A stretch of DNA of 37,288 bases from Mycobacteriales bacterium. GTDB taxonomy: Bacteria; Actinomycetota; Actinomycetes; Mycobacteriales; CADCTP01. Below, in pieces: positions 1 to 37,288 of this stretch (position 1 is its first letter; every line of letters begins with the position of its first letter). The stretch is from positions 1 through 37,288 of the forward strand of contig DASYKU010000016.1 in the NCBI GenBank assembly GCA_035995165.1, in the 5' to 3' direction. Both the position numbers and the translations under genes were made by a program. The notes under the pieces are model-generated. The model saw only the letters and a program-made list of their open reading frames with translations. It was not told the DNA's origin and did not search any database.

Positions 1-100
1 ACCGGGTGCCGCCCGAGCGCCGCGGCGCCGCCGACGCGACCGCGGTGGGCACGGTGGAGCGGATCAGGTGGTCCAGCGGGTCGCGCGAACGGTCCGGCAC
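1..100 (-). CDS. possible 5' end of an unrecognised gene, cut by window edge
   Basis: From a GTG at 98-100 (alternative GTG two codons upstream) the minus strand reads about 33 codons to the window edge without a stop. Almost every third position is G or C, and the peptide opens with a charged helix-like stretch (VPDRSRDPLDHLIRST). It would follow clgR on the same strand. The plus-strand frame that ends in TGA at 108-110 uses the same third positions, so that bias cannot decide the strand. If that frame were real, it would be a convergent gene ending before the hairpin at 135-168. No family is recognised and the ribosome binding site is weak. Confidence 0.3.
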   Translation of the reverse strand, partial: MPDRSRDPLDHLIRSTVPTAVASAAPRRSGGTR

Positions 101-134
101 CCCCACTTGATGCCACCCGGCGACCCCGAACGCA

Positions 135-168
135 AGGAGCCTGCCAGCGTGTCCGCCGGCAGGCTCCT
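135..168 (-). terminator. strong hairpin downstream of clgR
   Basis: A perfect 11-bp inverted repeat (AGGAGCCTGCC at 135-145, GGCAGGCTCCT at 158-168) has a 12-nt loop that can pair further internally. It begins 15 bases beyond the clgR stop codon. There is no T-tract on either strand, as is common for actinobacterial terminators. It is placed to end clgR transcripts and could act in both directions. Confidence 0.7.
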
Positions 169-183
169 GAGAATTGCGCTTTC

Positions 184-837
184 CTACGCCGCCGCGAGGC
201 AGCGGGCCGAGTACGGCGGGGTGTCCCGGCCGACCAGGTCGGTCAGCCCGACCAGCACCTCGAGCTCACCCAGGCCGTCGCCGGTCTCGAGCTCGGCCAG
301 GTCGACGTCGTCGAGCTCCAGCTCCTCGCCGGGCTCGGGCAGCGTCGCGAGGCTGTCGCTCGCCCCACCCGGGGCCGGCTCGGAGGCCGCCCCCAGCGCG
401 TCGGCGAACTCGGCCTCGTCGAAGGAGTCCGCACCGGACTCCTCGAACCCGCCGTCCTCCAGGTCGTCGAACGCCCCGTCGAACTCGGGCAGGTCCTCGA
501 ACCGGTCCGGGCGGGCGGGACCGCCCACCCCGGCCGGCACCGGCCTGCGCGCGGGAGCCGGGATCGTGACCCGGCCCGGCATCCGCGCCACCTCGGCCGC
601 CCGCTCGGAGCGGCGCATCGTCTCGGAGACCTCGGACAGGAGATCGGACAGTTTCACGTCGAGTGCGTCGCAGATCGACGCGAGCAGCTCGGAGGAGGCC
701 TCCTTCTGCCCGCGTTCCACCTCGGACAAGTACCCGAGGCTGACCCGGGCCGCACCCGACACCTCGCGCAGGGTCCGTCGCTGACGCAGCCGACGGCCGC
801 GCAGCGTGTCCCCCAGAACACGGCGGAGCAAAGTCAT
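184..837 (-). CDS. clgR: ClgR-type XRE/Cro helix-turn-helix regulator
   Basis: This 217-residue protein has an N-terminal XRE-type HTH (about residues 8-70; core [20 protein letters not shown]) of the kind found in ClgR/PopR, activators of Clp protease and stress genes in actinobacteria. The position directly after cinA supports ClgR. The start is an ATG with GGGAGG about ten bases upstream. Known ClgR proteins are, from memory, nearer 110-130 residues; the extra length is an acidic Asp/Glu/Ala-rich segment (about 110-205). The protein ends Cys-Leu-Ala-Ala-Ala. A C-terminal Ala-Ala is reported to target Streptomyces PopR/ClgR to ClpP, so the end is probably a degron (inference). A ClgR-like operator at 916-933 suggests autoregulation. 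Confidence 0.85.
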
Positions 838-873
838 CTGCGCGCCCCTCCCGTTGTCGTGGTTCGTGTCGTC

Positions 874-879
874 ACCGTA
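874..879 (-). promoter_or_regulatory. candidate -10 element of clgR
   Basis: On the minus strand the hexamer TACGGT fits the actinobacterial TANNNT -10 pattern. It would start transcription near 867, about 30 bases before the clgR ATG. No recognisable -35 lies 16-18 bases upstream, which would suit an activator-dependent promoter. The ClgR-like box is centred about 57 bases upstream of this predicted start. Confidence 0.35.
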
Positions 880-915
880 CCTCTACGAACGGACCGCGGC
901 CTCGCCACGATCGCC

Positions 916-933
916 TGTACGCCAACAGCGAAA
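916..933. promoter_or_regulatory. ClgR-box-like operator upstream of clgR
   Basis: The plus strand reads TGTACGCCAACAGCGAAA. It matches 17 of 18 positions of the Corynebacterium ClgR consensus as I recall it (WNNWCGCYNANRGCGWWS), including CGC-N5-GCG; only the last base departs. It lies in the 104-bp gap between cinA and clgR. A separate perfect palindrome, ACAGCG-AAA-CGCTGT (925-939), overlaps it. Confidence 0.6.
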
Positions 934-941
934 CGCTGTAA

Positions 942-1613
942 TCACCTCGGCAATTCCGAGGTCCTCTCCCGTAATGCGAACAGGAGCAGCTCCAGGGCCG
1001 CGGCCACGCTCGCGGACCGGATCTCGGCCCGCGTCCCGGCCAGCGTGAGGTGCCGTACGGATCCGGTGCCGGGACCGGCGAGCCCGATGTAGACGGTGCC
1101 GACCGGCTTGCCGTCCTGCGGCTCCGGCCCGGCCACCCCGGTGATGCCCAGCCCGTACGTGGCCCCGAGGCGGTCCCGGGCGCCGGCCGCGAGCGCGGCG
1201 GCGACGTCCGGGCTGACCGGTCCCTCGGCGTCCAGCAGCGGGACCGGTACGCCGGCGAGCACCGCCTTGAGCTCCGTCGCGTAGACGACCAGCCCGCCCC
1301 GCACGGCCGCGCTCGCCCCGGCCGGCTCGGTCAACGCCGCCGTCAGCAGCCCGCCGGTCAGCGACTCCGCGACGGCCACCGTCGCCCCCGCCGCCACCAA
1401 CGCCGCCAGCACCTCCGCCGGCGTCGCCCCCGCACGGCCGGATCCACCCGCCGGCCCGGCCGCCGCCGAACTCCCGGCCCCGGCCGCCGACCTCCCGGCC
1501 CCGGCCGCCGACCTCCCGGGCGAGGACGCACCCGGGGGCCCGGCCGAGGTCTCGCCGACCGGCCAGGCAGGTCCGGTCGGGGGCCAGCCGCTGCCGGCGT
1601 CCGGCCCGCTCAC
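942..1613 (-). CDS. cinA: CinA C-terminal family protein (PncC-type NMN amidohydrolase)
   Basis: The family hydrolyses nicotinamide mononucleotide to nicotinate mononucleotide in pyridine nucleotide salvage. The C-terminal ~160 residues carry the CinA/PncC signature: VAESLTGG near residues 81-88, then the conserved RGGLVVYATELK and GLGITGVAGPEP stretches. This is the stand-alone form without the N-terminal MoCF domain. The start is taken as GTG 1611-1613 because it overlaps the pgsA stop by four bases (GTGA), giving 223 residues; a longer open frame upstream only runs antiparallel-free over pgsA coding sequence. Residues 1-60 are low-complexity Ala/Gly/Ser/Pro and include an exact 21-bp tandem duplication. 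Confidence 0.88.
   Translation of the reverse strand: MSGPDAGSGWPPTGPAWPVGETSAGPPGASSPGRSAAGAGRSAAGAGSSAAAGPAGGSGRAGATPAEVLAALVAAGATVAVAESLTGGLLTAALTEPAGASAAVRGGLVVYATELKAVLAGVPVPLLDAEGPVSPDVAAALAAGARDRLGATYGLGITGVAGPEPQDGKPVGTVYIGLAGPGTGSVRHLTLAGTRAEIRSASVAAALELLLFALRERTSELPR
1471..1512. repeat. 21-bp exact tandem duplication in cinA linker
   Basis: Two exact 21-bp units are followed by a partial third. The repeat is in frame and encodes a repeated Ser/Ala/Gly-rich heptapeptide in the N-terminal linker of CinA. It therefore changes linker length without breaking the gene. Confidence 0.85.
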
Positions 1614-2269
1614 GGTGCGCTCGCCGCCCGCCGCAGCGCCAGCGCCCGGGCCACGTAGTCGACCCCGGTCACGACCGTCAGCACCAGCGCCGCCCCCATC
1701 ACCCAGGCCGCCGCGGTCGCCAGCAGGTCGTGCAGCGGCAGCAGGTAGAGCCCGATCGCGATCGTCTGAAGGAACGTCTTGTACTTGCCGCCGCGCGACG
1801 CCGGGATCACCCCGTGCCGGATCACCCAGAACCGCAGCAGCGTGATGCCGCCCTCCCGGATCAGGATCACCACGGTCACCCACCAGGGCAGCAGGCCGAG
1901 CGCGGACAGCCCGACCAGCGCGGTCCCGGTCAGCGCCTTGTCCGCGATCGGGTCGGCCAGCTTCCCGACCTCGGTGACCAGGCCGCGCTTGCGGGCCAGG
2001 TCCCCGTCCAGCCGGTCGGTGAGCGAGGCGACCGCGAAGATCACGAACGCGACCAGCCGCCAGGACGTGTCGGTGCCGTGCTGCTGCACCAGCGCCCAGG
2101 CGAACACCGGCACCAGCAGCAGCCGCAGCAGGGTCAGCCCGTTGGCCACGTTCACGACGCGGACGGTCTGGGCCGGCGTGGCGACCGGGTCCGGGACGGC
2201 CGGGACCGGGCCCGTGACGCCCGGCACGGACGGCTTCGGGACCGCGGGTTCCGGCGCCACCGCGCTCAC
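1610..2269 (-). CDS. pgsA: CDP-diacylglycerol-glycerol-3-phosphate 3-phosphatidyltransferase
   Basis: It makes phosphatidylglycerophosphate from CDP-diacylglycerol and glycerol-3-phosphate at the membrane, the committed step to phosphatidylglycerol and cardiolipin. The CDP-alcohol phosphatidyltransferase motif D-x2-D-G-x2-A-R-x8-G-x3-D-x3-D is complete (D85, D88, G89, A92, R93, G102, D106, D110). Several hydrophobic helices follow. The start is GTG 2267-2269, overlapping the rimO stop by four bases, giving 219 residues with a Pro/Val-rich N-terminal tail of about 35. Downstream it overlaps cinA in the same way, so the three genes look translationally coupled. Another CDP-alcohol transferase of the same family is a less likely reading. 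Confidence 0.9.
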
Positions 2270-3771
2270 CGACCGGCCGCCACCACCGGGCGGGCCACCG
2301 CGTCCGCGGTGTCCAGGTAGCGGGCGGTGAGGTCGACCCCGGCGCTGCCGGTGACCTCGGCCCGGACCAGGTCGCCGACCCGGACGTCGACGGGCGCGTC
2401 GGTCACCAGCGTGGCCCCGTCGACCTCGGGGGCCTGGTGGGCGGCGCGGCCCTCGACCCCGTCGCCGGTGATCGCCTCGACCAGCACCTCGACGGTCTCG
2501 CCGAGACGCTCCTCGGCCCGCTGCGCCATCAGCTCGTCGACCAGGTCGGTCATCCGGGCCACCCGCCGGTCGACCACGTCCGTGCGCACCTTGCCGTCGT
2601 ACCCGGCGGCCTCGGTCCCGTCCTCGTCGGAGTAGCCGAACACGCCGATCGCGTCCAGCCGGGCCCCGGTCAGGAACCGGGTCAGCTCGGCCACGTCGTC
2701 CGTGGTCTCGCCCGGGAAGCCGACGATCACGTTGGACCGGACCCCGGCGGTGGGCGCGAGCGCGCGGATCTGCTCCAGCAGCCCCAGGAAGCGGTCGGTG
2801 TTGCCGAACCGGCGCATCCGCCGCAGCACGGCCTCGCTGGAGTGCTGGAAGGACAGGTCGAAGTACGGCGCGACGCCGGGCGTGCCCGCCAGCGCGGCCA
2901 CCAGCGACGGGCGGGTCTCGGCCGGCTGCAGGTAGGACAGCCGGACCCGGACGATCCCGGGCACCGCGGCCAGCTCCGGCAGCAGCTGCTCCAGCAGCCG
3001 CAGGTCGCCGAGGTCCTTCCCGTACGACGTCGAGTTCTCGCTGACCAGGACCAGCTCGCGGACGCCCTGCTCGGCCAGCCAGCGGGCCTCGGCCAGCACC
3101 TCGGCCGGCGGCCGGGAGACGAACGAGCCGCGGAAGGACGGGATCGCGCAGAACGCGCACCGCCGGTCGCAGCCGGAGGCCAGCTTCAGCGGCGCCACCG
3201 GCGAGTTCTCCAGCCGGCGCCGCAACACCGGCGGCGTCCAGCCCGGCACCTCGGTCTCGGGCGCGGCCGAGCTTCCGGGCGCGGCCGAGGTTCCGGGCGC
3301 GGCCGAGGTTCCGGGCGCGGCCGAACCGTGGCCCGGCACCGAGACCGTCACGCCCTGCCGCTCGACCGGGCTGATCGGCAGCAGCGTGCGCCGGTCCCGG
3401 GGCGAGTGCGGCGTCAGCGGGCGGCCGGCCAGCACGTCGTCGAGCCGGTCCCCGATCTCCGTGTACGCGTCGAAGCCGAGCACCGCGGCCGCCTCGGGCA
3501 GGCTGTCGGCCAGCTCCGAGCCGTACCGCTCGGCCAGGCAGCCGACGGCGACGACCTTCCTGTCCCCGTCGGCGGCGGCCAGCAGCGTGTCGATCGAGTC
3601 CTTCTTCGCACTGGCCACGAACGCGCAGGTGTTGACGAGGACGACGTCGGCGTCCTCGTCGTCGGTGAGCTCCCAGCCGTCCGCGGTCAGCCTTCCGGCC
3701 AGCTCTTCGGAGTCGACCTCGTTGCGGGCGCAGCCGAGGGTCACCAGTGCAGCACGACGGGAAACGGACAC
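2266..3771 (-). CDS. rimO: ribosomal protein S12 methylthiotransferase RimO
   Basis: This radical-SAM enzyme inserts a methylthio group on a conserved Asp of ribosomal protein S12. The N-terminal methylthiotransferase domain has its three cluster cysteines (C14, C49, C78). The radical-SAM motif CxxxCxxC is at C201, C205 and C208, and a TRAM-like domain closes the 501-residue protein. GTG 3769-3771 is the start. Residues ~149-173 are an Ala/Pro/Ser insertion made of repeated SAAPGT units between the two iron-sulfur domains. The gene lies 36 bases after the RodZ-like gene and overlaps pgsA. Against MiaB: the [11 protein letters not shown] opening and the synteny with pgsA/cinA favour RimO. Confidence 0.92.
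3261..3325. repeat. 18-bp tandem repeat in rimO
   Basis: Units beginning GCGCGGCCGA recur every 18 bases at 3261, 3279, 3297 and 3315. The first three copies are complete and the last is partial; they differ by few substitutions. They encode repeated SAAPGT/S in the linker between the N-terminal and radical-SAM domains of RimO and stay in frame. Confidence 0.9.
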
Positions 3772-3807
3772 ACCGACGAGCGTACTAGCGTCGGAAGACT
3801 GCTCTGG

Positions 3808-4593
3808 TCAACCGGCCGTGGGTGATCCGAACGCGACCGTGCAGACCTGACGGTCGCAGCGCGGCGCACCGACGTCCTTGCCGTTCTGGGTGACCCGGAC
3901 CGCGGGCGAGTTGCCGAAGCGGACGGACAGCGTCGTCGCGTCCCGGAACTCCTTGGCCGTGCCGTCGGCCAGGATGCCCTGGAAGAGCTGATTTCCGTGA
4001 CTGTTCGTGACCGACACCCAGCTCGACCCGCCGCTGGCCCGCAGCCGCAGCACGACCCCCTTCGGGGCCGGCTTCGCGGTCGCGCTCGGCTTCGGCGCAG
4101 GGGTCGTGGTCGGCGCGGCCGCAGCGCTGGTCGTGATCGCCTGCGGCGCCCCGGCGGCGTCGTCGCCACCGCGGCCGACGAACCAGCTGACGCCCAGGAA
4201 GATCACCACGACGACGAGCACGCCGGCCGCGACCGAGGCCCAGGTCGGCGACCGCCGCCCGGACCGGCCCGCGTCCCGGGGTGGCTCGAACGAGCCCAGC
4301 GGCGCGGTCCGCAGCGCCGGCACCGGCTGGTGGAACCGCCGGTCGAACTCCTCCACCAGCGGCCGCGAGTCGGCGCCGACGACCTGGGCCACCGAGCGCA
4401 GGTGACCGCGCGCGTAGACGGCGCCGCCACAGACCTCGAAATCGTCGGCCTCGATCGCACGGATGATCGCCGGGCGGATCCGGGTGGCCGCCGAGACCTC
4501 CTCCACGGACAGCCCACGCTCGCGCCGGGCGGCCGCGAGCGCAGCGCCGAGCGGGCGAACGTCGTCGGCCACGTGGAGGACCTTCCCGGTCAT
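3808..4593 (-). CDS. RodZ-like membrane protein: HTH, one TM helix, DUF4115
   Basis: RodZ-type proteins have a cytoplasmic HTH, one membrane helix and an outer beta domain, and link cytoskeleton and cell wall synthesis in rods; the role in actinobacteria is less clear. Seen here: HTH at about 12-75 (GLSVEEVSAATRIRPAIIRAIE), a TM helix near 117-140, a Thr/Pro/Ala/Lys linker, and a C-terminal domain with RLRASGGSSWVSV and LFQGILADG, typical of DUF4115. Two cysteines near the C terminus could pair outside the cell. ATG 4591-4593 is used; GTG 4570-4572 has a better ribosome binding site (GGGAAGG, eight bases away) and would remove seven residues. It precedes rimO by 36 bases. Confidence 0.85.
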   Translation of the reverse strand: MTGKVLHVADDVRPLGAALAAARRERGLSVEEVSAATRIRPAIIRAIEADDFEVCGGAVYARGHLRSVAQVVGADSRPLVEEFDRRFHQPVPALRTAPLGSFEPPRDAGRSGRRSPTWASVAAGVLVVVVIFLGVSWFVGRGGDDAAGAPQAITTSAAAAPTTTPAPKPSATAKPAPKGVVLRLRASGGSSWVSVTNSHGNQLFQGILADGTAKEFRDATTLSVRFGNSPAVRVTQNGKDVGAPRCDRQVCTVAFGSPTAG

Positions 4594-4630
4594 GGTGCTG
4601 TGCAGGTCGTGTGGGCGATCCTGTATCAGT

Positions 4631-5260
4631 CTAAGCGTCTCCGGCCGGTCCGGCCAAAGACTCACCAGGGTGGTTCGGTGAACGGACCGTGGACGCTCCG
4701 GGGCCGACCGGGCGCATCCCGTGCCGCCGTACGGGGTAGTCGCCGGTACGCAGATCGAGCCGGTAGTGGACCCGGTCCCAGCGCTCGTCCCCGACCGCGA
4801 CGAAGTCCGGCAGCCGGCCGGAGACCTCGAACCCGAACGACTCGTACAGGGCCATCGCGGCGTGGTTGTTGCCGCGCACGTCCAGGGTCAGCGTCTCCAC
4901 CCGGTTGTCCCGGGCGTCGTCGACCAGGGCGCCGACGAGCAGCCGGGCCAGCCCCTGCCCGCGGGCGTCGGGGTGCACCATCACCTGGACGATCTCGGCG
5001 TTGACCGCGACCACCGCCTTGGCGTAACGGCTCCAGCGGCCCAGCGCCTCGACCCGGCCGCCGGAGCTGACCACCGCCAGCCGGGTCCGGCCGGCCGCGA
5101 TCTCGGCCGCGATCTCGGTGAGCCAGTCCGCGGTCTCGGCCCGGTCCGGGACGTGCACCCAGCCGACCGCGCCGCCCTGCTCCATGACCCCCCGCACGAC
5201 CCGGTACGCGGCGTCGACCGAGGCCTTGTCGACCCGGTCCAGCCAGCCGATCTCAGCCAC
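4631..5260 (-). CDS. GNAT-family N-acetyltransferase
   Basis: This is a 209-residue acetyl-CoA-dependent acetyltransferase of unknown substrate. The acetyl-CoA loop is seen as VHPDARGQGLARLL, followed by the late-domain helix NNHAAMALYESFGFEVSGR. GTG 5258-5260 overlaps the ftsK stop by eight bases, so it is probably co-transcribed with ftsK. The last ~25 residues, after the domain, are Pro/Gly-rich and probably disordered. RimI-like protein acetylation is possible, but the sequence does not settle it. Confidence 0.85.
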   Translation of the reverse strand: MAEIGWLDRVDKASVDAAYRVVRGVMEQGGAVGWVHVPDRAETADWLTEIAAEIAAGRTRLAVVSSGGRVEALGRWSRYAKAVVAVNAEIVQVMVHPDARGQGLARLLVGALVDDARDNRVETLTLDVRGNNHAAMALYESFGFEVSGRLPDFVAVGDERWDRVHYRLDLRTGDYPVRRHGMRPVGPGASTVRSPNHPGESLAGPAGDA

Positions 5261-7736
5261 GGAGAGTGACCAGCAGCCCTTCGAGCTCGTCCGGCTTCAC
5301 CAGCACGTCGCGGGCCTTGGAGCCCTCCGACGGGCCGACCACGCCGCGGCTCTCCATCAGGTCCATCAGCCGGCCGGCCTTGGCGAAGCCGACCCGCAGC
5401 TTGCGCTGCAGCATCGAGGTCGAGCCGAACTGGGTCGAGACCACCAGCTCGACCGCCTGCAGGAGCACATCGAGATCGTCGCCGATGTCCTCGTCGACCT
5501 CCTTCTTGGCCGCCGTAGGTGCGGTCACGTCCTCGCGGTAGACCGGCTGCAGCTGCTGCTTGCAGTGCGCGACGACGTCCGCGATCTCCTGCTCGGGCAC
5601 GAACGCGCCCTGGATCCGCTGCGGCTTGCTCGCGCCCATCGGCAGGAACAGCCCGTCACCCTGGCCGATCAGCTTCTCCGCGCCGGGCTGGTCCAGGATG
5701 ACCCGGGAGTCGGCCAGGCTGGAGGTGGAGAACGCCAGCCGGGACGGCACGTTGGCCTTGATCAGGCCGGTCACGACGTCCACGGACGGCCGCTGGGTGG
5801 CCAGCACGAGGTGGATGCCGGCGGCCCGGGCCAGCTGGGTGATCCGGACGACCGAGTCCTCGACGTCGCGCGGCGCCACCATCATCAGGTCGGCCAGCTC
5901 GTCCACGATCACCAGCAGGTACGGGTACGGCTTGTAGACCCGCTCGCTGCCCGGCGGCGCGGTGATCTCGCCGCTGAGCACCTTGCGGTTGAAGTCGTCC
6001 ACGTGCCGGACGCCGGACGCGGCCAGGTCCTCGTACCGCATGTCCATCTCGCGGACGACCCATTGCAGCGCGTCGGCGGCCCTCTTGGCGTTGGTGATGA
6101 TCGGCGTGACCAGGTGCGGCACGCCCTCGTACGACGTCAGCTCGACCCGCTTGGGGTCGATGAGGATCATCCGGACCTCGTCCGGGGTGGACCGGACCAG
6201 GATCGACACGATGATCGTGTTGATGCAGGAGGACTTGCCCGCGCCGGTCGCGCCGGCGATGAGGATGTGCGGCATCTTGGCCAGGTTGGCGACCACGAAG
6301 CCGCCCTCGATGTCCTTGCCGAGGCCGACGATCATCGGGTGCTGGTCGCGGGTGGCGGTGCCGCTGCGCAGCACGTCGCCGAGCGAGACGTGCTCGCGGT
6401 CGGTGTTGGGGATCTCGACGCCGACCGCGGACTTGCCCGGGATCGGCGACAGGATGCGGACGTCGGCCGACTTCACCGCGTACGCGATGTTGCGGGACAG
6501 CTGGGTGATCCGCTCGACCTTGACCGCGGGGCCGAGCTCCACCTCGTACCGGGTGACGGTCGGGCCACGGGTGAACCCGGTGACCGCGGCGTCGACCCCG
6601 AACTCGAGGAAGACCTGCTGCAGGGCCGAGATGACCGCGTCGTTGGCCTTGGTCTTGGCCTTGGGCGGGGTGCCGCCGGCCAGCAGGGTCGAGGCGGGCA
6701 GCGTGTAGTCGGTCTCGCCGGCCAGCGAGAGCTGCACCGGGCGGGTGACCGGCGGCAGCTCCGGGGTGGGCCCGGGAGCGGCCGGCCGCGGCTCCGGGAC
6801 GACCGGGCCCCGACGGCGGCTCGCCTTCGGCGGGGGCGGCGGCTCCTCCTCATCCTCCGGCGGGAGCGGCGTGGCGGTCTCGGCCGCCTCCACGTCGTAC
6901 GGGTCGGGGTCGGTCATCGCGGCCTGGCGGCGGCGGGACGGGCGGCGCAGCCGGACCGGCGGGGCGGACAGCTCCTCGGTCGGCGCGTCCGCCGGCTCGT
7001 CCTCGGCCTCGTCGGCGGCGACCGGGCGGCGCAGCAGCCGGTCCCGCCCCTCCCGCAGCCGGTGCGGGATCCGGTTGACCGGCGTCTTGGTGACCACGAG
7101 CAGGCCGAAGAACAGCACCAGGACCAGCAGCAGGACCGCGAGCGCGGTGCCGACGCCGCGCTGCAGCGGGCCGGCCAGCCAGGCCCCGAGCAGGCCACCG
7201 GCGCCCCGGCGCCCGTCGGTCTGTGCGGGCAGGCCGTTGCCGAGGTGGAACAGCCCGGTGCCGGCGACCGCGAGCGCGGCCCAGCCGATGCCGACCCGGC
7301 CGCGCTCCTCCGGCTTCGGCAGCTGGCGCAGCAGGTGCACGCCGGCGGCCAGGAACAGCACCGGCAGCACCAGCGCGAGCGTGCCGAAGCAGATCCGCAG
7401 CAGGTCGTGCACGCCCCGGCCGACCGGTCCCCCGCCGGCGGACCAGAGCCCGACGCCGGTGACGATCGCGACCGCGACCACGGCCAGGCCGACGCCGTCG
7501 CGGCGGTGGGCCGGCTCCAGCCGCGCGGTCGCGGCCTGCCGGCCGACGGCGCGGGCGGCTCCCCCGGCGCCGCGGGCGAGCAGCAGCCAGGACCCGGACA
7601 GCGCGCGGCCGAGCGGGGCCAGTGGGCTGGCGCCGCGGCGGCGGGCCGGTCGCCGCGCCGGCCGGCGCCTGGACCGGGAGGAGGACGCCCGGGTCGCGCC
7701 GCCGCGCGAGCGGGGAGGCGAGGTCCGGGCAGTCAC
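5253..7736 (-). CDS. ftsK: DNA translocase FtsK/SpoIIIE
   Basis: This septum-located ATPase pumps chromosomal DNA during division and activates dimer resolution. The 827-residue product has an Arg/Ser-rich basic N terminus, about four membrane helices (residues ~65-245), and an acidic/Pro linker (~245-340). The RecA-like motor follows with Walker A GATGAGKS near residues 493-500 and Walker B LLVIVDELADLMM. A C-terminal winged-helix gamma domain (TQFGSTSMLQRKLRVGFAKA) would read KOPS-type polar sequences. GTG 7734-7736 is chosen because the basic N terminus and membrane region begin right after it, although its ribosome binding site is weak. The GNAT, RodZ-like and rimO genes follow on the same strand. 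Confidence 0.95.
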   Translation of the reverse strand: MTARTSPPRSRGGATRASSSRSRRRPARRPARRRGASPLAPLGRALSGSWLLLARGAGGAARAVGRQAATARLEPAHRRDGVGLAVVAVAIVTGVGLWSAGGGPVGRGVHDLLRICFGTLALVLPVLFLAAGVHLLRQLPKPEERGRVGIGWAALAVAGTGLFHLGNGLPAQTDGRRGAGGLLGAWLAGPLQRGVGTALAVLLLVLVLFFGLLVVTKTPVNRIPHRLREGRDRLLRRPVAADEAEDEPADAPTEELSAPPVRLRRPSRRRQAAMTDPDPYDVEAAETATPLPPEDEEEPPPPPKASRRRGPVVPEPRPAAPGPTPELPPVTRPVQLSLAGETDYTLPASTLLAGGTPPKAKTKANDAVISALQQVFLEFGVDAAVTGFTRGPTVTRYEVELGPAVKVERITQLSRNIAYAVKSADVRILSPIPGKSAVGVEIPNTDREHVSLGDVLRSGTATRDQHPMIVGLGKDIEGGFVVANLAKMPHILIAGATGAGKSSCINTIIVSILVRSTPDEVRMILIDPKRVELTSYEGVPHLVTPIITNAKRAADALQWVVREMDMRYEDLAASGVRHVDDFNRKVLSGEITAPPGSERVYKPYPYLLVIVDELADLMMVAPRDVEDSVVRITQLARAAGIHLVLATQRPSVDVVTGLIKANVPSRLAFSTSSLADSRVILDQPGAEKLIGQGDGLFLPMGASKPQRIQGAFVPEQEIADVVAHCKQQLQPVYREDVTAPTAAKKEVDEDIGDDLDVLLQAVELVVSTQFGSTSMLQRKLRVGFAKAGRLMDLMESRGVVGPSEGSKARDVLVKPDELEGLLVTLRG

Positions 7737-7781
7737 GCGCCCGAGACTAGCCGCGGGGCCCAACCCGGCAGACTCAACGCG

Positions 7782-7815
7782 CCGTACCCGGAACAGGACA
7801 CCCAACCGGGTACGG
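7782..7815. repeat. 10-bp perfect inverted repeat upstream of ftsK
   Basis: CCGTACCCGG (7782-7791) and CCGGGTACGG (7806-7815) are perfect complements separated by 14 bases. They lie in the 264-bp region between the divergent ftsK and 8001 genes. This may be an operator for a dimeric regulator or a stem-loop in an ftsK leader. It has no T-tract and no gene ends into it. Confidence 0.6.
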
Positions 7816-7833
7816 ACGCAAGGGTGGAGTAGG

Positions 7834-7978
7834 GACACGACGATCAGCGAGCCCGGCACGGAGGCTGCGCCGGGCGACGCCGACACGGTCGCCCGGTGGG
7901 TGGGGCGCACCCCTGCTCCGGCTGGACGACGGGACCGGGATCCTGGAGGCCTTCCCGCTCGTCCGACCGCTGGCATGA
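7834..7978 (+). pseudogene. probable frameshifted small gene (unrecognised)
   Basis: From about 7840 to 7903 one plus frame has nearly all-G/C third positions and reads ISEPGTEAAPGDADTVARWV. At the G-run near 7900-7904 this bias switches to the next frame, which reads APLLRLDDGTGILEAFPLV and ends at TGA 7976-7978. Dropping one G from the run joins the halves into one peptide of about 45 residues. There is no ATG or GTG at the front; a purine-rich GGAG lies upstream of an ACG-ACG where a start would be expected. This suggests a decayed small gene or a sequencing error. I recognise no family. Confidence 0.4.
7870..7896. repeat. 9-bp inverted repeat in the ftsK upstream region
   Basis: CCGGGCGAC (7870-7878) and GTCGCCCGG (7888-7896) form a perfect stem with a nine-base loop. 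It falls within the suspected frameshifted small gene, so it may simply be coding sequence of high GC. Confidence 0.4.
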
Positions 7979-8000
7979 TCTGTGGCACACGGAGGCGACG

Positions 8001-8960
8001 ATGACTCGATGGGCACCGGTGGCTGCGGCCGCGGGAGTCGTGGTGGTGCTGGGCGCGGCGGTGGCGGTGGTGGCGACCCACGGCGGCGGGAGCACGCAGT
8101 CGGCGGCAGCCGCGCCGAGCGCCACCCCCACCCCTGCCCTCGCCGGTCTCCGGGTCCGTGACGGCGACCTCGTGACCGCCGCCGGCACGGTGCTCGCCGC
8201 GCCGGGGAAGCCGGTGCGGTTCTGCGCCCCGACCGCGAGTGCCCTGCCCGGCATTCCCGGCCCCGAGCAGCCGCCGGGCTGCTCCCCCGCGGTGACGCTG
8301 GTCGGTGCGGACGTGTCCCGGCTGGCCGACCAGAAGGCGTACCGGGGGACGCGCTGGGGTCAGGCCCGCATCACCGGCCGGTACGGGCACGGCACGATCA
8401 CCGTGACCGACCAGGGCGTCCGCGGCACGGAGCCGGCCGTGCCGGAGACCAGCCGGCCGTTCACGCCGCCCTGCCCGGCCCCGACCGGGGGCTGGCAGCC
8501 GGGCCTGCTCGGCCGGAGCGGCCTGGACGCGCTGGACAGCGTGATCCAGCACCACCCCGGCACGTACGGGGACGTGTCCGTCACCTATCCCGGCGGCCTG
8601 CCGGCCGGCATCACCACCTCGCCCCTGCCCGCCGGCACCACCCAGGTCGCGATGGTCACGACGACGCTCGATCCGGCGACGGCCGAGACGGCGCTGCGGG
8701 TGCACTACGCCGGCAACCTCTGCGTCGTCCGGACCCGGCACAGCCGGGCCGACACCGACGCCGTCTGGCGCAAGCTCAGCCCCGAGAACGGCACCGGCGA
8801 CCTCTGGCGCCGGTACGGCGTCTTCCAGGGCGGTCCGGACTACTTCGCCGGCCAGGCCCGGATCATGCTCATGGTGCTGGACGACGCCGCGTACCGGTGG
8901 CTGGACGGGGTCGGCGGCGCGATGGTCGAGGCCCAGCCGTGGCTGCGGCGGGTGGGCTAG
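8001..8960 (+). CDS. secreted or membrane-anchored protein of unknown function
   Basis: This 319-residue protein starts at ATG 8001 with GGAGG six bases upstream. One hydrophobic helix (about residues 5-28) follows a short N terminus, then a Ser/Thr/Ala/Pro linker, so the rest is probably outside the cytoplasm. There is no lipobox cysteine. Four cysteines in the outer part (in RFCAP, PPGCSP, TPPCPAP and NLCVVR) could form two disulfides. No domain is recognised. It is the only plus-strand gene in a minus-strand core block. Its stop overlaps that of the convergent rnj through the shared CTAG at 8957-8960. Confidence 0.85.
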   Translation: MTRWAPVAAAAGVVVVLGAAVAVVATHGGGSTQSAAAAPSATPTPALAGLRVRDGDLVTAAGTVLAAPGKPVRFCAPTASALPGIPGPEQPPGCSPAVTLVGADVSRLADQKAYRGTRWGQARITGRYGHGTITVTDQGVRGTEPAVPETSRPFTPPCPAPTGGWQPGLLGRSGLDALDSVIQHHPGTYGDVSVTYPGGLPAGITTSPLPAGTTQVAMVTTTLDPATAETALRVHYAGNLCVVRTRHSRADTDAVWRKLSPENGTGDLWRRYGVFQGGPDYFAGQARIMLMVLDDAAYRWLDGVGGAMVEAQPWLRRVG

Positions 8961-10645
8961 ACCTCGATCACGGTCGGGATGATCATCGGCCGGCGCCGGT
9001 ATCGGTCGGACACCCAGCGCCCGACCACCCGGCGCACGCTCTGCGCCAGCCGGTGCGGGTCGGTCGCGCCCTCGGCGGTGACCCGCTCCAGCTCGGCCAC
9101 CACCAGCGACAGCACCGGGTCGAACGCGACCGGGTCGTCGCTGAAGCCGCGGCCGGAGACGATCGGGGTGCCGCTGACCTTGCCGGTGACCGAGTCGACC
9201 ACCACGGTGATCGCGATGAAGCCCTCGTCGCCGAGGATCCGGCGGTCCTTGAGCGACTCCTCGCCGACGTCGCCGACCGCGAGGCCGTCGACGTACACGA
9301 AGCCGCAGTCGACCTTGCCGGTGATCGAGGCGACCCCGTCGATCAGGTCCACCACGGTCCCGTCCTCGGCCAGCACGACCCGGTCGGCCGGCACCCCGGT
9401 CAGCCCGGCGAGCTTGGCGTGCGCCCGCAGGTGCCGCCACTCGCCGTGCACCGGCATGAGGTTGCGCGGCTTGGTCGCGTTGAGCAGATAGAGCAGCTCG
9501 CCGGCCGGGGCGTGCCCGGAGACGTGCACCATCGCGACTTCCTTGTGCACGACCTGGGCACCCTCCCGGGCCAGCCCGTTGATCACCCGGTAGACCGCGG
9601 TCTCGTTCCCCGGCACCAGCGAGGACGCCAGGATGACGGTGTCGTCCGGCTCGATGCGGACCGACGGGTGCTCCCGGTTGGCCATCCGGGCCAGCGCCGA
9701 GAGCGGCTCGCCCTGGGAACCGGTGGAGATCAGCACGACCTTGTCCGGCGCCATCGCCGCGGCCTCGTCCAGCGTCACCATCAGCCCCGGCGGCACGTGC
9801 AGCAGGCCGAGGTCGCGGGCCACACCCATGTTGCGGACCATCGAGCGGCCGACGAACGCGACCGACCGGCCGTGCGCGGCGGCCGAGTCCAGCACTTGCT
9901 GGACCCGGTGCACGTGCGAGGCGAAACAGGCCACGATGACCCGCCGGGTGGCCCCGCGGATCACCGAGTCGAGCACCGGGCCGATGTTGCGCTCGGAGGT
10001 GACGAACCCGGGCACCTCGGCGTTGGTCGAGTCCGAGAGCAGCAGGTCGACGCCCTCGGTGCCGAGCCGGGCGAACCCGCCCAGGTCGGTCAGCCGCCCG
10101 TCCAGCGGCAGCTGGTCCATCTTGAAGTCGCCGGTGTGCAGCGCGGTCCCGGCGTCGGTCCGGATCGCCACCGCGAGCGCGTCCGGGATCGAGTGGTTGA
10201 CCGCGAAGAACTCGCACTCGAACGGCCCGAGCTGCTCCCGCTGCCCCGCCGCCACGGTCAGCGTGTAGGGCTCGATGCGGTGCTCGCGCAGCTTCGCCTC
10301 GACCAGCGCGAGCGTGAACCGGGAGCCGATCAGCGGCAGGTCCCGCTTCTCCCGCAGCAGGTACGGCACCCCGCCGATGTGGTCCTCGTGCCCGTGCGTG
10401 AGCACCACCGCCTCGACCAGGTCGAGCCGGTCCCGGATCCACCCGAAATCGGGCAGGATCAGGTCGACGCCGGGCTGGTCCTCCTCCGGGAACAGCACCC
10501 CGCAGTCGACGATCAGCAGCCGGCCGGCGTGCTCGAAGACGGTCATGTTGCGGCCGATCTCACCGAGACCGCCGAGCGCGACGACCCGCAGGCCGCCGGC
10601 GGGCAGCGCCGGAGGCGCGCCCACGTCATGATTCTGACGACTCAC
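8957..10645 (-). CDS. rnj: ribonuclease J
   Basis: This beta-CASP metallo-beta-lactamase RNase has 5'-exonuclease and endonuclease activity in RNA maturation and decay. In the 562-residue protein the zinc motif HGHEDH is at residues 84-89. The later conserved parts include HTGDFKMDQ, the beta-CASP region with VACFASHVHRVQQ, and MVHVSGHAPAGE. The start is GTG 10643-10645. It follows dapA by 35 bases on the same strand, an arrangement common in actinobacteria. Confidence 0.95.
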   Translation of the reverse strand: MSRQNHDVGAPPALPAGGLRVVALGGLGEIGRNMTVFEHAGRLLIVDCGVLFPEEDQPGVDLILPDFGWIRDRLDLVEAVVLTHGHEDHIGGVPYLLREKRDLPLIGSRFTLALVEAKLREHRIEPYTLTVAAGQREQLGPFECEFFAVNHSIPDALAVAIRTDAGTALHTGDFKMDQLPLDGRLTDLGGFARLGTEGVDLLLSDSTNAEVPGFVTSERNIGPVLDSVIRGATRRVIVACFASHVHRVQQVLDSAAAHGRSVAFVGRSMVRNMGVARDLGLLHVPPGLMVTLDEAAAMAPDKVVLISTGSQGEPLSALARMANREHPSVRIEPDDTVILASSLVPGNETAVYRVINGLAREGAQVVHKEVAMVHVSGHAPAGELLYLLNATKPRNLMPVHGEWRHLRAHAKLAGLTGVPADRVVLAEDGTVVDLIDGVASITGKVDCGFVYVDGLAVGDVGEESLKDRRILGDEGFIAITVVVDSVTGKVSGTPIVSGRGFSDDPVAFDPVLSLVVAELERVTAEGATDPHRLAQSVRRVVGRWVSDRYRRRPMIIPTVIEV

Positions 10646-10680
10646 TCTGCTCCTAGCTGTGGTGCGAGCTGTCCGCCCGC

Positions 10681-11580
10681 TCAGATGTCCACGTGTGCGG
10701 CGGCGAGGTCGGCCCGCAGGGTCTCGATCTCCGCCTCGGTGGCGTCGACCAGCGGCAGCCGTACGGGGCCGCCGGGCTGCCCAGCCAGCCGCAGCGCGGC
10801 CTTGGTCAGGATCGCGCCCTGGGTCCGGAAGAAGCCGGTGTACGCCGGCAGCAGCGCCCGGTGCAGCGCCAGCGCGCCGGCCACGTCGCCCTTCCCGTAC
10901 GCCTCGATCATGTCCTTGGTGCGCGCGCCGACCAGGTGGGTCGGCACGCCGACCACGCCGATCGCGCCGATCGACAGCAGCGGGAGCGTGACCTTGTCGT
11001 CACCGGAGTAGTACGCCAGGGGCGTGCGGGCCATCACCCAGGCGCTGGCGTCGAAGTCGCCCTTGGCGTCCTTGACCGCGACGATCCGCGGGTGCTCGGC
11101 CAGCGCGACCAGCGTCTCGGTCCGGATCGCACTGCCGGTCCGGCCGGGGATGTCGTAGAGCATCGCGGGCAGGCCGGTCGCGTCCGCGGCCGCCCGGAAG
11201 TGCGCCAGCAGGCCCGCCTGCGGCGGCTTGCTGTAGTACGGGGTGACCAGCAGCACGCCGTCCGCGCCGGCCTTCTCCGCGGCGGCGGCCAGGTGCAGCG
11301 TGTGCGCGGTGTCGTTGGTGCCGGCGCCGGCGATGACCGAGGCCCGATCGCCGACCGCCTCCACGACCGCCCGCAGCAGCCGGTCCTTCTCCTCGTCGCT
11401 GGTCGTCGGCGACTCACCGGTGGTACCGCTGATCACCAGCCCGTCGTTGCGCTGCTCGTCCACCAGGTAGGTGGCCAGCCGCTGCGCGCCGTCGACGTCG
11501 AGCGACCCGTCCGTGGTGAACGGCGTGACCATCGCGGTCACCAGGCGGCCGAACGGCCGCGCCTCATCCGGCTGCCTCAT
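10681..11580 (-). CDS. dapA: 4-hydroxy-tetrahydrodipicolinate synthase
   Basis: It condenses pyruvate with aspartate semialdehyde, the first step of the diaminopimelate/lysine branch that feeds peptidoglycan. Seen: GTTGES phosphate/carboxylate loop near residue 52, the Tyr of MLYDIPGRTG near 142, and the Schiff-base Lys in IVAVKDAKGD near 170. Length is normal (299 residues). ATG 11578-11580 is used; GTG 11584-11586 two codons earlier has a slightly better-placed GAG. It lies 24 bases after thyX and before rnj. dapB, its pathway partner, is about 23 kb away at 34,808-35,575. Confidence 0.94.
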   Translation of the reverse strand: MRQPDEARPFGRLVTAMVTPFTTDGSLDVDGAQRLATYLVDEQRNDGLVISGTTGESPTTSDEEKDRLLRAVVEAVGDRASVIAGAGTNDTAHTLHLAAAAEKAGADGVLLVTPYYSKPPQAGLLAHFRAAADATGLPAMLYDIPGRTGSAIRTETLVALAEHPRIVAVKDAKGDFDASAWVMARTPLAYYSGDDKVTLPLLSIGAIGVVGVPTHLVGARTKDMIEAYGKGDVAGALALHRALLPAYTGFFRTQGAILTKAALRLAGQPGGPVRLPLVDATEAEIETLRADLAAAHVDI

Positions 11581-11604
11581 GGCCACAAACTACTCGGTGC
11601 GGGC

Positions 11605-12357
11605 TCATCCCTCGCTGACGAGGGGGCTGCTGGCGACCTCGGTGCCGTCGTCGAGGGCGGCGATGGCGAAGTCCGCGAACGCGTTCGGCGCGACCCGCTG
11701 CAGCTCCCGCAGGCAGGCCACGGCCAGCTCGCGGATCTCGACGTCGGCGTGCTCGGTCGCCCGCATCGCGACGAAGTGCCGCCAGGCCCGGTAGTTGCCG
11801 GTGACGACGATCTTGGTCTCGGTCGCGTTCGGCAGCACCGCGCGGGCCGCCTGCCGGGCCTGCTTGCGCCGCAGCGTCGCGTTGCCGACGTCCGCGAACC
11901 GCTTCTCCAGCCCCTCCAGCAGGGCCGTGTACGCGGCCAGCGACGCCTCGGTGGCCTCGACGAACTTCGCGTGCAGCTCCGGGTCGCCGGCGATCACGTC
12001 CGGCTCGACCATGGCCGCGTCCCGCTCCGGGACGTAGCGCTGGGACAGCTGCGAGTACGAGAAGTGCCGGTGCCGGATGAGCTCGTGGGTCAGCGACCGG
12101 GACACGCCGGTGAGGTAGAAGGTGACCGAGCCGTGCTCCAGCACGGACAGGTGCCCGACCTCGAGGATGTGCCGCAGGTAGCCGGCGTTGGTCGCGGTCC
12201 GCGGGTTGGGCTTGGTCCAGGACTGGTAGCAGGCCCGCCCGGCGAACTCGGCCAGCGCCTCGCCGCCGTCCGCATCGGTCGTCCAGGGCACCTCGGACGG
12301 GGGCTCGAAGTGCGTCCAGGCGATCGCCCGGACTCCCAGCGGCTCGATCGAGGGCAT
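11605..12357 (-). CDS. thyX: flavin-dependent thymidylate synthase
   Basis: It makes dTMP from dUMP using FAD, NADPH and methylene-tetrahydrofolate. The ThyX motif RHRx7Sx(R) is complete at residues 95-108 ([14 protein letters not shown]). Length (250 residues) is normal, with an ATG at 12355-12357. It sits directly upstream of dapA on the same strand; dapB-thyX-dapA is a common actinobacterial order, here interrupted between dapB and thyX. Ten bases separate it from the upstream GH36 gene, so read-through from that gene is possible. Confidence 0.95.
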
Positions 12358-12367
12358 GGCGCCGAGA

Positions 12368-13687
12368 CTAACCCGGGAACGGGACCGGTGGCGGCACCGT
12401 CGCCAGCGTGCGGCGGGTCGTCTCCAGGCCCCAGTCGTCCAGCGCGGCCAGCCGGTCGGAGGACCCGCGCAGCCCGCCGTACCGGGCCACGTGCTCCGCC
12501 CAGTCCTCCCGCCGCTCCACCTCCGGCCGGGCCACCAGGCAGTCCGGGTCGTTCACCCAGAACCGCCCCTGCTGGTACGCCCGGGCCACCCCGTTCATCG
12601 TCGCCGTCCGCTGCGAGGGCTGCGTCATGTCGCCGCGCTCGGGCTCGTAGTGCAGCGCGATGTCGGCGCCGATCCGCATCCCGTCGACCAGCCCGATCGA
12701 GGGCAGGATCGGCGCCCCGCAGCCCAGCACGTACGCGTCCCCGACCGCGGCCCGGATCGCCGACACCCCCTGCCGGTACGCCTGCACCGGGGTCAGGCCG
12801 GGGTCGTGCCGGGCCCCGGGCAGGGCCGCGCCGTAGACGAAGTCGATCTTGAAGAAGTCGAAGCCGAGGCCGCGGAGGGTGCTGAAGACCTCGGTCAGCC
12901 AGGCCAGCGCGGCCGGGTGGGTGGCGTCCACCCCGTACAGGTCCTGGTCCCAGTTGTGGCCGGCGGAGGCGCCGCCGACGGCCCAGTCCGGGTGCTCGCG
13001 CAGGGTGGCCGAGCGGGCGCCGAGCAGGAACGGCGCGACCCAGATGCCGGCCCGCCGGCCCCGGTCCCTGATCCGCGCGGCCAGGTCGGCCAGCGAGTCG
13101 AACCGGTCCGAGAGCGTGAGCCAGTCGCCGATCTCGCTCTGGTAGCCGTCGTCGAGCTGGACCACCTCGACCGGCAGCTCCAGCCGGTCCATCGCGTCCA
13201 GGTTCTCGATCATGTCGGCCTCGGTGACCTGGGTGAAGTAGTGGTACCAGGAGCACCAGATCCTCGGCGCCGGCCGGATCGGCCCGATCCCCGCGTACCT
13301 CCCGGCCCACTCCCCCAGCGCGCCCTGCAGCCCGCCGGCGTGCGTCGTCTCCAGCACCGGGCCGTCGGCGCTGACCACGACCCGGTCGCCGTGCACCGCG
13401 GCCCGGATCTCCGGCACCGCGACCGTCCGGTCCGCGGCGGCCCAGACCCGGACGGCGCCGCCGTCGCCCGGATCCAGCGCGAGCAGCCCCGCTCCGGAGA
13501 AGCCGTCCGGCAGCCCGGCCGGGTCCTGGTAGTTCATCGCCCGGAACTGCGGGGCGGCGCTGCGCCAGGGCCGGTCCTGCAGCCGGTACGCCGTGGTCGG
13601 CGTCCACGACTGCCAGCCCTCCTCGTGCAGCAGCGCCCGGTCGGGATCGACCGGAACCTCGGCCAGCTCGGTGAATGTCCGCGGCAT
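12368..13687 (-). CDS. GH36-family glycoside hydrolase, probable alpha-galactosidase
   Basis: The protein (439 residues from ATG 13685-13687, with GGAAG nine bases upstream) has a beta-sandwich N-terminal part and a TIM barrel from about residue 140 ([13 protein letters not shown]). The nucleophile is expected at D282 in FFKIDFVYG. The acid/base is expected in DGMRIGAD (D342). The pair VVQLDDGYQ and IWVAPF are typical of GH36/GH27 retaining alpha-galactosidases. There is no signal peptide, so it should act on imported galactosides such as raffinose or melibiose. It is shorter than classic ~700-residue GH36 enzymes. The nearby alpha-glucoside importer may supply substrate (inference). Confidence 0.82.
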
Positions 13688-13714
13688 GGGCAAAGGCTTC
13701 CACACGCCGGCCGG

Positions 13715-14311
13715 TCAACAGCCCCGCAGCAGGGTCAGCGGTCCGAGCCAGCGGTAGTTGCGGCCCTCCCAGTCCAGCGAGAGTTGCAGCGCCGGCCCGG
13801 AGTCGGTGAACAGCACGTCGGTGACGAGCACGAAGAGGTGGTGGTAGTCGGCGTTGCGCCCGTCGGTGTCGGGCTTCAGCTCGATGGAGAACCGGGACAG
13901 GTCGGGGCAGTAGCGGCCGAGCACGAGCCCGGCGGCCTGCCGGGCCGTGACCGCGGTGGGAGCGGCCATCGCCGGCAGCGGGCCGGAGAGCAGGTCCCCG
14001 GTCTGGGCCGGGGCCGGGATCGGGGTCCGCCCGGGCAGCCGGTCGAACGTCTCGGCCGGCGGCAGCGGCGTCTCCGGCGCGGCCGCGGGGCGCGGGGCGG
14101 GCACGGGCCGGCTCACGTCGGCGGTGAACCGCAGCAGCGCCAGCACGACGATCGCGACCAGCACACCGATCCCGGCCCGCACGCCCCGCCGCCGCCAGTA
14201 CGGCGCCAGCCGCCGGCCGACCGGAGCGAGCCACCGTCCGAGCGGGGTCAGCCGCCGCCGGAGCCCGGCCGCCCGCCGCGGCCGGCGCGGGCCGGAGGAC
14301 AGCAGGTCCAC
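13715..14311 (-). CDS. single-pass membrane protein, paralogue of 14584-15108
   Basis: This 198-residue protein begins GTG (VDLLSSGP) and has an Arg-rich cytoplasmic stretch, a TM helix (~44-61), a Pro/Ala linker and an outer C-terminal domain. The positive-inside rule puts the C-terminal domain outside. It matches the 14584-15108 product in RxPGRTPIxAP, LVLGR(Y/F)C, PALxLxLDWxGRxYRWxGP and the terminal LLRGC. Both proteins keep two cysteines (C135 and the last residue C198), so a disulfide is likely. No known family is recognised. It is 27 bases upstream of the GH36 gene on the same strand. Confidence 0.8.
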   Translation of the reverse strand: MDLLSSGPRRPRRAAGLRRRLTPLGRWLAPVGRRLAPYWRRRGVRAGIGVLVAIVVLALLRFTADVSRPVPAPRPAAAPETPLPPAETFDRLPGRTPIPAPAQTGDLLSGPLPAMAAPTAVTARQAAGLVLGRYCPDLSRFSIELKPDTDGRNADYHHLFVLVTDVLFTDSGPALQLSLDWEGRNYRWLGPLTLLRGC

Positions 14312-14381
14312 CGGTCAGGCCGGGCCGGTGCGGGTCGTCGCCATCACGCCAGGCTGTCACATCCGCGGGTACGCTGCCGCC

Positions 14382-14582
14382 ATGGCCGAGCCCCGCAAGC
14401 GGAACGTGCGCTGGGGCCTGCTCTCCCTGCTGTTCCTGCTGATCGCGCTGATCTGCATCCTGGTCTCCAGCGGCCAGGGCACGTACAACGCGGTCACGCT
14501 GACCGGGCTCGTGGTCGGCTTCGTCGGCGCCGGCTACTGCACCTGGAAGGGCATCAGGGGCTTCAGCTGGCTCCCCCGCTGA
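14382..14582 (+). CDS. 66-residue membrane protein with two TM helices
   Basis: ATG 14382 opens a 66-residue frame with a basic start (AEPRKRNVRW), two hydrophobic helices (about 11-30 and 38-54) and a short basic tail ending SWLPR. Third positions are nearly all G/C. It is divergent from the 13715-14311 gene and convergent with the 14584-15108 gene, whose stop lies one base beyond its own. So it is framed by two paralogues on the opposite strand. Function unknown. Confidence 0.75.
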   Translation: MAEPRKRNVRWGLLSLLFLLIALICILVSSGQGTYNAVTLTGLVVGFVGAGYCTWKGIRGFSWLPR

Positions 14583-14583
14583 C

Positions 14584-15108
14584 TCAACAGCCTCGCAGGA
14601 GCTCCGCCGGTCCGGTCCAGCGGTACTCGCGGCCGGTCCAGTCCAGCGCCAGCCGCAGCGCCGGGTCGGTCCCGCCCCGCTCCAACCGGAACAGCAGCAC
14701 CGTGACGTGCCGCCAGTCCCCGGCCCGCCCGACCCCCTCCGGCCCGAGCGTGTACGCGTAGGCGGCCGGCTCCAGGCAGAACCGCCCCAGCACCAGGTCG
14801 ACCGCCCGCACCGCGGCGGTCCGGGCCGGCGGCCCGGTCGCCGGCAGCCCGCCGGACAGCGACGCCCCGGACCGGACCGGCGCTGCGATCGGCGTCCGCC
14901 CCGGCCGCCGGTCGTACGGCGGGGTCGGCACCGGGGCCGCCGCCGCCACCGTACGGTCCACTGAGGACGGTGATCTGTCCGAAGTGGACCTCACCAGCAG
15001 CAGGGCGACGGCCGCCCCGAGGACGGCCGCCGCCACACGTACGCTGCGCCGTCGCCAGATCCGGACGGCCCGGTTCGGCCGCTCCGGACCTGAGGACAGC
15101 AGGTCCAC
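14584..15108 (-). CDS. single-pass membrane protein, paralogue of 13715-14311
   Basis: This 174-residue protein starts at GTG 15106-15108, eight bases after the ABC permease stop, so it is probably the last gene of the importer operon. It has the same plan as its paralogue: VDLLSSGP, Arg-rich segment, TM helix (~24-40), Ala/Pro linker, and an outer domain with LVLGRFC (C111) and the terminal LLRGC (C174). The first 17-18 bases of the two genes are also nearly identical, although this lies at the start codon and may reflect shared ancestry only. No family is recognised. Confidence 0.78.
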   Translation of the reverse strand: MDLLSSGPERPNRAVRIWRRRSVRVAAAVLGAAVALLLVRSTSDRSPSSVDRTVAAAAPVPTPPYDRRPGRTPIAAPVRSGASLSGGLPATGPPARTAAVRAVDLVLGRFCLEPAAYAYTLGPEGVGRAGDWRHVTVLLFRLERGGTDPALRLALDWTGREYRWTGPAELLRGC

Positions 15109-15116
15109 CGAGGGGA

Positions 15117-16031
15117 TCAGCCCTTGACGGAGCCCGCGGTGAGCCCGCGGACGAAGTACCGCTGCAGGGACAGGAACACGACCAGCGGGATCACCATCGA
15201 CAGGAACGCGCCGGCGGTGAGCAGCTGCCAGCCCTGGTTCTGCTGCCCGATGAGGCCCTGCACCTGGAGCGTGAGCGTCCCGTTCTCGCCCGGGCCGAGG
15301 AAGATCAGCGCCACCAGCAGGTCGTTCCAGGTCCAGAGGAACTGGAAGATCGCGAACGACGCCAGCGCCGGCACCGACATCGGCACGATCAGCCGCCAGA
15401 ACGTCTGGAAGTGGCTGGCGCCGTCGATCTTCGCCGACTCGATCACCCCGAGGGGCAGCGTCGACATGTAGTTGCGCAACAGGAAGATCGCCAGCGGCAT
15501 GCCGAACCCGATGTGGGCCAGCCAGACCGCCGGGAACGTGCCGGTCAGCCCGAGCGAGCCGTAGATCTTCAGCAGCGGCACGAACGAGACCTGGTTCGGC
15601 ACCACGATCAGCGCCACGATGATGATGAATATGGTGTCCCGGAACGGGAACCTCATGAACGTGAACGCGTACGCGGCGAAGGCCGCGATCATCACCGGGA
15701 TGATGGTCGCCGGCAGGCTGACCGCGAGGCTGTTGAGGAACGCGTTCCCGCCGCCCTCCCGGAGCACCTGGCTGTAGTTGGTGAACGTCCAGTTGCTGAA
15801 CGGCTTCGTGATGACCGTCCACCAGCCGGAGTCGTTCGCCGCGTCCTGGGTGCGGAAGGAGGTGATGAGCAGCCCCAGCGTCGGGATGATCCAGAGGGCG
15901 CAGACCACGACCATCGTGATGCGGACGCCCCAGCCGGCCCGGCTGGCGACCGGGGCGGTGTCGGTCCTACGCGGGAACGCCCGGCCGAGTCGGCCCGGCC
16001 CCTCGACGGGAGGGGTGATGGTGCTGGTCAT
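15117..16031 (-). CDS. carbohydrate ABC transporter permease (AglG/MalG type)
   Basis: This 304-residue inner-membrane permease has six predicted helices. The ATPase-contacting EAA loop is ESAKIDGASHFQTFWRLIVP, and the C terminus YFVRGLTAGSVKG is characteristic of MalG-type subunits. ATG 16029-16031 overlaps the partner permease stop by four bases. No ATP-binding subunit is encoded here; a shared MsiK/MalK-like ATPase elsewhere is the usual actinobacterial solution (established for Streptomyces, inferred here). Confidence 0.93.
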   Translation of the reverse strand: MTSTITPPVEGPGRLGRAFPRRTDTAPVASRAGWGVRITMVVVCALWIIPTLGLLITSFRTQDAANDSGWWTVITKPFSNWTFTNYSQVLREGGGNAFLNSLAVSLPATIIPVMIAAFAAYAFTFMRFPFRDTIFIIIVALIVVPNQVSFVPLLKIYGSLGLTGTFPAVWLAHIGFGMPLAIFLLRNYMSTLPLGVIESAKIDGASHFQTFWRLIVPMSVPALASFAIFQFLWTWNDLLVALIFLGPGENGTLTLQVQGLIGQQNQGWQLLTAGAFLSMVIPLVVFLSLQRYFVRGLTAGSVKG

Positions 16032-17008
16032 CGCGCCGCCTCCTGGGCCCGGAAGTTCCGTACCTGATAGACCATCAGCGGGATGATCGCGATCACGAGG
16101 ATCACCACGATGGTGGCCGCCCGGCCTTGGTTGCCGTTGGTGATGAGCTCGTTGATGAAGCGGACGGCGACCACGTTGGTGTTGAAGTTGCCGCCGGTCA
16201 TCACGTACACGATGTCGAAGATCTTCATCACGTTGATCAGCGTGGTCACGAAGACCGTGATCACCGTGCCCCAGATCTGCGGGACCACGATGCGGAAGAA
16301 GACCTGCCGCTCCTTGGCCCCGTCGATGCGCGCGGCTTCCAGCGTCTCGTCCGGGACGCCCTTGATGGCCGCGGACAGCAGCACCATCGAGAACCCGACC
16401 TGGCTCCAGATCAGCACGACCATGAGCAGGAACGTGTTCGTCTTGCCGGTGCTCAGCTGCAGCCAGGCCACCGGGTCGTGGCCGAGCTTGGTGACGACGG
16501 CGTTGAGCAGCCCGATCTGGGGCTCGCCGGCCGGGCGGACCTCGTAGATGAACCGCCAGATCGCGGCCAGGGCCACGCCGCTGACCGCCATCGGCAGGAA
16601 GATCAGCGTCTTCGCCGTCTGCTCGCCCCGCGGCGCCAGCCGGTCGGCCAGCGTCGCGACCGCGAGCCCGAGCGCGACCACGACCGCCGGGGCGATCAGG
16701 ATCCAGAGCAGCGTGTTGACCAGCGTGATCTGGAAGTCCCGCTGGGACAGGAGGTCCGTGTAGTTCTTGAAGCCGACCCAGGCGCTGCTGGTGTTGTTGG
16801 CGAAGCTGTAGATGATCGTCTGGATCAGCGGATACACGAGGTAGAGGCCGAGCGCGGCGACCGCGGGGAGGATGTAGAAGTACGGCTTGACCCGGTCCTC
16901 CCACCGCGCCGGCAGCCGTTCAGCGATGAAGTTGAGCAGCCAGTACAGCACCAGCGCGCCGCCCACACCGCCGACGATCGCCAGCAGCGTGTTGATCACT
17001 TTGACCAC
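16028..17008 (-). CDS. carbohydrate ABC transporter permease (AglF/MalF type)
   Basis: This 326-residue permease has an extra N-terminal membrane helix (~5-28) before the usual six, as in AglF-type alpha-glucoside permeases. Its EAA loop is LEAARIDGAKERQVFFRIVVP. GTG 17006-17008 has a strong GAAAGGAG about nine bases upstream. It lies between the binding protein gene and the second permease; a perfect hairpin sits between it and the binding protein gene. Confidence 0.93.
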   Translation of the reverse strand: MVKVINTLLAIVGGVGGALVLYWLLNFIAERLPARWEDRVKPYFYILPAVAALGLYLVYPLIQTIIYSFANNTSSAWVGFKNYTDLLSQRDFQITLVNTLLWILIAPAVVVALGLAVATLADRLAPRGEQTAKTLIFLPMAVSGVALAAIWRFIYEVRPAGEPQIGLLNAVVTKLGHDPVAWLQLSTGKTNTFLLMVVLIWSQVGFSMVLLSAAIKGVPDETLEAARIDGAKERQVFFRIVVPQIWGTVITVFVTTLINVMKIFDIVYVMTGGNFNTNVVAVRFINELITNGNQGRAATIVVILVIAIIPLMVYQVRNFRAQEAAR

Positions 17009-17040
17009 TGACCCGACTCCTTTCTTCAGGGGAAGCGAGA

Positions 17041-17070
17041 GGCCGGGGCGACCTCGCGGTCGCCCCGGCC
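17041..17070 (-). terminator. intercistronic hairpin between binding protein and permease genes
   Basis: GGCCGGGGCGACC (17041-17053) pairs perfectly with GGTCGCCCCGGCC (17058-17070) around a TCGC tetraloop. It lies 15 bases after the binding-protein stop and about 30 bases before the permease start. In malE-malF-like operons such stems act as partial terminators or 3' stabilisers, giving excess binding protein. That role is inferred. Confidence 0.75.
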
Positions 17071-17084
17071 CCGGCCTCAGTGGG

Positions 17085-18401
17085 TCAGCTCGGCCAGCTC
17101 TGCTGGATGCTGGTCAAGGCCTGGTCCAGCGTCTGCTGCCCGCTGATCCAGGCGGTCATGCCCTTCCAGAACGAACCGGAGCCGACGGCGCCGGGCATCT
17201 GGTCGGACCCGTCGAAGCGGAACACCGTGGCCTTGTTGCCGATGTCGGCCATCTGCCGGGTCAGGTTCGACGTGTACTTGCTGACGTCGTAGTCCTTGCG
17301 CGGCGACAGGAAGCCGTCGGAGTCCTTCCAGCCCGGGAAGTCCGGACCGGTCATGAACGCCATGACCTTCTTGGTGTCGTCGTCCTTGCCGTTGAACACC
17401 GCGGCCAGGTCACCGCCGCCGAGCACCGGCTTGGTGTTCGCGTCCTCGCCCGGGAAGTAGAAGACGCCGACCTGGTTGTCGATGTCGGCGACGATGTTCT
17501 TCGGGAAGAACCCGGACTGGGTGATGAAGTTGCCCTGCTTGAGCATCATGCAGCCCGGCTTCGCGTTGAACATCGGGTTCCCCGCGGTCGCGAAGTTCGT
17601 GCTCACGGCGCCCTTGGTGCCACCGAGGACGTTGCCGTTGGCCAGCACGAGGTTCTGGAAATTCGTCGCGGCCGTCTTCACCGACGGGTCGTTGAACGGG
17701 ATCGCGTGCGAGACCCACTTGTCGTAGGTCTCCGGGCCGGCGCTCCGGAGCATCTCGTCCTCGACCCAGTCGGTGGCCGGCCAGCCGGTCGCCGAGCCCG
17801 ACTCGATGCCGAGGCACCACGGGGTGGTGCCGGCGGCCTTGATCTGGTTGGTCAGCGTGGTCAGCTCGGCCTGCGTGGTCGGGACCTTGTAGCCCGCCGC
17901 GTCCCAGGCCTTCTTCGGGTAGAAGACCAGGCTCTTGACGTTGTACGAGATCGGCACGCCGTAGAACTTGTCGCCGACCTTGCCCGCGTCGAGCACGCCC
18001 GAGATGAGCTGCGACTGGAGCTGGTTCACGTCCAGCTGCGTCGACAGGTCCGTCATCTTGTTCTGGGCGACGAAGTCCTTGAGGATGCCGGGCTGCGGGA
18101 ACAGCGCGATGTCCGGCACGTTGTTCGCCTGCACCCGGGTCCGGATCAGAGTGTCGAAGGACTGCGACGCCTCCGTGAACTTGACCTTGATCCCGGAGGT
18201 CTTCTCCCACTCCGTGAACGCCGCCTGAAAGCCCTTGGACTGCGCGCCACCGAAGCCGAAGATGATCTCGACGTTGCCGTCGCCGGCCTTCGTGCCGCTG
18301 CTCCCGCCGCTGCTGCTTCCGCTACTGCTCAGACACGCCGACGCCGCCAGGGCAACCGCCGCCGCCAGAGCCACCTGCTGGATGGCCTTCCGCCTGCCCA
18401 T
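17085..18401 (-). CDS. alpha-glucoside-type ABC transporter substrate-binding lipoprotein (AglE-like)
   Basis: This 438-residue extracytoplasmic solute-binding protein has a lipoprotein signal peptide: MGRRK, a hydrophobic stretch, and lipobox ASAC with the lipidated cysteine at C23, followed by a Ser/Gly linker. The fold part includes VEIIFGFGGAQSKGFQAAFT and the ETYDKWVSHAIPF region typical of AglE-like proteins. ATG 18399-18401 has AGGAG five bases upstream. It is the first gene of the importer operon. The divergent LacI regulator and amylosucrase point to sucrose or a related alpha-glucoside as ligand (inference). Confidence 0.92.
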   Translation of the reverse strand: MGRRKAIQQVALAAAVALAASACLSSSGSSSGGSSGTKAGDGNVEIIFGFGGAQSKGFQAAFTEWEKTSGIKVKFTEASQSFDTLIRTRVQANNVPDIALFPQPGILKDFVAQNKMTDLSTQLDVNQLQSQLISGVLDAGKVGDKFYGVPISYNVKSLVFYPKKAWDAAGYKVPTTQAELTTLTNQIKAAGTTPWCLGIESGSATGWPATDWVEDEMLRSAGPETYDKWVSHAIPFNDPSVKTAATNFQNLVLANGNVLGGTKGAVSTNFATAGNPMFNAKPGCMMLKQGNFITQSGFFPKNIVADIDNQVGVFYFPGEDANTKPVLGGGDLAAVFNGKDDDTKKVMAFMTGPDFPGWKDSDGFLSPRKDYDVSKYTSNLTRQMADIGNKATVFRFDGSDQMPGAVGSGSFWKGMTAWISGQQTLDQALTSIQQSWPS

Positions 18402-18515
18402 ACCTGCTCCTGTCTCGATCGTTCCCTGCGTACGAACGTCCGCGGGCCACCTCTCGCGAGGGAGACCCCGGGCGCGGTGACCGCGTTCTTACCGGATTCG
18501 TCCGGGGAGGAAACA

Positions 18516-18534
18516 CCAGGGAAACGTCCCCTGG
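18516..18534. promoter_or_regulatory. candidate operator palindrome, importer side
   Basis: CCAGGGAAACGTCCCCTGG is a 19-bp near-palindrome with perfect six-base arms and one more internal match. It is 115-133 bases upstream of the binding-protein start and on the importer side of the divergent region. A LacI-type protein is the obvious candidate ligand because its gene is next door, but the sequence does not prove it. Confidence 0.4.
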
Positions 18535-18794
18535 GTACCTCTTGGCCCCGGCATAGTGGCGTGCTCGCCCCGTCGACCGGATGCGGCGCGCGGGCGGCAG
18601 GATGTTCCGGTGCACCATTGCGCCGTCACGTCACGCCCTGGCTCGTGGCCGGGCGTCGACGGCTGGTGGCCGGCATCATGCCTCCTGCTGGACACATCCG
18701 GTCTCGTGGCGACATGCTCGCGTCACGAGCGTGCGGCCCGACCTTTGCACACTGGTGTGATCCAGGCCACTCTTTGGCGTGACATCGTTTTCAT

Positions 18795-18810
18795 GGTGTG
18801 ACCTGACACC
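18795..18810. promoter_or_regulatory. candidate operator palindrome, lacI side
   Basis: GGTGTGACCTGACACC has perfect five-base arms (GGTGT/ACACC) and lies 50-65 bases before the LacI-family start codon. It shares the GGTGTGA half with the palindrome at 18748-18759. Autoregulation of the LacI gene through this site is an inference. Confidence 0.4.
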
Positions 18811-18859
18811 TGCGGCTCGCGTGCCGTGCACGCTCCGCGTGTGACGACGAGGAGGTCGA

Positions 18860-19921
18860 ATGGGCGCACCACCGTCCGTCAACGGGCAGGCCGGCATCCT
18901 CGACGTGGCGCGCCGGGCGGGCGTGTCCGCCTCGACCGTGTCCCGGTCGCTACGCGGCTCGGCCAAGGTGTCGGAACCGACCCGGGAGCGGGTGCTGCGC
19001 GCTGCCGCCGAGCTGGAGTACGTGCCCTCGCCGGCCGCGTCCCGGCTCGCCTCCGGCCGGACGCACGCGATCGGGGTCATCGTCCCGTTCGCCACCCGGT
19101 GGTTCTTCTCCGAGGTCCTCACGGGCGTGGAGGGCCCGCTGCGGGAGGCCGGCTACGACCTGCTGCTCTACAACGTCGGCGACCCCGAGGGCCGCAACCG
19201 CTTCTTCGGCACGATGCCGCTGCGCCGGCGGGTGGACGCGGTGCTCGCGGTGGCCTCGTCGCTGGACCCGGCCGAGCAGACCGCGCTGCAGGCGCTGGGC
19301 GTGCCGCTGGCCGTGATCGGCGGTCCCGTCGACGGTTTCGCCCGGGTCGGCGTGGACGACCGGGCCGGCGCGGTGATGGCCGTACGGCACCTGGTCCTGC
19401 TCGGGCACCGCGACATCGTCATGATCAGCGGCGAGCCCTCGGACCCGGTCGGGCGGTCCACCACCGCGGCCCGGCGGGAGGGCTTCGAGGCCGCGCTGGG
19501 GGAGGCCGGTATCCCGGTCGGGCCGGACCGGGTGGTACCCGAGCCCTGGGGCGTCACCGGCGGGATGCGGGCGGCCGAGCAGCTGCTGGCCGGGCGCCGG
19601 CTGCCGACCGCGATCTTCGCCGAGTCCGACGAGATGGCGCTGGGCGCGCTGCAGGTGCTGCGCCGGGCCGGGCTGGCGGTGCCCGGGCGGGTGTCGCTGA
19701 TCGGGTTCGACGACCACGAGATGGCCCCGGCCGGCGAGCTGACCACGATCGCGCAGCCGGTCCGCCGGCAGGGCGAGCTGGCCGCCCGCCGGCTGCTGGC
19801 CGTGCTGGCCGGGGACGGGGACGGCATCGCCATGGACCTGGTGCTGCCGACCCGGCTGGTGGTGCGCGGCACGACCGGTCCGCCCCCACCGGACACCGGC
19901 GGCGGCAGCGCTTTCGCATAA
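18860..19921 (+). CDS. LacI-family transcriptional regulator
   Basis: This 353-residue regulator has an N-terminal LacI HTH (AGILDVARRAGVSASTVSRS, residues ~11-31), a hinge helix (SPAASRLASGRTHAIGVIVP) and a periplasmic-binding-like sugar domain to ~335. GAGGAGG lies six bases before ATG 18860. It is divergent from the importer operon and nine bases upstream of the amylosucrase gene. It probably represses both in the absence of an alpha-glucoside (inference from context). Its exact sugar is unknown. Confidence 0.93.
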   Translation: MGAPPSVNGQAGILDVARRAGVSASTVSRSLRGSAKVSEPTRERVLRAAAELEYVPSPAASRLASGRTHAIGVIVPFATRWFFSEVLTGVEGPLREAGYDLLLYNVGDPEGRNRFFGTMPLRRRVDAVLAVASSLDPAEQTALQALGVPLAVIGGPVDGFARVGVDDRAGAVMAVRHLVLLGHRDIVMISGEPSDPVGRSTTAARREGFEAALGEAGIPVGPDRVVPEPWGVTGGMRAAEQLLAGRRLPTAIFAESDEMALGALQVLRRAGLAVPGRVSLIGFDDHEMAPAGELTTIAQPVRRQGELAARRLLAVLAGDGDGIAMDLVLPTRLVVRGTTGPPPPDTGGGSAFA

Positions 19922-19930
19922 GGTCCGGAC

Positions 19931-21880
19931 ATGGTCGACATCCGGTCGCCCTCCGGGCAGTCCGCCGCCGAGCTGCTGGACGAGCTCGTCACGGCGATCG
20001 GCCCGCCGGCCCGGGGACGGCTCGGCGCGCTCGAGGGCGAGGCCTTCACCGCCCGGCTCGAGCAGGTCCACCCGGACATCGTCGAGCCGCTGACCGTGCT
20101 CTACGGCGACCGCACGGACGTGCCCGAGCTGGTCCGCCGGCTGGTCGGCCAGGCCCTGGACGCGGCCGCCGCCCGGCCCTGGCCGCTGCGGGTGCTGGAC
20201 CGCCGCCGCGAGGTCGACCCGGGCTGGTTCCAGCGCTCGCGCACGATCGGGTACGCCTGCTACACCGACCGGTTCGCCGGCACCCTGGCCGGTGTCCGCG
20301 ACAAGCTGGACTACCTGGCCGAGCTGGGCGTGACGTACCTGCACCTGATGCCGCTGCTCAGGCCGCGCGAGGGCGCCAACGACGGCGGCTACGCGGTGGC
20401 CGACTACACCGCGGTCGACCCGCGGCTGGGCAGCATGGCCGACCTGGAGGACCTCGCCGCCGACCTGCGCTCGCGCGGCATCGCGCTTTGCGTGGACCTG
20501 GTCCTCAACCACACCGCGCGGGAGCACGCCTGGGCCCGCCGGGCCGCCGCCGGCGATCCCGCGTACCAGGACTTCTACCTGGTCTTCCCGGACCGGACGC
20601 AACCCGACGCGTACGAGCGGACGCTGCCGGAGGTCTTCCCGGACACCGCGCCCGGCAGCTTTACCCACGTGGCGGAGATGGGCGGCTGGGTCTGGACGAC
20701 GTTCAACGACTACCAGTGGGACCTGGACCACACCAACCCCGAGGTCTTCGCGGCGATGCTCGGCACGATGCTGGAGCTGGCCAACCACGGGGTGGACGTG
20801 CTGCGGCTGGACGCGGTGCCGTTCCTCTGGAAGCGGCTGGGGACCGACTGCCAGAACCAGCCCGAGGCGCACCTGCTGGTGCAGGCGTACCGGGCGCTGA
20901 CCCGGCTGGCCGCCCCCGGGGTGCTGTTCAAGGCCGAGGCGATCGTCGCGCCGGAGATGCTCGTGCAATACCTGGGTGCGCACGACCGCTACCGGCCCGA
21001 GTGCGACCTCGCCTACCACAACCAGCTCATGGTGCTGCTCTGGTCGTCGCTGGCGACCCGGGACGCGCGGCTGGCGGCCCGGGCGCTGGCCCGGCTGCGG
21101 GCCGCGCCGGCGCCGACCGGCTGGGTCACCTACCTGCGCTGCCACGACGACATCGGCTGGGCCGTCTCGGACACCGACGCCGCCGCGGTGGGCTGGAACG
21201 GGTTCGACCACCGCCGGTTCCTGGCCCGGTTCTACGCCGGGCGGCACGCGGGGTCGTTCGCCCGCGGCGCGCTGTTCCAGGAGAACGAGGCCACCGGCGA
21301 CGCCCGTACGTCCGGGATGGCGGCGGCGCTGTGCGGGATCTCGGCCGGCGACCCGACCGGGGTGGACCGGCTGGAGACGCTCTACTCGGTGGTGTTCTCC
21401 TTCGGCGGGATCCCGCTGATCTGGATGGGCGACGAGCTCGGGCTCGGCAACGACGAGCAGTGGGCGGCCGACCCCGCGCACGCGGCCGACAACCGCTGGC
21501 TGCACCGGCCGCCGATGGACTGGGCCGCGGCCGCCCGGCGGGCCGACCCGTCGACCGTGGCGGGCCAGGTCTTCGGCCGGCTGCGGGCGCTGGCGGCGGC
21601 GCGGCGCGGCCAGCTGGCGCTGCGGTCCGGGGGCGAGACCACGGTGCTGGAGCCGGACGACCCGCACGTGCTGGCGTACCGGCGGCGGCATCAGCGCAGC
21701 GCCCCGCTGCTGGCGCTGGCGAACTTCTCCGACGGCTGGCAGTCCGCCGGCCTCGGCCTGGCCACGGCGGCGGGCCTCGCCGACCCGGTGCACGTGCATT
21801 CCACCCGCGGCCGCCTCGACCTGGGCGAGGGCCGCATCCACCTGCCACCCTGGGGCTTCGCCTGGCTCACCACCCGCTAG
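19931..21880 (+). CDS. amylosucrase (GH13_4)
   Basis: Amylosucrase transfers glucose from sucrose to alpha-1,4-glucan and releases fructose. The 649-residue product matches the family across its length: YLHLMPLLRPREGANDGGYA, VFPDRTQPDAYERTLPEVFP and WVWTTFNDYQWDLDHTNP. The nucleophile is D294 (LRLDAVPF), the acid/base E336 (FKAEAIVAP) and the third carboxylate D406 (RCHDDIGW). There is no signal peptide, so it acts in the cytoplasm on imported or made sucrose. ATG 19931 follows the LacI gene by nine bases and probably shares its transcript. A sucrose hydrolase of the same subfamily is the main alternative; sequence alone does not separate the two. Confidence 0.9.
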   Translation: MVDIRSPSGQSAAELLDELVTAIGPPARGRLGALEGEAFTARLEQVHPDIVEPLTVLYGDRTDVPELVRRLVGQALDAAAARPWPLRVLDRRREVDPGWFQRSRTIGYACYTDRFAGTLAGVRDKLDYLAELGVTYLHLMPLLRPREGANDGGYAVADYTAVDPRLGSMADLEDLAADLRSRGIALCVDLVLNHTAREHAWARRAAAGDPAYQDFYLVFPDRTQPDAYERTLPEVFPDTAPGSFTHVAEMGGWVWTTFNDYQWDLDHTNPEVFAAMLGTMLELANHGVDVLRLDAVPFLWKRLGTDCQNQPEAHLLVQAYRALTRLAAPGVLFKAEAIVAPEMLVQYLGAHDRYRPECDLAYHNQLMVLLWSSLATRDARLAARALARLRAAPAPTGWVTYLRCHDDIGWAVSDTDAAAVGWNGFDHRRFLARFYAGRHAGSFARGALFQENEATGDARTSGMAAALCGISAGDPTGVDRLETLYSVVFSFGGIPLIWMGDELGLGNDEQWAADPAHAADNRWLHRPPMDWAAAARRADPSTVAGQVFGRLRALAAARRGQLALRSGGETTVLEPDDPHVLAYRRRHQRSAPLLALANFSDGWQSAGLGLATAAGLADPVHVHSTRGRLDLGEGRIHLPPWGFAWLTTR

Positions 21881-22040
21881 CCACCTCAGCCGCCGGCCGA
21901 CCACGCGCTGGCTGCCGCGGCTGCCGCGGCGACCATGGGTCAGCCGCTGCGGCCGCCCACGCGGTGGCCGCCGTGGCCGCGGGCCGAACCCCGGTAGCCG
22001 TCGTGGCCGCCGGAAAGACCTGATGGGTGGCGGTTGTGGC

Positions 22041-22142
22041 GTCAGGGTGGCGGCATGTGGTGTCACTCTGACGAACTTTCTGACGTCAGCGCTTGACTTG
22101 GTGACGCCGGTGACGCCATAGTGACGTCATGGACCTGACGCC
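22041..22142 (+). promoter_or_regulatory. iterated TGACG operator/promoter region of the RHH gene
   Basis: TGACG-type words begin at 22069, 22081, 22102, 22111, 22122 and 22136. Two are full TGACGTCA palindromes (22081-22088 and 22122-22129) and three are TGACGCC. A reversed copy (GCGTCA) lies at 22039-22044. The spacings (12, 21, 9, 11 and 14) are close to one or two helical turns. They cover the candidate promoter and the start codon, as expected for cooperative binding of a small dimeric regulator, plausibly the RHH protein encoded here. Confidence 0.6.
22093..22122 (+). promoter_or_regulatory. candidate leaderless promoter
   Basis: TTGACT (22093-22098) and CATAGT (22117-22122) are separated by 18 bases. 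Six bases then lead to the ATG at 22129, so transcription would start at or next to the initiation codon. No ribosome binding site precedes the ATG, which agrees with a leaderless message. Confidence 0.55.
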
Positions 22143-22614
22143 CTACGTCGAAAGCCTCCGCCGCGATCTGATGGCCGCGGCCGCCGCCGGCACCGAGGAG
22201 ACCCGCCGGACGGCGGAGATCCTGGCCGCGGCGATGGAGCCGGCGGCCCGGCTGGCGATCCTGGACGCGTTGAGCACTGCCACCGCTGACGTCACCGCGG
22301 CGCTGACCGGCGTCACGGTCGAGGTCCGGCTGCACGGCCGGGAGCCGCGCATCTCCGTCGACACGATGGAGGCCGAGCCGGACGACGTCCCGGCGGATCC
22401 GGCCGCACCCACGGCCGACGAGTCCGACGGCACCGCGCGGGTGACCCTGCGGCTGCCGGAGTCGATCAAGGCCAGGACCGAGGAGGCGGCCAACCGGGCC
22501 GGCATCTCGGTGAACTCGTGGCTCGTCCGCGCGGTGACCCGCGCGCTGGACGGCGCCGCTCAGCAGGACCAGGGCCGGCCCGGCCGGCGCCTGGTCGGGT
22601 ACGCCCGAGGCTGA
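22129..22614 (+). CDS. ribbon-helix-helix (CopG/HicB-like) regulator with N-terminal helical domain
   Basis: The 161-residue protein ends in a ribbon-helix-helix domain (about 103-141: RVTLRLPESIKARTEEAANR then GISVNSWLVRAVTRAL), as in HicB/CopG-type repressors. The first ~75 residues are helical, then a beta stretch (GVTVEVRLHG) and an acidic Asp/Pro linker. No HicA-type toxin is adjacent, so a toxin-antitoxin label would be unsafe. It starts at an apparently leaderless ATG among TGACG repeats, suggesting autoregulation. A 52-residue gene and a DUF4097 gene follow on the same strand. Confidence 0.8.
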   Translation: MDLTPYVESLRRDLMAAAAAGTEETRRTAEILAAAMEPAARLAILDALSTATADVTAALTGVTVEVRLHGREPRISVDTMEAEPDDVPADPAAPTADESDGTARVTLRLPESIKARTEEAANRAGISVNSWLVRAVTRALDGAAQQDQGRPGRRLVGYARG

Positions 22615-22695
22615 GCTCTCCCTCCCCCGCACCGCTCGCGACTTCCCTACCGCCGCGCGGCCTGTTCGGCGCGCCCAGATCCGAGGAGAACCCCG

Positions 22696-22854
22696 ATGTC
22701 GAACTACTTCTACGGCTCCGCGCTCGACACCGAGCTGGACTACCGCCGCTCCACCCTGCGCCAGCAGGCCGCCGACCACCGGCTGGCCCGGACCGCCCGC
22801 CGCGCCGCCCGGACGGGCCGCCGGCGCGGCAACACCGACGGCCGCCGCCACTAG
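22696..22854 (+). CDS. 52-residue basic protein of unknown function
   Basis: ATG 22696 is preceded by GAGGAGA at seven to ten bases. The frame has strong third-position G/C bias and ends at TAG 22852-22854. The product starts with an aromatic segment (MSNYFYGSALDTELDYRR) and becomes very Arg-rich (ARTARRAARTGRRRG). There is no membrane helix and no cysteine. It lies 81 bases after the RHH gene and 87 before the DUF4097 gene. The basic tail could bind nucleic acid or a partner; this is a guess. Confidence 0.7.
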   Translation: MSNYFYGSALDTELDYRRSTLRQQAADHRLARTARRAARTGRRRGNTDGRRH

Positions 22855-22861
22855 ACCCGGT

Positions 22862-22892
22862 GGGCCGGCCCCGGCGCGACCGGGGCCGGCCC
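22862..22892 (+). terminator. perfect hairpin between the 52-residue gene and DUF4097 gene
   Basis: GGGCCGGCCCCGG (22862-22874) and CCGGGGCCGGCCC (22880-22892) form a 13-bp perfect stem with a five-base loop, beginning eight bases after the stop codon of the small gene. There is no T-tract. It may end or dampen transcription before the DUF4097 gene, which has its own strong ribosome binding site. Confidence 0.7.
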
Positions 22893-22941
22893 GCGATGGA
22901 CACCCCCGCACCAGCCGTTCCACCCTCGATGAGGAGATGTC

Positions 22942-23739
22942 GTGCCCGACTACACGTTCGAGACGCCCGAGCCCGTCGACCTGCGGATCCGCGCCGCGAC
23001 CGGCGTGATCACGGTCACCGCGGCCGACACCACGACCAGCACCGTCGAGGTGACCGCCATCGACGACGACGCCCGCGAGCTCGCCGAGGAGACGACCGTC
23101 CAGCTCGACGGCCGGCAGCTGCGGATCGAGCAGCCCGAGCGCCGGCACTTCCTCGGCATCAAGCGGCGCCGCGTGTCGATCACGGTCACCGTGCCGAGCG
23201 GGTCGTCGCTGACGACGAAGTCGGCCTCGGCCCGCATCACCGCCTCCGGCCGGTACTCCACGGTCGACGCCAGCACCGCCTCCGGGACCGTCACGGTGGA
23301 TCAGGTCGACGGCGACGTCGACGCCACCTGCGCCAGCGGTGACGTCACGATCGGCTCCGGCCGGGCGATCCGGGCCCACTCCGCGTCCGGCCGGATCGAC
23401 ATCGGCCACGCCACCGGCGACGTCGACGTGAAGTGCGCGTCCGCGCAGATCCGGATCGGGGTCGCCGAGGGCTCGGTGCGGGCCAAGGCCGCCTCCGGCG
23501 ACATCAGCATCGACGAGGCCCGGGCCGGGACGATCTCGCTCAGCGTCGCCTCCGGCAACCTGAAGATCGGCGTCCGCTCCGGCGTCTCCGCGCACCTGGA
23601 CCTGCGCTCGACCAGCGGCCGGATCCGCTCCGAGCTCCCGGTCGAGGACGACGCCCCCGACGACGGCGCGCCGCTGGAGATCCAGGCCCGCACCACCAGC
23701 GGCAACGTCCTGGTCGTCCCGGCGGCGGTTCGCGCCTGA
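22942..23739 (+). CDS. DUF4097 beta-strand-repeat protein
   Basis: This 265-residue protein is made of repeated short strands with the recurrent pattern ASGD(V/I)xI, e.g. CASGDVTIGSG, SASGRIDIGHA, AASGDISIDEA and VASGNLKIGV. This gives the right-handed beta-helix-like fold of DUF4097, labelled putative adhesin in databases. There is no signal peptide or membrane helix, so it looks cytoplasmic. GTG 22942 has GAGGAG five bases upstream. It follows the RHH and 52-residue genes. Function unknown; multimerisation through the stacked strands is plausible. Confidence 0.87.
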   Translation: MPDYTFETPEPVDLRIRAATGVITVTAADTTTSTVEVTAIDDDARELAEETTVQLDGRQLRIEQPERRHFLGIKRRRVSITVTVPSGSSLTTKSASARITASGRYSTVDASTASGTVTVDQVDGDVDATCASGDVTIGSGRAIRAHSASGRIDIGHATGDVDVKCASAQIRIGVAEGSVRAKAASGDISIDEARAGTISLSVASGNLKIGVRSGVSAHLDLRSTSGRIRSELPVEDDAPDDGAPLEIQARTTSGNVLVVPAAVRA

Positions 23740-23753
23740 CCGCAGCACGCCGT

Positions 23754-23791
23754 ACGCCTCGCCGGCACCCCCGTGTGTGCCGGCGAGGCGT
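23754..23791 (+). terminator. strong hairpin after the DUF4097 gene
   Basis: ACGCCTCGCCGGCAC (23754-23768) pairs perfectly with GTGCCGGCGAGGCGT (23777-23791) around an eight-base loop. It begins 14 bases after the stop codon. It separates the plus-strand module from the convergent minus-strand glycosylase gene and has no long T-tract. Confidence 0.8.
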
Positions 23792-23874
23792 CGTCACCCG
23801 CGGCGACCCGACGCGTCCCCTACGTATTCAGATTCGCTCCGGCCGGCCGTACCGGATGGTTCGGCGGCGGAAGA

Positions 23875-25104
23875 TCACCCGATCGGCAGAGTGGCCGCGG
23901 TCCCGACCACGGCCGCGAGGGCCGGCGCCAGGTCGCCCCGGGGCCGGACGGCGACGGAATCCAGCCCGAGCCAACGCGCCATGTCGGCCAGCTCGACCGC
24001 CAGCTCCTCGGCCACCTCGGGCGCCGGCGAGGGTGTCTCCGACCAGGCCGCCCGCACCTGCAGCACCCCGGCCGCCCGGTCGGCCTTCAGATCGATCCGG
24101 CCGACCAGCCGGTCCCCGAGCAGGAACGGCAGCACGTAGTAGCCGTAGATCCGCTTCGGCTCGGGCGTGTAGATCTCGACCCGGTAGCGGAAGCCGAACA
24201 GTCGCTCGGTCCGGGCCCGCTCCCAGACCATCGGGTCGAACGGGGTGAGCAGCGCCCGGGCCGCGATCCGCCGGGGCAGCTTCGCCTCGGCCCAGAGCCA
24301 GGCCTGGTCCTTCCAGCCCTCGACCCGCACCGGCAGCAGCTCCCCCGCCTCGGTCAGCTCGGCGATCCGGACCCTGGTCTCGGCCGAGGACAACCGGAAG
24401 TAGTCGGCGAGGTCCTTGAGCGTCCCGACCCCGAGCGCCCGGCCCGCGACCCGGACCAGCTCGCGCTGGCCGTCCGCCGCGGACGGCGTCGGGGTGGCCA
24501 GGACCGCCGGTGGCAGCACCCGCTCGGACAGGTCGTAGAGCCGCTCGAAGTTCGGCCGGTCGGCGATCATCACGTCGCCGACGGTGAACAGGTATTCCAG
24601 CGCGATCTTGCCGTCGTGCCAGTTCCACATCGAGCCGGGCGTGTTCGGGCGGGCCTCGCCGGTCGCCCCCGCGCCGATCGGCCCCTCCCGGCGGACCAGC
24701 TCCCGGATCTCGTCGACGTAGCCCGGGCGCCGGGCCCGCATCTGGCTGGCCCAGCCGCCGTCCTTCTGCTGGTTGCGCTCCATCCGCCAGCGCAGCGCCG
24801 GCTGCAGCCGCAGCGGGATGAGCGACGCGGCGTGCCCCCAGTATTCGAAGAGCTCGGCCTTGCGGCCCCAGGACATCCGGTCCAGCAGATCCTGCGGGTA
24901 CGGCCCCAGGCGGGAGAAGACCGGCAGGTAGTGGGAGCGGACCAGCACGTTGATCGAGTCGATCTGCAGCAGGCCCATGCGGTCGATCACCCGGCGCAGG
25001 TGCCGCGCGTCGATCCGGCCGGCCGGGCGGGGCTCGCCGAAGCCCTGCGCCGCCAGCGCGATCCGGCGGGCCTGGCCGGCCGAGAGCGTCTCTGATCTGA
25101 CCAC
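23875..25104 (-). CDS. AlkX/YcaQ-type DNA interstrand-crosslink glycosylase (HTH_42)
   Basis: Proteins of this superfamily (winged-helix HTH_42, including AlkZ and E. coli YcaQ) unhook DNA interstrand crosslinks and excise bulky N7-alkyl purines. The 409-residue product has the typical opening and the catalytic loop LLQIDSINVLVRSHYL: Gln47-Ile48-Asp49 is the QxD form of the YcaQ/AlkX branch rather than QxQ of AlkZ. Winged-helix repeats and the C-terminal domain (YGYYVLPFLLGDRLVGRID) follow. GTG 25102-25104 is the start. Convergent with the DUF4097 gene; no biosynthetic cluster is adjacent, so it is probably general repair rather than self-resistance. Confidence 0.88.
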   Translation of the reverse strand: MVRSETLSAGQARRIALAAQGFGEPRPAGRIDARHLRRVIDRMGLLQIDSINVLVRSHYLPVFSRLGPYPQDLLDRMSWGRKAELFEYWGHAASLIPLRLQPALRWRMERNQQKDGGWASQMRARRPGYVDEIRELVRREGPIGAGATGEARPNTPGSMWNWHDGKIALEYLFTVGDVMIADRPNFERLYDLSERVLPPAVLATPTPSAADGQRELVRVAGRALGVGTLKDLADYFRLSSAETRVRIAELTEAGELLPVRVEGWKDQAWLWAEAKLPRRIAARALLTPFDPMVWERARTERLFGFRYRVEIYTPEPKRIYGYYVLPFLLGDRLVGRIDLKADRAAGVLQVRAAWSETPSPAPEVAEELAVELADMARWLGLDSVAVRPRGDLAPALAAVVGTAATLPIG

Positions 25105-25125
25105 GGACCTGATCCAAACAGACGC

Positions 25126-26043
25126 CTACGACACTTCCACGACCGCCGCCGCCCGCCGCCGCTCCCGGCTCTCCGCGGTCACCACCAGCGCGACCGCGAC
25201 CAGGATGATCAGGCCGCCGACCAGCGCCGAGCCGCCCAGCCGCTCGCTCGCGAACAACGCGCCGAGCAGCACCGCGACGGCCGGGTTGACGTACGCGTAG
25301 GTGGCGACGATCGAGACCGGCGCGTTCCCGAGCAGCCAGACGTACGCGGTGAAGGCGACCAGCGACCCGAACACGATCAGGTACGCCAGCGCCCACCAGG
25401 CCTTGCCGGTGACCTCGCCGAAGGAGAACCCGGACAGCTCGCCCCGGCCGACCGACACCACCAGCAGCAGCAGCCCGCCGGCGAACATCTCCACCGTGGT
25501 CAGCATCAGCGGGTCCGGCGGCACCGGCCGCAGCGTCACCAGCAGCGACCCGGCCGCCCAGGACAGCGCGGCCAGCACGCACAGCGCCGCATAGCCGACG
25601 TCGGTCCCGCCCGACCCGCCGGGCAGGAAGATCACCGCCACCCCGACCAGGCCCACCAGCACGCCGATCGCGGTCGCCGGACCCGGGCGGTCCCGCAGCA
25701 CCGTCCGCAGCACCACGATCCAGAGCGGGATGGCGGCGACCAGCAGCGCGACCAGCCCGGAGCTGACCCGCTGCTCGGCCACCGTGACCAGCCCGTTGCC
25801 GCCGGCCAGCAGCAGGATCCCGGACAGCGCCGCGGTCACGGTCTGGGTCCGGGTCGAGCGCAGCGCCGCCCGCCCGCGCCGGAGCACGAGGTAGACCAGC
25901 ATGATCGCGGCGGCGGCGACGAAGCGCAGCCCGCCGGAGAGCAGCGGGGGGAAGCCGCCCTCCACCGCGTACCGGATGGCGAGGTACGTCGAACCCCAGA
26001 CGACGTAGACGATCCCGAGTGCTCCGACGGCCTTGGCTCCCAC
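25126..26043 (-). CDS. EamA/DMT-family transporter
   Basis: This integral membrane protein has about ten helices in two EamA repeats (first from GIVYVVWGSTYLAIRYAVEG, second from YAALCVLAALSWAAGSLLV). Such proteins export metabolites or amino acids; the substrate is unknown. GTG 26041-26043 gives 305 residues, the usual size. ATG starts at 26100 or 26109 would add 19-22 hydrophilic residues and overlap the divergent GNAT start, with no ribosome binding site. The gene follows the direction of the glycosylase gene with a 21-base gap. Confidence 0.85.
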   Translation of the reverse strand: MGAKAVGALGIVYVVWGSTYLAIRYAVEGGFPPLLSGGLRFVAAAAIMLVYLVLRRGRAALRSTRTQTVTAALSGILLLAGGNGLVTVAEQRVSSGLVALLVAAIPLWIVVLRTVLRDRPGPATAIGVLVGLVGVAVIFLPGGSGGTDVGYAALCVLAALSWAAGSLLVTLRPVPPDPLMLTTVEMFAGGLLLLVVSVGRGELSGFSFGEVTGKAWWALAYLIVFGSLVAFTAYVWLLGNAPVSIVATYAYVNPAVAVLLGALFASERLGGSALVGGLIILVAVALVVTAESRERRRAAAVVEVS

Positions 26044-26098
26044 AGCCCGAGACTGCCACCACGGGAAATCCGGATGATCGGGTTGAGAGGATGGCCAC

Positions 26099-26602
26099 AT
26101 GGACGTCATCTGCCGGCCGATGGTGGCCGCCGACCTCGACGCGGCCTCGGAGCTGCACGTACGGGCCTGGCAGACGGCCTACCGCGGGATCGTGCCGCAG
26201 GCGTTCCTGGACGGGATGGACCCGGCCGTGCGCCGGCGCCGGAACGAGGGCCGCAGCCTGGCCGGCCAGCACGTGGCCGAGGCCGGCGGCGAGGTGGTCG
26301 GCTGGCTGTCGGTGGGGCCGTACCGGGACGACGACCCGCCCGGTCCCGGCTGCGGCGAGATCGAGGCGATCTACGCGCGGCCGGACGTGGTCGGCGCCGG
26401 CGTCGGCCGGGTCCTGCTGGCGTACGGGCTGGGCGAGCTGCGGCGCCACGGGCTCGCCCCGGTGCTGCTCTGGGTGCTGACCGGCAACGACCATGCCCGC
26501 CGGTTCTACGAGAAGGCCGGCTTCGCCGCCGACGGCGCCACCCACGACTACGAGGTCGGCGGGGCGACCCTGCCCGAGCTGCGCTACCGGTACGACGGAT
26601 AG
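26099..26602 (+). CDS. GNAT-family N-acetyltransferase
   Basis: This 167-residue acetyltransferase opens with RPMVAADLDAASELHVRAWQ, has the acetyl-CoA loop VVGAGVGRVLL and closes with NDHARRFYEKAGF. AGAGGAT lies about eight bases before ATG 26099. It is divergent from the EamA gene and ten bases before a second, related GNAT (both share W-x-TAYR), so the two are probably a tandem duplication in one operon. Substrate unknown. Confidence 0.88.
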   Translation: MDVICRPMVAADLDAASELHVRAWQTAYRGIVPQAFLDGMDPAVRRRRNEGRSLAGQHVAEAGGEVVGWLSVGPYRDDDPPGPGCGEIEAIYARPDVVGAGVGRVLLAYGLGELRRHGLAPVLLWVLTGNDHARRFYEKAGFAADGATHDYEVGGATLPELRYRYDG

Positions 26603-26612
26603 CGTCTCCTCC

Positions 26613-27146
26613 GTGGCGGACGTGGCGGTGCGGGCGGCGCGACCCGCGGACGTGCCGGAGATCGCGCGGATCCAGATCGAGACCTGGCGGACCGCGTACC
26701 GGCGGTTCCTGCCGGCCTCGGTGCTGGCCGCGCTGGACCAGGAGCAGGCCGCGGCGGCCTGGGGCGCCGCGGTGCGCGAGCCGCCCTCGCCGGCGCACCA
26801 CGTGCTGGTCGCGACCGAGGGGGACACGCTGGTCGGCTTCGCGGCCGTCGGCCCGTCCGAGGAGGAGGACGCGGCGCCGGGCGAGGCCGCGGTGGCCGCG
26901 CTGCTGGTCGAGCCGCGCTGGGGCCGGCGGGGGCACGGCAGCCGGCTGCTGGCCGCGACGGTCGAGTACCTGACGGCGGACGCGATGACCCGGCTGGTCG
27001 CCTGGGTGCCCGACGGCGACCGGGCCTCGGCCGCCTTCTACGAGTCCGCCGGCTGGGAGCGCGACGGCCTGGTCCGGACGCTGGAGGACGAGGGCGGGAC
27101 CGTGCGCGAGAACCGCTGGCACGTCTCGCTGACGGAGGCGGCGTGA
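26613..27146 (+). CDS. GNAT-family N-acetyltransferase (tandem paralogue)
   Basis: The 177-residue product from GTG 26613 has RAARPADVPEIARIQIETWR at the start, the loop RWGRRGHGSRLL and the late motif DRASAAFYESAGWERDG. It resembles the preceding gene in layout and in the WRTAYRRFLP segment. Its stop overlaps the next start by four bases (GTGA at 27143-27146), so translation is coupled to the DUF2461 gene. Substrate unknown. Confidence 0.87.
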   Translation: MADVAVRAARPADVPEIARIQIETWRTAYRRFLPASVLAALDQEQAAAAWGAAVREPPSPAHHVLVATEGDTLVGFAAVGPSEEEDAAPGEAAVAALLVEPRWGRRGHGSRLLAATVEYLTADAMTRLVAWVPDGDRASAAFYESAGWERDGLVRTLEDEGGTVRENRWHVSLTEAA

Positions 27147-27781
27147 GCGACTTCCGCGGGTTCCCGGAGCGGGCGCTGATCTTCTTCGAGGGGTTGGAGG
27201 CCGACAACTCCAAGCCGTACTGGACCGACCACAAGGACGTGTACGAGGAGCATGTCCGGGCCCCGATGCTGGCGCTGCTGGCCGAGCTGGAGGCCGAGTT
27301 CGGGACGGGCAAGATGTTCCGGCCGTACCGGGACGTGCGGTTCAGCAAGGACAAGACGCCGTACAAGACCCAGGCCGCGGCGATGGTGGAGTCCTACTAC
27401 CTCTCCTTGTCCGCGGACGGGCTGTTCCTCGGCGGCGGCGTCTACCACCCGGCCCCTGACCAGCTGGAGCGGCTGCGCCGGGCGGTCGCCGACGACGTGC
27501 AGGGCGCGGCCCTCTCGCGCATCGTCGGTTCGCTGGAGAAGGCCGGGTACGAGGTCGGCGGCGACCGGATGACCCGGCCGCCGCGCGGCTACGCCGCCGA
27601 CCACCCGCGGATCGAGCTGCTGAAGCACCGGTCGCTGGTGGCCAGCCGGCACTGGGAGCCGGAGCCCTGGCTGCACACCCGGGCCGCGTACACCCGGGTC
27701 CGGGACGCCTGGCGGGGGCTGGCGCCGCTCAACGACTGGCTGCACACCAACGTGGGCGCGAGCGACCAGCCCCGGCGCTGA
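27143..27781 (+). CDS. DUF2461 domain protein
   Basis: This 212-residue cytoplasmic protein matches the DUF2461/TIGR02453 family: FPERALIFFEGLEADNSKPY near the start, then FRPYRDVRFSKDKTPYKTQA and LFLGGGVYHP. Function is not known for the family. It starts at GTG 27143 within the stop of the upstream GNAT and ends ten bases from the convergent QueA-like stop. Confidence 0.9.
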   Translation: MSDFRGFPERALIFFEGLEADNSKPYWTDHKDVYEEHVRAPMLALLAELEAEFGTGKMFRPYRDVRFSKDKTPYKTQAAAMVESYYLSLSADGLFLGGGVYHPAPDQLERLRRAVADDVQGAALSRIVGSLEKAGYEVGGDRMTRPPRGYAADHPRIELLKHRSLVASRHWEPEPWLHTRAAYTRVRDAWRGLAPLNDWLHTNVGASDQPRR

Positions 27782-27791
27782 GCGTCCCTCC

Positions 27792-28892
27792 TCAGGGCAG
27801 GATCAGGTGGACGTCGCCGAACTCGTGCCAGCGGTAGCCCTGCTCGGCCGCGGCCGCGTAGCTCGCTTCGAGCAGGCCCGGAGCGGCCACGGCGGCCAGC
27901 ATCTGCAGGTGCGACGCCGCCGGCGGGTGCCACCCGGTGAGCAGGCCGTCCACAGTGGACAGCTCGTCGCCCGGGCCGATCACCAGCTCGGTCCAGCCCT
28001 CCGGCTGCCCGGAGCGGGCCGCCGCCTCCAGCGCCCGCACGACCGTGGTACCGATCGCGATGACCCGGTGGGCGTCCCGGACCGCGCGGCGCGTGGACGC
28101 CGGGACCGAATACCACTCCGCGTACGGGGGCTCGTCCCGCTCCGGGCTGGACAGCCCGCAGTGCAGCACGACGGTGGCGACCTCCACCCCACGCCGGCGC
28201 AGGTTGCGCAGCACCCGGGTGGTGACCGGCCGGCCGGCGCTCGGCATCTCGGCGCTGCCGGGGGTGTCGGCGTGGTCGGTGCGGTAGGCGGCCAGCGGCC
28301 AGGGCCCGGCGGTGTAGCCGTACCGGACCGGTTCGCCGTGCGCGACCAGCCACTCCCCCAGCGGACCCGGGGTACGCAGCTCGGCCGTCCACAGGCGACG
28401 GTGCCCGGGCTGGTACGGCGCCCCGACCGTGAGGCGGGCCGCGCCGAGGGCGACCTCGACGCCCTCCCGGTCCACGGTGGACGGTTCGCCGCCCTGGCGG
28501 CGGGACGGACGGCGGAGCTCGACGACCCAGCGGGACCTGCGTGCCCGCAGGGCTTCCGCGGTGGTCCGGCCGGATTCCCGGTCCACTGTGGACAGGTGCA
28601 CGGCCACCCGCTCGCCGGTCGCGGTCACCCCGTCCACGGCCGCCGGGAGGGTGTCGGAGGTGTTGAGGACGACCAGGTCGCCCGGGCGCAGGACGGCCGG
28701 CAGCTGGCGGGCCACCATCGGGCGCGGGCCCTCGCTGGCCGAGGCGACCAGCATCCGGACACCGTCGCGGCCGATGCCGCGCGCCTCCGGCGGGCTCGTT
28801 GCCGGCGCTCCCTCCGGAAGCCCGGCCGCGCCCCTCCATCCGCCCGGCAGATCCCGGCCGCCTTCTCGGACGACCCCGTGGGCGGCGGTCAT
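27792..28892 (-). CDS. QueA-like S-adenosylmethionine:tRNA ribosyltransferase-isomerase family protein
   Basis: QueA transfers the ribosyl part of SAM to a 7-deazaguanine in tRNA to make epoxyqueuosine. The 366-residue product keeps family blocks: RDGVRMLVA, LRPGDLVVLNTSDTLPAA, VLHCGLSSPE, VIAIGTTVVRALE and VDGLLTGWHPPAASHLQML. No tgt, queG or other queuosine gene is in the window, and many actinobacteria lack that pathway while keeping a QueA-like gene beside an SDR, so the substrate may differ. It overlaps the SDR stop by four bases (ATGA). Three GTCCACNGTGGAC palindromes lie inside, each encoding Ser-Thr-Val-Asp. Confidence 0.85.
   Translation of the reverse strand: MTAAHGVVREGGRDLPGGWRGAAGLPEGAPATSPPEARGIGRDGVRMLVASASEGPRPMVARQLPAVLRPGDLVVLNTSDTLPAAVDGVTATGERVAVHLSTVDRESGRTTAEALRARRSRWVVELRRPSRRQGGEPSTVDREGVEVALGAARLTVGAPYQPGHRRLWTAELRTPGPLGEWLVAHGEPVRYGYTAGPWPLAAYRTDHADTPGSAEMPSAGRPVTTRVLRNLRRRGVEVATVVLHCGLSSPERDEPPYAEWYSVPASTRRAVRDAHRVIAIGTTVVRALEAAARSGQPEGWTELVIGPGDELSTVDGLLTGWHPPAASHLQMLAAVAAPGLLEASYAAAAEQGYRWHEFGDVHLILP
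27948..28593. repeat. three 13-bp palindromes GTCCACNGTGGAC within queA-like gene
   Basis: Copies are at 27948-27960 (central A), 28470-28482 (central G) and 28581-28593 (central T) on the plus strand. Each encodes Ser-Thr-Val-Asp on the minus strand and falls in a loop-like, variable stretch. Only near-matches were noticed elsewhere in the window. Confidence 0.8.
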
Positions 28893-29581
28893 GAGTGCGC
28901 TCCGGTGGGGACCGGGAGGTCTCCGGCCTCGTAGCGGGCGTTCGGGAGGTCGGAGTCGAGCAGCCGGCGCAGCGCCGGCACGACCGTCTCCGGCTCGGGC
29001 CGGTCGGAGATGTCCTCGCCCGGGAACGCGGCGGCGTGCATGGCGGTACGCATGTCGCCGGGGTCCACGGCGTAGACCCGCAGCAGCGGCTCCTCCGCGC
29101 CCAGCACCGCGGCGAGCTGGTCGAGCGCGGCCTTGCTCGCGCCGTACCCGCCCCAGCCCGGGTACGCCGCCACGGCCGCATCGCTCGAGATCGCCAGCAC
29201 GCAGCCGGCAGCGGCCCGCAGCGCCGGCAGCAGCAGCCGGGTCAGCGCGTGCGGCGCGACCACGTTGGTCTCCAGGACCTGGCGCAGCTCGGCGGTGCCC
29301 AGCTCGGCCAGCGGCGGCAGCGGCGACGGCCCGAGCGCGGACGCGTTGAGCACCAGCAGGTCGAGCCGGCCGCCGGCCGCGGCGGCCAGCGCGTGCCGGT
29401 GCTCGGGGTCGGTGACGTCGCCGGGGATGGCGACGACGTCCGGCCCGAGCGGCGCCGTGGCCGCGGTCAGGTCGGCCGCGGTACGGGCGTCGAGCACGAG
29501 CCGCCAGCCGGCGCCGGCGAGATCGGTGGCGAGCGCCCGGCCGAGGCCCTGGGACGCTCCGGTGATGACAGCGGTTGGCAT
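28889..29581 (-). CDS. short-chain dehydrogenase/reductase
   Basis: This 230-residue NAD(P)-dependent oxidoreductase has the cofactor motif TGASQGLG (residues 7-14), LVLNAS, the catalytic Ser (ISSDA, ~132), Tyr146 and Lys150 (YGASK). The Asp/Arg after the second strand (LDARTAA) does not clearly decide NAD or NADP. ATG 29579-29581 is the start. It leads the QueA-like gene with a four-base overlap. A DevR-like palindrome lies 57-72 bases upstream. Substrate unknown. Confidence 0.88.
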   Translation of the reverse strand: MPTAVITGASQGLGRALATDLAGAGWRLVLDARTAADLTAATAPLGPDVVAIPGDVTDPEHRHALAAAAGGRLDLLVLNASALGPSPLPPLAELGTAELRQVLETNVVAPHALTRLLLPALRAAAGCVLAISSDAAVAAYPGWGGYGASKAALDQLAAVLGAEEPLLRVYAVDPGDMRTAMHAAAFPGEDISDRPEPETVVPALRRLLDSDLPNARYEAGDLPVPTGAHS

Positions 29582-29637
29582 GTCTCCACCGTGCCGCCGC
29601 GCCGGACCCGCGCCATCGGCCCCGAGCCGCTGCCCCC

Positions 29638-29653
29638 TAGGACTTTGGTCCTA
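29638..29653. promoter_or_regulatory. DevR/DosR-box-like palindrome upstream of the SDR gene
   Basis: TAGGACTTTGGTCCTA is a 16-bp inverted repeat with perfect six-base arms. Its core GGACTTTGGTCC resembles the DosR box (GGGACTWWAGTCCC as I recall), differing at the outer bases and one central base. It is 57-72 bases upstream of the SDR start, and the stem is too AT-rich for a good terminator. A GAF kinase and NarL-type regulator lie just beyond. Confidence 0.5.
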
Positions 29654-29684
29654 CGCCCGGCGACCGCCCGTCCGCCCGCCGCGG

Positions 29685-29987
29685 CTAGGTCTCGCGGCCG
29701 CGGAGGAGGGCGGTGGCGAAGCCGCGGAGTTCGCCTCGGCAGACTCCGCTGCTGATCGTCGGGTCCTCGTTCATGATCCGGCGGGCGCTGTCCTCGTCCG
29801 GCGCCTCGAAGACGCAGAGGCCGGTGTTGATGCTGCCGAGGGTCGGGCCGGCCAGGATCATCACGCCCTCGGCATGCAGGCGCTGGAGCCGGACCCAGTG
29901 CTCGGCGAACACCGCCCGCTCGTGCTCGGTCATCGTCGCGGCGAAGTTCTCCCGCGGCGCGTGGATGAAGTAGACCCACTCCGCCAT
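29685..29987 (-). CDS. YCII-related domain protein
   Basis: This 100-residue cytoplasmic protein has the ferredoxin-like YciI fold pattern: WVYFIHAPRENF, HERAVFAEHWVRLQRLHAEG, MILAGPTL and an ending RGFATALL. A conserved His and Asp in the family suggest catalysis or ligand binding, but no function is established. It starts 16 bases after the response-regulator stop and is probably the last gene of the LLM-kinase-regulator operon. Confidence 0.85.
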   Translation of the reverse strand: MAEWVYFIHAPRENFAATMTEHERAVFAEHWVRLQRLHAEGVMILAGPTLGSINTGLCVFEAPDEDSARRIMNEDPTISSGVCRGELRGFATALLRGRET

Positions 29988-30003
29988 GCCGGGATGATGC
30001 CAC

Positions 30004-30654
30004 TCATCCGGCGGCCAGGTTGTGGTGGACGGCGTACAGGGCGGCCTGGGTGCGGTCGGCGACGTCGAGCTTGGCCAGGATCGCGCTCACGTGCGCCTTG
30101 ACCGTCTTCTCCGACAGCGCGAGGTCGCGGGCGATCAGCCGGTTGGACCGGCCCCGGGCGATCAGCCGCAGCACCTCGCGCTCACGCGGGGTGAGCGCGC
30201 CGGCCGGATCGGGACCGGCGACGCTGGACATCACCGTCGCCGCGACCGCCGGGTCGAGCGAGGCGCCGCCGGCGTGCACGGCCCGCAGCGCGTCGGCCAG
30301 CTCGGCCGGGCCGACGTCCTTGAGCAGGTAGCCGGCGACGCCGGCCCGGACCGCCGGCAGCACCGAGTCCTCCCCCGCGTAGCTGGTCAGCACCACGACC
30401 TTGACCTCGGGGTGGGCGGCCTTGAGCCGGCGGACCACGTCCAGCCCGGACATCCCCGGCAGCACCAGGTCCAGCAGGACGATGTCCGGCGCCAGCCCCG
30501 GCACCAGCGCGAGCGCCTGCTCGCCCGAGCCGGCCTCGCCGACCACCTCGATGTCGGGCTGCAGGCCGAGGAACGTGCGCAGCCCGGCCCGGACCATCTC
30601 GTGGTCGTCTACCAGGACGAGCCTCAGCGACTTGCGCAGCGGCTCAGCAGTCAC
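30004..30654 (-). CDS. NarL/FixJ-family response regulator
   Basis: This 216-residue regulator has a receiver domain ([11 protein letters not shown], phospho-acceptor D62 in LLDLVLPG, Thr in VVLTSYAG, Lys in GYLLKDVG) and a LuxR-type HTH ([18 protein letters not shown] then [17 protein letters not shown]). GTG 30652-30654 overlaps the kinase stop by 11 bases, marking the two as partners. The recognition helix is similar to, but not the same as, that of DosR, so the DevR-like box at 29638-29653 cannot be assigned to it from sequence alone. Confidence 0.93.
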
Positions 30655-31771
30655 CGGGCACCTCCAGGGTCACGGTCGTCCCGGTGCCGGGGCGGCTGTC
30701 GATCACGAGCGTGCCGCCGACGGCCTCGGCCCGCTCCCGCATCGAGGTCAGCCCGAGCCGGTGCGAGTCCCGCAGCGTCGCGGCCAGGTCGAAGCCGCCG
30801 CCGTCGTCGGCGACCACCAGCCGGACCGGGTCGCGGGTGTCCAGCGCGACCGTCACCGCCCGGGCGTCCGCGTGCCGCAGCGCGTTGGCCAGCGCCTCGC
30901 CCGCGACCATCAGCACCTCGCGCTCGACCGTACGATCCCGGAGGCGGGGACCGCGCACCTCGAGCCCGATCCGCACGTCGTGCACGCGTCGCAGCAGCTC
31001 GACCCGCTTGCGCAGCGCACCGGCCAGGCCGTCGGCGTCCAGGTCGACCGGCCGCAGGGTCTCGACCAGGCCGCGCATCTCGGCCAGCCCGGCCGCGGCC
31101 AGCTCCCGGACCTGGTCGAGCTGGTCGACCAGGGTCGGATCGGCCCCGCCGGCCAGCGCGGCCGCGCTCTCCGCGGCCAGGGTCAGGCTGAACAGGGTCT
31201 GGGTCACCGAGTCGTGCAGCTCCCGGGCCAGCCGGGCCCGCTCGGCCGCGACCGACAACTCCCGGGCCCGTTCCGTCCGCTGGGCGTTGACGACCGCGAG
31301 CGCGGCGTGCGCGGCCAGCGTCTCGACCAGCGACTCGTCGGCGTCGGTGAACCCGCCGCCGGTCTTGTCGGCCAGGTAGAGCTCGGCCAGCACCTCGCCG
31401 CCGGCCACGATCGGCACGCCCAGGAACGAGCTCATGTCCGGGTGCGCCCGCGGCCAGCCGGAGAACCGCGGGTCGTCGCGGATGTCGGCCAGCCGGATCG
31501 TGCCGGGCTCGGCCAGCAGCGCGCCGAGCAGGCCGTGCGTCCGCGGGAGCGTGCCGATCGCGGCCCAGGTCTCGGCGTCCACGCCGGCGGTGAGGAACAG
31601 CCCGAAGCCGCCGGCGCCGTCGGGGACGCCGATCGCCGCGTACCTCGCGCCGGCCAGGTCGCGGGCCGCGTCCAGGATCACCCGCAGCACCGGCTCGGTC
31701 CGCCGCTCCGCGCCCAGCGCCAGCGCGACGTCCAGCAACCGGCGCAGCGCCGTCGTCTCCGGGCTCGTCAC
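30644..31771 (-). CDS. GAF-domain sensor histidine kinase (HisKA_3, DevS-like GAF)
   Basis: This 375-residue kinase has one GAF domain (~28-165) resembling those of mycobacterial DevS/DosT: the order [40 protein letters not shown] and [15 protein letters not shown] is shared. A HisKA_3 dimerisation helix follows with the phospho-acceptor His186 ([11 protein letters not shown]), then an HATPase ([32 protein letters not shown]). There is no membrane helix. Whether the GAF binds haem, as in DevS, cannot be seen. GTG 31769-31771 is the start; the LLM oxidoreductase gene precedes it by 41 bases. Confidence 0.9.
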
Positions 31772-31812
31772 CCGGCCAGTTCTACAGCCCCTTCGGCGCG
31801 GGGAGCCATTCC

Positions 31813-32775
31813 CTACAGCTTCTTGAGGGCCGGCAGCAGCTCCTCGGGGGCCCAGTCGAGGAACGCGTCCTGCTGGTCGCCGCCGATCTGCACCAGCGCG
31901 ACGTCGGTGAACCCGGCCTCGGCGAACGCGCGGACGCCGTCGACGAACGTGCTCACGTCCGCGCCGCACGGGATCTGCTCGGCCACGTCCTCCGGCCGGA
32001 CGAACTCCGACGCCGCCTCGAACGACGCCGGCCCGGGCAGCTCCGAGTTCACCTTCCAGCCCAGCCCGAACCAGCGGAACTGGTCGTGCGCGCGCCCGAT
32101 CGCGGCGTCCCGGTCCGGACCGTAGGAGACCCCGATCTGGCCGACGCGGCGCTTGCCCCGGCCACCGGCGGCGTCGAACATCTCGTCCAGCTCCGGCTTC
32201 GGCTCGGTCGCGATCATGAGGTCGGCGTGCTTGCCGGCCAGGTCGCACGACTGCTGTCCGGACACGGCGATGCCGATCGGCACGCGCTGCTCGGGGAGGT
32301 CCCAGAGCTTGGCCGAGTCGACGTCGAAGTGCAGGCCCCGGTAGTTGACGTACCCGCCGTCGAAGAGGGCGCCGATGATCTCGACCGCCTCGGTCAGCTT
32401 CTCGTGCCGGACGTTCGCCGGCTGCCAGCCCTGGCCCACGACGTGCTCGTTGAGGTTCTCGCCGGCGCCGAGGCCGAGGGTGAACCGGCCCTCGGACAGC
32501 AGGCCGACCGTCGCGGCCTTCTGGGCCACGACCGCCGGGTGGTAACGCACGGTCGGGTTCGTCACGTACGTCATGAGCGGGATCCGGTCGGTCGCCTGGG
32601 CGGCGGCGCCGAGGACGCTCCACGCGTACGGGGAGTGGCCCTGGGAGGTGAGCCAGGGGTTGTAGTGATCGGAGATCACGGCGAAGTCGAAGCCGGCCTC
32701 CTCGGCCCGGACCACGTCCCGCACCAGCTGCCGCGGTCCCGCCTGCTCGCACATCATGGTGTAACCGATCCGCAT
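31813..32775 (-). CDS. LLM-class F420-dependent oxidoreductase (G6PDH-like, TIGR03557 type)
   Basis: This is a 320-residue TIM-barrel enzyme of the luciferase-like family that uses coenzyme F420. The region GRFTLGLGAGENLNEHVVGQ and the opening IGYTMMCEQAGP are typical of the F420-dependent G6PDH-like group; true Fgd function is not assured. ATG 32773-32775 is the start. It is 41 bases upstream of the sensor kinase and 51 bases after the NYN gene, all on the minus strand. A redox role tied to the kinase is possible (inference). Confidence 0.88.
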   Translation of the reverse strand: MRIGYTMMCEQAGPRQLVRDVVRAEEAGFDFAVISDHYNPWLTSQGHSPYAWSVLGAAAQATDRIPLMTYVTNPTVRYHPAVVAQKAATVGLLSEGRFTLGLGAGENLNEHVVGQGWQPANVRHEKLTEAVEIIGALFDGGYVNYRGLHFDVDSAKLWDLPEQRVPIGIAVSGQQSCDLAGKHADLMIATEPKPELDEMFDAAGGRGKRRVGQIGVSYGPDRDAAIGRAHDQFRWFGLGWKVNSELPGPASFEAASEFVRPEDVAEQIPCGADVSTFVDGVRAFAEAGFTDVALVQIGGDQQDAFLDWAPEELLPALKKL

Positions 32776-32826
32776 GCACTCGCTCTGCCCGCGTGCGAGC
32801 CCGTCAATCCGCTCCGGGACGAACGG

Positions 32827-34512
32827 TCAGGCGGAGGCGGCGGCCGAGTCGTGCGACGGGGTGGAGTGCGGCATCGGGGTGGCGGGTGCGTGCGCCGGCG
32901 AGGCCGGTACGGGCACGGCACCGTCGGAGTCCGCCGCGGCGGCAGCCGGCCGCACGGAGGCAGGCGGGCCGGCCGGAGCCGGGACGCCGGAGGCAGGCGG
33001 ACCGGCCGGAGCCGGGACGCCGGCGCCAGGCGGGCCGGCGGGAGCCGGGGTACCGACACCGGCAGCCGGTGCGCCGGCGGGAACCGGGACGCCGGCAGCG
33101 GGCGGGCCGGCGGGAGCCGGGACGGCGGCAGCGGGGGCCGGGGCGCCCGCGGGCGAGCCGGGCGCGGGCAGCGGAGCGGTGACACCCGGCGTCGGCGGAC
33201 GCACGGCCGGGGACCCGGGCGCGCCCGGCGTCGGCGGACGCACGGCCGGCGCGCCGGGCGTCGGCGGGCGGGCCGCTGGAGCCGGAGATCCGGCCGGGCC
33301 GCCGGCACCCGCGGTGGGACCGGGGGCGACCGGGCCGGGCGGGACGGCGCCGGGCGAGGTCGCCGGCCCGCCGGCGCCCGAACTCGCAGCCGGGGCCGCG
33401 GTCGGCCCGGTGGCGGCTGCGGCCGGCGCGGCGGCAGGCGTACCGCCGGCCGGGGTAACGGGCTGGGCCGGCGGCGGGGACGCCGACGAGTGGACGGGGA
33501 CGGCGGCGGGGTGTTCGTTGCCGGTGATGCCGAATTCCTGGTGCAGCTTGGCCCAGAACCCGTCCCGCAGCGCCCGCCGCGCCTCCTCGTACGGCCGGAG
33601 CGAGCGGCTGATCTCCTCCTCCGCCTCGACGAGCAGCTCCTTGTCGATGACGGTCGGCAGCACCGGCCCCGGCAGCAGGTCGGCGACGTTCTCGCGGCCG
33701 CGGGTGAGCAGCCAGCGGGCGGCGATCCGCGCGCCGATCTGCTCCATCTCGGGCCGCTCGGGTCCGGACCGGTCGTGCGACGGGGCGGCAGGCCGCGGCG
33801 CGGGCGGCGTCGGCAGCTTGCGGGCCGCGAACACCTCGGCCGGCGTCGGCACGATCGGCTTGTCCGCCTCCCGCACCAGCTCCTCGCGCGACTCGCGGGA
33901 CTCCCGGGACTCGCGGGACTCCCGGGACTCCCGGGACTCGCGGGACTCCGCCGCCGGCTCGGCCTCGATGTACGGCCGGCAGAACTCGCCGTCCAGCAGG
34001 TCGCTGGTGTCGGCCTCCCAGAGCAGCCGCTCGGCCTGGTTCACCCCGTACGGCGGCTCGACGCCCCAGACGTGCACGCGCACGCCGTACGCCTGGGCCG
34101 CCTCGACCGCGGGCAGCATGTCCTCGTCGCCGGCGATGAGGACCACGTCGGAGACGGCGCGGTGCCGGGCCAGCACCTCGAGGTCCTGCCGCAGCTGTGC
34201 GTCGACGCCCTTCTGCTGGCCGGCCGAGTTGAGGTTGCCGAGCCTGACCTTCACGTGCGGCAGCGCGGCGATCTGGCGCTGCTCGACGGTCGGCACCCGG
34301 TCGCGGGCGGCGTCGTACCAGTACATCCGCAGGAGCTCACCGGGAGTGGTCGCGGCGGCGCGGGCGAGCAGGGCCGCGATCAGCGGCTCGGCCGCGATCC
34401 GGAACTCCCGCCGGGACGTCCGGCCGAGCACGAGCTGGCCGACCGAGGCGTAGACATACCCGGCGTCCACCAGCACCGCATGCCGGCCGACATCCGGGGC
34501 CACGTCGGACAC
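32827..34512 (-). CDS. NYN-domain putative ribonuclease with long low-complexity tail
   Basis: NYN domains are PIN-like metal-dependent nucleases. Here the N-terminal domain (~10-180) keeps the acidic residues: D16 (VLVDAGYVY), D104 (KGVDAQLRQDL), and D129/D131 (IAGDEDMLP). Residues ~189-210 are tandem Arg-Glu-Ser repeats. A second conserved helical segment (~245-335, EEISRSLRPYEEARRALRDG) follows, then ~220 residues of Pro/Ala/Gly/Val repeats with no fold. GTG 34510-34512 has a strong AGGAGGGG six bases upstream, preferred over an earlier start, giving 561 residues. RNA target unknown. Confidence 0.85.
   Translation of the reverse strand: MSDVAPDVGRHAVLVDAGYVYASVGQLVLGRTSRREFRIAAEPLIAALLARAAATTPGELLRMYWYDAARDRVPTVEQRQIAALPHVKVRLGNLNSAGQQKGVDAQLRQDLEVLARHRAVSDVVLIAGDEDMLPAVEAAQAYGVRVHVWGVEPPYGVNQAERLLWEADTSDLLDGEFCRPYIEAEPAAESRESRESRESRESRESRESREELVREADKPIVPTPAEVFAARKLPTPPAPRPAAPSHDRSGPERPEMEQIGARIAARWLLTRGRENVADLLPGPVLPTVIDKELLVEAEEEISRSLRPYEEARRALRDGFWAKLHQEFGITGNEHPAAVPVHSSASPPPAQPVTPAGGTPAAAPAAAATGPTAAPAASSGAGGPATSPGAVPPGPVAPGPTAGAGGPAGSPAPAARPPTPGAPAVRPPTPGAPGSPAVRPPTPGVTAPLPAPGSPAGAPAPAAAVPAPAGPPAAGVPVPAGAPAAGVGTPAPAGPPGAGVPAPAGPPASGVPAPAGPPASVRPAAAAADSDGAVPVPASPAHAPATPMPHSTPSHDSAAASA
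32955..33120. repeat. ~33-bp degenerate tandem repeats in NYN protein tail
   Basis: About five imperfect units of roughly 33 bases encode APAGPPASGVP-like eleven-residue repeats in the C-terminal low-complexity tail. They vary by substitutions and small length changes but stay in frame. Confidence 0.75.
33883..33945. repeat. 9-bp tandem repeat encoding Arg-Glu-Ser units
   Basis: Seven consecutive 9-base units, CTCGCGGGA or CTCCCGGGA (first copy CTCGCGCGA), run without interruption. On the coding strand they give repeated Arg-Glu-Ser in the linker after the NYN nuclease domain. Confidence 0.9.
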
Positions 34513-34807
34513 TGTGCCCCTCCTGACACCCGGAACCACGCCGGGTGACCACCCGGACCCGCAGCCTACCCCCAGCGACGTACGCCAGGGATCACACCGC
34601 GCGACGGAGGGCGCCCGCCGGCCTCAGCGCACGGGGGGACGCCTAGGACGCGACGGGCGCCGGTCCGCACCGGACCGACGCGGCAGCGACGGATCCGGAC
34701 ATCCGTGACTCGACTGTCCCAGACTGCCGGGTCCACGTACAGGGTGAAGTCGGAGTATCGCTCTGGGTCATCAACGTCGACACATCCGCGCCTGGTCGGC
34801 GTGGTGA
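34513..34807. other. 295-bp intergenic region between dapB and the NYN gene
   Basis: There is no convincing gene. GC is lower around 34,690-34,790. A short minus-strand frame there has weak third-position bias. Small inverted repeats are present: CGGTCC/GGACCG at 34661-34677, and CGGAT/ATCCG near 34688-34705. Near the right end of the NYN gene a strong ribosome binding site (CAGGAGGGG on the minus strand) is the clearest element. No promoter could be fixed. Confidence 0.55.
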
Positions 34808-35584
<777 letters not shown>

Positions 35585-35601
35585 CTAGTGGACCGGCGCG
35601 C

Positions 35602-35626
35602 GCGAGCCCGGCACGGCCGGGCCCGC
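35602..35626 (-). terminator. hairpin after the M16 peptidase gene
   Basis: GCG-A-GCCCGGC (35602-35612) pairs with GCCGGGC-C-CGC (35616-35626) around a three-base loop with one mismatch. It begins one base after the peptidase stop and lies before dapB. No T-tract is present, so it may only reduce read-through into dapB. Confidence 0.6.
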
Positions 35627-35627
35627 G

Positions 35628-36947
35628 TCACCCCGGAGTGCTGAAGTCGGACTCGGTGAAGGGGCCCACCACGGCGAGGCACTGGGGCCGGCGCAGGACG
35701 TCCGCGGCGACGGCGCGGCAGTCCTCCGGGGTGACCGCGTCGATGTGCCCGAGCACGTCGTCCACGGTGAGCACCTCGCCGTAGGACAGCTCGCCCTTGC
35801 CGATGCGCGACATCCGCGAGCCCATGTCCTCCAGGCCCAGCACCAGCCCGCCGCGCGACTGGCCCTTGCCCCGGGCGACCTCGGCGTCGGTGACCCCGTT
35901 CTCGGCCACGTCCGCGAGCTGCTCCCGGACCAGCGCCAGCACCTCCGGCACCTTGGCCGGGTGGCAGCCGACCGAGACGCCGAACTGGCCGGCCCCGGCG
36001 TGCTGGGTCGTGAAGGAGTAGACCGAGTACGCCAGCCCGCGCTTCTCCCGGATCTCCTGGAACAGCCGCGAGCTCATCCCGCCGCCGAGCGCGTTGTTCA
36101 GCACGCCGAGGGCGAACCGGCGCTCGTCCCCGCGGGCCAGCCCGGTACCGCCGAGGATCAGGTTGGCCTGCTCGGTCGGGCGGTCGGTGACCGTCAGCGC
36201 CCGGGCCGGCGTCCGCCCCGGGCGGGTCCCGGCCCGCGGCGGCAGCGGCGCCACCCCCGGGTCGAGCCGGCTCGCGAACGCCGCCCTCACCAGCTTCACG
36301 ACCACCGCGTGGTCGACCGCGCCGGCCACCGCGACCACCATCGACTCCGGCTTGTACCGGCGCTGGTAGTAGCCCGCGATCCGGTCCCGGGTCAGCGTCT
36401 CGATGGTCGCGACGTCGCCGATCACCGGCCGGCCCAGCGGGGTCGGCCCGAACAGGGCCTCCCCGAACAGGTCGCCGACCAGGTCGGACGGATCGTCGTC
36501 GCGCATGGCGATCTCTTCCAGGATCACCCCGCGCTCGGCCTCGACGTCCGGCTCGGCGATCACCGCGTCGGTGACGACGTCGCAGACCAGCTCGACCGCC
36601 ATCGGCAGGTCGTCGCCGAGCACGTGCGCGTAGTAGCAGGTGTGCTCGCGCGAGGTGAACGCGTTGAGGTCGCCGCCGACCGCGTCCACCGCGACCGCGA
36701 TGTCCAGGGCCGAGCGGGTCCGGGTGCCCTTGAACAGCAGGTGCTCCAGGAAGTGCGACGCGCCGGACAGCGCCGGGGTCTCGTCCCGGGAGCCGATGGC
36801 GACCCAGACGCCGACCGCGGCCGAGCGGGCGCCGGGCACCTGCTCGGTCACCACCCGCAGCCCGCCGGGCAGCGTCGTACGCCGGATCACCTCACCACCG
36901 GAGCCGCGGCCCAGCACCTGGGTCGAGGCCCGCTTCGGCGCCGTCAT
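35628..36947 (-). CDS. M16-family zinc metallopeptidase (pitrilysin-like)
   Basis: This 439-residue protease has the inverted zinc motif HFLEH (H65, E68, H69) and the third ligand Glu in ILEEI (~144). The C-terminal half keeps GLAYSVYSF. Single-unit M16B peptidases of this kind commonly follow pnp in actinobacteria; their substrates are poorly known. ATG 36945-36947 is chosen; a GTG at 36965 would add six residues and run close to the upstream hairpin. Confidence 0.92.
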   Translation of the reverse strand: MTAPKRASTQVLGRGSGGEVIRRTTLPGGLRVVTEQVPGARSAAVGVWVAIGSRDETPALSGASHFLEHLLFKGTRTRSALDIAVAVDAVGGDLNAFTSREHTCYYAHVLGDDLPMAVELVCDVVTDAVIAEPDVEAERGVILEEIAMRDDDPSDLVGDLFGEALFGPTPLGRPVIGDVATIETLTRDRIAGYYQRRYKPESMVVAVAGAVDHAVVVKLVRAAFASRLDPGVAPLPPRAGTRPGRTPARALTVTDRPTEQANLILGGTGLARGDERRFALGVLNNALGGGMSSRLFQEIREKRGLAYSVYSFTTQHAGAGQFGVSVGCHPAKVPEVLALVREQLADVAENGVTDAEVARGKGQSRGGLVLGLEDMGSRMSRIGKGELSYGEVLTVDDVLGHIDAVTPEDCRAVAADVLRRPQCLAVVGPFTESDFSTPG

Positions 36948-36970
36948 CGGGACCGCCCCGCGCACGAGGT

Positions 36971-37001
36971 CGCCCCCGCCCGGCGAGGCCGGACGGGGGC
37001 G
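36971..37001 (-). terminator. hairpin between pnp and the M16 gene
   Basis: CGCCCCCG (36971-36978) and CGGGGGCG (36994-37001) enclose a second stem CCGGC/GCCGG (36980-36984 and 36988-36992) with one C-A mismatch and a GAG loop. It begins 16 bases after the pnp stop. It is very stable and has no T-tract, as usual for this kind of genome. Confidence 0.75.
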
Positions 37002-37017
37002 GTTGCCTGCGTCATGC

Positions 37018-37288
37018 TCAGCTGACGCCGGCCGGCTCGGGCTCCGGCGTCGCCGCCGGGGCCTCGTCCTTGACCGGGATCAGGCTGATCTTGCCGCGGT
37101 TGTCGATGTCGGTGATCTCGACCTGCAGCTTGTCGCCGACCTTGACCACGTCCTCGACCTTGCCGATCCGCTTGCCGTTGCCGAGCTTGCTGATGTGCAC
37201 CAGCCCGTCCCGGCCCGGCAGCAGCGAGACGAACGCGCCGAACGCGGCCGTCTTCACCACGGTGCCGAGGAACCGCTCGCCGATCTTC
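37018..37288 (-). CDS. pnp: polyribonucleotide nucleotidyltransferase, C-terminal end (partial)
   Basis: PNPase degrades RNA from the 3' end using phosphate. Only the last ~89 codons are in the window; the frame is open to the right edge. They encode the S1 RNA-binding domain ([20 protein letters not shown], then [34 protein letters not shown]) and a short Pro/Glu tail ending PAGVS. It leads the M16 peptidase gene on the same strand after a strong hairpin. Confidence 0.93.

Follow-up and report, generated by a model that had tools for sequence, protein, structure and literature searches.

Two paralogous, predicted membrane-anchored proteins in a sugar-type operon appear to represent a rare actinobacterial family

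The paralogous pair and its operon

What do two related membrane proteins of no named family do between the genes for a sugar-type importer and a glycosidase? The question is raised by a 37,288-nucleotide stretch of DNA from a Mycobacteriales bacterium, which is called the window here. The two genes, A and B, lie on its minus strand in the order binding protein, two permeases, B, A, glycosidase, thyX, dapA and RNase J (Table 1). The original prediction had placed one gene directly behind an ABC permease and the other directly before an alpha-galactosidase, and this arrangement was borne out: 8 bases separate the permease stop from the start of B, and 9 bases separate the stop of A from the glycosidase gene. 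The name given to the enzyme held in part. Its product matches Melibiase at 43.5 bits (cut-off 27) and also Glyco_hydro_31 at 35.6 bits (cut-off 23.5), and its substrate is putative. The solute-binding protein had no Pfam match, and its NCBIfam score against TIGR03850, at 49.9 bits, is far below the cut-off of 299. A LacI-type regulator gene and an alpha-amylase-family gene run in the opposite direction from position 18860.

A and B sit inside a sugar-type operon in the window genome. Judged by gene spacing, it is plausible that they are co-expressed with this operon in this one genome. B and A are separated by a 272-base stretch that holds an opposite-strand gene, so A may be driven by a promoter of its own. 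The sugar operon also seems to be joined onto the front of a housekeeping operon. The genes of the latter (thyX, dapA and RNase J, 8957-12357) start 10 bases past the glycosidase gene on the same strand.

We regard A and B as clear paralogues, because BLASTP aligned them end to end (42% identity, E 3e-37) and because their alignment score of 371 was reached by none of 500 shuffles of B, the shuffle maximum being 75. Every motif that had been claimed as common to the pair (VDLLSSGP, RTPIxAP, LVLGR(Y/F)C, LDWxGRxYRWxGP and LLRGC) was found in this alignment, as were the two invariant cysteines, of which the second is the last residue of each protein. Codon-position GC is coding-like, with third-position values of 0.96 for A, 0.91 for B and 0.985 for the small gene between them. 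A cannot start earlier than the GTG at 14311, since the second codon upstream is an in-frame TGA, and the start of B at 15108 is backed by the N-terminus that the two proteins have in common; the N-terminus of one distant homologue reads MPDDILSS. Inspection of the upstream bases found no clear Shine-Dalgarno sequence at the usual distance before either GTG. Across the two start codons (14290-14315 and 15088-15112), 19 bases are identical: CGGTGGACCTGCTGTCCTC.

The 66-residue protein encoded between A and B had been described as a two-helix protein on the other strand. Its position and length are as claimed; its hydropathy profile consists of one strong and one weaker stretch. A single base separates the end of the gene from that of B, and 70 bases lie between its start and that of A. 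The protein is an orphan, which at E 1e-4 matched in 1 of the 101 genomes searched, namely its own, and we found nothing that links its work to A or B. Residues 17-55 resemble DUF2530 (PF10745), also a short protein, at E 0.0028, but the score of 18.3 bits is below the Pfam cut-off of 25.5 and we rejected this identity.

Table 1. Features of the window at and around genes A and B
Feature	Position	Strand	Description and basis
Gene A (P0001)	13715-14311	-	GTG start, 198 aa, single-helix membrane protein, Cys as last residue
Transmembrane helix of A	14120..14191 (residues 41-64)	-	AlphaFold helix 41-64
Outer domain of A	13718..14014 (residues 100-198)	-	AlphaFold and profile A5 coverage; E-E-H-E-E-E-E-H, Cys135 and Cys198
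Gene B (P0002)	14584-15108	-	GTG start, 174 aa, paralogue of A, Cys as last residue
Hydrophobic stretch (membrane helix) of B	14986..15042 (residues 23-41)	-	Hydropathy 1.94
Outer domain of B	14587..14883 (residues 76-174)	-	Alignment with A; Cys111 and Cys174
66-aa hydrophobic protein	14382..14582	+	ORF, third-position GC 0.985, hydropathy
Glycosidase directly after A	12368..13705	-	Melibiase / GH31-like (Pfam)
ABC permease directly before B	15117..16025	-	BPD_transp_1 (Pfam)
Second ABC permease	16028..17008	-	Pfam
Solute-binding protein	17085..18401	-	Weak similarity to carbohydrate binders

Members and distribution of the family

The claim that A and B fall into no known family agrees with our searches, in which no Pfam family matched A or B and no NCBIfam family matched any of six members. 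Two Pfam matches of members were rejected: Metal_resist for P0007 (E 0.0064, 17.1 bits against a cut-off of 29.2) and FUSC_2 for one member (E 0.18). With A as a single query, we obtained two relatives with matching C-terminal ends, both in the genome G024 (E 1.6e-13 and 5.9e-10). A four-row profile of A, B and these two copies (C228 and C94) yielded one new member each in G013 (E 1.4e-8) and G053 (E 2.5e-8), neither of which was in the profile. The members known are six: A, B, G024:C228, G024:C94 and the proteins of G013 and G053.

At E 0.001, the family was found in 4 of 397 genomes of the order, the own genome included, which gives four homologues in three other genomes; A and B are the only accepted copies in their own. 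The best 11-15 candidates were scored per genome in the large runs (11 in the 397-genome profile search), so members may be missed. The same four genomes, all of them rows of the profile, stood out when up to 77 candidates were scored per genome in 61 genomes. Nine of the 15 member pairs were tested, and all scored above every one of 500 shuffles. A six-row tree grouped the two G024 copies firmly (100/99) and placed A and B nearest each other by path, in a grouping without firm support.

No member beyond the own genome was accepted from a class sample of 296 genomes, in which the matches in G439, G617 and G135 were partial. Family-level searches near G024 (1 of 2 genomes) and G053 (1 of 5) gave no new members. 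No relative was detected in two pattern scans of genome_contigs, in viral contigs, in plasmids and phages searched with A, or among PDB sequences, where one chance match had an E value of 0.18. The second genome of the genus contains a partial match with an internal stop (E 7.6e-4), which is invisible to the profile. Judged by their sequences, A and B are members of an unnamed family that occurs rarely within this actinobacterial order. The family thus defined is small, lies outside Pfam and NCBIfam and carries an easily testable mark, two paired cysteines with one at the very end; the value of this finding is chiefly one of annotation.

Weaker matches were examined and dropped. A search with A at E 0.01 matched 52 of 298 genomes, of which we kept the two (the own genome and G024) that matched the C-terminal end. 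The other 50 (E 5.9e-7 to 0.01) gave partial matches, mostly over the membrane helix and the proline-rich part, and none of them is among the four genomes found by the profile, the overlap of the two samples not being certain for all 50. In the 61-genome profile search, 12 genomes reached the 0.05 limit; four, with strong matches, were the profile's own rows, and the remaining eight had partial matches (0.004-0.05). A third match in the own genome (E 0.047) has an internal stop. We read 42 weak-match loci to the next stop: the third own-genome match, loci from 28 genomes out of the 50 that had been dropped, the 10 partial matches in the eight genomes of the profile search and 3 from the class sample. 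None of these loci contained the C...W-Y-W...C end, which was present in both of the true-member controls. Weak loci from G007, G060, G439 and L006 were additionally read by eye. The L006 protein, which likewise has a transmembrane and a proline-rich part, matched A over these parts (residues 37-139, E 5.9e-7); it was rejected as a member because the match ends before the conserved C-terminal end and the frame lacks the W-x-Y-x-W...C end. This mycobacterial-type protein is similar to Rv3587c, beside a carbonic anhydrase gene.

Conserved residues and predicted structure

All six members have one N-terminal hydrophobic stretch, a proline-rich linker and an outer domain of roughly 100 residues. 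Common to all as well are a W-x4-Y-x-W hairpin together with the one N-terminal membrane helix, and a cysteine after a helix paired with a second at the last or next-to-last residue. Identical in every member (A numbering) are C135, C198, W181, Y186, W188 and L195, and further invariant residues are G110, L112, P113, P118 and A123. Five members have exactly two cysteines, both past the membrane stretch, and G024:C94 has one extra inside the stretch. Lysine and arginine outnumber aspartate and glutamate before the hydrophobic stretch in all six, with a surplus of just a single residue in three; in A, 14 K/R against 1 D/E precede the transmembrane helix, and hydropathy peaks at 2.37 in the scoring interval that starts at residue 46. 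The terminal Arg-Gly-Cys singled out in the original prediction is present in A and B but is not a mark of the family: in all four other members one residue follows the second cysteine, and the residues preceding it differ. Because of this additional residue, we dropped the idea that the C-terminal cysteine serves prenylation or sorting.

AlphaFold models of A and of the distant G024:C228 member (overall pLDDT 73 each) agree on an E-E-H-E-E-E-E-H outer domain, although both were built on the same six sequences and are not fully independent. By block, pLDDT in the model of A is 71 for residues 91-100 and 82-95 from residue 101 on; over the outer domain of the G024:C228 model it is 78-97. Membrane anchoring with an outer domain, as originally proposed, fits these models and the hydropathy of the members. 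The predicted topology of A and B would place a short basic N-terminus in the cytoplasm, followed by one membrane helix and a proline-rich linker, and the compact alpha/beta domain of the predicted fold would lie outside the membrane. From the conservation and placement of the cysteines we infer one disulfide, most likely between the helix-end cysteine (135 in A, 111 in B) and the one at the extreme C-terminus. We consider this anatomy, in which a disulfide closes the anchored outer domain, highly probable.

Fold comparisons gave no match that stands out. Foldseek returned no row at E 0.001 or better for either model; the best PDB values were 0.17 for the A model and 0.041 for the G024 model, and the best row of the viral library was an uncharacterised siphovirus protein (E 0.007, TM 0.23/0.29). 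The best Z scores among the folds that VIA-align listed were 6.1 and 6.0, respectively. Among others, the fold bears a likeness to the Mog1/PsbP-like group, which includes PsbP, Mog1, DcrB, EagT6 and Apa. PsbP (2vu4), likewise a small alpha/beta domain, reached Z 5.4 with the A model (3.2 Å, 82 aligned) and Z 5.8 with the G024 model (3.5 Å, 89 aligned), DcrB (6e8a) reached 5.1 and 5.7, and Mog1 (1eq6) reached 5.0 and 5.5. Since unrelated rows such as PptT and tRNA synthetases tie with these at Z 5-6, we left the family out of this group. YycI-type proteins are PepSY-like, anchored regulators of a histidine kinase and, as in A, combine a single membrane helix with an outer alpha/beta domain. 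YycI (2o3o) was the top Foldseek row for the A model, at a non-significant E of 0.17, and 2o3o_K scored Z 5.1 with the G024 model. The Pfam matches of the members, from which weak matches can be filtered out, included no PepSY model.

Gene neighbourhoods and possible roles

The explanation that we tentatively favour is that A and B are disulfide-locked, membrane-anchored accessory proteins of the envelope, of which two copies lie in a sugar operon here. The anchored domain would use the conserved face of the W-x4-Y-x-W hairpin to bind either a small ligand or another protein as its partner. As no fold match stands out, it is conservation that suggests binding, and it makes this aromatic hairpin the best candidate contact face. 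The proteins would probably have no enzymatic centre of their own, judging from family models; no enzyme family was over its cut-off among the Pfam and NCBIfam matches of the members. A and B are probably made together with the importer in this genome, and the importer need not be their partner. Any specific named role merits much less confidence than the anatomy.

Of the four homologues elsewhere, three (G024:C228, G013 and G053) lie a short way before a conserved gene for an alpha/beta hydrolase. The member in G024:C228 and the one in G013 are found between acs and a Phage_holin_3_6-type gene, followed by the hydrolase; acs was identified by AMP-binding and ACAS_N domains in G024 and, in G013, by a match of 40 residues where the contig ends. 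Next to the hydrolase, both genomes have a gene that combines Colicin_V and Trypsin_2 domains, as mycobacterial MarP does. MarP is reported to confer acid resistance in vitro (PMC4985559). Such neighbourhoods speak for an alternative in which the family has an envelope or acid-stress role in the acs-holin-hydrolase-marP region, a job that the window copies would have kept after coming from another place. The own genome, unlike G024 and G013, has acs, the holin-like gene and the hydrolase adjacent with no member between them (contig C94, L051 2467-5967), as expected if the gene moved. However, the hydrolase was matched in 61 of 61 genomes searched, and a pattern search found a member no more than 1.5 kb upstream at only 3 of the 30 loci read from them (1 of 30 with a stricter first pattern), which argues that the family is not part of the core of this region. 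In G053, moreover, the member follows a polysaccharide deacetylase gene directly before the hydrolase, and the 12.5 kb contig yielded no acs and no holin-like gene. Gene position by itself also tells little about function, and we judge this alternative unlikely.

The fourth homologue, G024:C94 (L043), lies beside a cytochrome b gene, and its contig stops about 345 bases upstream. Genes for a ROK regulator and a GH66 protein are found at a distance of about 4.7-8 kb, followed at about 8.6-14 kb by an ABC operon of the oligopeptide type.

The locus of A and B itself invites a different alternative, in which the two proteins serve the adjacent sugar importer as its own accessory or sensor subunits and touch its binding protein or permeases outside the membrane. 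The spacing speaks for it: 8 bases lie between the permease stop and B, and 9 between A and the glycosidase gene, with all these genes on one strand. Against this, none of the four homologues elsewhere is seen beside a sugar importer, G024:C94 having been read on one side only. The window glycosidase was matched at E 1e-60 in 6 of 150 genomes, its own included, and none of the five other loci (6.5-11 kb read in each) contained a family member, although two of them have ABC permease genes nearby. Both samples are thin, and on their evidence we think a role as importer subunits distinctly improbable.

The same two counts speak against a general role in sugar uptake or sensing, which had been called conceivable for these proteins. 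The closest that any homologue comes to a link with sugar genes is G024:C94, from which such genes are kilobases away. Because the few known relatives are not seen beside sugar importers, sugar uptake is unlikely to be the general job of the family, and as far as the evidence goes the connection with sugar genes is peculiar to the locus of A and B. Their place in the operon of a single genome hinted at a function that the positions of the relatives fail to support.

Alternatively, a local duplication might have left A and B as selfish or decaying passengers whose function, if any, is not tied to their neighbours. This would suit the sporadic distribution (4 of 397 genomes) and the interrupted partial match in the second genome of the genus, but is very improbable given the strong coding signature of A and B, the cysteines and W-Y-W that even deeply diverged members retain, and the lack of relatives in the plasmids, phages and viral contigs searched.

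A bolder reading, to which we give little credence, is that the family forms a new class of disulfide-locked anchored adaptors that report envelope state or tune different membrane machines. Such adaptors would have been enlisted successively at the acs-hydrolase-marP region, beside a cytochrome b gene and, as the two copies described here, for a sugar importer.

Two smaller observations concern the loci of the homologues. Third-position GC is lower in G024:C94 than in G024:C228 of the same assembly, so the former contig might derive from another organism in an assembly of mixed origin. In G053, the polysaccharide deacetylase gene (L038 203-1267) overlaps the start of the member by four bases.
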